From Jaapia argillacea MUCL 33604 (taxonomy: Eukaryota; Basidiomycota; Agaricomycetes; Jaapiales; Jaapiaceae): a stretch of DNA of 64,000 nt. Under the pieces are notes generated by a model, which ran no database searches, was not told where the DNA came from, and was given only the letters and a program-made list of their open reading frames with translations. Each line of letters opens with the position of its first letter. The stretch's first letter is position 1. The DNA lies in contig KL197726.1 of assembly GCA_000697665.1 (NCBI GenBank), positions 18,011-82,010 on the forward strand, written 5' to 3'. Below, piece by piece: positions 1 through 64,000 of this stretch. The translations under genes were made by a program, and so were the position numbers.

Positions 1-100
1 TGGAACTAGCAGAATGCATCGGTACAAATGGGAATCAACCGTACTCACAAATCGAAATCAATGGTTAAAATCCTTATGATCACATTGGGCATCCCTCGGG

Positions 101-3100
101 TCAAAATCCTAAGTGAATGAATGGTACCCATCTGGTCGGCTGGACCCCTCGTGATCGTAGAGCCTGTACCGATGCATGGAGAGCAATGGCAGCGTCTCCT
201 CCACGAAGCTCTCCACTCTCCCCAAGCATTTCATAGAAGGCACCAGCAACACGTGGGCCGTCGTCGTCGTTGATTGACCACAATGTGGCGACGACACTTC
301 GGAAACCTGCGAATAACAACCCTGCAGCTAGATGAATGGCCTCATCCGGCGTCTGTGCGTCACCAGAGGCGGTCTGACAGGCGCTGAGGAATGCAAACTG
401 GGCGTCTTGTACCATTTGATGCATGACTGATTGGAGTGAGAGGGCCCCATCGTAAAGCAGGAAACGACTGTTCAGTCCGTCTTGGACTCCATGACACATG
501 AAATGGACCCAGTGAGAATCCTCGAGTGCACGGCCAACCGTCTGAATGGTGGCATCTTGACCCGATAGGATATTCACAGCAGCACCCCCGTAACCCTCCA
601 CAACTCGCTGAATCACAGCTAATTCTGCATTTACCATTGGGAGGGCAGACGCCCCAGGTGTATTTGGTTGAGCAATGAGGAGGATGCGAGGAGAGTCAAA
701 GGTCTCCTTTGAAACGCGTATTTGGGAACTTAGGGTGGTGAGATACGAAGAGGCGACGAAATCCATTGCGTTTGTACCAGCTTTTCCGGCAGCATGAATC
801 GGAAGGGATGAGAGCGGGCCCGTTGGGCACCAGAATAGTCGTGGAGGCGTGCTGTGTAATTGCGCCTGTCGAAGACGGCGGCAGTTAAGCAGCGAGAACA
901 ATGACGAGAATGAGACTCACCCGAAGCTGAAGGGAGTCCAGGACGGGGCATACGATAGAATCCCATAATTCCGCAAGGATGCGGGCTAGGACAGCGTCAT
1001 CATCTTCCTGGGCCTTCCGTTGGACCCGAACATGTCGAGTGATTTCCCCGGCCTGGTTCGCGATATTGCTTTCGCATTCTTGGGATCTGTTATTCCGAAC
1101 TGAGTTAAAGAGATTCAATGATAGTTTCGAGGTTGACGTCGGGGTTGCATGAGGTAATGGAATAATGCGAGGGCTCCCGACGCAATGGATGACAATTGCG
1201 TCGCTCCTGCGCTCACTGATGTTGACGATAATGACAGGTCCAAACCGAGCAGCTTGCTGCAGGCTGGTATATGGGGTAGGTTTGAGGAAGTGAGAGAATC
1301 CCGAAACTTTGCGGATGCGAGCAAGAGTGGCTTCCCATTTCTCAGCTATTTCTCTGTACCTCTGGTTTTCTTTCTCCTGCCCTCTTTCGTAAGCCCACGG
1401 GGTGTCTTTCGAAATCGCGCCACTCTCAAGTAATTTGCTCAGCTGGTCGAACTCGTCCGCAAGGGTGGTTTCCTCGTTACCAAGTCGGCGTAAATCATCC
1501 AAAGAGGTCCGGTAGCGTATGAGCTGTGCCCAAAGCAGCCCTCTCCCCTGATCTAGCAACTCAACTGCCAGTTCACACTGCCCTTCATCAACGGCGCAGG
1601 CGGCAGCATCGGAGGCTATTGTCAGAGAAACACCTGTCCGCAAGGTTCGACGGGAAGAGACGTCGCGCCCAACAGATACCTGGCGATCCAACAAATGCAA
1701 GGAACGCGTGTATGCAACCAAACTTGAGACATGTCTGTTCTCCTCCGCGAGTGATGCCCAACGCACAGCAGCGATCAATTGTTGTCGAGTGCCGGAGGCC
1801 GAGTGATGAGCAGCCTTTTCATATAACTGGAATGCTTCGTCACAATCTGTTTGGTTTCGGAACAATGCGTATCGCATCAAATGCTCTCTAGCAGAAGCTA
1901 AATGCACGAGGCCCAAAGTTGGATCGTCGGGGGAAAGAAGGGATGTAGCATTCCGTAAGTGTGCGGCGGCAAGGTCGAGATCAGGAGGGTCATGTAACTG
2001 GGCGAATCGGGAGAGGAGTACGTTTGCTGCGTTGTATAGATATGGGCCGTTCCCTGGGTGTTCTTCGGACGGACAAAGCTTCAAAGCTTCCTCATGATAA
2101 CGAACACCTCGCTCGAGGTCTCCCACTTCATTCTTTAGCTCAAATCGTGTAACATAAGCGGATCCGAGATTACTGAACGTTCCTTGCCGATCGGGATGGC
2201 CACGAGGATGGAACATAAGCGCCTGGCTATGATTCTTGATAGCTTGTTCCAAGTCCTCAGCATCTCCCTTATACCTATACCGCATCAACAACATCCCACC
2301 CAGATTATCCAGTGCGGCAGAGCGGGCATTGGGACCATCACGATAAAGCTGTAGAGCGTCCTGCTGAAATTTAACAGCTCGATCAAGGTCCTTCATATCT
2401 CCTCGGTGAATATATCGCCGGATACACGCTGTGGCGAGGCTAGTCAAGCGTGGGGCATCTTCAGGACGGCTGGGGGGCTGAAGGGTGAGCGCCTCGTGGC
2501 AGTACAAGATTGCGTGGTCAAGGTCGGACAGTTCGCCCGTGCGGTCAAACCATTGTGAGTAGGCATCGGCGACGCCGAACAAAGTGACGGGGCGGTCTGG
2601 ATGACCAGGGACTCGAATATCCAGGGCTTCGTTATAAAGGACAATGCTTCGAACGAGATCAACGATATCTGCATTGGCGGAGAAGAGCACGAGAGACGCG
2701 GTGGCGAGGTTGTGAAGCGCAACAGCTCGAAAATCGTGATCAGGAGGACATAAAGCAAGTGCATCGCCATAATATCTCAAACTCTGGTCGAGATATTCAC
2801 GTTCTCTCAATCTCCTGAAGCGGCCAAGGGATGCGGAAGCAATCCGAGTGAGAAACATCTCTCGATGAGGGAAGTCTTGGGGACAAAGCTCCAAAGCTTC
2901 TCTGTGGTATGTGAATGCATCATCGAGTTTCTTGGTCGCACCATCGAACTCGTAGTGAGTCATCCTAGCCTTCCCGATAGCAGCCAGGGAAATGAATCGA
3001 TGCGGGTGAGGCGAAGGGCAGAGACCCAAGGCCTTGAGAGCGTAGTCTTCCGCATCTTGTACCTCTGGCGAACCGTATTCCTTGGCGCGAGTCAACGAAA

Positions 3101-4019
3101 GATCGACAAGATCGAGGAGCTGTGGGATGGGACCAATCATTAGTCGACGACGACGCGGGATAGGTGAACCGAGGCTGACATAATGGAGGTCCCAGGAATC
3201 TGACTTTTGAAGGTTCATCCCTTGCTCGATAGGACACGAACTCCTGTTTTTGTGAAGTAATCAGTGGTCTGTCGCCAGCGATCGAAAGTCAGACATACCA
3301 TATTCCCCGAACTGCGGGATCGACAGTGGTCTGAGCTTCGTACTCATCCGCGAAAATATACACTTCATCGTCGGGAGGTATAACATCGCTGCTGGAGACA
3401 GCACTGAAAGCCACCACGCCCTCAGATACTTGGAAAGTACCAGTGCCTATGTCGGCGCTGTCAAAGAAGAAGCGTTGAAAGATTGACGGAAGATAAACAC
3501 CCACTTTCTTTTAGTGGAACTTCGCCCTTTGGAGAGCCCGACATGACTCGGACATGCGCCAGAACTCTTCCAAGCTGATCAGACCGGTAGAGGGATAGAT
3601 CATGATGCAGTTGCGCCCGTAACACCAGGCCATCTTCAAGGATGCTGGGAAGCCAAGAGCTCAGATGAAAGTCAAAACTCAGGTGCCGTAACTGACAAGT
3701 CAAGCCCACGACTCCAAGATGCAGCTCCCGCCCCGACTATATCAACGATCGATATCGGGATGCAACCATCGACGTCCACACAAGCCTGAAGCCGGTATTT
3801 GTTTGTGGAGTAGAGATCAGGTTGTTCGCCAGATGGTAATATTGACGGTGATGGTCCTCCAGATGAGTCTGTTTCGAGGGTGAAAGTGAGGTGAATGATG
3901 CGAATGGGGCTGATTCCGGGATGACATCTTCAGGTTGGCAACTCCTCCCAGGAAATCTGAACTTACCCAGTGGGAAACTCGATCTTTTGTTTGAAGTGGA
4001 GGGAGGAAATCGCAAGCAT
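101..4019 (-). CDS. C2-TPR-CHAT caspase-like protein (CHAT gene 1)
   Basis: My model is complement(join(101..865, 921..3243, 3299..3457, 3501..3691, 3738..3909, 3967..4019)), 1220 aa; all phases agree. The first exons give a beta-rich segment (about residues 18-190) that reads like a C2 domain. A long helical stretch of TPR-like repeats follows, with units such as LDRAVKFQQDALQLY and LEQAIKNHSQALMFHP. The C-terminus is a CHAT domain with the clan CD dyad: His about 1091 in FMCHGVQDG and Cys about 1129 in FLSACQTA. CHAT proteins are caspase/separase-like proteases linked to regulated proteolysis and cell death; the substrate here is unknown. The last intron (920..866) lies at the same place as in the second CHAT gene at 20.9 kb, and the last exon has the same length (765 nt). 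The donor of the second intron (GTCGGG) is weak, so the exon 2/3 join is the least sure part. A shorter start at 3218 would drop the C2 part. Confidence 0.85.
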
Positions 4020-4372
4020 TGGTAAATATGACGGTCAGTGGATAGACTTGTCAGTCAGTGTATGACGCCAGTTATCGTGACGCGGCTGTTGAAACGAGTT
4101 GAAGCTCGTCGAACTCGAGGCTATTGGCCCATGTTCACGGATCGTGACCCCCGTCCTCGATTGCTTTCGTGAATGGAAAAGGGCTCGTTAATCAGGGCCG
4201 ACGACTTATTATAACCATCATGATGACTTTTCCAAATCCAACATCTACCTCCTGCGTTGGTGGATACTATTATGCGTACCCAAATTTCGGGCTGTCATCT
4301 TTATATCACCATCTTCAACGCCCATACAATTCCTAGTTGCGTTTCAGCTCGAGAAGTACTCGTAGCACTCGG
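4020..4372. other. intergenic, CHAT gene 1 promoter side
   Basis: I see no gene here. It lies between the 5' end of the CHAT gene and the 3' end of the secreted-protein gene, and must hold the CHAT promoter. I found no clear TATA box or repeat. Confidence 0.5.
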
Positions 4373-4808
4373 CTACTGGGGAACCGTTCCCGAAGCGGCG
4401 ATACATCCATGATACCCCCAAGGGCCGTACACATCCTTCCCATCCGAACAGTGATTATCAACGCCGCCATTCGAGAAGCAAATGCCAGCGGGGCCGGACA
4501 ATAACGTTCCACCCTCCTCCTACGCACACATGGGGAAAATTCGCCTTCAAATCAGCCAAACCTTCGGCATCAAGAAGACTCACGGTGATGGTATAAGTAC
4601 AAAGATTGTACTCGCTCGGATCCGTTGATTTTTTATAATAGCAACCCATAGTCATACTCGCGTCGTCACAAGTCCACTTTTGCAAGCACTCGTTTCCGAC
4701 TGTTGGGCTGATGTTGTCATAGTCACAGTTAGGACACGTGGTGCATAGGGCGGACGACATGGAGAAGAGGACCGAGACGAGGAGGGTGATGAAGAGTAAA
4801 TTGGACAT
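4373..4808 (-). CDS. small cysteine-rich secreted protein (family member D)
   Basis: Model complement(join(4373..4519, 4584..4808)), 123 aa. The N-terminus is a signal peptide (MSNLLFITLLVSVLFSMSSA). The mature part has ten cysteines arranged CTTCPNC, then C...WTC, GCYY, CTYT in exon 1, and ICF, HC, GC in exon 2. The C-terminus ASGTVPQ matches ASGTTQ or PSGTTQ of the three relatives at 28-32 kb, and the intron follows the CTY motif as in them. It is probably an extracellular, disulfide-bonded protein of unknown role. It is the most diverged of the four: its exon 2 is 147 nt against 126 nt in the others. A decayed copy lies 0.9 kb upstream. Confidence 0.8.
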
Positions 4809-5744
4809 AGTTAGGTTAGGTGCTGTCTGGTACTACGAGGAGGGAGAAATGGATGGGATATTAGCGGGGGCTCGGCCGTGAAGGCGGTGCAGAGATTAAT
4901 GCATACCTACAAAATGAGCGATATCCGATTAACTGATTCTCGCTAACTAACCCTCCCTTTATGACTGTTTTCTGTATAGGCAGCGAGGGATTAGACGTGA
5001 CCCAGAACAAGGATTAGATTACGAAACTGTTAAAACCCACACTGTCTACAACGACATTCTTTCTTTCAACTCCTAACGTCACTTGGTGAGTGAGCTGGGC
5101 TATGTTACGGGAGGGCGTGGTACAAGTTTAGCTTCGCTCTGAGGTGATTGTAAGATCTTCGGGCAACCAAGAGTTGGAGGAGAATTCCATCTTTACTGTG
5201 ACTTGGGGCTAATGATACGCTTGCAAGGATGGACGGAAGTACGCAGCGGTAAGGTCCTCGTGTATAAGAGGGTGTCGCCGGGTAGGGTCGGTGTGGGGGT
5301 TGTCCTAACTGTATTCTTTCCGACGACAGATCCTGGTGCGCTTCGTCCAGGACAGCCAATGGACGTTGATTGAATACAGTGCACCTGATTAATCGAAAGA
5401 GTCCAGGAGCTTGGATTTGTCCACCCACGGGAAGTCTGAAAAAAGGTTGGGTTGCTCACCTGACAACCGTGCCGCGGAAGCTACTTAAACCTCTACCAAA
5501 CCTCTGCCGTAAGTCTGAAGCGCTATTTTCCTGGGCGTATCTCATAGCGGCGGGATGACATGAAGGAGAAGGATTCGCTATTTCGGGCGTGGGCCCTAGC
5601 TCCTGCGAATAAACAGAACTTGCGCCGATTCAGAATGACCAGACTACCGTCGCTTCGCACGCTTGACCTCCTGCCAGTACGCGCCCCACTGATGTACAGT
5701 ATACCGATCGAACGTAACAACCAGGAAAGTGAGACAAGACTCAC
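4809..5744. other. intergenic between secreted-protein gene and its pseudogene
   Basis: Apart from the promoter box at 4981-4997 I see no gene. Short open frames on both strands have no recognisable domain and no splice-consistent partner. A phrase near 5380-5410 (CACCTGATTAATCGAAAGAG) recurs in a diverged form near 6566-6590, so part of this stretch may be a local duplication. Confidence 0.4.
4981..4997 (-). promoter_or_regulatory. family promoter box upstream of member D
   Basis: The plus strand reads CAGCGAGGGATTAGACG, close to the ACAGCGAGGGATTCGAAG box found upstream of the three tandem relatives at 28.9, 30.3 and 32.3 kb. It lies about 170 bp upstream of the start codon, with a short TATA-like ATAG at its edge. 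Its role is inferred only from conservation next to all four genes. Confidence 0.5.
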
Positions 5745-5940
5745 GGTTATTGTATAAGTTATAGGCTAGGATACTTGGAGTTTTGATAATCGCATCCCGC
5801 AATTGTCGCAAGTCCATTTTTGCAACTATTAGTTACCAAGGGTTGGGCTGATGTTGTCATATTCGCAAGGCGTTGTGCAAGGGGCAGAGGGGAGAGAGTG
5901 AGGGTTGAGAGGAGGACGGCTACCAGGAAGATTGAGTGAG
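5745..5940 (-). pseudogene. decayed copy of the cysteine-rich secreted protein
   Basis: The minus strand translates to recognisable pieces of member D: SAPCTTPCEYDNISPTLGN, then LQKWTCDN, then TYTITVS followed by the intron donor GTGAGT. The codons that encode Glu-Cys in the intact gene are two adjacent stops (TAA TAG). Another TAG falls before the last motif, and the signal-peptide-like segment (IFLVAVLLSTLTLS) is in another frame. The gene is therefore dead by at least three stops and a frameshift, while the DNA similarity to 4590-4750 is still obvious. Confidence 0.8.
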
Positions 5941-7429
5941 CAGCCTGAGTTGGTTGGTTTTGAGCCCAAGTAGCGAACAGGGGGCCACAGATGACCCGGA
6001 ACCAGAGGCGAAACGCACCTGCTACAAAACGAACGGCATCAGAGGTCCGATATTCACTGGTCGAAACACCTTGAGTTCAACAGGTACCTTCACTTTCTGC
6101 ATTGGCTGCGGAGGATCTGAAGGCGAGTCCAAAAACCCCATACTCTTGACGGAAAGATTTAACTTCCCTCAAGTAATTCGAACACCAGGGGGAACGCAAC
6201 TGAGGTTCGACTGACAGGGCTGATTCCTGAAAACATCCACGTTACGCAAGGCGGTCGTAGGATTTCGATGCGGCTGCGGAATGGTGAGAATTATGGGCCA
6301 GAGGGAACGAATTCGGCCTAAATGCACTACTTACCGATGGCCACAGTGTTTTTCATTGTCCCACCTTGATATCGGGGGGTCTTCAAAAGAAGGATTGCAC
6401 GCGAACCATGTTCAAAAGGGCTGGGGCGCTCAATTTGACCCGAGGCTTCCTTTCTGTATGCGGGTGCTTTATGTTGCACGTTTCAGGTGTCGGCGCAATT
6501 CAACGAAAGCCTTATGGTACATGCCATTTTTCCAGGATAGTTCACACACGTTCCGTAGAAGTATGTGCCTGATTAATTAAAAGAGTCCGTAAACTGGGGT
6601 TGTGAACTTGATGCCGGTACAAATGATCACTGTAACTCACCTCAGAAGCCTCCTGCGTCATATATTCCCAGCTGTACGAGATCCGTTTCCCACCCTTCTA
6701 GTTCTAATCTCACAAGAGTGAGCTGAATTGGATGATGGGAGAAACAGTGTACTCCGTGGTGATCTTCCGCTGAGAAGTGCAGCCGTGTCATGGATCACCC
6801 GGGGAGTACTCTGCAAGGTCCGTCGGAACGGAGCAATGAGTGCACAGGAACTCGAATCAGAGTCGTGGACGGCGACTCGGATGGGAAGGACTCCGGTTCG
6901 GGGGGGGGGGGACAAGTCACGTTCCCGACGAGTGATCAAGACGCGTGACCTTAATGGTCCGTGCACATCTATTGATCTGACTGACGGCTCCAATCACAAG
7001 CGGGATTGAATGGAATCGCCAAGGGTCGGGATTGGATCATGTCAGCCCCTCCATCGATACTTCACGAAGATGAAACGTAAATGAGCACATATGTCTCCAG
7101 ATAACTCTGTAGGACTAGAATACCTTAGTCTCTCACAAAACCACTCTGCGAGACCAGGATTTTGATGATTTTGAGGCCACCAGTTTAGCGCCACGCCGAG
7201 AGTATCGCCAGGAAAGAGCGGACATGATGCCTCATCGCTTGCAGTGGGCTGTACTTCCATGTCTCATAGAGACTGATTTTGGACGTCCAGCAGCAGCGTA
7301 GTCCCACAACTCCAGGGCTAGAAAAACCAGCTGTGGCTAACGATATCAGCGAAGAACGGTAATCAGTGTGTTGTTCCGTAGGAACGATAAAGTTTGATCA
7401 ATTTACCTGACTCCAACCCATAGCTACTA
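5941..7429. other. intergenic, with a G12 run
   Basis: No supportable gene. A run of twelve G residues lies at about 6900-6911. Open frames such as 5936-6214 (plus) and 7042-7260 (minus) show no recognised motif. The stretch sits between two pseudogenes and may itself be decayed gene sequence. Confidence 0.4.
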
Positions 7430-8380
7430 GAGATGAATGACATCTCGAAAGGTTGACTCCGATAACGAGCCTAAAGCGTAGAGTGTGCGCGACTCGGCGA
7501 AGAGCCTCTTTTACACGACCGGATTCAAGGTCGTCTGGAGAAAGGCACATTTCTTCGAGTGGACACCTTGTCATGCGTGGAGGGAGGTGAAAACGTCTAA
7601 AGAATAGAACCCTTTGTAAAACATGATCGACGTTAGATCGACGGCGCAATGGGGTTCTGCGTAATCAACATCCAGGTGTAGCAAATTGGGTAGACCACCC
7701 GCATGTAGAGAGGGAAATCGACCCTCGAATCAGGGACTCGTTGAGAGAGTGGGCTAATTCTAGGTGGAGGACCAAGAAGGAGCCGAAGATGGCGGAATGA
7801 CACAAAACGTTTGTGAGGTTCATTTTTTTCTGGCCTCGAGCACGATGCTTCACTGAGAATCGTGTCAAGCGGATTGTTGTACCAAATGCGATGACGAGAG
7901 CTTTAAGGCATGGACATACCAGCAGGGGTACTATCCCACTGAGATGCGGTGATATGTAGATCAAATGTGTTGAGATTCCGAAGGTTGAACATCTAAGAGA
8001 GGAAGTTAGGAGTTTCGCTGACCAAGGCTAAAATTTTCTACTTTTGACTGGAACAAGTTTCAGAGTGGACTCAAAAGAAAGACGAGATTTGGACTAAAGG
8101 TCACAAAGACGAGGCTAATAGGCGACTATCGTCTTCCTTAAAAGGTCTTTGTTTGCGATATATGATATGCCTCCCCTGAAAACTTGGTCAAGTTCGACCT
8201 CATAGAAAGAGTTGCAATAACGTGGGCTTCGGGGGTTTTGAGGCGGCTGGATGTGGCGCTAAAACAAGCACGTCGGCGCATTCTTGAACTTAATCGATAA
8301 CATGTCAATGAGCTCGGTTGGCATTTCAATCGGCAGGAACGGAGCGAGGGACATGAAGGAGTGGACTTGAAGGCCTCTGC
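7430..8380 (-). pseudogene. F-box/LRR protein pseudogene
   Basis: Fragments in several frames match the intact F-box gene at 10.5-11.9 kb in order. They are an F-box-like start (APFLPIEMPTELIDMLS, about 8340), a segment VIATLSMRSNLTKF (compare VALALSVMPNLTKF), and near 7565-7470 CPLEEMCLSPDDLESG followed by EALRRVAHTLRF (compare CPLQEMCLNPEELESD and EAFRRVARTLRF). Frames switch between fragments, with stops such as the TAG after APTCLF, and the middle LRR part is shortened. Exact edges are uncertain. Confidence 0.7.
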
Positions 8381-8441
8381 GTAGTAACGGAGGGTGACGA
8401 GCGAGTGACATTTCGTGACTAGTTGTGACATGCATGACGGG

Positions 8442-8447
8442 ACGCGT
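8442..8447 (+). promoter_or_regulatory. MCB element (ACGCGT) upstream of PCNA
   Basis: ACGCGT lies 87 bp upstream of the PCNA start codon. This hexamer is the MluI cell-cycle box bound by MBF, which drives G1/S genes including PCNA in yeasts. Position and gene identity fit; function is inferred. Confidence 0.5.
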
Positions 8448-8533
8448 CTGATGAGTCGCGTATCTTTGCACTTTCACCGCCGTCCATCTTCACCCTCAAC
8501 CATCATCCTGATTCTTCACGCCCTCCTTGAACG

Positions 8534-9986
8534 ATGCTTGAAGCAAAGCTACAAGAAGCTGCAATACTAAAACGTCTGCTGGATGGTAAGCTCCGGTCCT
8601 TTGTAGTCAGCTCCGCCAGATCAATTTTGCTCCGAGTTCTGCGAAATGCTCGCGTACAATGCACTAACGCGACGCTCTCGTATTTCAGCTGTGAAGGAAC
8701 TCGTAACCGATGCAAACTTTGAGTGCACGGAGGAAGGCATCGTGCGTCTGCTTCTTCTCGCGTTTATTCATTCTCAGTGCTCACTCGTCCATCGTTCCTG
8801 CAGACCCTCCAAGCCATGGACAACTCTCACGTCGCGTTGGTCGCCGTCAAACTGGATGCCACAGGTTTCAAAAAGTATCGATGCGATCGACCCATGCCAC
8901 TCGGTGTCAACATCAACTCGTTAACGAAAGTCCTCAAGTGTGCCAAGGACGACGACATTGTAGTTCTTAAAGCTTCGGACGATGCTGATGTGTTGAATCT
9001 CACGTACGAAGCCCGAAGTAAGTCTTCCTCCTTTCATCATCTCCCCTCGAGTGCCATGCCAACGGGCTCCTGACGCTGTCCCTCCAGACTCTGACCGAAT
9101 CGCCGAGTACGATATGAAGCTCATGGACATTGATTCCGACACTCTCGGTATCCCCGATACTGAATACGACGCCCGCGTAACCATGCCCTCGGCCGAATTC
9201 ACCCGTATCGTCCGTGACCTCTCCCAGCTTGGTGAGTCAGTCCGCATCGAAGTCTCGAAAGAAGGGGTTCGGTTCGCAAGCGACGGTGAAGCTGCCAACG
9301 GATCTGTGCTATTGAAGCAGACCGAAGGCGGAGGAAGCTCTGCGAAGGGAGTTATCAAAGCTGGAGGGGACAATGAAGATGACGATGTCGAAGAGGGGAG
9401 TAGCAAGAAGACCAAGAAGAAGGTTAAGAAGGAAGATGGGGAGGAGGGCGACGAGGATGTTGAGATGAATGGAGAGGGTGAGGCAGGTGGTGATGACGAG
9501 GAGGGTGATGGTGAGTTCAAGGCGAGGAGTGACGACGACGGTGAGGAGGAACAGGACGAAGAAGAGGGCCAAAACAAGAAGAAGCGAAAGAAGGCACCTG
9601 CTAAAGTACGTTCCATTGTTTTCTCTTTTCATCCAACCCCTTTTCTCTCCATCTCAACTGCCTGTACTTGGTAGGCCGCCAAACCTTCCAAAAAAGCCAA
9701 AAAGTCAGCGGACGACGATTCCGCAGGCGGGGTCCGAATCGAGATGAACCAACATGTCACTCTCACTTTCAGCCTGAAGTATTTGGTCAACTTTTCGAAA
9801 AGCTCGACGTTAGCGGAGAAGGTAGAGCTCATGATGAGCAATGATGTTCCCTTACTCGTGAGCGCTTTCTGAATTTGCCATTAGCTTGGAGATACTAACG
9901 AACTGTTGGTTGTAACTTAGGTAAATTACGAGTTCGGTCAAGGGCACATACGGTACTACCTCGCTCCAAAAATTGGAGACGATTAA
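8534..9986 (+). CDS. PCNA: proliferating cell nuclear antigen with long acidic/basic insertion
   Basis: Model join(8534..8585, 8689..8741, 8804..9017, 9088..9605, 9675..9857, 9921..9986), 361 aa; every junction keeps phase. It is the homotrimeric sliding clamp for DNA polymerases delta and epsilon, acting in replication and repair. Family marks in order: MLEAKL start, [48 protein letters not shown] and the C-terminus [12 protein letters not shown]. Normal PCNA is about 260 aa. The extra 100 or so residues lie between SVLLKQ (about 184) and VRIEMNQ (about 299). They are a run of Asp/Glu and Lys clusters ending in [20 protein letters not shown], split by one intron. The insertion falls at a loop of the second domain, so the ring fold could be kept. 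The basic clusters could act as a nuclear localisation signal. Confidence 0.95.
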
Positions 9987-10530
9987 AGGAGCTTTCGAGC
10001 TTATTAATGGACCTGAGTCTCCATCGTTTCGATTAGTCGTCTCGCAATACATCTTTCCCATTATCTCGCTTTGTGGTTCTTTGATTTTTGTCATCCGTTA
10101 TCCTCCAGACCCGTCTTGTATCTCGACCATTTCCTACTGTGCGCTTCTATGTACGTACCTGTCAACGAGACGGGTCATATACCTCACTTTGGGTTGCCCC
10201 TTCAAGTTGACCAGCTTCAAGTCGATCCTGAGCAGCAAATTTCGAGGCGTGCATGTCAGAGAAGAGCACTTGGAATAGTGGTATACCTGTACCTATCCAC
10301 TTGTTCTGTGGAATTCTATCTTCGCATGCAATTACGTCGGCGATGTTTCCCTGGCGTTGTGGAAATGAAGTTAGAAAAGTAAATGCGTGAGTGGCGTCCA
10401 ATCTCGTCCAAATGATTCCTTCACGGTGACAAGTCGTGACTACGTGACACAAGTAACAGTAACATCAGCTGTGACTGTATGTGACTGCAGCCGTTCAACT
10501 CAAGTTGCCAATCCTTTCATCCCCTGCCTG
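9987..10530. other. PCNA / F-box intergenic region
   Basis: No gene supported. Open frames on both strands here have no recognised motif. The in-frame stretch 10387-10530 ahead of the F-box gene could extend that protein by 48 residues but shows no conserved feature. Confidence 0.4.
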
Positions 10531-11949
10531 ATGTTTGCACAATTGTCTCCATTTCCGCTCTTCGACTTGCCAATCGAGCTTGTTGACCGAGTTATCGATT
10601 ACGTTGACGAAAAGCGCGACGTCCTTGCTTTGGCGCTCACATGCCATTACTTCAATACCCTCCTCATACCAGATCACCTCCGTTACAGGAAGATCCTAAT
10701 GGGTCTCTATCGCCTTGACACCGTCGAAAATGTTATCGCTCGCCCAGCTTTGGGACGGAATATCCGAATACTCCTCATCAGGCCTAGGGTTACGGGTAGG
10801 CGTCGTGAACCCCTCGACCGATTTTGTTGCGGATCGGTGGAGGCCAGTGTAGTCGCAGAGTCCCGAGTCGCGTTGGCACTTTCCGTGATGCCGAACTTGA
10901 CCAAGTTCGAGTGGGACATGTACCATGAACCAGAAACGAAGGACCTCTTATGGGAGACTTTGATCGCATCGTGCCCTCGTCTTTGCGACCTTATGTTCCG
11001 TATTCTGCCCGCCTTAAGACGCCACTCTGAAAATACACTATACCGGTCGAAGGTCGGCAGTTTTCCACCTTGTGAAGACGAAGCGGCTCACCACATGCTC
11101 TAGTTGTTCGACCTCCGCTATCTCACAGCAATTTACCTTGATATCACCACACCCCAGCAGGGTGATAGCCCAGTCCCAGTAGATCACGTCAGAAGGTTTT
11201 TGCTTGGGTCCCCAGGTCTTACATCCCTGCACATTGCGCTCAATAACGCCATTCCACTCGACACGATTTTCAGTGAAGCCTCATGGCCTCATCTGGGAAG
11301 ACTGGTTCTCAGGACTGTTTCGTGCCATCCCACGATATTCGAATCCTTCTTGACTCGACATCCGACAATCCACCACATCCATTTGTATTCCGTTAATGAG
11401 TCCTTGACTAAATGGCCGAACCACCTCTCCCTCCAACCTGGCGCTCTCCCCAATTTACTCCATCTACGTATTGACCGGCAAGAACGCCCATGTCGCATTG
11501 ACGCCTTCCTTCAACACGCGTTCTGGCTTAAACTCCAGTCGATTTCTTTTCACCTTCTGTCCTGTGTATCGGACGTATTCACGGCCTTCCTCCACCGACA
11601 TCCATCCGTCGAGGAATTGAGCTACACCGAGTGTCAAGCAGTTGACAATCCACATGGGATCCTGAAGGATCTCCTTCCCGGTGCCTTACCAAAACTACGG
11701 AATTTCACAGGAGACGACTTTGATTATATTCAGGTCTGTGTGGCTGGGTGCCCCCTTCAAGAAATGTGTCTTAATCCCGAAGAACTCGAGTCTGATCGAG
11801 CTGAAGAAGCCTTCCGTCGTGTCGCACGCACTCTCCGCTTCATCGATTTTACCAGTCAAGTAGAGGAAGAAATCGGGGAGAGGTTGGAGAGGAACGTTCC
11901 TGAGTTGAGACCGCTTCGGCTGTTTGAGCCAAGTTGTATGTTTGTTTGA
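10531..11949 (+). CDS. F-box/LRR protein
   Basis: The start at 10531 gives MFAQLSPFPLFDLPIELVDR, placing the F-box core (LPIELVDRVIDYV...LALTCHYFN) at the N-terminus. It is followed by leucine-rich segments (LTSLHIALN, LHHIHLYS-like, LPNLLHLRID, LPKLRNF) typical of substrate receptors for SCF ubiquitin ligases. One in-frame TAG lies at 11101-11103. Removing a 51-nt candidate intron (11053..11103, donor GTCGGC, acceptor CTCTAG) keeps the frame and joins YRSK to LFDLRYLT, giving 455 aa. The donor is poor, so the alternative is a nonsense mutation splitting the gene. The preserved frame on both sides favours splicing or a very recent loss. A pseudogene of the same family lies on the other side of PCNA. 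Confidence 0.75.
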
Positions 11950-13049
11950 TTCACTCTGGCATACCCATCTCACATGCCGCTCATAGGGCCATACTGATGT
12001 TCTCGTGGTTGCGGTGACTCTCGGTAGCTCTCCTACACGCTAGAAGAGGACAGGCATTCTTAGAACCAGATTCACGGGCGAGCTAGCTGCAAACCAACTG
12101 CACCATATTGGAGGGCCATCTTGTGCGATCTATAATCGATGGCTCTGTGAAGTCAACCTGGGACGTCAGCAGTGGCGATTTTCTGTGTGGATTCGAGCAG
12201 TTTGTGAAATGCAGCTGTATCGTACCACGGCGAGCTCATGACCAAGACATCAGGATTTTATTTTCGCTAGTCCTCGATATCACCTTGTTGAAAGGACTGT
12301 CAGTGGCGCTCTACTATATGGTCGGTTTTGGTATGTGTGAGATGCGACGAGCGTCTGAGTACCGTGTGGATTACCGGGATTCATGGAACGCGTTTGTGAT
12401 GAATGCGAGGCCGCAGTGGATGTTTCCGGCAGGACCGAATGATGTGCCATGCAGAGGAATGTACTTCTGGATGAAGCTAGGGTGTGAGCTACCCCGAGAA
12501 TATGGGAACCAGCGGCCTTGGACGAATTGAATGGGAGGGATGGGGAAAGTTGGAGAATATTGTTGGGGTACCGATGTCGTGACTTGAAGTCAAGATGACG
12601 AGAAATGGTGCACGTTCCGGTCTCAGGTGCAGCAGCATTCCCGCCCGGCAGAGTGCATTACTGAGTATGACGGTCTCAAGGACTGGGCGAGAAGTGCGTA
12701 TTTTTCCTACCAATTGAAACGTTCAAGGTAGGTGTAAAGCCACCGTGAAGTCCGAGAAACATGTCACGTCCCAGCAAACCATGCAATGTTGGGCCCGACG
12801 ACGTCCGATGCTGCATTTACACTTCCTGAGGCATCGCGGGGAGCCGATGGTCAGAAAATTAACAGGACCAAGGCCAAAAATATGGTGGCACTCTCCCACT
12901 GAACCAATCAGAACATTGTAGAGTCGGTGGAATGAAATTGAGAGGAGAGAGGGCATTTTGATGGGAATACACAAGGGGATTGGCCTGACGAGTCGGGTGG
13001 TTAGAGGGAGCACGCGTATAAGGCTGGGCCCAGGCAAGTTAGTCGTCAT
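11950..13049. other. intergenic; one unsupported reading frame
   Basis: A 140-codon frame at 12108-12530 (plus) has no recognised domain and I do not call it a gene. Around 12860-13000 the sequence CCAAAAATATGG...CACTCTC...GATGAAATT-like resembles 14190-14300 and 18210-18320 inside the oxidase duplication. It may be a third, highly diverged partial copy. Confidence 0.35.
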
Positions 13050-15036
13050 AGGTTAGGTAACGTAGATGGTCCCGAGGCTTTTGAGAATGAGGGGTAACTT
13101 GCTGGATTGATGCGAAGATGGAGCGAAGTACTTCTCCAGGCAGAGTTCTGAAGCGGCGGTATTTGACCGGGGGTATACGAGAGAAGTACCAAACTGGCTT
13201 GGGCCTGTGAACGTTCGTGGTGATGTTTTCCGAAGGTATACACTACGACATGTGAAGTTTCGTGAGCTGGGGCATGTGCCACTGTCACGTCCTGTGTGAC
13301 AGATCGGCGTTTCCCGATTAGCTTCCTGATCGGATGCACAGCCACCCCAACCTCGGTAACTCAATTCTGTGCCTGATTCCTTCCACCAACACCCACCGAG
13401 GAGCGGTTATTCGCTGGCAGTGACCCCGCACTCTAGGCATTTTCTTATCAAGGCCACCAAAATAATACCAAATCAACCGGTTTCACTAATCTTTGGGCAT
13501 TCCTGACTCAGACGACGACAGAACACCAGTTCACTAGCTTGTGACTGAATCTTCTCGTTAATTTCAGCGTGGGGGTTAACCACAAGGCCCCCCTATTTCC
13601 TGCGTTTGTCGACGAGTCATTCGAGCGACAGCGACGAATCCGCACCACTGTATTGTCAACAAAATACAAATCATCCATTCCAACCCCCCTTTTGCGGCCC
13701 GGGTAGCTTGGTCGGAGGTATTAGCTTTGTTGACCTGGCCCCACCTGATGTCCCGATCGTCGCTAAGACGCTCCCCACAATGTCTCCAGACCAGCGAATC
13801 TTCAAAGACAGCACAACTGAAATTTGATCGATTCTTGTTACGGAAGTGCACTGCGTGGGGATAGGAGAGGAGACAGAAGGCAGAGAGCATCGATGAGACT
13901 CACAGGCGGCGTTCGTTTGGGGATATGGAACGTATGGTTTCCGAAGTCACTCATGTCTTCAGCGGCCCGTAATGTGATGGTACTGGTTAATCTTGACTAC
14001 GACGAGACAGTCGCAGCTTTCCTAGGTCTCGATGCATCGATTATTCGATAATGGTCAGCAGAAATCTTCGGAAGAAGCGAGTGGAACAGCCAGGTACATT
14101 CCTTTAACAATGTTCACTAGAAGACGTCTGATGGTCGAGCCTATGCATAATTACCAGGGGCCGGTGGCATGAAAGCCTGAATGCGTCAGTATGCCAAAAA
14201 TATGACAGCACTCTCACACCGAGCGGGTGAGAAGATTATCGGGTCAGTTGAGCGGAGAGGATGAAATTAACGAGTGAGAGGGTCACTGGATGGGAATTCT
14301 CCGGCCTTTTGTTTTCGCAATTTGTTGGTGCGAGTCATGGGTGAGACGTAGGCACGTTCGAGCAGATGAAGGAATCTGCTGGCAGTGTGGTAGCGGACAA
14401 GGCGAGTTCCCAGGATGCTGTCTGTGGTGGACGTGCGAGCCAATGGTTACCATCTTCACCTGCGTTTCGCGGGAGATGGGTGCGAGGTAAAGTTCATCCG
14501 TATGTCCCCACTGGGCGTAGCCACAGTCAACTCAATTGATTGCTCTATACCGCTCGTTAGCAACGCCACTCGTGTTTACCCAACCATCGGACAAGATATG
14601 CACCCGAACCTGGCTTCCAGCTTGCTCGCTTTTTTACACTCCAACCAACCGCCAGCTTGCCCAGCAGCCCCCACATTTTCGAATCGGAACTTGATCTCAT
14701 CACTCGGCCGACGGCAGTCACTCATGTCTTCCTCCATGTCTGGACCCCTCGTTTCCAATACACCATCGGATCCCCCAATTGCGTTGCGTTGATCCTGAAA
14801 CTGAAGTCCGCCAATTATTCTAGTCCGTCTCTATGCTCAACGCTCCCACCTGGAGTATGTCACCATTCATTCGCAGCCTCGCTTGCTTCTCTGCAACATT
14901 GCCTCATCTCGTGCTGGGCTGCATGACCTCCTCGACATTGAGTTCTCGCAGAAACTCGCCATAGACGTACCTTGTTTCGTGACCACAATGAACACAATTT
15001 TTCACAGGACGGAGATGGTTCCTTGCACGACATTGC

Positions 15037-15044
15037 TATAAAAT
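15037..15044 (+). promoter_or_regulatory. TATA box of oxidase copy 1
   Basis: TATAAAAT lies 81 bp upstream of the start inside TTGCACGACATTGCTATAAA, a phrase also kept in copy 2. Confidence 0.6.
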
Positions 15045-15124
15045 AGCTCGAAATCGTTGTATCCCTCAGTCAAATCCACTTTCACCTACTCTCATCCTCC
15101 TCTCATCCTCCCTCTCATACAAAA

Positions 15125-16668
15125 ATGTCCCAAGTTTTCCTCTCCAAGGTTGGCCAGGAGCTGCAGCTCAACCATGGGCTTTACGTCCCTCAGCGAAAAG
15201 GCTTGCGCGTTTTGGTCGTCGGCGGAGGCGTCACCGGAATGACGGTACTTATTCTGTCCACATCAGCGGTGATTCAAGCAGCTAATGGTCGGTCTCTAGA
15301 CTGCATGGGCCCTCCTCGATGCTGGTTATGATGTGACCGTCATATCATCCAAGTGGGCTTCTCTGGAGGATCGCATCACGTCTCAAATTGCCGGCGCCCT
15401 GTAAGTTAAAAATCCTCTCCAAACTCCTTAGACTGTTCTTCTCATATCTTTCGATTTTTCTCACAGATGGGAGTGGCCTCCAGCCGTTTGCGGCCAACAC
15501 ACCAACCCCATTTCACTCGAAAACTCCAAAGTCTGGTGCATGACTTCCTACCGTGCATTTGAGGAACTTATGAAAGCACTTCCCGCCGAGGAACACGGAG
15601 TCAGGATGCGCACCGCAAACTTCTTTTTCTGCGACCCCGTTGAAACGACGCCTGGCCAACTCAAAAAGATGGTGGAAATCGAAGCTGTTTCTGACGTGAG
15701 TATTTCTCGGAGAGGCCAGGAGCGGTGTGAATTAACTATTGACCGATGAACAGATCAAAGGGTTTTACCGTGATCCCACCCTCATCACTCAACATGCTGT
15801 CAATCAAAACGCTGGCGTGGTTGACGCGTACAAGCACGACGCCCCTGGTAAGCCTCGACAATTTGAGGGACCGTTTCCATTCAAGATTCTGATACCCTTA
15901 ATTTTAGTTGTCGACACCGACCACTATATGACATGGATTCGCCAGGTCATTCTCTCAAAAGGCGCTCGACTCGTTACCGAGACCGTCACTGAAGATCTCA
16001 TCAACATCGAAGACAGCCTCCGGCTCAAGTATAACGCCTTTGCCATCGTGAACGCTACAGGACTCAGCGGTGATGTCGTCGCTGGGGACAACACCGTCAG
16101 CCCACTCCGCGGTGCACTCATCAGGGTCGTCAACGACGGAAAGAAGTTCCCGATTGTCAAAGAGGCGCTTTGCGTTTCTCACATGGACAACGCCGGAGAG
16201 GATGTCGATGATATTGTATTCATCGTACCCAGGAACGATCGTGTTCTCATCGTATGTGCCTATGCTCCCTTCTACTACTATCAGAGTTGCTGATCATCAA
16301 TTTAGCTTGGAGGAATCGCCCAGCCCAACAAACACACTCTCGATCTCACCATCGATAGCCCGGAAATTATCCGAATGCGCGAACGTTGCAACAACTTCGT
16401 CCCTGGTCTCGCAGATGCCGAACTCGATGATACGCCATTCGTCCAAGGTCTTCGTCCCCTTCGCGATCACAATGTTCGAGTAGAAAGGGAGCAACGGTCG
16501 AGGAGGAATGGGATGGCCAGTCGTGTGGTTCATTCTTATGGTCATGGAGGTTCTGGGTTCAGTTTGTCATTTGGATGCGCAGGGGATGTGCTGGCGTTGG
16601 TGGATGAGATCTTGGCTGAAGTTTCTGATACGATTGAGCAGGAGAGGCGGATCGTGGCACATCTGTGA
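15125..16668 (+). CDS. D-amino-acid / D-aspartate oxidase, copy 1
   Basis: Model join(15125..15244, 15300..15400, 15467..15695, 15754..15847, 15908..16251, 16306..16668), 416 aa. This FAD flavoenzyme deaminates D-amino acids oxidatively to keto acid, ammonia and hydrogen peroxide. The FAD-binding Rossmann motif is VLVVGGGVTG at residues 29-38, followed by the usual TAWAL helix. The family signature VVHSYGHGGSGF lies at about 370-381, ahead of GFSLSFGCA. The C-terminal tripeptide AHL fits the PTS1 consensus (S/A/C)(K/R/H)(L/M), so peroxisomal location is likely. Whether it prefers neutral or acidic D-amino acids cannot be read from the sequence. All six exons are matched one for one, with identical lengths, by copy 2 at 19170. 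Confidence 0.93.
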
Positions 16669-16863
16669 CCGCAAAAGAGAATCGGTATCGTATTTATTTC
16701 AAAACAGCTTTCTGTCGTCTCAATTAGTTTTCCATGTGCTACTACACTCCACGTGGCGGGTCCCGTGAACAAAAATCCAGTTTTAATCTGACTTTTTCAA
16801 ATTGAACTCACTCGCTCATCGCTGAGCTTGCGCTCAGTCCTAGATTCCTTTCGCCACTTCAAC
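16669..16863. other. oxidase copy 1 3' flank
   Basis: The region resembles the 3' flank of copy 2 (AAAGA..ATCGGTAT.GTATTTAT and CTCCACGTG), so the duplication extends past the gene. Confidence 0.5.
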
Positions 16864-16905
16864 ATGGAGAAGACTTCGGAACTTGGCAAGCACCCAACAC
16901 ACCCT
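16864..16905 (+). pseudogene. truncated 5' end of a CHAT gene at duplication junction
   Basis: ATGGAGAAGACTTCGGA corresponds to ATGGAGAAGAAGTCAGA, the start of the CHAT gene at 20898, and lies at the same distance behind the oxidase. After about 40 bp the similarity stops and the next duplication unit begins. It is a cut-off copy of the CHAT gene left when the unit duplicated. Confidence 0.65.
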
Positions 16906-19095
16906 CCAAAGTACCCTCTAATTCAGTTGATGCGACCGTCCCGAGGTGTTTCAGAAGGGGGTGTAACGGGTTTCTGAAGCGGTGGATATTGACCGGGCTT
17001 AGAAGAGAGAAGTATCTTGCTGGCGGAGGAGTGTGACTCGTAAGTTTCGCGGTGATCATTCCGAATCCATACACCACAAGAGAGTACATGTGAAGTTTTG
17101 TGAGCTGTTTGCCGGTTGTGACTTGGTTGTGACCAACTATCCGACGGATCAGCGTTTTCCGATTAGCTTCCCGATCAAATGCACAGCCACTTCCCGACGC
17201 CAACCCAAATATGTACGTGCCTGACGACGATCTCATGCCACCCAACCGAGCAGCTTACCGTATGATGTCTTTTGCCTCAAGGCCAACAAGATACTAACTA
17301 AACAAGTCAATCACCCTCAATCCTATGGAACATTCTTCGGATTCACTCATCGCCAGTTCACTCGCCTCATGACCGAGTCTTGTGCATCCTCAGTTAACGC
17401 GGTGGTTCCGCTACCCACTCGTTGATGAATCACATATCTGCTGTATACCGACCATTCCAAATTCCCAATGGTTGTTTACATTGACTAGAGCTACCGATCA
17501 AGTTCAGAGGTGGACTTGGGTAGATCAAGTACGAGTTCATGAGGATAAGCAAAGACTGACTTGAAAATTTCAGCGTCGGGGTGTGCTCCTATGGTCGTCA
17601 TCCAAGGCAACAGAAGCAAAACTGACCCGCGAGATTGCCAACAAAATAACATTCCAGTCTTCTTCCCACGGCCTGATTATCTTCGCCGGAGGTATTAGCT
17701 TTGTTGATCCCGCCCCACCTCACATTCCGAACACCAGATCAATCGCTCTCCAGGATGTCTCCAGACTTCACAGCAGTGAATCTTCGACAGACAGCACGAC
17801 GGTAGCGAAGCCTGGATTTGACGGTGTCTTGTTGGGATGTGTATTACGTGGGGAGACTCGGGAGAGGAGACGATGGAGAAGACAGAACACTCGAGCCAAG
17901 ATGACACTCACAAACGCCTTCGCTTGGGCATTTGGAACACATGGTTTCTGAATTAGTTGGTGTCTTCAGGAGCCCGTCATATGATGGTGCCGGTTGAACC
18001 TTGACTCCGATGAGACAGTCACAGCTTTCCTTGGTCTCGGTGCGTCGATAATGGTCAGCAGGGATATTCGGGAGAAGCAAGCTGGGAAGGTTGAGTGCTG
18101 AGCAACAAGGGACATTCCTTAAACAACGTTTGTGGGAAAGATGTCTGATGGTCGAGGCTACATATGATTGAAAGGGGCCGGTGCCAGTGGCATGCAACTC
18201 TGAATGTGTGACGATGCCAAAAATAAGACAGGACTTTCACGCCGAGGGGGTGAGAAGTCTATCGGGACAGTTGGGACCGCGAGAACGGAAGGAACGAGTG
18301 GGAGGCTCACTGGATGGGAAGGCATGTTGAAGGCTTTTTGCTCCGCAATTTGTAGTAGGAGTCGTGGTGTGAGACGTAGGCGCGTTCAACTCTTGAGATC
18401 AGGACATCTGCTAGCAGTGTGGATGAATGAATTCCTGTGATGTTTTCGGTGGTGGATGGCCGAGCAACCGATGCCTCTTCAGTTGTGTTTTGCGGGAGAT
18501 GCCAGTGGGGTAAGGTTGCATCGAAATTTGTTCTAATTAGGAGCACAGCCACAGCCAAATTATTCTCCGCCCTCGGTCCTTGGCCAGCTCGACTCGTAAA
18601 CAGCGCCTCTAGCGCCCACCAACCGGTAGGCGAAATGGGTACCCGACCCTATCTTGTAACCTCACAAGTGTCTTACCAGTGCATTGCAATGCTACTAACC
18701 GCCAGCTTGCGGACCCAGGAGCTCTCAAATTCCGGATGGGTACTTGGGCTTCGTCACTCGGCCGACGGCAGCCACTCATGGCTTCCTCCATGTGTTCCGT
18801 TATGTCTAGGCCCCTCTTTTCCAATACGCCGTTCGGTCTCTCACTTACGTTCCGCTGATCCTGAGACTCAAGTCCACCAATCATTCCAGTCCGTCTCGAC
18901 GACGAACGCTCTCATTTGGAGTATGTCACTCGTCCCATGCCTTGCTTCTATGCAACACTGCATCATCTCGTGCTGTGCTGCATGACCCCCCCGAAATTGA
19001 ATTCTCCCAAAAAATTAGCCATAGATGTGCCTTGCTCGTCACCAACTTGTACATAGTTTTTCACAGGACGGCGCCGCCTCCTTGCACGACATTGC

Positions 19096-19103
19096 TATAA
19101 AAT
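19096..19103 (+). promoter_or_regulatory. TATA box of oxidase copy 2
   Basis: TATAAAAT lies 74 bp upstream of the start, in the same sequence context (TTGCACGACATTGC) as copy 1. Confidence 0.6.
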
Positions 19104-19169
19104 GGGTCAAAGCCCTCAGTTTTCCTCACTCAAATCCACTCAACTCGTCCTCCTTCTCTCATCCAAACG

Positions 19170-20711
19170 ATGTCTCAAGTCTTCCTCACAAAAGTTGGCC
19201 AGGAGTTGCAGCTCAACCATGGGCTTTATGTCCCCAAGACAAAAGGCTTGCGCGTTTTGATTGTCGGTGGAGGGGTCACCGGAATGACGGTAACTGTCTG
19301 GTCAATATCACCGGTGACTCACGCAGCTAATGATCGGTCTTTAGACTGCATGGGCTCTCCTCGATGCCGGCTATGATGTTACCATCATCTCCTCCAAATG
19401 GGCTTCTCTGGAGGATCGAATCACGTCTCAAATTGCTGGCGCCTTGTACGTCGACATCCTCTCCCAAAATCCTCAGAATGTTCTTCTCATATCTTTCGAT
19501 TTTTCTCACAGATGGGAGTGGCCTCCCGCCGTTTGCGGACAACACACCAACCCTATTTCACTCGAAAACTCCAAAGTCTGGTGCATGACTTCCTACCGCG
19601 CATTTGACGAACTTATGAAAGCACTTCCCGCCGAGGAACACGGAGTCAGAATGCGAACCGCAAACTTCTTTTTCTGCGACCCCGTTGAAACGATGCCTGG
19701 CCAACTCAAAAAGATGGTGGAAATCGAAGCTGTTTCTGACGTGAGTATTTCTCGGAGAGTCTAGTAGCGTGAATTGATCGTTGACCGATGCGCAGATCCA
19801 AGGATTTTACCGTGATCCCACCCTCATCACTCAACACGCTGTCAACCAAAACGCCGGCGTGGTTGATGCCTATAAGCACGATGCTCCTGGTAAGTCTCGA
19901 TAATCTGAGGGACTGCTTCCGATCAAGATTCTGATCCGCTTAATTTCTAGTCGTCGACACCGACCACTACATGGCATGGATTCGCCAAGTCATTCTCTCA
20001 AAAGGCGCTCGTCTCGTCACCGAGACCGTCACTGAAGATCTCATCAACATTGAAGACAGCCTCCGACTCAAGTATAATGCCTTTGCCATCGTCAACGCTA
20101 CAGGACTCAGCGGTGACGTCGTCGCCGGGGACAACACTGTCAGCCCTCTCCGCGGTGCACTGATCAGGGTCGTCAACGACGGAAAGAAGTTCCCGATTGT
20201 CAAAGAGGCGCTTTGTGTTTCTCACATGGACAACGCCGGGGAGGATGTCGATGATATTGTATTCATCGTACCCAGGAACGATCGTGTCCTCATTGTACGT
20301 GCCTGTGCATCCTTCTACCGCTATCAGAGTTGCTGATCATCAAAACAGCTCGGAGGAATCGCCCAACCCAACAAACACACTCTCGATCTCACTATCGATA
20401 GCCCTGAAATTATCCGGATGCGTGAACGCTGTAATAACTTCGTTCCCGGTCTCGCAGATGCCGAGCTCGATGCTACGCCATTCGTCCAAGGTCTTCGCCC
20501 CCTTCGCGATCACAATGTTCGAGTCGAAAGGGAACAACGTTCGAGGAGAAATGGGATGGCTAGTCGCGTGGTTCATTCTTACGGTCATGGAGGTTCCGGG
20601 TTCAGTTTGTCGTTTGGATGTGCTGGGGATGTGTTAGGGTTGGTGGATGAAATCCTAGCCGAGGTTTCTGATACGGTTGAGCACGAGAGAGCGGTCGTGG
20701 CTCACTTGTGA
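19170..20711 (+). CDS. D-amino-acid / D-aspartate oxidase, copy 2
   Basis: Model join(19170..19289, 19345..19445, 19512..19740, 19796..19889, 19951..20294, 20349..20711), 416 aa, with exon lengths identical to copy 1. FAD motif VLIVGGGVTG, signature VVHSYGHGGSGF and C-terminal AHL (PTS1-like) are all kept. The proteins differ only at scattered positions, such as PQRKG versus PKTKG near the start and IEQERR versus VEHERA near the end. Introns have diverged more than exons, which suggests selection has kept both proteins working. Both promoters keep a TATA box. Confidence 0.93.
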
Positions 20712-20897
20712 TGGCAAAAGATCGGTATTGTATTTATATCAACGCAGCTTTCCAATGTTTCTGTACATACTCCACGTGTCAGGTGCCGTGAATGAAAATA
20801 ATATTAATATTAATATCACCTCCTTTCTTCACGCTTCACCAAACCCTTCGCTCACTCCACATCGGCTCGTATCTCGGGTTCAACTCACGTCTTGGAC

Positions 20898-23326
20898 ATG
20901 GAGAAGAAGTCAGATCCTGACAGTAACCCAAATACGCGAGTCTCCGATATTGTGGATACTCTGGTCAGCGATGCGTTCTCCAAGGCCCGGACAGCGTTAC
21001 ACATGTTTCACCCACCGAATTGGGATGACTTAGAGGCAGCTTGTGCCTTGTGCGATGAGGCTGTCAGAGTGTCAGAAGGATCAGAGCAATCGTTAGAGGT
21101 GGGGGAACTGTCAAGAGATCTCTTCGCCATAGCGCAGAATTATCATAACATCGACGACATCACCCTCATCGCTGGTCGTCAAGAAAGCTTCATCGCCAAA
21201 GCGTCTCCCACTTATCCTGGCTTGTACCTGCGGCTCGGGTTTCTGGGTGATCTGTATGCGCGTCGAGCGGAACTTAGGTTGCTGGTCGCTCCTGACGACG
21301 AAGACCTATCTTTCGTCTCAGATATCGATGACGAGCGTGAGGCAGCGAAGTATTGGAAAGCTGCACTCGCAGTGGCACCACTTGATCATCCCATTCGAGC
21401 GGGATGGTTGAGTCGGATGGGCAGGATGATCATTCGAGGATATTATGATCCACGGCTCGAGGTTCAGCGGACGCTCCCTCGTCTCGAGGAGGCCATCGCA
21501 TATCAGGAAGAAGCTGTACGCCTCATATCTCGAGACGATCCTGATTATGATGTCATCTCCTTCGGCCTTGCCATAGCACATGGGCATCGAGCCGCTGCTC
21601 AGAAGCTCCGTGTAGATCCCACCTCTATGGACCCCCGAAATCTCCAACCTAGCTACGTTGGCGCGGCCATAACATATCGCCGGTTGGTGTCCCCTAGTGT
21701 AGGACATATCAGATCGAGCGTGTCTTCAGGTCGCGACATGGGGGATATGTTCTTTCACACTGATCCGACGATTGCAATTATTGGCTACGCTCGAGCAGTT
21801 CAACTTTTGGTGCAGCTCGCTTGGATCGGTATGGACGTTCATGACCGACATGAGCAATTGGTTGAAATTGCTAGTGGGACCACCAGTAATGCAGTGGCTT
21901 GTTGCATCCAAAACAGTTGGTTTGAACGGGCCATAGAGTTCCTGGACCAAGGTCGCTCGGTGTTATGGCAGTCAGCCTTGCAAATTCGCGCGCCCCTTGC
22001 CGAAGTAGAAGCTGTACAGCCCAAACTGGCCGAACAGATGCGATCCATATCTGAGCAGCTCCGATCCTCTGCGTCTGACGATGCCTCTCGTCGTGAGCAA
22101 CTTGCTATGGACTGGGAACGACTCATGGGTCAGGTGAAGTCGCTCCCCGGGTTTGAAGGCTTTCTTGACCCTCCGCCATACCGCACCCTCGCCAGAGCAG
22201 CCTCTCATGGTCCCATTGTTATCGCAAACATATCTTCATTTCGATGCGATGCCCTCATTATACCTTCAGAAACAGCCGCCATCATCCACGTCCCCCTCTG
22301 TGATGTGAGCCTTGAGCACGTCCAGAAACTCGCCTCAAAATTGAAGGAGTTGTTGAAACTCAGCGGGAGGACCTTCAGAGGAAGTGACCGAGGTATGCGG
22401 GTTAAGCAGAAAAGCCTAGTAGATGAGGATACTATCCTATCACGCATACTTGCTGATTTATGGGACAAAATCGTGTCTCACATTCTGGATGCTCTTGATC
22501 TTCGAGTGCGTCTTGGGCTCTTTACTTTCTTCAATACTAACATCTTTACCACTTTTGCCAGAAGAATCTGCTGAATGGTCCTCGGCGACTGTTTTGGTGC
22601 GCCACAGGTCCGCTTTCGTCCCTTCCACTCCATGCTGCCGGGAAAGATGGAGTGAACGCGATGGATTTTATCGCTTCTTCATATATCACCACTCTTAGTT
22701 CCCAACTCCGGGTCTCCAGGCAGTCTTTTAAGCCTCCTCACATCCTTCTCGTCGCTCTGCCTCATACGCCAGGCGCGTCCCCCCTCCCATGCGTTCAGTC
22801 AGAATTGACTGCAATCCAGCGGGTAGTTGAAGGGTACGATGGTGCCACTGTGAGCATCCTATCTGATCAAGATGCGACAGTCAAAACTGTCGAACACACA
22901 CTCGGAAATGCCCAATGGGTTCACTTCATGTGCCATGGCGTTCAAGACGGGCTTAATAGTCGTTTCCTCCTTTATGATGGCCCCCTTCCCCTTCAGTTAG
23001 TCATGCAGCAAACGGTAAGGGACGCTGAGCTTGCCTTCCTCAGCGCTTGTCAGACCGCCGCCGGCGACACTCAAACTCCAGACGAGGCGATTCATCTGGC
23101 AGGAGGGTTGTTACTTGCAGGATATAGTAGCGTCATCGCCACATTGTGGTCGATCGACGATAGCGATGCACCAAATGTCTCTGAGATGTTTTACGAAAAG
23201 CTGGAAGAGGGGCATCGACTAGAGGTGGGAAAAGCTGCAATCGCCTTGCATGCATCGATACAGGATTTACGTGCGCGTAGACTGGCGCCAACTCGATGGG
23301 TACCATTCATTCACTTAGGCCTATGA
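20898..23326 (+). CDS. TPR-like CHAT caspase-like protein (CHAT gene 2)
   Basis: Model join(20898..22505, 22562..23326), 790 aa. The first ATG in frame is at 20898 (MEKKSDPDSNP). The intron has a textbook branch site (TACTAAC). The helical N-terminal region (about 530 residues) is TPR-like but shorter than in CHAT gene 1, and there is no C2 part. The CHAT domain has His about 661 (FMCHGVQDG) and Cys about 699 (FLSACQTA), with the downstream ATLWSIDDSDAP segment as in gene 1. The two genes share the intron position and the 765-nt last exon, so they are paralogues. A probable cysteine protease of clan CD; target unknown. A cut-off copy of its start lies at 16864. Confidence 0.9.
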
Positions 23327-23593
23327 CTCTGCAGTTACCTCGCAGGCATAACCGACAGAATGAGACTTTCATTACCATTGGAAGAGTAATGTGCGTAGTA
23401 TTGAAGTCCAGCCAGACTGCAAGTCGATATCAAAGACGGACACAGAAACCACCTTCCCCCAGAGTCCCACAGTAAAAAAAAACAGCCATTGCGGTACGTA
23501 TCCAGAGCAAAATAAGCATAGATCTTGGTTCTATGGGACAGAACGACAGTCAGCGGGATAAAACAAGATGGTCAGTGAAGCAGAACTCACCAG

Positions 23594-25407
23594 CTAGTAA
23601 GCTGTACTCTTGTGACGTTGGTGTTCCGGCCTTCTCCTTCCAGCGGTCGGCGGACGTGTATCGTTGCTCACAACACTCCGCTCTTTGTGCGCGGTAAGCG
23701 CTGATTGCGCCGACATGTTCTTAGCAATATTGTTTGGGAACGATCTGCTTGTAACCCGTGCCTTGGTGACATCTGCGTACGAGTGTTGTTTCGGTCGGTG
23801 TGGTTGTGAGGTGGGGATCGAATCGGAATATATCAGAGTAGGGGGTTGTGGAAGGGGGAGCGGCGATGGCTGGGATTGGGGTTGTGGCTGAGTCCCTGCA
23901 ACGTCCTCACAAATGATATGGGTGACTAGGGGAGCGCTGAGGTTCTGTCCAGTCAGTGGTGCTTTCTTATTGACGGCCGCCGGTGTTGGAGGAAGCGATG
24001 GAGTCGTTTTGACGATTTCGGCGAATGAGGGCCTATCGCCGATCAGAGGTGTGGAAGATGTCGGTTTCGATCGACGAGACTGTGATACTTTACCGATGGA
24101 GTGTTTGTCGGGGCCATCGGAAGGTAACGCGTGGATTACCTTCGGCGGCATTATGTCTTCAGTAAAACCAGGCCTATGTTCGGACGAAATAACAGGGGAT
24201 TGCGTTCCGCGCATGACCTCCCTGGAAAACGTGACTGGTGGAATATTGAACATCTTGATATCCAGCTGAACCGTTGTTCTGGACACAACGGTTTCGTCCT
24301 TGGAACCGACTGAACCGGTGGGGTGAGTGAAAACATCAACCACAGGAAGTAGCGGAACTGACCTTCATAGCGAGTCCTAGCAGACTCCCTCGACCTCTTA
24401 ACCTCGTTCTTCAGCTCATCGTTCTCCATTCGCAAATTCCGGATAGTCTCCTCTTGGTCAACAATCGTATGTTTCAGCTGTTTGACACGGCTAGGTTCCT
24501 CCAGTGCAGGATTCAAGTGCTCCTCTACATCCTCCGTCACGGTTTGACCATCCAGGTCATCCAAATGTTCCTCCAGACTGCGTCGGATATGTCCCGTCTC
24601 TTCCAGATGCTTCCGCAAGCATCGATCGATCGCCCCCCGATTTATACCCCGAATCACAGGTCCTCCAAAAGTCAACTCAAAAGTCGATCGGATCGCCCCA
24701 GACGCGAGCTCAGCGGCCTTCGCTGATTCAAAAACGGCCTCAGTCCCATGAAAGCGCTTTAGGCACTCTAGATGGACGAAATTCTTCACCCTCGCGAACC
24801 TAATCGCTTCCGAATCCTCCGCCGAATGGCTGACTAGATTCTCTCGAGTGCGAAAGTCGAGATCAATACCTTGGGGCAAAAGTCTGACCAAGTTGCTCCA
24901 AAGTTGACCCACAAACCACCAACAGTTGAACGTCCATAGATTGTAGTGACGGGAAACCTTGGTCGTGATGTCGAGGAGGGTAGCAAAACGGTCGATGGAG
25001 ATGGACGAGCAATCTTTTAGGACGAGGGTAGCGACGGGGTTAAGATCATCCGGGGTTGGGCTGCGATCATCTGAGATCTTGACTGTGTCCTTTCTGGTCG
25101 AGGTGCGATTTGGCCCAAGTACAGTCATCCAAGAGTCCGTGTCACGTTCGACGCGAAATGTAGCGGTGGTTGCGCCCATGCGAAAGGTCAGGATAAGATA
25201 CTCATGGGAAGGCACAGGCAGGATCTTCCGATGAGCAGGTTTCTTCCCCCACTTCATCTCATGGAGGTGAAACCGGTCGACCTTGTCACGCTGAGCTTCG
25301 CTTGAGAGAGCCCACTTGACGAACCTTTCAGCTTCAATCGAATGGGTTTCTTGTGGTCGCAGTTGTTTTCGGACGGATGGAAGGTCAAAGAATCGGAAGG
25401 CCGCCAT
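23594..25407 (-). CDS. FNCWWF-family protein A (unassigned, possible papain-like/LRAT-like fold)
   Basis: Model complement(join(23594..24309, 24363..25407)), 586 aa, phase consistent. I do not recognise the family by name. A globular part of about 260 residues contains PSHEYLILTF (His 68), FRVERDTDSW and YNLWTFNCWWFVGQLWSNL (Cys 162). A coiled coil follows (about 305-345, heptads such as LRMENDELKNEV). The last 230 residues are Pro/Ser-rich with PSFAEIVK and SYADVTKARV. A paralogue lies at 38.2 kb with the same three parts and the same 94-residue spacing from His to Cys. A His before an Asn-Cys helix start recalls permuted papain-like folds (LRAT, PPPDE); that is inference. Confidence 0.75.
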
Positions 25408-26102
25408 TTTGGTCGAGGGATACTACAGAAAGAGTAGAACGGCGTCATAGAGAAATTACAGTATGTGTGAAAAGCACTCACATTCTAAGCCGCTCGCTAG
25501 GAGTATTGAAGGTGGACCCTCGAGATGGGTGGATGGAGATGATAGTTATAGGGCTCGTACAGAGGAGTGTTACGCATCCTGATACCTATCTCAGTATCTC
25601 CGCTGGATTGCATCTCCAAGCGCCCAAGATGTCAGCTGAGGCAGCTATATGCTAAATACACCCAAGGCCCGCCTCGTGGATGAGAACGGCGTTCATGATT
25701 TGGCCAGTAGGCATTCAAACATCGTACATTGACTTCGGAGAGAAGCAGGTAGCCAACCGTAGCCAACCGTCGGTACAAAGCTAAGTGCGACGAGCTGCGA
25801 CGCCGGTCCGATGGCCGGCGCTTGTTGGGTCACTAACCAACCTTCCCAACCTTCGTTCTTCATCTCAGTAGTTCATCTAAATCTACGTACGGTGCGGTAC
25901 GAACCAGCGGAATATTGATCATTTCTTGAATTGGTCCCTGAAGTTTGAAAACTGGGATGTCCAACCAAATCGGCGATGGATATGAAGATGATACTTGTAA
26001 TGATACAACACAATTAGTCTACCTTGCCAAATGCAAGCTCCAAACAACCGGACAGTCTACTTCGAAAGGTAGAGGGAGGAAAATCCAACAGGACCACAGA
26101 CA
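25408..26102. other. intergenic
   Basis: No gene seen. GTAGCCAACC occurs twice in a row near 25750-25770. It holds the promoter of the FNCWWF gene on one side and the 3' end of the carrier gene on the other. Confidence 0.4.
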
Positions 26103-27410
26103 TCATGAATACACATCGTCCACTACAGCGCCTCGATACGACTCAAACAAGTTCGTCGCTCGCTCGTAGACTGCAAACACAACTGCTTGACCAGGTGCAA
26201 CTCGCAATATACGAGGAGTAACGCCTCTATAGAAGGATTGGATACCTTGTTCTTGACGCCACATTCGTCGAGTGATTTCGAGTATACGTCGATAAGATGA
26301 CTTGCGAGGGTCCAGTCGCGACTTCTGGAGACCTGTGAAACCCTCAAGACGTGAGGAGACTGTCTCGATAGAGAGATTTAACTTACGGGTCTTTATTGCG
26401 TCAATTGGTGCGTTTATGACCGGACCAACTGCACCAGAGATGAAACCGATGACCATGTGTTGGTACGAGGGAAGCTCTTCAAGGTCAGGCTGACTTTGAG
26501 CAACAAGGTTCTTCAATCCTTGATATACGGTGAAGCTCGTGCCTGAGAGAAACCAGAGCCAGTACCGAAAACGTAACATTCGCACCAAACGAAGAAAAAA
26601 CAAGAGACCTCTGAACTGAACAACGATCATCTTCATAGCGCAGCGAGCTGTAGCATCGTACCTTGGTTAGTCGCCTGGCGAAGCGCGGTAAGACCCACAC
26701 CCCGGTATAGGGCTGATAAACCTTCTTCTCGGACGACAGTGTATGCAGTATGAGGGGCGCTTCGATATCGGAGGACTTCCAATGGGCCACTCAAAGAGTG
26801 GTGCTGGGCTTGTAATCGGATCCTCACAACTTCCATAGGGGTAACGATGAGAGCGGCTTCAGTTACGCCGGCACCCAAACCAGCTACGCGAGCGCATATG
26901 AGACCATAATCGACCATGCATGAGGAACAATACATACCAAGGAATGTGTCTCCCAAGGTGCTCTTCCCGGGTACTCCACCCGCCAACCATCTCTTGTATA
27001 CATCAAAGCTTGCGAACCGTACCGACATCTTTGGCACAATGCCAACCAACGATTGATTCAACCCTCTATATAGCGCTCGGGGAGTCTCTCTGGATGCGAT
27101 CCGAACAAGAGTAGATATGAATCCTCGAGCTTTTGCCTAAGACATATGGACGGTCTCAGTGGTTCCAAACAGGTCTGACGAAATGAATCGCCGACTTACG
27201 CCAGGTCTACGACTTGATCGCGCCAGTTGCATGCGGACTTTGACAGTATCAAACGGCTGGCAACTGAGCTGCAGTAGAACAGCATGATCCACTGAACATG
27301 GGATCGATCGTATAAGGATCACTCACCGCCTCCACTGCACCTGCTATACCGCCAGCCATGATATGGGTGGTGAACCCTACTGGTTTCTTGCGGCCAAAGG
27401 TGAATGGCAT
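26103..27410 (-). CDS. SFC1: mitochondrial succinate/fumarate carrier
   Basis: Model complement(join(26103..26332, 26387..26542, 26662..26883, 26938..27136, 27200..27268, 27327..27410)), 319 aa, all phases agree. It belongs to the SLC25 family: three repeats, each starting with a Px(D/E)xx(K/R) motif (CQPFDTVKVR, VTPMEVVRIR, NAPIDAIKTR). Family-specific stretches match yeast Sfc1/Acr1: MAGGIAGAVEA, IGIVPKMSVRFASFDVYKR-like, AGLGAGVTEAALIVTPMEVV, RQATNQG and RVAPGQAVVFAVYE. The yeast protein exchanges cytosolic succinate for matrix fumarate and is needed for growth on C2 carbon. The 54-nt intron 26333..26386 has no stop and keeps frame; its retention would insert 18 residues right after the third signature motif, so the spliced form is the functional one. 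Confidence 0.92.
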
Positions 27411-28310
27411 GATCCCAGTAGGGCTCCTCGTCGACTTGGTCTTGGGTTAAAAGTTGAAGGTCCGGGTCGATAAGTAGCCTTGGTCATTCTCACTGCTCAC
27501 TAAATCCCTGTGAAGATTTGTCGAGGCATCTCACACGAATTTGTAGTGGATGAATGCCGTGCCATTCCGAAGCCGATTGCTCTCCGCCTCCGATACCTCC
27601 AGGTCAACTCGAGCTTGTTGAGTGCCTCGCCTACGCAGAGAACTCCGGATACTGTATGACTGGAGAAACAAATCCGGCGCCCATTGCGAAATCAAACAGC
27701 TGCAGGAGATGTTGTGGTACACCATGAAATTGAAAGGCTAAATTTGAGGTAACCGGCCCGGCTGCCGGCAAGCTTCGTCCGACCAATCAGAGGTGTCCAG
27801 TGAACTTCGCTTCAGCCACCTGACGTTCTGTGCACTGGGAGTCTTGGACTTGTTTCGAAAGTTTTCGTTCAGATACTTATAATTGGCGCTCAGGACCCAT
27901 TGGCCAAGGTCGGATTCGACAATATCACAACGACACCTGCTCACTTTCTACTCCATTGGCCAACTTCCCTCGTTGCAGGCTCCCATTACCGTCTCCCTCC
28001 GACGCGAATGATTTCCGGTTTGCTCGAGGCGTCTATGGGAGAGCTCCTGTGCGTTCCTGTATCCCAGGCAACTCTGATAATATTTTTCGCGATATTTGAC
28101 GAATATACGATCCGTCCGGCGTATCTTTTGTTCGTGCTATCTTCCAGTCAGCTGTTGCGTCGCTGGTGGATCATCTTTGTTTATCGATTCGTCGTATTAG
28201 TCGGGAGTTTCTTGCACCCAGGTCGCCTACTCGGACGAACTGTTCGATGTACACGAAAGACCAGGTCTATCAATTAGGGAGTCCCAAATCAAGTTTCATC
28301 ACATCCACAT
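27411..28310. other. intergenic
   Basis: No gene supported. A 125-codon plus-strand frame at 27900-28277 is hydrophobic in places but has no signal or known motif. The left part must contain the carrier promoter. Confidence 0.4.
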
Positions 28311-28752
28311 CTACCGCTGAGTTGTACCCGACGTGGCCATGCATCCACTAGTCCCTTGCAAAATGGCTTGGTCGCACTTGCTTTCGACGGGGGCGCCTCC
28401 AACACAGAAGGTGGACCCAGAAACTAAAAGCCCATACTACACAGTCATACAGCATGCGTAAGTATCTCGAGCATTTTAATGACAACATAGCACTGACCGG
28501 CTCGCCGTATGTGCAATTGTTGTATGTTCCGGGGTTTGCATAGGATTGGTAGAAGCAGGTAAACGTTTCGGCGGCAGCGTCACAAGTCCAATGATCCAAT
28601 ATCTCATAAGATACAGGTTGGTTTTTAACGACTGGCGTGGTTGGTTCAAGGTCATGGACAGGGCATAGGAAACATTCTGCTGCGTCGACTCGAGTGAAAA
28701 ACGCAAGAAGCAGCGACGCGACAAGAGCGAGGTAGAGCGTTGGACGAGACAT
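28311..28752 (-). CDS. small cysteine-rich secreted protein (family member A)
   Basis: Model complement(join(28311..28436, 28498..28752)), 126 aa. Signal peptide MSRPTLYLALVASLLLAFF..VDA. The mature protein has eight cysteines: CFLC, WTC, FTC, NNC in exon 1 and FCVG, KC, GC in exon 2. It ends SGTTQR. Exon 2 is exactly 126 nt as in members B and C, and uses a TAG acceptor that is not the nearest one, chosen because only it keeps phase and the LVSG motif. The 5' leader has a likely intron (donor GTAAGT at about 28817). Extracellular, function unknown. Confidence 0.85.
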
Positions 28753-28875
28753 GGTGTCGTGTTGAACTAATCAAAATGTCAAGCAAGACTCGGTGGTGAG
28801 GGAGCAATTACACTTACCTGTGATGAGATCTCTGGGTCCGATACCTTTGGCTTAGATTAGGGAGAATATGCAAGA

Positions 28876-28914
28876 CTTTATAGTAGCGCCATCTTGACAG
28901 CGAGGGATTCGAAG
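28876..28914 (-). promoter_or_regulatory. shared promoter of secreted-protein gene A
   Basis: In gene orientation this is CTTCGAATCCCTCGCTGT followed 13 nt later by a TATA box (CTATAAAG). The same pair lies upstream of B and C, and the first box alone upstream of D. Confidence 0.6.
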
Positions 28915-29705
28915 ATGCATCGTACCGGAGCCGGAACTCATCTGAAGCAAGCATTCGTGGTTTGTGAGCGGGAGGCGAAAGATTCACAAGTGCTGAGAGA
29001 ACTTATGAGATGTACGGAGGTTTTTGACACCAAAACCGTCAGCTATTCTCGAGGTATATAATCCAAAAATAGGCCAATAAATTTCTTCCTCCATAGCAAC
29101 CCCCGGCCTGGCGTTATGGAGAGACTCTCGTGTTCCAACTGTAACCTGAGGCCTGAGGGTAGTGGTGAGAACTCCGCTGGGCCACTTGCTCAGTGCCGTA
29201 GCACTCGGCTGACGAGGAGTTTGCTGAATACCACTGTGACTGGATTGCCTTATCTAGGCAGGGATTTTAGGAGATAATCAGCACCAAGGACACAAGCCCA
29301 GAGCTCAAAGCCATGGCGAATTAACAACATGATGAAGCTGAAGCGAACCTGTTGGTGTGAAGTTTGAAAGCGCTCATCTCAGGGCAATCGGGCTCGTAGC
29401 CTGCGAGGTTCAAAGGGCTTGCTTGGTGGAGAGTCTCTGTTCAAGTTTGTGATCAATATGCGTTGTTCATCCTCCCTCTGAGTCCCAGTGACTACCTAAA
29501 TCTACACTCGAAGTGGAACTTCATTCTCGCCACCATACTGATTTTATTGGGCCGTTCGTTGTACGACCTCTCTATGTTATTGTCGACAAGGCAAGGCCCT
29601 TACGCTTTCACTATTAGGCTGGTCGCACCAATCAATTCGCGCCACTCTAAAATCAACTCGTCCGCCCCGTCTGTATACACCGTTCCCCAATCACCGCACC
29701 CACAT
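28915..29705. other. upstream arm of duplication unit A; no gene
   Basis: About 28950-29090 aligns with 30340-30460 and 32330-32450 (for example ATCCAAAAATAGG in all three), so the tandem unit includes several hundred bases upstream. I see no gene in the remainder. Confidence 0.55.
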
Positions 29706-30151
29706 CTACTGAGTTGTACCTGAGGGGGCGCTACATCCATTTGCTCCTTGAAAAATCGCTTCATCGCACTTGTTTTCGCGGACTGCGTCTCCGACACAGA
29801 AGTTCGATGGTCCAGAAACCAAAAAACCTGTCTACAAGTCCACGGAAAGTGCGTCAGTATCCCAAGGATTTCTGAAGACGTAACGCTGACCTCTCCGCTG
29901 TACGTGCAATCGTTGTATGTTCCTGGATCTGCGGCGGACGGGTAGAAGCAGCTGAGAGTTTGGGCGGTAGAGGAGCAAGTCCAATGATCCAAAGTCTCCC
30001 AAGGTCCCGGATAGTCTTTCGTGGTTGGTGTGTTGACGTCCTCGAGGTCTTGGGTAGGGCATAGGAGACAATATGGTCCTTGAGCGTCGACTCGAGTGCA
30101 GAGTACAAGAAGCACGGAAGCGATGAGAGATAGATAGAGGTTACGCGACAT
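29706..30151 (-). CDS. small cysteine-rich secreted protein (family member B)
   Basis: Model complement(join(29706..29831, 29891..30151)), 128 aa. Start chosen at MSRNLYLSLIASVLLVLC because it gives a clean signal peptide ending VDA, as in A and C. Mature part: YCLLCPTQDLED, WTC, LSC, NDCTYSGE, then FLVSGPSNFCVGDA, KCDEAI, NGCSAPSGTTQ. It has eight cysteines at the family spacing, probably four disulfides. The 5' leader probably has an intron ending in CGCCAG just before the start. Function unknown. Confidence 0.85.
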
Positions 30152-30276
30152 CTCCTGGCGTTTAATTAGAGAATTCGCCAAGGGGTTCTCGGCGGCGAGG
30201 GCTCAGCTGAACTCACCTGTTTCGATATTTGGGTAGTATTCCTTTGGCCTACCTGGATCAAAGGAAAATGTGAAAG

Positions 30277-30305
30277 ATTTTATAGTGAGAGCGAGGGATT
30301 CGAAG
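30277..30305 (-). promoter_or_regulatory. shared promoter of secreted-protein gene B
   Basis: Box CTTCGAATCCCTCGCTCT and TATA box CTATAAAATC, here only about 2 nt apart because the spacer found in A and C is lost. Confidence 0.6.
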
Positions 30306-31689
30306 GGCTTATCCAGAGCCGAAACTCGTGTACGGTGATTTTTTAGTGAGAGCGAAATATTCGCAAGCTCTGAGAGAGCGGATGAGATGGAAGAAAGAGG
30401 TTTCTGTCGCGAAAACCGCAAGTCATACACGGCTCATAACATCCAAAAATAGGTCCACCGACAGGGCAACCCCTGTCTGCCGCTATGGAGCGGTTGAAGA
30501 GATCCTTAGCTTCTGAACGTAGCCTTATGGTTCGTGGTGAGAGTCTGCTGGGTCATTTAGTCAGTGCGGTAAGAGCCGGCTGACGAGGGGATTTCATGAA
30601 CACACTACTTAAGCCACGGTCCCGAGAGAAACTGTGCCTAATCTTTGAGACGAGACAGCATCGACATTTGATGAGGTTCCCACATGCACGGAATGACGGC
30701 AAGGGGGTTCAACCCTGGGTTCATCCATTACAAAACATAGTGCCTTTGCAGCCTGACCTCGATCATATCGTGACGAAGGGTTTCATTGGCGAGACTTCTA
30801 GCCACCACTGTATTTCTGAGCGGATGTCCAGGGTTTGAGATGGGGGGTTGTTCCGAGTCCCTTGAACCCAACGGCATTACGGGGTATCTGCTAAACGGTC
30901 AAAGTTGGAAGTAATAACTGATGAATTAAAGGGACTCACGCATTCATCGCATGGGATCACCTACAGTGATTTCCTTTCGAAATATATTTGCATCCTTCCT
31001 TGTAGAATTCTCTGAGGTCAGCGACAATCCGACGACTTGCGAGGCTGTGTCTTTCTGAGTCGGGATTTGGGCGAGTAACCTCCAAGCTCAGACTGGGAGG
31101 GATGAAAAGGTGAGCTGGATGGCTTGGAACTGATTAGTATGCGAGGGAAGTTTCTTAAGCTATGTAGGAAGTGAACTGAGGGAGTGGGGGGTAGGTTGCC
31201 GGCATGATTTGCTGACCACCATCGAATTACGGTCATAACCGGAATCTTCAATCAGCTGGGCGTCCATGAAAACGCCATTACCACCTAACTTACGGGATAC
31301 AGAGCCTGCCTTGTCCATCAATCGCGGGTCTGCGACTATGGGATACAGGAGAAGAGCACTTAAGCGGATGTGTTGTTCGAAGCGGTATCATCAAGGATAT
31401 TGAGGTTTTTTCGTTTGGCGGATAACAAGGTTTGTTCAACCTCTAGACGACAAGGTGGACCCAAGGGTTTGAAGGATGATCTCAATGGGTCTCAACCAAC
31501 TTGAAGGAGTCCCGAGTTCTCGCGTCACGTGTACTCCCTCTGCGTCTCTCAACATCACCTCACCACTTGACAGTCACCCCGAACGCAAGTCTTCAGTGAA
31601 TACTTTGACTATAAGTAGGTCACATTGATACGAGCCGATTCGTGTGTGGTAAACCTATCGGCCGGGGAAACCCAGACATTTTCCGTTCC
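30306..31689. other. intergenic and repeat flank; no gene
   Basis: The first 150 bp are the duplicated upstream arm. The rest, to the 3' end of member C, contains no frame that I can support. Confidence 0.45.
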
Positions 31690-32132
31690 TCACTGAGTTG
31701 TACCAGAAGGAGCGCTACATCCATTCGCCCCTTGGTAAATTGCTTCGTCGCACTCGCTTTCGCGAGTTGCGCTTCCAACACAGACGTTCAAGGGGTTAGA
31801 AACGAAAAAGCCGGTCTACAAGTTCATGCAGTGTGTGTGAGCATCCCAAGTATTTTTGGCGAGGGAACACTGACCTCGGCGCTGTAGGTGCACTCGTTGT
31901 ATGTTCCAGGATCTGTGGAGGACGGGTAGAAGCAGCTGAGTGTTTGGGCAGCCGAGTCGCAAGTCCAGTGATCCAAGACCTCATATGTGACAGGTTTGTT
32001 TTTCTTGACTGGTGTGGTTGGATCAAGGTCATTGACGGGGCACAGGAGGCAATATGGCTGCGCGTCGACTCGAGCGCAGAACAGAAGAAGCACGGCGGCG
32101 ATGAGAGCGAAATAGAAGTTTGAATGAGCCAT
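31690..32132 (-). CDS. small cysteine-rich secreted protein (family member C)
   Basis: Model complement(join(31690..31815, 31875..32132)), 127 aa. Signal peptide MAHSNFYFALIAAVLLLFC..VDA, then QPYCLLCPVNDLD, WTC, LSC, NECTYSAE, and exon 2 with FFVSNPLNVCVG, ECDEAI, NGCSAPSGTTQ. Closest to member B. The 5' leader probably contains an intron with a GC donor (CAG|GCAAGT at about 32186) where A and B have GT, and an acceptor TCTAG just before the start codon. Confidence 0.85.
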
Positions 32133-32245
32133 GGCCTAGACAACTCGTTGAAGGTTTTTCGGATGCGAGGTCTGAGCGAACTTGCCTGTTACGATACCTC
32201 GGTACGATATTCACCTTTGGCTTAGGTCTGACCAGAACATGCGAA

Positions 32246-32283
32246 ATTTTATAGGGGCCATACTGACAGCGAGGGATTCGAAG
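32246..32283 (-). promoter_or_regulatory. shared promoter of secreted-protein gene C
   Basis: Box CTTCGAATCCCTCGCTGT and TATA box CTATAAAATTTC, 11 nt apart. The box is identical to that of A across all 18 positions. Confidence 0.6.
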
Positions 32284-33226
32284 TCACCTCATAACAGACC
32301 CGGAATTTGTTTGAAGCAAGCATTTGTGGTTTGGCACCTCCTTGTGGGTGAGAGGGAAACATTCGCGGGGGCTGGGAGAATGGAGGAGATGGAACCGGGT
32401 TCTGAGGCCGAAACCATAAGTTATTATTGCCAGCATCCAAAAATAGGCCCCTCCTTATGATATGATGAAGAGACTAGAGAAATCCCTTTAAGCTCCCACC
32501 GTGACCTTTCGATAAGTGCGAGATGAGATCCTGGTACATCATCCAGTCAGCAGTAGAGTCACCGGCTGAAGGCGCTCGGCGAGGACATGGGTCGCACATA
32601 TTCCGTCTGCCGCGACAAGACAACAATGTTGCCCATGTCGCTTCTCGCGGAATTCGGTGAACGAAGGTGCACAACACCAGATCGAGCTTCTCGCAAATCG
32701 ATTTGGGCCAGTGGTTATTGGTGTGACTGGGGTCAAACGCCCGTCGACGGAATCAGTCTCGAATGTCAAGGAGGGGTGATTAACATTGGCCATGGCTACA
32801 CTGGCTAATCTAGAGCGGAAAGAATCTGTTGGAAGTGTGAGAGTAATGCACACGAAGTACGTACGATTCGGTAAAGTCTTTTCGCATAGATAACAACTAG
32901 GGCGGCCAACGCAATTCAATTCGAGTTCACCACGAAAGCTGGAAAACAAGTTGAGGGTATTCCATGCGAGAATTGGCCTGAAATCCCCGAACTGCTGACT
33001 CTTTGATCGTCTCGCGATGACAATAATTACGGGATTCGAGGAGCCACGGGGCGACGAATGACACGAGTTTGTTCCAAGATAGAGCTGGCTCCAACAAAAA
33101 AAGATTTTAATGATGAAGCTGATGAACACGCACGAGAGGATGAATGAGGAAGAACACTCACGTCAATGGGAAACAATCATGACCTGTGAACCCTCCCACT
33201 CGGCCGGCAACGTCTCACATGCTTGT
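32284..33226. other. intergenic
   Basis: The first 170 bp are the duplicated upstream arm of the secreted-protein unit. An open minus-strand frame at 32539-33129 has no known motif; I do not call it. Confidence 0.4.
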
Positions 33227-34141
33227 CTAACTCGTACTAAGCGTTGCCCAAACGTGACAACTCAGGTCCACAATGACTCCCATACTCCAAATGAATACCG
33301 AAAACTTGATAGCTTCCACGTTTTCTGTTATCCCATGCCAGTAGGGGGCAGTCAGGCGTATCTCGTCTCCAGACCTTATAACCTGGCCCCAGATAGTGTC
33401 GACGGAAAAGGCGATGATGAACAGGCCCAATCCGGCCCAAATGAAGCTCAAGTCAAAGAGCAAGACGAGAGTAAAGATTGCAGAGACGAGAATCAGAGAA
33501 ACAACGACACCAATGAGGGTGTATGAAAGGAGGACGACGCCACCTTCAGAACTAGACTGAGGACGAAGCGGAGTAGAAATGATGGAGCGTGCGTACGGAG
33601 GACTAGTGTGATAACGAGGACGATTGTGATGAATGGAAGGGGCTCGTGCGAGGGAGAATTTACGATATGTTGCCAGTCCGGATCCAGAAACCATCTTGAT
33701 GACGGCGTCGATGACCCCTCGGGTTCAATCCAGGAGAGATAATACAGCCTGGCCAGAACAATCAGCGATGAGTGGGCGCTGCGATGAGAGAAATCGATTC
33801 GGATGTACTCACACCAGGCTACCCACAAGAAGAGCAAAATCTAAGAAGAACTGCGCTTGGGAGGTGTGGTGCTCTGGATACCGAGCGAATATGATTTTGG
33901 AAATACCGAATGTAATCAAGATGGCGAAGGAGGCGATGCGATACGAGGTGAGTATTGGACGCGAGGCTTCTTCGTCCATCACATCAAGGTTGGAGTCATT
34001 CGACGACGACGAAGAGAATGATAGAGAGTTTGCCAAACTCATGGGTTCGCTGACCCAGGAGACAAAGTCTGGTTCATTCGGATATGAACGATGAAGGCGA
34101 TTGTATGACCTGTAACCCGAGTTTCCATCAGTAGCGAGCAT
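33227..34141 (-). CDS. multi-pass membrane protein, unassigned
   Basis: The first exon starts MLATDGNSGYRSYNRLHRSY and runs through a Ser-rich stretch into a membrane helix (SYRIASFAILITFGISKIIF) and part of a second (FFLDFALLVG). A later exon gives two strong helices (VVLLSYTLIGVVVSLILVSA; LSFIWAGLGLFIIAFSVDT), the segment IRSGDEIRLTAPYWHGITEN and a final hydrophobic stretch (FSVFIWSMGVIVDLSC), ending at 33227. That makes four to five membrane passes. The join between about 33820 and 33700 is unresolved: the clear donor (GTGAGT near 33817) does not keep frame with the later exon, so there is a weak donor, a second small intron or a frameshift. No family recognised. Confidence 0.6.
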
Positions 34142-34784
34142 GGAATTGGTTGGCGGGAAGCAAAAGACAAGCGGCAGTGGGATCGATGCTGTTTAGGAGA
34201 CCGTCGGATGGAAATCTAAGGCCAGGCAAAGGCGATGCCGCCTCACTGAGGCTGGCAGGCATGAAGGCCCACAAGTACCAGGTTTGGCAGATCGCCCATT
34301 CAAGCGTGGCGCTCAACCTCGTGGCACCAGGCTGGACGGGCGCTGAGACTAACCTACTCCAGAGTGAAGGTGGCGCTGTATGTTCACTCAGATCGTGCTT
34401 CAAACTATTGGATGCCAAATGGTATTCTCTCGAGAAGGACGTCAATTTATCTAGTAGCGATTGGTGAGCTGCTGAATCATTAGTCCCAGGCAGCGGAACG
34501 CACCGTCTGCCTTGTAGCAGTTCGAGTCTGCGAAGATAGAGATATGAGACTCGGAAGGATTGCAGCTTGAACTTATAATTATGGTTCCAGTGAGTTCGGC
34601 TGTGTCGCACATGTCCGGTGGCCGCCCGTCAGCGTATTTATTCGTGCAGTGTGTTCGTCCAACAGACCATACGTGAGCCCGAAAAAGTACCACATATTAC
34701 CGTCTTGCAATAATGTAGAGGATCCTCGGTACAACAAGTGGATGCTCCATGGAGGGGATAAGCACGCCAACACCTGAACTGTGA
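34142..34784. other. intergenic left of the foldback element
   Basis: Open frames on both strands here are not supported by any motif. The TGTGA at 34780-34784 is the candidate target-site duplication of the next element. Confidence 0.4.
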
Positions 34785-35565
34785 TGCTCAGTAAAAACGA
34801 AAGTCAAAGGACAGTCGAAAAAGAGGTCATATAGTCAATAAAAGTCAAGATTTTTTGATGGATTGATACCCGAACTGTTTCGTTGACTAAATAGTCAAAG
34901 AAAGTCGAAATACAGTCCGTCGGGCGGCAGCCTAAAAAGCCAAAAAGAAAACACCGAAAGAAACACCGAGCGGGAATCGAACCGAAAGCCTAAAGAAAGA
35001 AACACAAACAACAGAAACACAGCAAGCGAAACAGCGGCCATAACCACTAGGCAACAAAGCCATATAGATCTGATGCAATGGCGGCTAATTGAGGGTGTTA
35101 GCTTGCCACCCAGCTGCCACATCACCCCATCACCACCCCCCGAGCCTGACAAAACCCCCGCTGAGGAACAATGTTCCGACAAGTAAGAATCTCCAATACT
35201 ATGGATGGGATGTGAGCTGGGGGGTGGTGTGGCAGCCGGGCAGCGAGCTAATACCCTCAATTAGCCGCCATTGCGTCAGATCTATATGGCTTTGTTGCGT
35301 AGTGGTTATTACCGCTGTTTCTCTTGCTGTGTTTCTGTTATTTGTGTTTCTTTCTCTAGGCTTTCGGTTCGATTCCCGCTCGGTGTTTCTTTTGGTGTTT
35401 TTTTTTTTGGCTTTTTGGGCTGCCGCCCGACGGACTGTATTTCGACTTTCTTTGACTATTTAGTCAACGAAACCGTTCGGGTATCAATCCATCAAAAAAT
35501 CTTGACTTTTATTGACTATATGACCTCTTTTTCGACTGTCCTTTGACTTTCGTTTTTACTGAGCA
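34785..35565. mobile_element. 781-bp foldback element with arms of about 350 bp
   Basis: The two ends are inverted copies of each other for about 350 bp (34785 to about 35140, and about 35215 to 35565), beginning TGCTCAGTAAAAACG and ending CGTTTTTACTGAGCA. TGTGA stands directly outside both ends (34780-34784 and 35566-35570), a candidate 5-bp target duplication. The outer 130 bp of each arm repeat AGTCAA/AGTCGA motifs several times, as subterminal transposase sites often do. The centre is about 75 bp. There is no coding capacity, so it is non-autonomous. Each arm contains a tRNA-like Pol III promoter (see separate entry). Confidence 0.8.
35288..35410 (+). repeat. tRNA-like Pol III promoter unit in the right arm
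   Basis: An A-box-like TTGCGTAGTGGTTATTAC at about 35293 is followed about 70 nt later by a perfect B box GGTTCGATTCC (35366-35376). A long T run near 35397-35408 would end Pol III transcription. The left arm holds the same unit on the minus strand, where the A-box region reads TTGCCTAGTGGTTATGG, closer to a tRNA. It does not fold as a complete tRNA (the middle is expanded with TTTCTGTT-type repeats), so it is tRNA-derived rather than a tRNA gene. Confidence 0.6.
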
Positions 35566-35762
35566 TGTGATGGGCGTCTAAACAAGACGGCAAATGCCCA
35601 GGGCGCTTCCTTCACTTTACACTACTGCGTTACGGAGGGTCGACCCAGGCTTTGGTGCTCCCCGCAGTCATCTGCACACGGCGGGCAGTGGTAACCGACG
35701 CGTAGCGACGTGCAACAAATATATAAGTATTCTCCAGTTCTCCTTATCTACTCCTGAACCCC

Positions 35763-37382
35763 ATGGATACCGACGACAACATGGACCATTCCCAAGATCC
35801 CCTCGAGGCCATTGAACGAGGTGCCAATCCGAAGGATGACCAAGTTGATCCTCAAGCAGAACGCAGTTCGCGCTGTCCTTGCCGCCGCAAGGGAACCAGC
35901 GCCTGCCAGAAACGCCGGCGCTTCGTTGTCTTCACCTTCCTGTCTCTCTTAGCGATCATATGCTTCACCCATCTCCCGTCTCGTATCATCAGTAAGCTCT
36001 CTAGACTCCCCGACAAGTTGAATCGCCTCTACGTGAATTTGGTTTCTCTCTTATTTGGGGTTCGTCACTCACTTGCGCCCATCTCCAGCTTGGAATTGGA
36101 GGCGATTGGGAGGAATCTACACCTGGTTGCGTTACATCCGATCCGTGGAGCTTCAATGTGACTCAGGGCAGTGGTGCCTCGACCAGTTGGTTCGGCTCGG
36201 CCACTTACGATCTGCCCTCGTCCGCCGACAACCTCTTCGTTCTAGCAAGAGGTCCGAAGATGTCAGGAAATGTCGATATCGTCACATCAGAGTCTGACTC
36301 GGATGATTTTCGAGTCGAGGTTCGGGCACTCCACGATCGTCAGGCTCTGACCAACGTCAAGATTTGTACTCTGGAACCATATGAGAGCCGGATTGGTGTC
36401 GGGATATTTGTACGTTGTTATCCCCTGCGATCGAATCAAATGTTCATAAATGTCTTTCCGCCTTTCTAGACTCCACCTCACTGGAGATTTTGGGGTGGAC
36501 CCAGAAATCCCCTTCGCTTTGAGATCACGGTCCATATTCCCCGCGTAAAGTCTCCACCCCGACTCCAGGCGACATGCAAGCATCTGTCCCTATACAGTCG
36601 GATGTTGTCGCACACCTTTGGAGATCTTTCAGAATCTGTCAAGTTGGGAGGGATCTACGTCATCAGTAACCAGGCCATCTCAGCTGTCGTGAGTACCCGA
36701 TGTCGATGCACCTCCAAAACTATATCATTCTCATTTACCTCCAGTCGCTGTTCGCCCGGACGCTGTCAGTGGTTACGTTCAAAGCGCCAATCGAAGGGTA
36801 CTACCAGGCGGAGCAATACTTGAACCTCCAAGCACACGAATCCAACGTAAAGGCTAGCGCGACCCTTTACAATGTTGGAGGAATGCGTCCACCGTTCTTC
36901 TCCCTGAAAGCTAGAAACGGGTATGAATCCCAGTTGACTCGTTCGAGTCGATCTAATAGATGTCCACTTTTAACAGAGGTATTGATGCCAACGTCTCATT
37001 GATCGACATGGTCTCGAGCCCCACCCCTTCATTCAGCGGCGTTGTAGAGGTCTCCAACGGCCCTCTCAACCTTGCCTTCCCAAACCAACCCTTGAATTCC
37101 GAGCTCTCATTTAGAGTTGATGGGATGCACGCTCCCGTCAACATCACACTTCATCCCGCATATCAAGGGAAATTCAACCTCGCCACATCCCACGCGCAAC
37201 CCCAGGTTGAAGATCGTGGTGTTCAGGATCCAGCTGGTAAAGGGCGCTACAGATCAATTCTCCAGGATTCAGATGGAGTTGGCAGGGTGACGGGTCTTGT
37301 GTACTGGGATGCGGAGAGGAATGTCGATGGAAGCGTTGTGGAAGTGAAGACTTGCCATGCTCCCGTTCGTTTGTCGCTGTGA
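35763..37382 (+). CDS. single-pass membrane-anchored beta-repeat protein (DUF7330-like)
   Basis: Model join(35763..36032, 36089..36409, 36470..36688, 36745..36920, 36977..37382), 463 aa, all phases agree. The cytosolic N-terminus is acidic and then very basic with cysteines (CPCRRKGTSACQKRRR), followed by one membrane helix (FVVFTFLSLLAIICFTHL), so it is type II. The rest is outside the membrane: beta-strand repeats such as SADNLFVLARGPKMSGNVDIV, LNLQAHESNVKASATLYN and ANVSLIDMVSSPTPSFSGVVEV. These resemble the adhesin-like DUF4097/DUF7330 architecture common in Agaricomycetes; the domain name is from memory of the pattern, not a search. The donor at 36033 was preferred over GTAAGC at 35992, which breaks the frame. 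It ends CHAPVRLSL. Confidence 0.8.
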
Positions 37383-38186
37383 AGGATCTTACATCCTGTC
37401 GTGCGCCTTCTGTAACATTCATATTGTACAAAGTATGTGTTCCTCTGCCCGAATTCCCCGTCCTATCGGCTGTGTCAGATTCCTCAAGCAAGGCCTACTT
37501 CCGTACTAATCGTGTCTATCAACTGAATAGATTCTTCGCCAAGCCTTCCCAAGTCGTCGGTGGCGTGGATGGGCGCTTAACCCTAACCTACTCCGCTTCC
37601 ATCTCCGCCACAGCCAGTGCCTCCAAGAGTCGAACCTGTCGGCCTTTGAAAGTTGACTCATGCGTGGCGGGACATCATAGCTCGACTCAAGACCCTGCGA
37701 CCGGTGCCAGGACCAGGAAAAAATGCTCCCATTGTTCAGCCATACCAGAGTACAAGTGTGTACAGCCCTTTTCATTTACGCTGCAAATGTTCAAACACCC
37801 TCTGACGTCATTCCATCCAACTGGAGTCCTCTCCTAATCAACAACACTCGCAGATCTTGTCAGTGTTCGCAAATTCTCAACCGTTCATCTTCTCCTTCAA
37901 CCACAGTGTAGGTTAGTGAAGGTCTGGTCGTTCATCAAATTACATCACGACCCTTCTATCCAAAGTTTGCGATGGAAGGGCCCTATTGGTCAAACCTTTT
38001 AAACTCAGTTGCACTGACGTCGATCACGCGCCTCAAGCTGTGTCTCCACTGAGAGTGCTCGGTGCTCAATGTATTTATCGGAAGGACCTTTGCAATTGAA
38101 GGCGCTGTCGTATATCCCATGCCTATATCTCTACTGCTTCCACGGATCTTTTTCCTTATCTCCTTCATCTCCCCCATTCCCATACA
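37383..38186. other. intergenic
   Basis: A 161-codon plus-strand frame (37352-37837) overlaps the previous gene's end and shows no domain. It is Ser/Thr-rich and could be a remnant of a neighbouring copy, but I cannot support it. Confidence 0.4.
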
Positions 38187-39991
38187 ATGGTTCCACGCAT
38201 CCCCCCGCATGTGAGTATTGGTTCATTCTCTTGCTTCAATCCTGTTGATCTCCCTTCCATTCACCCCACAGCGAGAAACAAGATTTGCTCCCTTCAGATT
38301 CGCCGATCTTCCTTCGGTTCAGCAATACCTGAAGCCGCAATACTCTGACTCGATCCAAGTTGATGCTTTCGTTCGATGGGCACACTCTATCGAAGCAAGT
38401 TCCGATCATGTCGACAAGTTTTTCCTTCGCGAAATGAAGTGGGCGAGTACCCCAAGCAGTCGGAAAGCCATAGGTGGCCTCATGCCATGTCACGAATACC
38501 TCCTCCTAACATTTGAAAGGGAGATGCACACGGTTACGTTTCGTGTCGAACGTGATACGAATTCGTGGAGAACCATCTTCGGACTCCAGCGTTCCTCCAT
38601 CCGCAAGGACCTGATCAAGATATGGGATGAAGATGAAGCACGAACGAGCGACGACACTAACGTCGCTACCCTCGAGCTCAAAGGCTGTTCGCTCATCTCT
38701 ATTCGCCGTTTCGCCAAACTCCTCCGCATTACCACCGCGTTCTCCCGATACTATAACCTCTGGACGTTCAACTGCTGGTGGTTCGTCGGCCAGTTGTGGA
38801 GTAATCTGGTCCGTGCATTGCCAGAAGGTGTCGTTCAGGAGTTTCGCAAAGCAGACGACGTTGCCAGCCATCTCACTGGTGGGTCAGAAGCCCTGATATT
38901 CGGGAGAATGAAGCAACTCGTCCATCTGGAGTGTGTCAAACGATTTCATGGTACGCCGGCTGTTTCGAAAGCCGCAAAGGAGGTGGAATTGGTCACGGGC
39001 CTGATCGAGGTGAACTTTGGGAGAGGAGTTCGTCGGGCGAAAGATGTAAAGGAAGACCGAAGAAAACTCAAGGAGGAGCTCCGTGATTTGCATAGTGAGA
39101 ACGTCTCTTCGGAGGTTCCATTGGAATCCCCGGGTTTGGACTCACCAGGTGTCAACGGGGAACTTCGGGCTATCATCGAGCAGTTGCGAGGAGAGATTGA
39201 AAGTCTCAAGAACGAGATACAGAAGCTGAGAAGGACTGCAAAGACCCAGTGCGTGAAATCAGGATCCGGCAAGTCATATTCTATAGCCCTGCTTCTCCGA
39301 TTGACCGAATATTCCAGAAAATCCTACTAGTGTAGTTCCTCCCTCAAGAACAACGGCACGGCTTGGTATCGGATCTTTCAACGCCTCCCCAGCCCTGGTC
39401 TCCGACGGCGGTTTGCTTGCACCTCCGGATAACACCTGCGCGATCTCCCCTCATTCTGCAAGTCATATTCCGTGGCCGGTGGGAAACAGCTGCCCGCCCT
39501 CGCCTACTGGATCACACGAACGCTCTATGGGAAACCCAGCATATCCTTGTGGCTCAGAGCCCACTCCCCCTGTACCACCGTGGCGCAAGCCTTCATTTGC
39601 GCAAGTTGTCAAAACAGGAGCCAAGCCATCTGCTTCGGTAGCGTTACCTCGTATCATCACCACGGGGATCTCGCAAAGCCATAGCGCCCGCTCCATCGTT
39701 GACATCGACCGGAAGGGTGTCAAGCAGCCTGACCTTCCGCTGCTGATTCGTTCAGTTTCTGTCATCACTGTCAGGACATCGAAAACGAGCCATCCATCGT
39801 CGTATGCAGATGCCGCCAAGGCAAGGGTAAATTGTTCGCCTCCGTCTTCCTCAAGTTATCCTACAAGGAGCACCCCGGCCCCAACGCCGAATCCTACCAG
39901 GAGAGTCCGGACCTCTGGAGAGAGCCCTGGAGTTCCGTTGGTCACCGGGAGAAGACCGACGCCGCTACGGAGGAGGAGCACTACGAACTAG
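38187..39991 (+). CDS. FNCWWF-family protein B (unassigned, possible papain-like/LRAT-like fold)
   Basis: Model join(38187..38210, 38272..39248, 39331..39991), 553 aa. A short first exon (MVPRIPPH) precedes the domain. Conserved with protein A: FRFADLPSVQQYLKP, PCHEYLLLTF (His 82), FRVERDTNSWRTI, YNLWTFNCWWFVGQLWSNL (Cys 176), FGRMKQLVHLEC, a coiled coil (IIEQLRGEIESLKNEIQKL), and a Pro/Ser-rich tail with PSFAQVVK and SYADAAKARV. The last intron sits at the matching place in both genes: the exon after it begins VVPPSRTTARLGI here and ETVVSRTTVQLDI in protein A. Function unknown. Confidence 0.75.
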
Positions 39992-40958
39992 CACGTCGCA
40001 ATCGGTTATATTCCCCCATTTCGGGGACCCCCTACCCAAGCCTATACACCAATACACCACAAGGAACACGGAATACGTGTTGACAGTCTTCGAGGGCAGG
40101 CCCTCAGGTAGGCGATACCATGCCCAGCTCCTTTCGATCACGTATCGCAACCACCGAATTCACATCTGCCTGATATTTGCGAAGGGATGTATGACACGAA
40201 TTCCTGGGTATCCTTCTCCGAGCCGTAGGCACCTTCGTTTCGAACCTCGAAATCACAGACTCGACTCGACTTGCATGTGCTAACTGTCAACTAATATCGA
40301 TTGTCGGCGCTGTGGAACCAATTTGCTGCTCGGTTTGCTGCCCCTCCAGCGTATACTATCTCGACTTTGAACAATATGGACTTATGATTACATCCCTGCA
40401 CCCTGTCCTCCGCCTGTTAATCATCATATTATTGGAGCTCTTTAGTGACGTGTATCCATCAAGTCGTTACGAAGATGATCGCAGCAAAGTCCCAGCATTC
40501 AATAACCGATACAAGATAAAATCACCTCGATGTGCAGTCTATTACAGTACCATCCACAAAAAGTCAAGTCCGACATGTGCATGAGGCGAGTTCAAAAGCT
40601 CCGAGTCGTCATTAAATGATTATTTAAGCCCAGATTAGGGGAAGGCGTCCGATTGAGATGTCTTTTGAATGTCGCTCTCCAAGACACTGGACCGATGACG
40701 AGTATGCATAGTGCATGGTGGAACTTCGCAGAGAGAAAAATATTGACGTCGCAGAGGTGACAGTCAGTCCGCCATGACCGCAATTGTCGCTCGTCTACGT
40801 GGACACAGGTTTGAATCCAAGGTAAACAACATAGAGGTGAAGTAACGTACGATAACAATACACACTGAGAAAGCGAAAAACAGCGCTATATCGTAAAACA
40901 TAAATAGTCAAAACGATGTCCAAAAACCAACTACGTAAATAAGTGGCGCACAGGACAA
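39992..40958. other. intergenic
   Basis: No gene found on either strand; only short frames without motifs. The two flanking genes converge here. Confidence 0.45.
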
Positions 40959-42715
40959 TTAGGGATTGTTTTGGGGTCGGGTGTCGGGAGTGGCTGGGGC
41001 ACCTGGGGGTCGATAGTCTGCATATGGTGGAGGGAGTTCCGCAACAACGCCTCCATCTTGATGTTGCACGATCCGCAGACCTTCCACAGTGGGCAACAAA
41101 CCTGCGCTTGAGCTCCCAGCACCATTCGCAGACGACCCAACACCGCTTGCGCCTCGGGGTCGAGGGCCTGCAGCTCCTTTTCGTCGCCTCTTACTCGTGT
41201 CTCCTGACGACGACGACCCATCGACGCTTTCGTCCAGAGGGGAAGTGGTTGACCGGAGTGCTGCCATGCGATATGGATACGGAGAATGTGGTGAGCCATC
41301 CGAAGAGGTGTCGGCGAGGAAAGGTGTGACGGCGGTTGGGGGTGAATCGGAGCACCCGGCCATGGAAGGGTCAAGAGGTTCCCATGCCAAATCACCCAGG
41401 GCTTGATTGGTTGGACCCAATGATCTTGTACGAGAATAGGCAGGGTAGGCAGGGTAAACAGGGGGAATAGTGTCGGGCTCGTGAAGGGGACCTTCGTGCC
41501 ACGGTCGCACCCTGTTGTCAAATTGCTTTCCGAATATCCACATCTTCTTCTTTCGCATGTACAAGACTGCTCCCGCGATCATCGCGATGAGAAGGAGAGG
41601 GATGGTGACGCCCACGATGACACCGGTGTGGTCCACTGGGGTAGGAGTAGGTGTTGTTTTGACTTGAGTTGAGTTGCCAAAGGTGGTGACAAGTCCAGTG
41701 CAGTCGACGTTTGTGGATCCATAGGTGTTAACGGGCTGGGTTGAAATGCCCCAACGCCCTGTTCTGAAGAATGGGTCAAAATGAGGTGTCAGGAAGAAGA
41801 GAATGGGGCCTTACGAGTCAACCACGGCAGCTATGGGAAATATATTCGTAAATTTCCAAGTTGATAGAGGATATGAATGAACTCACCAAGCATCTTCCCG
41901 TTGGGATCCGCTCTATCAATGTAAGTCATGACATCGTTTCCTGGTCCCAAGGTTACATTCGTCACAATGGGAGAATTCAGGGCGGCGAGGGAGATGTTGT
42001 AGGGTGGTTTACCACCCTTGACTGTCAAACCCCATTGCTGACAGGTCTTTAAGCGATTGTCCGTAATGTTGGATACGACAACGAAGGAAGAGTCGGGCGT
42101 GGAGGTGATATTACAAGTGGTAGGTGATGTGGCGGCTACGAACCTTGCTCAGCTCCAGTAGCAAATGAGATGAAAAATGAAGGCTCACCAGTTATATTAT
42201 AGAAGGTCGGAGCGATCCCACCAGCATTACCGTCAGCGTCTGCCATCGTCAGCATCAAACTCGAGTCTAGTAGGGCTGTGGTTAGTCCCTGACAACGTGA
42301 TGAGGCGACCAAACAACGTACTGGCTCGATGATTGACGGTCCAGTGGAGGTTGAGAGGATCCATTCCAGCATAGTCGACAGTTGTGAACCCTCCCAGTTG
42401 AAAGGCGATGACATAGTAGGGCGGTCTGCCGAGGGTGGTGGTGTTTGGTGCGGCGAAGGCGTAAAGGGTGAGGTTTTGACATTCTTGAAAGGTCGTTAAG
42501 AGCGTCTGAGGGGTCAGTGAGTGTTGGTCACACGAGACATGCCGATCGTGGAAGAGGGCAAGAATAGAAAGACTTGAGCAGTGAAAATTGACACGCACAT
42601 CGTTGATTCCCCATTTGAACGCAGCCTTCTGCGCACTGGACCTAGTGATCAGAATCGCGAGCTGCAGCAGGACGAGAATATCCAAAGGAAGACCTGAAGA
42701 TAGCCAGGGAATCAT
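40959..42715 (-). CDS. type I membrane protein with PPPY cytoplasmic tail
   Basis: Model complement(join(40959..41763, 41815..41830, 41887..42135, 42189..42266, 42322..42505, 42599..42715)), 482 aa. One exon is only 16 nt, required to keep phase. Signal peptide from MIPWLSSGLPLDILVLLQLA; two beta-sandwich-like extracellular repeats (CQNLTLYAFAAPNTTTLGRPPYYVIAF and CQQW.LTVKGGKPPYNISLAAL), each pairing a Cys with a PPY turn, as seen in many basidiomycete surface proteins. A Thr/Pro stalk precedes the membrane helix (GVIVGVTIPLLLIAMIAGAVLYM) and a KKK stop. The 200-residue Ser/Pro-rich cytoplasmic tail ends near ELPPPYADY, a PPxY motif recognised by WW domains of Rsp5/Nedd4-type ligases. Possibly a wall or surface sensor; role inferred. 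Confidence 0.82.
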
Positions 42716-43234
42716 ATTATTGGAGGAGGAGGACGAGGAAAGCAAAGATAGGAGACGCAGGCGGTCGGGTATAGTTGCTGGTATTCAAATCATAGCCCGC
42801 ACACAGCCTCGAATAGGAACACCGCATAAGACACAGACTCGTTCAAACTCAAACTCAACTTCCTGGCCCGGACTACATTCTGCATCTTAGTATTGCTTGG
42901 TACCTTATTGCCCCGTACTCCACAGCTCCAATCTATTCATCGCATCCATAATCCCTCTCAGTGCAGTGGATCGGTACCACATAGCTTGGTAACTTTGGCG
43001 CGCCCGCTTGGCGACCATCACCACTTCTCTGAGAATTTTCCTTCGTGGAGATTCTCGACCCGTGCTCGGGCATGAATACCCTCCGTCGTGATGGCTGACG
43101 TTGAGTCTCCACCTTCTTCGCCTCGTTGCCACTCGGCGTGAGCACATCAGTTCTCTTATCCGACTCTAGAGTGTTTCAGTTGCGGCTCTTGAAGTCCAAA
43201 TGGTTCAACTTTCAAGGGAATTTCTTGACTCAAA
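42716..43234. other. intergenic between membrane-protein gene and PEX1 3' end
   Basis: Contains the promoter of the membrane-protein gene. No other gene seen. Confidence 0.45.
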
Positions 43235-47446
<4,212 letters not shown>

Positions 47447-47534
47447 TCCCGTCGGAGTCGTTGTGTGAGTTGCCTTTGATTTGGCTGGTCGATGCTTGGC
47501 TCAATGTCCAGTTGCGGGAAGATCATAACCGGTG

Positions 47535-47569
47535 CACGTGATTGATGCACGTGATAACACAACCACGTG
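47535..47569. promoter_or_regulatory. three CACGTG E-boxes
   Basis: CACGTG at 47535-47540, 47548-47553 and 47564-47569, spaced 13 and 16 bp, 90-125 bp upstream of the PEX1 start. Palindromic CACGTG is bound by bHLH factors; triple occurrence in 35 bp is unlikely by chance. The regulator is unknown. Confidence 0.6.
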
Positions 47570-48566
47570 ACTTATATGAGCACGCCATAGCACACCATCG
47601 TTGCACAATCGACAACTCAAGGCAGAGTGCAATCGTTTTGAAACTTTTGCTCTTGACCGTCATCCTCCACCATCGTCGTCGCTCCTCCCTGTTCTTGTCG
47701 ATTTTTGTTGTGTCCCATTCGACCCGCAGATGGTTTATAGTCGACATGCCATATCCTCGGATACATCATTCCAACAACCCACCAAGAATCACAAGGCCAC
47801 CCATCAATCACAAAAGACGACCAAGAATCACTTCAGCATCTCAATGCCCTTTCTCAAGACCTCGAACGCCGTACTCCTCGTCCTGGTTCCTCAATTCCAC
47901 TGCTTCAATGCCCACTTGTCGCCAACATCTGTAGCTGTCATTCTTGACGTCTTCCCTTGCTGTCTGCCGACGGATCTCCCCTCCTGACCCTCGCCTCATG
48001 TTGCTGCTCGTCTATTCCCTGCTATTACTCTTCGGCCGGACCTCATCCTCTCCGTTGACAACCCCAAATCTGCCCCACAGATCTCATCCCACACGAACCG
48101 AACACGTCCACAATCCCCGTCTCCTGCTTTACCTACCTGTCTCTTCCCGGCACACTCTTCCTATCTTCACCCACTCGCATCGTCCAACAGGGTCGCACTC
48201 TTCTCCAATTACATCCCTGCCTTTCAACGGAAGCGCCACCTTTTCAATCTCCGCCTTATCCCCGAAATCCGAATAAGCATTCGCCGTGTCTCATCCAACC
48301 TCACTTTCCCATCCTCGTGTATAACCGATCCGCTCGGAACTCCACTCGTCCTCTCAAATTACCCTCTTATGTCGTATTCATTCTCTGCGGCCTCTCCCTT
48401 GGTTAGCGGACCCTGCACACACAACTCGCTTTTTGTCTTTTTACGGCCTATATTTGCTCCTTTGCTATTCGGAATTCATTTGGGGTTGTAAAGTCTAGCT
48501 GCGTTTCCATTGGTCAGGGGTCCATCTCTCGTGATTCGAGTACGTCTATTGTACGCCTGCGATTTC

Positions 48567-48574
48567 TATAAAAT
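48567..48574 (+). promoter_or_regulatory. TATA box of EgtB-like gene
   Basis: TATAAAAT 63 bp before the start codon at 48637. Confidence 0.55.
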
Positions 48575-48636
48575 GCCATCGTTTTCTCCCCATAATCTAT
48601 CCCCCTACCTCCAACTTTGAGATCTACACTGCAACA

Positions 48637-51040
48637 ATGAGTTCCGCGTCTCACTCTCCATCCTCATCCTCCCTCAGTCTCTCCTCCTCGCCGTCCCCCT
48701 CTTCCTCCTCCCTTTCTCTCTCTACCACCTCAAGCCCAACTTACACTCTCCTCCCCTCCTCTGCCTTTGCGAATGAAGCCATTTTGAAACAACTCACCGC
48801 GAAAGTCGAAAAGGGTGCCGGTGACTTGTTCTTACTTTGCCTTGGTGCGGAGAAGGAATGGATCAAGGAGGCCATCGCAGAGATGGGTGAGGCTGTTCTC
48901 GGCGACCAAACCGCTTTTGTCGTCGATGGCAGGTGGACCAAACTATCCGCCGATGTTCATGGTGAGTGATCGGGCGCCCATAGTATTGCCCCATTCTTAA
49001 TGCGCCCCACAGGCAACAAAGCACCCTACTACGCGCTCGACCCATCTGCATGCTATAGCCCCAAACCTGACTCTTCCATCGAAATCGAACTCGAATTCGA
49101 AGAATCAGAGTCAAAGGTACGATCAATCCTCCTCATCAATCTCCCTCACCTAACCCATCTACCAGCTCGCCCATCCCACCCTCCTCAATCTCTTTGCTGA
49201 AGCACGTCTCCGTTCCATCCTCCACCTCTCATCTCCCTCTTCATCCGCCGTCTACCTCCTCGAACGACCCGTCGTCGCCTTTCCCCCTCTCACCCCAGTC
49301 CACGGAACTCCCTATGGAACCCCCTCACCTCAAGACTGGCACGATTTATGGGCCGCTTGGGATGCCATCACCTTGGGCATGATACCGAGTAGCATGCTCC
49401 ATCAGAAACCCATTGATTTGAGGCATAAATGTTTGTTTTATATCGGGCATATTCCTACGTGAGTCCTTCCCGGGCGTTTGAGGGAAAGAGCTGATTAGGG
49501 TGCAGGTTCTTGGACATGTTATTGTCAAAGACGTTGAATGAACCCCACACTGAGCCCGCTTACTTTACAAAGATCTTCGAGGTTCGTCCTTTTCCTCCTT
49601 CGATTTGCCTTGACGCTGAATTTTTTAACAGCGAGGCATCGACCCACACGTCGACGATCCCGATCATTGCCATGTACGAGCCTTACCCTCATTTACAGCG
49701 GTTCACTCAACTGACTGGTCATTCCGCAGAACCACTCCGAGGTCCCAGAAAAGGACGAAGACTGGCCAAGCCTCGCCACCATCCTCGAATATCGCGATCG
49801 CGTTCGAGCTCGACTCTTGCGCCTCTTTGACGATATCAACACTGGCAAGCGACAGATCAATCGGAGAATTGCAAGGACCATCGTGTTGACTTTGGAACAT
49901 GAAGCCTTCCATGTCGAGGTACGTCGATGCCTCAACGGTCGCTAGATCCCCCGCTAAAAATTCAATCAGACTTTGCTCTACATGTTGATCCAACGCGCTG
50001 GAACGGGTACCATTCCTCCACCCACTGTGACTCCTCCTTGGTCCGCCCTCGCTCGCCAATGGAGCCGCACTGAACCTCCCTCCACACCAACCGTCACCCT
50101 CGGCCCTACAACCATCACCCTCGGCCACGAAGATTCAGAACTAGACGACCTAGAACCCGCCTTTATCGACAAGATCGACGGTCATGAATTCGGCTGGGAC
50201 AATGAGAGTCCGGCTCGTCAGTTCCCAGTCGGCAAGTTCAAGATCGATTGGAGACCCGTCACGAACAAGGAGTTTTACGCCTTTTGGAAAGGTGCCAAGT
50301 CGAGCGGTGTGCATATGCCGGCGAGTTGGATCGCAGAGGCAGGCAGCATCAAGGTATGATCAATGTATCACCTCATCCCCAAATACTCATCGACCCTCCA
50401 GGTTCGAACTCTCTATGGACCCGTTGATTTCGAGACTGCCGAGCACTGGCCTGTTTTGACTTCCTACGATAACCTTTTGGCGTATGCCAAGCACAAAGGA
50501 GGACGAATCCCCACCGAGGTCGAGCTTCGTTGGTTCCTTGATACCTTCGAGGTCGGTCACCAGGGAGGCGCCAACGTCGGCTTCAGAAATTGGCATTCTA
50601 CACCGTGAGTTCTCCGCTCGCCTTGCACCGATCATCCCTTTATCGTATTTTAGTGCAACGACTGGCACCGCGCAAGATGGCGGCCGTGGTTCGAATGGAG
50701 GTGTGTGGGAGTGGACCTCCACTCTCTTCGATGGGCATGACGGCCTTGCACCCACAAGTCTCTTCCCTGGGTAGGTGATAATATCTGCCTGAGAGAACCT
50801 GCTCATCAATTCCGGAACAATATCTAGATATTCCACCGACTTTTTCGATACCAAACACCACATCGCTGTGAGTCAATTAGGTTCAACCCCGACTATCCTT
50901 TGCTGATATCCCTTTGCTTATAGCTCGGTGCATCGTATGCCACTCTGCCTCGTCAGGCAAGCCGTCGAACCATCCGCAATTTCTACCAACACAATTATCC
51001 CTATCCTTGGGTCGGAGCTCGTGTTGCTTATGATATTTGA
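48637..51040 (+). CDS. EgtB/Egt1-like DinB-FGE protein without methyltransferase
   Basis: Model join(48637..48961, 49013..49116, 49166..49458, 49506..49581, 49632..49673, 49730..49918, 49970..50353, 50402..50604, 50654..50770, 50828..50867, 50924..51040), 629 aa, all phases agree. After a Ser-rich start (about 45 residues) come a short alpha/beta segment, a DinB-like domain (DWHDLWAAWDAIT, FYIGHIPTFLD, LEHEAFHVETLLYML) and an FGE-sulfatase/C-type lectin-like domain ending LGASYATLPRQASRR..NYPYPWVGARVAYDI. GHIP plus HEAFH supplies the three iron ligands known for EgtB (one His plus HxxxH). EgtB/Egt1 make the C-S bond of ergothioneine (hercynine plus cysteine or gamma-Glu-Cys, O2). Fungal Egt1 normally begins with a SAM methyltransferase of about 350 residues; none is present here, so this is either a separate sulfoxide synthase or a paralogue with another substrate. 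Confidence 0.88.
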
Positions 51041-51094
51041 TACCCCTTGCTCGACGTGTGTATGTTATAAACAAAGTATGATGTATTCATATAC

Positions 51095-54000
51095 CTAGAC
51101 GAGACAACCTCCAAATAATGACTGTAACTCGTCTGCAACCTTGGCGTCGTTCTCGTCAAAGCCTTCAGAGGCGAAGGACCCACCCGTTGTTACATCGTCA
51201 AGATTGCCACTCAGCCCACCTTCATTAAGGCAGGAACCAAGATCCTCGCCGACCAAAGGTTTCATAGATTCCCAAAACTCCGTAAAATCAAGGTCGGTCA
51301 TCTCCAAAGGGACTTCGGTGGTGAGTAAGCTCAAGTCGTTATTACCACTCGATGGTGTAGGTTCTTGGAGCGATGCGGATGCCGCGGCAGATAAGGCGGC
51401 TTGGATTTGTTCGAAGCAAATGTCGATGTCTGGGGGCGTTCCCGTTGCGGGCAAGTCCATCTCATCTGTTTGGGAATCCTGAGCACCATATGTCGCTAGG
51501 GACATCTCCACTTCCTCGGCGTCTTCCATACCCGAAGTGTTCTCGTCTTGGGGAGTGAGAATAGGGCTCGAAGGTGGGAGGGGAGATGATGGAGGGAGGC
51601 CAAGGGACCAATGGAAAGGGCCTCTTGTAGGTGTGTGACAACGAGAATGTGACGTGGTCGTTTCAGAGAATTCCACATCGCTGCTTGCAACTGGCAATGA
51701 ACTGATCGGTGGTTCAATATCCTCATGGGACTTCACCTCTCCAGTTTGCTCCATCAAGCCCATTCCAGAGATGACGGATCGTATGGGGGAAATCTTTGAC
51801 ACTTTAACCAACGGCGATTCAGGTATGGCCCAGTTATGTGGACCTCTACCTTTGGGCGTAGGAGTGAAAAGGGGGGAACAAGCCGTCGACCACGGGGACC
51901 CGCGGATCCCTTCATCGGAGAAGTTCCTCCGCTTGCGGGTCGGGGTCTTGGGCGGTATGAGGGGGCTGGTTCTATAAGGTCTCGAGACCTTGCGGATGGG
52001 GCTTGATGGAGGGGAGGAGGTGAATGGATACGACACTTCTGATGGGATGATAGGTAGATGAAGTGATGAGGATGCCAGATTAGCATCGCTATCTTGAGGC
52101 ACAAGCGCTGCTCGAGATGGCGAGCTATCTGCCTGCATCTCGTGGGATGCTTGAGCATGATGTGCGGTAACTGCCACGAAGCTCCTGCGCGTTGAATCAT
52201 TGCACGACTTCCTCGATCTCCGCCTTTTGGTGGAGCGCTTCCACTTTGGACTTGTGGCTTGTTGTGAAGAGTCGGCGTCAGAGGACTGAGCAAGGCGTGG
52301 CAATGTGGCAGTAGTTGTGCGCGCCCATTCAGGAATGGTGTAGGGCTGACGAGTCTCCGACAGTGAACGTGTCTCAGTAGCAGGAGGGCCCCTGACAGGG
52401 TCCGATTGGACGAAGAAACGTTCATACGAACTAACTCCATTCTCATCCGAGTGAGTGACACGACTTCTTCCAATGCTGATGGTTCGTCTATGAACTTGAT
52501 TAGGAGCGTTTCCGCGGTCATTCAAATACTCGCTGAGGGTGCGTTTCCTCCCCATGGAGGGAGCTGGAGATGTGTCACCGGCAGTGAGCCTATGAACCTC
52601 GCCACTACTGCGGCGAGGTTGGGTCTGTTGTGGGGAAGGTGAACGGGGTGTGGTTTTCTCATCGGTCCTCCGTCGGAATGCAGTCGGATTGACATTCTCC
52701 TTGTCGAGAAAGACAATTTCATCATCTTCACTAGATGGCGATGTAGTCACTGGGGTAGGATGGTGTGAGGATGTCGAGGGTTGCTGGGGAAAGTGTGAGC
52801 CTTGATGTAGAAGGGAGGATAGGCCAGGGTGCGAGAGGAGCTGATGAACTAGACCTGCGAGTTGTGGATTTGGGCTGCTGGAGGGTGGTGCGGTGACACC
52901 TTGAGACGAGTCGATCGCGGATAGTACTGAGAGTAAGGCAGAATTTGGGCCATGGGGAAGCAGAGAGGAGAGGATGCTTTGCAAAGCGCTCGATGACAAA
53001 GTTGCACTGTGAAGTAATTCAGCTGCTCCATGGGGCTCAGGCCTCCCTGATTTGGACGAAATGAGATTGAACCGTTCTTCTGGAGGAAGAACCTCCCGAG
53101 GTGCAATGCCCGAGGAGCTCGCCTCGCCAACAGCGGTGTTATGACCAGAGATATTATCGCGGGTAAGGGGTGTGTTGATGAAGGGAGGTGGAAGATCGTG
53201 TCCCGAGCTTCGAATACTCTGCTCTCTTCCAGTAGGTCTCAAGGAGGAAGTTTTGACTTTTGGACGTCCGCGACGCTTCGGGGGACCAATATATATGGTT
53301 GGGAGGTCGCTTGCGCTGGCGTATCGAGAAGTTGACGGGATCGTAGGCTCGCTGTGTGTGGCTACCGATTTCCCCTTGACATCAAGTGCAGGGTACCCCT
53401 CAGGACGGTCGGAAGATGGTGAAGATTCGTCAAACCATGTCAACGAGTGGTCCCGATCCCGCGTCGAGCCTGGAGCAGCATCCGGTGGTATGACTTGAGG
53501 TGCCTTCGGGGCGAAACTAGAAGATCCTCCTGGGACCCTACTGGGTATCCGCGCGCCACTATGCGAGGGTTTCCGATGGTGGATCTGAATTCAGCGGAGC
53601 CATGATTAGATTGTGGATGAATTTACTAGGACAAATGAAGTGATTATACGAACTCACCTCACGAAGGGCAAATATAACTTGTAGGGCCCCCTTCCCATTG
53701 CCGCCCGCGATGATCGTTCCATTCACGTCCACCGAGTCGTCTTCTTCACATCGCATGATATCTGACATCAAGCCCATGCCCACTGCGACACCTTGGTTGG
53801 GTTGGCCATGAGAGGATGATCCTGCTTGGTGAGGGTGAGACAATGCGGGCCCCGAGCATGTTTCAAGCGGATCAAGTATGTAAACTGAGTAGTCCCGAGT
53901 CGAGTCAAGTAATAATTCTGGGCTGGGCAAGAGGAGTGTTACGGGGCATGTAGCAGCGAAATAAACACGGTTCACCTAGATCGGCATATCGCATTTAAGC

Positions 54001-54233
54001 AAGTCCTCAAAGACGCTGTTGCATATTCCATCCGAGTTATATGTTGCCCAGTCTCAATTTGAGAGGAGGAACTCGACGGTGAAAATGGGTGGATGGGTAT
54101 TTTGTTGTGAGACCTTGCGAGGATGTATTGCGGAGCGCTGTTGATGGTGTAAAGCACCCGTACTAGAGGCGATCGGTTAAGCGATCCCATGGAACTGGGT
54201 AGATAACTTACAGGGCACTCGGCTCGATGTCAT
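51095..54233 (-). CDS. Ams2/Spt21-like transcriptional regulator
   Basis: Model complement(join(51095..53584, 53658..53922, 53976..54162, 54212..54233)), 987 aa. The first exon is only 22 nt (MTSSRVP) and joins to LRVLYTINSAPQYILARS. A start at 54190 inside the proposed first intron is the alternative, but GTAAGT/CTAG borders and phase favour splicing. The N-terminal 150 residues carry the Ams2/Spt21 pattern: RVLYTINSAPQYILAR, LRTCLNAICRSSPEL, RDYSVYILDPLE. The rest is disordered Ser/Pro-rich, with an AT-hook (KRRGRPKV, about residue 261-268) and a KEN box (about 453-455). I see no GATA zinc finger, so it is more like Spt21 than fission-yeast Ams2. Those proteins activate histone genes in S phase. 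Confidence 0.8.
52694..52702 (-). other. KEN-box codons in the Spt21-like protein
   Basis: The encoded stretch FLDKENVNPT contains KEN followed by a Pro three residues later, the usual form of an APC/C-Cdh1 degron. Confidence 0.5.
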
Positions 54234-54527
54234 TGTTGTCGTCGCGTGCGGTGTCGGGGAGCGCGTCCGGGGTCAACGCGGCGGTCAACGACAAACGCGC
54301 TGGGAGTCACGGTGTCACAGTGTTACTGTACGCGTCGCGTATTGAGCAAGCTAGCTCGGGTCAAGGCTGTCGACGTCCAGCTCGAGTCCGTGTCCCTCAT
54401 GCTACTTCGACGTTAAATGCGAGGAAAGAATCGGTAGCCTATGCGACTCTGAATTAACAATCATAAGTGCTTTACAAATATAAGTCCATCCACCGGGCAG
54501 GGAATATCATTACAATGAGTCTATGTT

Positions 54528-56253
54528 CTAATCGTCCGTCTCGTGTGCCAGGATTAGTCGCTCGTGACAAAGTTTAGCAACCGCAGCGCCATCGATAGGT
54601 ATCGCATTCCCTTGGAATCCCTCAGGATAAGCAACTTGAGGTGTTCCCGGTCGTGTGAACACCCTGCGACGATCAAGATTATTGAAAGGAAAACGGAGGC
54701 AAAGAGGAAGGAACTGACCTATTACCCCAGAATCCGTAATGCACCATGCCAAGAGCTCGGGTCGTCCACTCGTAATCCTGGGCAAAGCCACCTGGGAAGA
54801 AAAATTCCATCACTGTTGATCGAGGCGTTGGCTTCATCCAGACAAGAGATGTCAGGCCGTTGCCATGTACACCCATCAGAATCTGAACGAGAAGATAAAT
54901 CAGTTGTGTGATTCGAACAAGTAAAAGAGTGCACTCACTGTAGTACGCCCAGCCAACTGCAGCTGTTCGACACGCGACAGCTTGTCCATGCTCACGACAT
55001 TCACCTCGTAGCCGTAGTCCTCCCTCAACTGATACAACTCTCGAACGAGTCGATCGTGATCCTCAGGGATGAGCATACGTCTGCCCCAATCCTGCCTCGA
55101 AACGTAGGTGATAACGGGATTCGTACTGATATCCAAATGCACCATGTCCCGAAGTCCCGAATACTCCATGACGCTGTTTCTGATAGTACTCCACCAGTTT
55201 GGGCTTCCGGGAAGTGCAAAGGGCACAGAAGCAGTACGTTGAGTACGTTGGTAGTTATATGCGGGCATCGCAGCTGATCTATCAGCAAATACAACACGGT
55301 CAAAGACAAAGGGTCGACCCATGGCGGAGCGTTCGTCCCAATCGGTGGAGTACTCCATGCTAATAGATGGGAAGGCGCTGCGCACGAGCCATTGGTTCAT
55401 CCGAGCATAGTCACGCCAGTGCTCGGCATCTACATGGGTGAACAACATGCGTCGGGGAGGGGGCAAAGAGGTGTTGCCATTGGGAGGAATGGATGGGTCG
55501 AGGGAGGAGTATGTACGCCAAAGGCCGAAAAAAAGCTCAGCCGACCAATGATAGTAATGCATGATGCTGTTGAATACTTCAATCAACCGTGCCCCCGAGA
55601 GATGTGGGAAAACTTACAACTGAGGTGGATCATTCACCAACCACTGCGCCAGCAACGAGGGTGAGGAGGACAGCAACATAGCGTAGCAAAATGGGGGCGC
55701 ACCGAGACTCCATCCACGCAACTTGGAGTTGTACCAAAAAGTTCCTTCGCTTGCTTTGTGGACACAATCCGCATCTCCTTTTCTGTTGGTAGACGACTGG
55801 CGGTTTCAACTGGATCATTGTCAATGGGCTTGGAAGTGGAAGTGATGAGTGATGGTTTGGGAATGGATTGAGGATCGTCGGAGACGATGTAGACAGTGCC
55901 ATTCAAGATGTATAGGCGGTCCAGGATAGTCCAGCCTGCACCATGACTTCAGTTAGTTGGAGATGGAGTAGAAGAAACGCTCTGGGCGGACCTGGGACAT
56001 GGGCGATAACCTTTGTCTGAGGAAGGGTTACCATTGGCGACGAGGGATAAGATGCGCATGAGCCTCGATTTTCCGACGCTGTTGCGGGCTCGTGGCCAGG
56101 TGGTGCGGCAAAGTACTGATCATAGTCGTCGTTCCAGCTGGATGGTGGTTTATACTGACCCGGGTTCAGGTTTGTTTTCGAGAGCACGACAAGAAAGATA
56201 AGCAATAGACTAGTGAGAAACAGTTCACGCCTCGTTGGCGTCACCGAAGACAT
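54528..56253 (-). CDS. GT61-family glycosyltransferase (EOGT-like)
   Basis: Model complement(join(54528..54663, 54719..54882, 54939..55566, 55618..55643, 55703..55935, 55992..56253)), 482 aa; includes a 26-nt exon (WLVNDPPQ). The N-terminus has a type II membrane anchor (RRELFLTSLLLIFLVVLS), placing the enzyme in the Golgi/ER lumen. GT61 marks: YHYYHWSAELFFGLWRTYSSLD, FDRVVFADR, ITYVSRQDWGRRML, LREDYGYEVNVVSMDKLS, and GVHGNGLTSLVWMKPTP before VMEFFFPGG, then a C-terminal AYPEGFQGNAIPID. GT61 enzymes transfer xylose or N-acetylglucosamine to glycans or proteins; the donor sugar cannot be told here. The acceptor of exon 4 (CAACAG) was chosen because it alone keeps frame. Confidence 0.88.
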
Positions 56254-57274
56254 TGATGCAGCTTCCGCGCAATGAATGCTAAAGGGGTCCTTGGCCTACC
56301 GTAGTGGCTGACGAAATGTGAAATAACATGCAAAATGTAGTGTGCGGACGATATAACTTTTTTTCCACGATATGCTTTAGAACCAAGTAAAACCAAACAA
56401 GATTATTTCGCACCTGGCTGCATGGGTGATGTGCCTGTTCTGTTCTCAAAACCCGCTTTCCCTCTTGACGAGCTCTCTTCTCCAGACACTTGCTAGCAGG
56501 CATCTCGGTGAAATCAGGCAATCTGTCTTTTCGTTACATTCGACCCACCCAACGAAAACCAGAGATTTGACACCGAATTTCATTTGTGAGTCTTATTGCT
56601 CCATATGACCCCATTCCTGTTCCCTGTCCTCACTATGGGTCCCTGAGCTATCTCCAGTTATGGTGGGTGAGTTCTCTCCAAAATAACCCTTGCTAGCTTG
56701 CATATAGGGGCTGCTGGGCTCAAGTTTTTGAAGTTGGGGTTGGGTTGGCATTCTCACTGTGGTGAGTGCCCTGCTTCATTCTTGTCTCACCTCTTCATCT
56801 GCCCAACCATCACACCTCTCCCCCTATGAACCTAACCTATTCATCATGTGAAGGGAGCTCTGGCTGTGTCTCAGGGCCCACTACTAGTTGGGAATTCCAG
56901 TTTGTCCTGGTTTCTGTCCTCAGCCATACCTGTATTGTAGTACTTATTCTACCATGTATAGTAGCCCTTTGTTGTAGTATGCTACAGTATTTTCAGTAAG
57001 ATGAAGTTGTTCTGGACAATACAAGGCTTCCTAGATCTGGGGAATTTATCAGCATTTTTGAATGATTTTCCCATGGAATTTGGAGCTAAAATGGTGCTCT
57101 CCACAACTTAGGTTGCACAGTTTTTGTCCCCAAAAACCCAAGGAAAAGTAAAGGAAAAGGCTGAAATGTGGCCTGTTACCATGGCAACAGTGACTTTTAT
57201 TTGCCTTTTCATTGCCCTTGGTCAAAGAGAAAATCCAGTTGTGCCTGTTGTGTTGATTCAAGACACCCACAGAA

Positions 57275-57430
57275 GTACTGTACTGATACGACCAAAGCGG
57301 CACGATTTTGGCATTTTTCCGACTTTCTGGGAGCTCAGAAAATCGGAAAAATCGAGAAAATATTATTGCGAATACGGGCGGAAAATGGCTGTGACGTGTG
57401 ACTGCCGCTTTGGTCGTATCAGTACAGTAC
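57275..57430. mobile_element. 156-bp MITE with 28-bp perfect inverted ends
   Basis: The ends (57275-57302 and 57403-57430) are exact reverse complements of each other, containing GATACGACCAAAGCGGCA and TGCCGCTTTGGTCGTATC. A TA lies on each side of CTGATACG..CGTATCAG, which would fit a Tc1/mariner-type insertion, but the palindromic flank makes the exact edge unclear. No coding capacity. It is rich in CpG, unlike everything around it. Confidence 0.8.
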
Positions 57431-57649
57431 CTTCATTATTCAACATCCCTTCTCCTCAATTTAATTTAATTCTTTTCCAAGCTGACTGAGGGAATACTAC
57501 ACCTAACATATTTAGTGATGTTGAGGGTCCAGCTTGGCTCAATACCTGGGGCTTAGGCTTGGCCTAACCAGGCTCAGGCTCAAGCCCCAGCTTGTGTACA
57601 AGAATAATGAGAAAACATCTACAAATACTTTTGTGAATTCCTCAGTGCA

Positions 57650-58113
57650 GCAGGGGTGAGAAGGTGGAAGAGGTGGTAGAGGCTCTAAAAAGCAAGGGAG
57701 GTGGTGGAATCAATGGAACAGCATTGGCATTGGGTCTCCTCACTCTGAAACATGGCCTGGAGCTTTGCCAAATTGAGATCAGAGAGTAGAAGAAGGGAGG
57801 AGACAAAGGTGTTGTATTCTGCAGGCAGGGCACAAATGAGGGCCATAGAATGGAGTTCAGTGTTGAGTTTTTCAATGGTGTAGTCTGAAGGGCACAGGGC
57901 TTTGAGATCCTGCATCCCCTTGTCCACTTGAGCCATGAGAGAGGTGAGGGACTTGTCAGGGAGTTTCCTGATGCTGAGAAAGGAGTTCATAGCATTGAAG
58001 CATGTACCAGGAAACTGCTGAAGGTGTACAGCCTGCGAAGCCTTCCAAAATACAACAGCATCATCCTCCTTCCCCTTCACATGCACCTGTGAAGCACTGG
58101 AATAATCTAGCAC
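57650..58113 (-). mobile_element. Ty1/Copia gag fragment
   Basis: The minus strand encodes part of a Copia Gag (UBN2-type): LHSMALICALPAEYNTFVSSLLLLSDLNLAKLQAMFQSEETQ-like order, with LMAQVDKGMQDLKAL upstream. The fragment has no zinc knuckle or polymerase joined to it and overlaps the first copy of the short repeat at its 5' end. It is a remnant in opposite orientation to the one at 59 kb. Confidence 0.7.
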
Positions 58114-58319
58114 TCAGAAAACCTGAGTCAAGCTGTGTCAGAGATGAAGAACACAAGCCCAACTCTGCAGAGAACAAGTCAACAATTACATAACATGGTG
58201 CAGTTCCAAGCCACGTCCACCATGGACCAATCCTAACCCCAATCTCCAGCCATACCAGAAGGTCCTGAGTTCAATCCCCTGTGGGGACAGATGTGGTTGC
58301 AGTCAATCAGCTCCTAACA
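58088..58319 (+). repeat. SINE-like short repeat, copy 1 (232 bp)
   Basis: Runs TGTGAAGCACTGGAATAATC ... CAATCAGCTCCTAACA. A B-box-like GAGTTCAATCC lies about 50 bp from the right end. TGT..ACA ends would also fit a small LTR. Confidence 0.65.
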
Positions 58320-58775
58320 GCACCTTCTGCCCATCCTTCAAAGCCAACCACAACAACCCAGTCACCTCTTCCTCCTCTGCCTTCCAACCTCTCAACAACT
58401 TCTTCTCATCCCCAGTAGGCTTCCCCTCAACAGTAGGAATGGGACAGGGAAGTGTACCACTGACAAGACCCCACAGCCCTTTAGTTTGAGCAGGGCCTTC
58501 ATATTCTCACTTCTGAGGCCATAATTCAATTCTGAGAGTGCTGGGAAGGTTTGCTTGTACTCAGTCATGAAGAGGGCAACAAATGGGGTATGTGGGGCAA
58601 AGGATGTGATAAAAAAAGCAACAGGAGGGCAGGGGAGAGATAGGTCGAATTTTGAGCGAATTTAGATTGATCCAGATAAGAGTAGATGGTGCAGATAAGA
58701 GCCAGAAAATTGACAGGGAGCTGCAAGACTGTAAAGGTGAGTTTCTGAGGTGATTAGAGGCTGGGGCTCATAACC

Positions 58776-59007
58776 TGTGAAGTGCTGGAATAATCTAGCA
58801 CTTAGAAAACCTGAGTCAAGCTGTGTCAGAGATGATGAACACAAGCCCAACTCTGCAGAGAACAAGTCAACAATTACATAATACTGTGCAGTTCCAAGCC
58901 ACCTCCACTATGGACCAATCCTAACCCCAATCTCCAGCCATACCAGAAGGTTCTGAGTTCTATCCTCTGTGGGGACAGATGTGGTTGCAGTCAATCAGCT
59001 CCCAACA
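58776..59007 (+). repeat. SINE-like short repeat, copy 2 (232 bp)
   Basis: Same length and ends as copy 1 (TGTGAAGTGCTGG ... CAGCTCCCAACA), differing by scattered, mostly C/T or G/A changes. Confidence 0.65.
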
Positions 59008-59071
59008 CTATGACATCTCTGACCTTTATGATCCCCTGACCTGAACATCTAGTTTTAAACTGTTTATTGTC

Positions 59072-60115
59072 TTGGTGTCTCTTTCACCTCTTCTTGTGTT
59101 TGCTCCCTCATTCTTGCTCACCTCCCATATTGCTCAAAGACCCACCACTTCAACATCTGATTCACACTGCACCTTTTGTGATGGCTTTGGTCATTTAGAG
59201 TCATTTTGCTTTAAGAAGGAGGATGTGTCAAAGCTGGCAAAGGGGGAGACTTCTGAGAGGTATAAGGGTTGTGGATGGGGAGAAAATGTGCCCTGTTATA
59301 TATCACAATGTCCTTTATGTTCCTGCCCTCAGCAGCAATCTACTTTTAGTTATCACCTCTCTCGTGCACAAGGATATCACTGGAGATTGAAGAATCCACC
59401 ACCCATTTTCATCATGACAGAGTGCTCATATTCACTGCTTCCATCAACAATCGAAACACTAGCTATTTGAATGGTCATACCATTATCCTATCACCTCAAC
59501 AGGCCAACAGAGTCTCTACATGTGACTTAGACATCACCCTTTGACACACCACTGATGTTCCCACTTGAACCATGATGATGTATGCTAAATGATATCTCAA
59601 AAGCCTGCCACTGGTATCACCATCACCTCCAACTTGTGTCCAAACTCCATCTGTGAACCCTACATTGCTGGGAAACAGCATTGCCACAAGGTCCCCAAAA
59701 CTGTAACTCATCAATCCAAAACTCTTGCCCTAGTTCACACCAATCTCAAAGGACCCATGCCAGTTGTGACATTGGAAGGGTATTGATATTGGGTTACTTT
59801 CATTGACGATGCTGGGCAATTCTGGGCTGTTTGCTTCTTGAAAAAGAAGAGCAATGCTTTAGCAGCCTTCAAAATCTACAAGGCTTATGCTGAGAAGGTG
59901 ACAGGGGAGAAGATTGAGGTGATGTGAGATGACAAGGGTGGCAAGTATCTGGGGATGAAGTTTGATCAGTATTGTGCAGAGAATGGGATTTGGAGGCAGC
60001 ACACTGAGCCTGATGAACCACATCAGAATGGAGTGGCAGAGAAGGCTAACTGGTACATTGCAGATGGTGCCACCACCATACTCCAGGAGGCCCGGCTATC
60101 TGGGCCATCACTAAC
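59072..60115 (+). mobile_element. Ty1/Copia zinc-knuckle and integrase remnant
   Basis: A CCHC knuckle (CTFCDGFGHLESFC, near 59.17 kb) is followed by an integrase: GKQHCHKVPKTVTHQSKTLAL, THTNLKGPMPV-like, YWVTFIDDAGQFWAVC, DDKGGKYLG and EPDEPHQNGVAEKANWYIADGA, i.e. the D,D,E core of Copia integrases. Stops break it (TGA for an expected Arg codon at the GY..YWV junction and before DDKGG), changes of the CGA-to-TGA kind. Protease, reverse transcriptase and RNase H are missing. Confidence 0.8.
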
Positions 60116-60979
60116 AAGCAAGAAGAGTGCTTCCTATAAAGACCTGGGTTCTTAGCTTAGTAAGCAACCACTCCTGAGTTCACTGGACCAGTTATGTGGT
60201 CACATATCACCCAGTTGTTCAATGGTTAGAGCTTCTTAGGTAGAGTCAAGTAAGAATCAAGAAGTATCCTGTCTCTAGACTTCCAAGTTGAAAGTCAGGC
60301 AAGATGTGAGGATGGATAATAAGAGAATAGAAGTCAATGCTCAGCAGCTTAGGCTTCAAGTTTAGGGTTCAACTACCACTTAGATTGATGCTCTCCCTCT
60401 AAATTCTCTCACACTGCTCTGTTTATACTCCCTTGACAGCCATTGTTCTCTATTTTGAGCAGTGAATAAGAATACATTGTTCTGGTGAATAATGCTGGCT
60501 GAGTTAGATAGAACAAAGAAAGGGCAGGAGTGGCTGGCCATAGTTGTCACTAGACAATGCAATGGCATTGTCTGTGAATAGGGCAATGATTGCTAGAACA
60601 ATAATGATTCAGGTGATCTAGGCCTTGAGTCCTGGGCCCTTAGCTGGGGGAAAAGTCTGAGGAGACCAAATTGTGCCAGCAGCTTGAGATATAATGAAAG
60701 TCAGAAGAAAATAAATTTCTCATTTCTAGCTCCAGATTGGCCTCCACTAAAACAATAGCACCAATCAGGAGTAAGAGAAATCAAATCAGAGGCAAAGCCA
60801 TCTAGGCAAGTGGAGTGGTGCTCATGAGTGACCTGGCAAAGCCAGAAGGGGAAGGATTGGTATGGGAAGAACCATAAGTGGGCACAGAGGCCTATGAAAT
60901 AGCTCCATACCCTCAGAACCCACTATTTTGATGACAATTATCTCAACATGAATAATACATTCACAGTTGATATTGATTG

Positions 60980-61050
60980 ATGTGAAGAGAAATAAAATAA
61001 AATAATTAAAGAAAATAAAGAAAAGAAAAGAGAAGAAAAGAAAAGAAAAT
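60980..61050 (+). repeat. A/G-rich simple repeat
   Basis: About 65 bp of AAATAA and AAAAG/AAGAA units. Confidence 0.8.
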
Positions 61051-61337
61051 GGGAACTGCCACCCATGTGTATTCCCAAAATGGGTATTTTCTTGGGCACT
61101 TCATGCCACCATTTGCTCATTCATGCTGTTGCTCATTCCCCCAACACATATTTGACCTCTGAAGAGTGAAATGTGATGCTAATGAGTCTACTGCTCACTT
61201 AAATTGTGATTTTTTTTCCACAAGTGATGCATGTGAATTCCTTAACAAAGTAATTCAACCTCATGCAGCAGTTTGAAGGACTCCATTGCAGCTGCAAGAT
61301 ATATGTCACCTCTACACTGGGTTGATAAGCCACCTGT

Positions 61338-61430
61338 CTGTGAAGTGCTGGAATAATCTAGCACTCAGAAACCTGAGTTGAGCTGTGTCAGAGATATATT
61401 CATTACAAAACCAATATACTACAGTGTTGG
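61338..61430 (+). repeat. SINE-like repeat, variant fragment (copy 3)
   Basis: Starts TGTGAAGTGCTGGAATAATC like the full copies, but after GTGTCAGAGATA switches to TATTCATTACAAAACCAATA. That extra piece is also present, inverted, inside the copy at 61.9-62.2 kb. Confidence 0.6.
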
Positions 61431-61916
61431 AAGTCTTAAGTTGAAGTTTGAACTACACATATGTATTGATGTAGATTCCTTTCTAAAATATCATCATTAC
61501 TGCCTACTTTATTGATCAACCTCTTCACTGAGTGTGTTGATTGTGTGAATTGGGCAATAATTCATTTTATAGCTGATGATTAGGACTATCAGCAATAATT
61601 GGGACTCAACCTCTTTGAGAGGGTGGAGTAGCAAGACCTTATGTTTCAAACTCAAGAGCAACATCTATTGTGTTGTGATCTCTTAATTACTAGCACAGAT
61701 CTCTTAACCAACGATGCTCCATCACAGTCTGTTCATCTTGTGTGGGTCTAGTGAGCCACTGGGAAACATGCACCTAACAACATGCAGAACAGCTATCAAA
61801 GCAGCTATTGAGGGCACCACACCTCAGCTCTAGCTTGCCAACTCACTTAGTAACATCATCTCTCTATCAGTTGTGGCTTACAGGCCCCACCTGGCCATCA
61901 AACAATCTCATATTTT

Positions 61917-62201
61917 TGTTGGGAGCTGATTGACTGCAACCACATCTGTCCCCACAGGGGATTGAACTCAGGACCTCCTGGTATGGCTGAAGGTTGGGGT
62001 TAGGATTAGTCCATGGTGGAGGTGGCTTAGAACTACACAGTATTATGTAATTGTTGACTTGTTCTCTGCAGAGTTGGGCTTGTGTTCTTCATCTCTGACA
62101 CAGCTTGACTCAGGTGTGTAGTATATTGGTTTTGTATGAATATATCTCTGACACAGCTTGACTCAGGTTTTCTGAGTGCTAGATTATTCCAGTGCTTCAC
62201 A
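61917..62201 (-). repeat. SINE-like repeat, inverted copy with internal insertion (copy 4)
   Basis: Inverted full-length copy (TGTTGGGAGCTGATTG at its left end, CAGTGCTTCACA at its right). It is enlarged by about 55 bp that duplicate CTCTGACACAGCTTGACTCA and add a stretch shared with copy 3. Confidence 0.6.
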
Positions 62202-62850
62202 CTTTGCATGTCAGCCTTTTGAAGTCATCAACCCAGGGGGGGTAGCCATTTAGCATGTCCAAAATCTTGTATGCCAGGAGCCCTAGTGTCCACTTGCTTC
62301 TGAACACTGGGAAGTTTTCACTGCTGCCCAGCTAGCAGGGATATAGAGGAGGTTGCAGAGACAGATGAGGATATGGAGGATATAAGTCACAAACCACCTC
62401 TAGCTCTGCCAACATGTACTATTGAATTCACATTCTCTGAGAGATGCAGACACCAATAGCAGTGTCTGAGCAATGGCAGTGTTGGGTTCTGAATGTTCAA
62501 CCAAGTCCAACTGGACAGACATCTATTGCTTTGCTCATCTGTAGTTTGGCCAACTCCCCTTCATTCACAAGCATTCCACAGTGACAGAGATGTAGTGTTG
62601 ACTGAGCTTAAAGGAATCCATTAAAGAGAACACATGAAAGTAATGAAAGATGTGACAAAATGACAAAACTCACCAAGGCAGTTGAGGGCAGCAGCAGCCT
62701 GTGCATGTATCTAGTCCTTCTTCACCTTACTTAACTTGTGGGTGTGTGTGGACTGCAGTGGGGGTGCTGCATTTGGCCTCCATTGGAGCAAGGTGACTTC
62801 CTTGTGAGCCACAGCCTTTGCAGTAGCATGTGTGTTCTGTAGAAATATTT

Positions 62851-62935
62851 GTGTGAAGTGCTGGAATTGTGTCAGAGATGAGGAACACAAGCCCAACTCT
62901 GCAGTTCCAAGCCACATCCACCATGGACCAATTGG
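62851..62935 (+). repeat. SINE-like repeat, internally deleted (copy 5)
   Basis: TGTGAAGTGCTGGAATTGTG joins directly to the GTCAGAGATGAGGAACACAA part, then CTGCAGTTCCAAGCCACATC, so two segments of the full repeat are missing. Confidence 0.5.
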
Positions 62936-63531
62936 TGAAGGGAGACCAAGAATATCACCTGGTCCAGTAGACAACCAATCTTCTTGGTTGATGTGATCTC
63001 CTCCTGAACAATTACCACTAAGACGCAACGTGTGAATTTCCAAAGGTCTTTGAGTTCTGGCTCCTTTATTTTCAATGATAAGTCGGTGTAGTGTGGTAGC
63101 TGCAGTGGCTAGCTGCTTTGAGTCAAACCCTGCTACCTCAAAATTCCCAAAGCACTTGGTCTTCTTCTTCAGAGTTACATGAAGATAGTGCAATATAAGA
63201 CCAAAGGCACAGCTAATTGGTCATCAATATTTTCAGCCAGTGGCTTGTGACAAATTTCCCAGCAAGCATTGCCTGTTAAATTTGTCATCCTGATCAAAGA
63301 CAAAGTGTCAGATATTTGCCAGGTATTTGGGGAAGGTCTTGTACAAGACAAGAAGGCCCTGCTCCAGATCTTGTTTATGGTGCCCTTCAGATGGTCTGCC
63401 AGCCCATGCAACTTTGCACTTGGGATATGATTTGGGTCTGAAAGCTGGTTGACTATTAACCGAGATGTGCAACCATTGTGAGGGCACTTTGTATACCAGG
63501 CCGGTACAAGACCAGGGACTGTGGTACTCAA
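62905..63531 (-). other. decayed reading frame of unknown origin
   Basis: Minus-strand frames contain WYTKCPHNGCTSRLIVNQ and, after a frame change near 63180, LHVTLKKKTKCFGNFEVAGF. The CPHNGC pattern could be a zinc-binding knuckle of a transposon or host protein. I do not recognise it and cannot define a gene. Confidence 0.25.
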
Positions 63532-63688
63532 ATCTGCATCTGGGAGGGTAGGTTCTGCTTGTGTTGGGAGCCCATGAGCAGAAATGATATGGTTAGCTGC
63601 ATTGTGACAAGCTCTAGTGACACACCTCTGGTGTCAGGAGTCAGCATTTCTGTTTCCTTAAATGGTCATATCACATGACTAGTCACAT

Positions 63689-64000
63689 AATGATAGAAGA
63701 GAATCTGCTGGAGGTTACTAGAACCTTCTAGAATAATTAGTCAGCACTAGCTTACTCAGCCAATGCTTAGTCAGCAAGCCTTGGCATAGGTATATAAACC
63801 CCTGTACTGTAGTACTACCCCAGCTTCAATCTCTTAGGATTACCACTATTATGTGGATGTCTGCCTAAGTCATTGGTCCTCAGCCTATATACTCATCCTC
63901 ATCAGCATATTCTTAATCTTACCTTTCACCATCACCAGTATTCCACATCCTTTAAGACTGGTGGCCTTGTTGTTTGGATAGTGTTGCCCTAACAGAAGAT
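63689..64000 (+). mobile_element. LTR-like sequence cut by the window end
   Basis: TGATAGAAGAGAATCTGCTG begins a stretch with AGAACCTTCTAGAATAATTA, a TATA box GTATATAAACCCC (about 63789) and a leader CTTCAATCTCTTAGGATTAC, the layout of a short Copia LTR. The second LTR and primer-binding site would be outside the window. Confidence 0.4.

Follow-up and report, generated by a model that had tools for sequence, protein, structure and literature searches.

Promoters of Pol III small-RNA genes occur in SINEs and likewise in Cassandra, Helenus and Ajax, whose LTRs carry them; in both settings an RNA intermediate is the obvious reason. For its movement, a DNA transposon requires no transcript of its own. 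In extracts of its published description, Helenus comprises TRIM-type LTR retrotransposons of fungi, animals and plants in which both LTRs contain a Pol III promoter derived from a tRNA (PMC10886601); Ajax and Cassandra are likewise described in extracts as carrying 5S-derived Pol III promoters in their LTRs. Among DNA transposons, Galileo (P superfamily, Drosophila) is a foldback-like element for which extracts of the literature report long, internally repetitive TIRs, mostly 7-bp target duplications and the palindromic target motif GTANTAC (PMC3573991, PMC4168063), with transposase binding sites located in the TIRs (PMC3688188). The hAT7 elements are hAT transposons of rust fungi with 7-bp duplications (PMC12730594, excerpt). 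Among the titles and abstract beginnings retrieved from the open-access literature, none describes a DNA transposon whose inverted repeats contain Pol III promoters.

The foldback element analyzed here is located in a 64-kb window, that is, the whole stretch of DNA under study (C18:18011-82010). The family to which it belongs is best read as a variant of a known idea, the Pol III promoter in terminal repeats, here in a foldback DNA transposon; the nearest published idea found in our comparison is Helenus, together with Cassandra and Ajax. Like these elements, the window element is short and non-autonomous and has Pol III boxes in both terminal repeats (A and B boxes in Helenus), and it shares with Helenus the conservation around the boxes and a predicted RNA structure that does not support a tRNA function, as far as extracts of the Helenus description go (PMC10886601). 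The direct LTRs with 4-6-bp duplications of a TRIM such as Helenus were not found in the window family; its repeats are inverted, its duplications comprise 7 bp, and its ends are CTCAGT...ACTGAG with AGTC repeats, which amounts to the same idea in another transposon class. Galileo resembles the family in its long repetitive inverted arms and 7-bp duplications, a likeness of form, but its motif GTANTAC differs from the NNTNANN found here, and no Pol III promoter is described for it in the extracts (PMC3573991, PMC4168063). The likeness to hAT7, again taken from an excerpt, concerns the length of the duplication only; in a search for a hAT partner, the 0.8-1-kb 3' flanks of five of the 31 hAT loci of the present genome were devoid of CTCAGT...ACTGAG ends. 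With tRNA-derived SINEs the family has in common a short non-coding unit and an internal bipartite A/B-box Pol III promoter, recognized here by sequence only, whereas its arms terminate in inverted DNA-transposon ends common to the family, with duplications of fixed length, and a single possible solo arm (on C10) was found.

The long terminal inverted repeats of the window element span positions 34784-35566 and contain blocks of 168 nt at 98% and 198 nt at 90%. When the element was compared with itself by blastn, the arms were 94.8% alike over 343 nt as a single gapped alignment, which bears out the near-identical inverted arms of about 350 bp in the original prediction; the clusters of AGTCAA/AGTCGA which it placed near both element ends are visible as well. 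The borders had to be corrected. The predicted ends TGCTCAGT with a 5-bp TGTGA duplication are present as letters, but they lie two bases too wide on each side, because seven relatives have 7-bp duplications beside CTCAGT...ACTGAG; TGCTCAGT ends with TGTGA occurred in none of these seven relatives with a clear duplication. The window copy itself has no perfect adjacent 7-bp duplication: TGTGATG abuts the left end, and the right end is followed by CA and then by TGTGATG. Judged against its relatives, a 7-bp duplication with two extra bases would fit the family better than a duplication of 5 bp. The extra CA (35564-35565; duplication 34780-34786 and to 35572) gives this copy TG...CA ends with a perfect 5-bp duplication. 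The features of the element are listed in Table 1.

Table 1. Positions of the foldback element and its predicted Pol III-type modules within the 64-kb window.
Feature	Position	Strand	Basis
Whole foldback element, CTCAGT...ACTGAG, 777 bp	34787..35563	.	borders from 7 relatives with perfect 7-bp duplications
Left arm	34787..35128	-	element self-blastn, 94.8% over 343 nt
Right arm	35221..35563	+	element self-blastn
Central loop, non-palindromic, 92 nt	35129..35220	.	resembles the C1 loop (local score 35 with strict loops; 1/1000 shuffles reach it)
TGTGATG, left half of probable 7-bp target duplication	34780..34786	+	sequence
TGTGATG, right half of probable target duplication	35566..35572	+	sequence; CA at 35564-35565 separates it from the element
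AGTC-rich terminal region, left; candidate transposase-binding repeats	34787..34925	+	visible motif; inner limit approximate; putative binding
AGTC-rich terminal region, right; candidate transposase-binding repeats	35425..35563	-	as for left region; inner limit approximate; putative binding
A box, right arm, TTGCGTAGTGG	35295..35305	+	host-tRNA weight matrix, 11.1 bits
B box, right arm, GGTTCGATTCC	35366..35376	+	17.5 bits (median of host tRNA genes, 16.7)
T-run (11 T), putative Pol III terminator, right arm	35398..35408	+	sequence and composite scan
A box, left arm, TTGCCTAGTGG	35044..35054	-	host-tRNA weight matrix
B box, left arm, GGTTCGATTCC	34973..34983	-	host-tRNA weight matrix
T-run (5 T), putative Pol III terminator, left arm	34942..34946	-	composite scan

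Searches of the genome (43.7 Mb, 95 contigs) used end patterns as well as the window element, the arms of this element and three relatives as queries; the best candidates were scored, and all copy counts are lower bounds. At least seven complete foldbacks were found, namely the window copy (C18) and those on C35, C40, C50, C1, C2 and C3. The search for other copies, proposed as a check in the original prediction, was thereby answered with at least six further complete ones, with identical borders among the relatives. Incomplete relatives include at least a copy on C37 interrupted by an insertion, truncated ones on C39 and C8, and fragments on C33 and C31, the two fragments not being counted among the copies with arms. 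Same-type solo ends were present at least on C28, C43, C83, C29, C9 (two) and C47, and the element arms sort into five sequence groups. A genome scan with the end pattern yielded 23 matches as compared to 6 with a reversed control; inside the window, the same type of scan for further copies remained at chance level (19 found, 19.4 expected). End-like matches with two mismatches were examined at named sites, and C1:45080 and C12:89953, which had no similarity to the arms, were rejected as family ends.

A perfect 7-bp duplication beside CTCAGT...ACTGAG was found in seven of eight copies (C35, C40, C50, C1, C2, C3 and C37), the exception being the window copy. The duplications of the six complete copies are GATCACC, CATCATG, CCTCATG, GGTCACG, GATTACT and CCTCAGC, and the split C37 copy has CGTCACC on both flanks. 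Target duplications in other copies, also expected from the original prediction, were present, but with a length of 7 bp instead of 5 bp. The seven perfect duplications conform to NNTNANN (T at position 3, A at position 5), and TGTGATG of the window copy fits this pattern too. With inverted repeats, a duplication of fixed length and multiple copies with shared borders all observed, the element is best read as a non-autonomous DNA transposon of the foldback/MITE type.

Thirty-nine host tRNA genes served to train weight matrices for the A and B boxes, and a T-run was credited with a fixed, freely chosen bonus. Both arms of the window element reached 32.5 as an A+B+T composite and were the sole sites above 20 on both strands of the 64-kb window; the next-best composites scored 19.3 and 18.8, neither of them with a T-run. 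Read outward, each arm has the order A box, perfect B box, T-run; an A-box-like site, a perfect B box and a T-run in each arm had been predicted originally. A total of 18 arms from 10 loci was then compared with 200 dinucleotide shuffles each: 11 of the 18 beat all shuffles and 14 were reached by at most two of 200, with the reservation that arms of one element or group are related and the tests are not independent. The arms failing this test were C40L, C40R, C37R and C8R (reached by 10, 19, 22 and 56 of 200 shuffles, respectively), and in C37R and C8R the chosen B box was poor. The spacing from A to B box was 70-75 in 15 arms and 83 in C3R, as compared to 42-80 in the 39 host tRNA genes. An A box, B box and T-run arranged as in host tRNA genes were thus found in the window copy and most relatives.

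The sister arm of C37R, C37L, has an intact B box (CGTTCGATCCC), and the decayed boxes of C40 (CATTTGATTCC) and C50 (TGTTTGATTCC) show TTCGA/TTTGA differences of the CpG kind; hence, the deviations likely reflect decay of single copies. No outward A/B-box module was detected in the 430-970 bp examined at the solo ends on C28, C43, C83, one C9 site, C29 and C47, the last being a related end which lacks the module over 0.9 kb. Since these six related solo ends show no outward module, the promoter module is, on sequence comparison, not needed for the ends.

Right arms of eight elements showed 46-67% identity between groups and 85-94% within groups. Arms were aligned with MAFFT (17 of 18; C8R was left out), and conservation in five groups was determined by a sliding window along the 374 columns that had a coverage of 70% or more. 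Mean column conservation was 0.49, with peaks of 0.99 at the TIR end, 0.84 at the B box (unsurpassed outside the end), 0.80 at an AGTC stretch and, for the A-box region, 0.69 on the box and up to 0.78 just upstream and overlapping, a contrast that is possibly inflated, as MAFFT may bring conserved words into register more readily than other sequence. Between sequence groups, the terminal columns and one AGTC-containing stretch are thus conserved alongside the boxes, and, as far as sequences can tell, a Pol III-type promoter has been conserved in most inverted arms of a multi-copy family.

A tRNA was not recognized in the element. No conserved RNA pairs were predicted from 10 rows (the C50 row being short and without an A box), and six single predicted transcripts folded no better than shuffles. 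The Rfam tRNA family gave no match at E up to 10, and ARAGORN, with introns allowed, found no tRNA in 13 element sequences, although the same settings recovered all 39 control genes, which had been chosen as Rfam hits. The tRNA models thus recognized no cloverleaf. Comparison with 39 of at least 60 host tRNA genes gave weak leads to a parent only, namely Gln for C18 and C40 and Arg for C3; the A-half of C18 matched host tRNA-Gln at 23 of 32 positions, the best of 200 shuffles reaching 20. Because the boxes and the TIR end were kept while the arms diverged, and neither a fold nor a tRNA model matched, the sequence evidence points to a Pol III/TFIIIC promoter, and not a tRNA, as the feature under selection.

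The two arms inside one element are 92-96% alike in six complete copies; in C3 the value is 97% for the outer and 88% for the inner part, and in C37 it is 89.5%. Loops were compared as strict loops with 1000 shuffles, which gave chance counts weaker than those from 100-nt windows taking in arm bases, but still low. Similarity in one orientation was detected for C18/C1 (score 35, 1/1000 shuffles), C40/C2 (37, 2/1000), C50/C2 (41, 1/1000) and C3/C2 (35, 1/1000); the loops of C18/C40, C1/C2, C3/C18, C3/C40 and C3/C1 were not clearly related in this test. Modest as this similarity is, it suggests that the foldback form predates some of the group splits and that both arms have changed in concert since then, as would be expected of conversion or repair between them.

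We consider it probable (about 0.6) that the element is a non-autonomous cut-and-paste foldback DNA transposon with working outward Pol III promoters which aid the element. Points that speak against this reading are the four arms below the shuffle threshold, the module-free related ends, the C10 module that lacks a recognized end, the loops without clear relationship and the imperfect duplication of the window copy. Ends, duplications and promoter scores agree with the original view, in which both arms of a non-autonomous, DNA-transposon-like unit bear a Pol III-type promoter. A transposase provided in trans would act on the terminal AGTC-rich repeats; this half of the model, concerning movement, is well supported by the ends and duplications. 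TFIIIC and Pol III would bind each arm and produce a short RNA of, by position, about 110-130 nt, predicted to end at the T-run before the terminal region. The most likely benefit would be that occupancy by TFIIIC and Pol III keeps both ends in open, unsilenced chromatin accessible to the transposase; a benefit borne by the RNA appears less likely because no conserved fold was predicted. Conversion or repair between the arms would keep both alike. More tentatively, and at somewhat less than even odds, the family may be a class II counterpart of Cassandra and Helenus, in which a Pol III promoter in both TIRs is selected and works in a life cycle without an RNA intermediate, through occupancy that keeps the ends accessible to the transposase. 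Conserved Pol III promoters in both inverted repeats of a DNA transposon call for another reason, for example open chromatin, insulation or help to the transposase. Intact boxes, decayed boxes and module-free related ends occur side by side and provide a natural test inside one genome.

Alternatively, a tRNA-derived SINE was captured by a MITE and carried passively, so that the boxes are relics without a role. Several observations agree with this explanation: boxes have decayed in several copies (C40, C50), with CpG-type changes among the differences, related ends exist without the module, and the C10 module exists without a recognized end. However, the boxes are conserved at 0.69-0.84 against 0.49 overall in five groups, the intact box of C37L makes the decay in the C37 group look copy-specific, and no solo copy of the window-type arm was found among the candidates scored. 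We therefore regard this explanation as unlikely; a captured SINE, as proposed originally, is possible as a distant origin, whereas the conservation of the boxes counts against a passive relic.

Two SINEs may instead have been joined head to head and later mobilized as a unit, perhaps on several occasions. The Pol III head of either arm resembles that of a SINE, and the genome was searched for single arms occurring as SINEs, a check included in the original prediction. Among the best candidates scored, arms of the window type belonged to foldbacks or, once, to a fragment, and never occurred as a solo copy. The sole candidate for a solo arm is of the C3 type and adjoins an N gap: the C3 element matches C10:55930-56112 at 68%, and this arm has a strong A box, a B box and a T-run without an AGTC-rich end downstream, its other side being N. 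Judged from its sequence, it may be either a truncated copy or a solo SINE-like unit. This arm keeps the idea of joined SINEs alive, but the idea is weakened by the restriction of the window-type arm to foldbacks and one fragment and by the same-orientation loop likeness of C18/C1, C40/C2 and C3/C2, which suggests that the joined form predates the splits; furthermore, the arms reach shared transposon ends with AGTC repeats. Altogether, a junction of two SINEs is very improbable. In detail, the C10 arm (C10:55900-56140; L115 about 405-640) comprises A box TGGTGTAGTTG, B box GGTTCGATTCT and a T-run with a score of 31.6; its inner side is N, and about 480 bp on its outer side contain neither CTCAGT nor an AGTC-rich end. 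A second, reversed piece of 28 nt is located about 0.5 kb further on.

No better founded than a junction of SINEs, and to be doubted strongly, is a locus that makes a hairpin (microRNA-like) RNA and retains the palindrome for this purpose. The arms are long and near-perfect, and Neurospora milRNAs are reported in extracts to depend on Pol III (PMC3547838); the same source states, again in extracts, that milR-1 has no predicted A or B box according to its authors. Matches to Rfam miRNA families occurred in the inner arms, but all were below the gathering score and inside palindromic arms, a long palindrome alone can yield such matches, and they were rejected. Long hairpins from opposed Pol III promoters had also been suggested in the original prediction. 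The promoters diverge and would give nearly the same transcript, each with its T-run inside its own arm, and neither transcript would span the loop. Because the promoters face outward and terminate inside the arm, a Pol III hairpin is unlikely, and hairpin RNA from the window element would require read-through from outside; moreover, conservation between groups peaks at the promoter boxes and ends. A divergent pair of tRNA genes or pseudogenes within an ordinary inverted repeat, to which the A/B-box scores of most arms in the range of host tRNA genes and the resemblance of the C18 A-half to tRNA-Gln might point, has a very low probability in view of the ARAGORN and Rfam results and of copies on 7 other contigs with their own perfect target duplications.

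For the preferred reading of a foldback DNA transposon with outward Pol III promoters, a transposase was also looked for among 10 ORFs near the solo ends on C9 and C29. None was found, and no autonomous partner with the family's ends turned up among the loci examined; these ORFs included a flavin oxidoreductase, a HAD-like hydrolase and a below-cut-off Ty3-like capsid. A second end was looked for at the C9 (L060 945, L059 7270) and C29 (L061 9233) solo ends, which read CTCAGTAAAAATG or CTCAGCAAAAACG with AGTC repeats, and was not found. The two C9 ends occupy a matching position in a duplicated region that is about 81% alike. Among the 10 window ORFs compared with Pfam, one matched TPR repeats, seven had no match and two had a below-cut-off DivIC match.

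Additional observations concern single copies. An insertion of about 11 kb interrupts the left arm of the C37 foldback (C37:38857-50676; L056 858-909 to L057 2903); this insertion has ends CAAGGGGCATCC... and an 8-bp duplication ACTAAAAG and is partly N, and six of its ORFs and one flank ORF had no Pfam match. Closely similar solo ends CTCAGTAAAAACGATAAGTC lie on C28 (L066 1-451) and C43 (L067 71-500), where 430-450 bp of arm can be read; the C28 end runs into the contig start and the C43 end into an N gap with the interior N, and both could belong to a longer relative. On C83 (L068 about 410-565), a related end contains a good B box (CGTTCGATTCC) that points inward instead of outward; GGAAGTGCAAG...CTTGCACTTCC flank it in the manner of an acceptor stem, but no tRNA was called there. 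On C40, another large inverted repeat with 956-bp arms at 98% (L048 507-1462 and 2411-3366) is located around an N run about 400 bp from the foldback.
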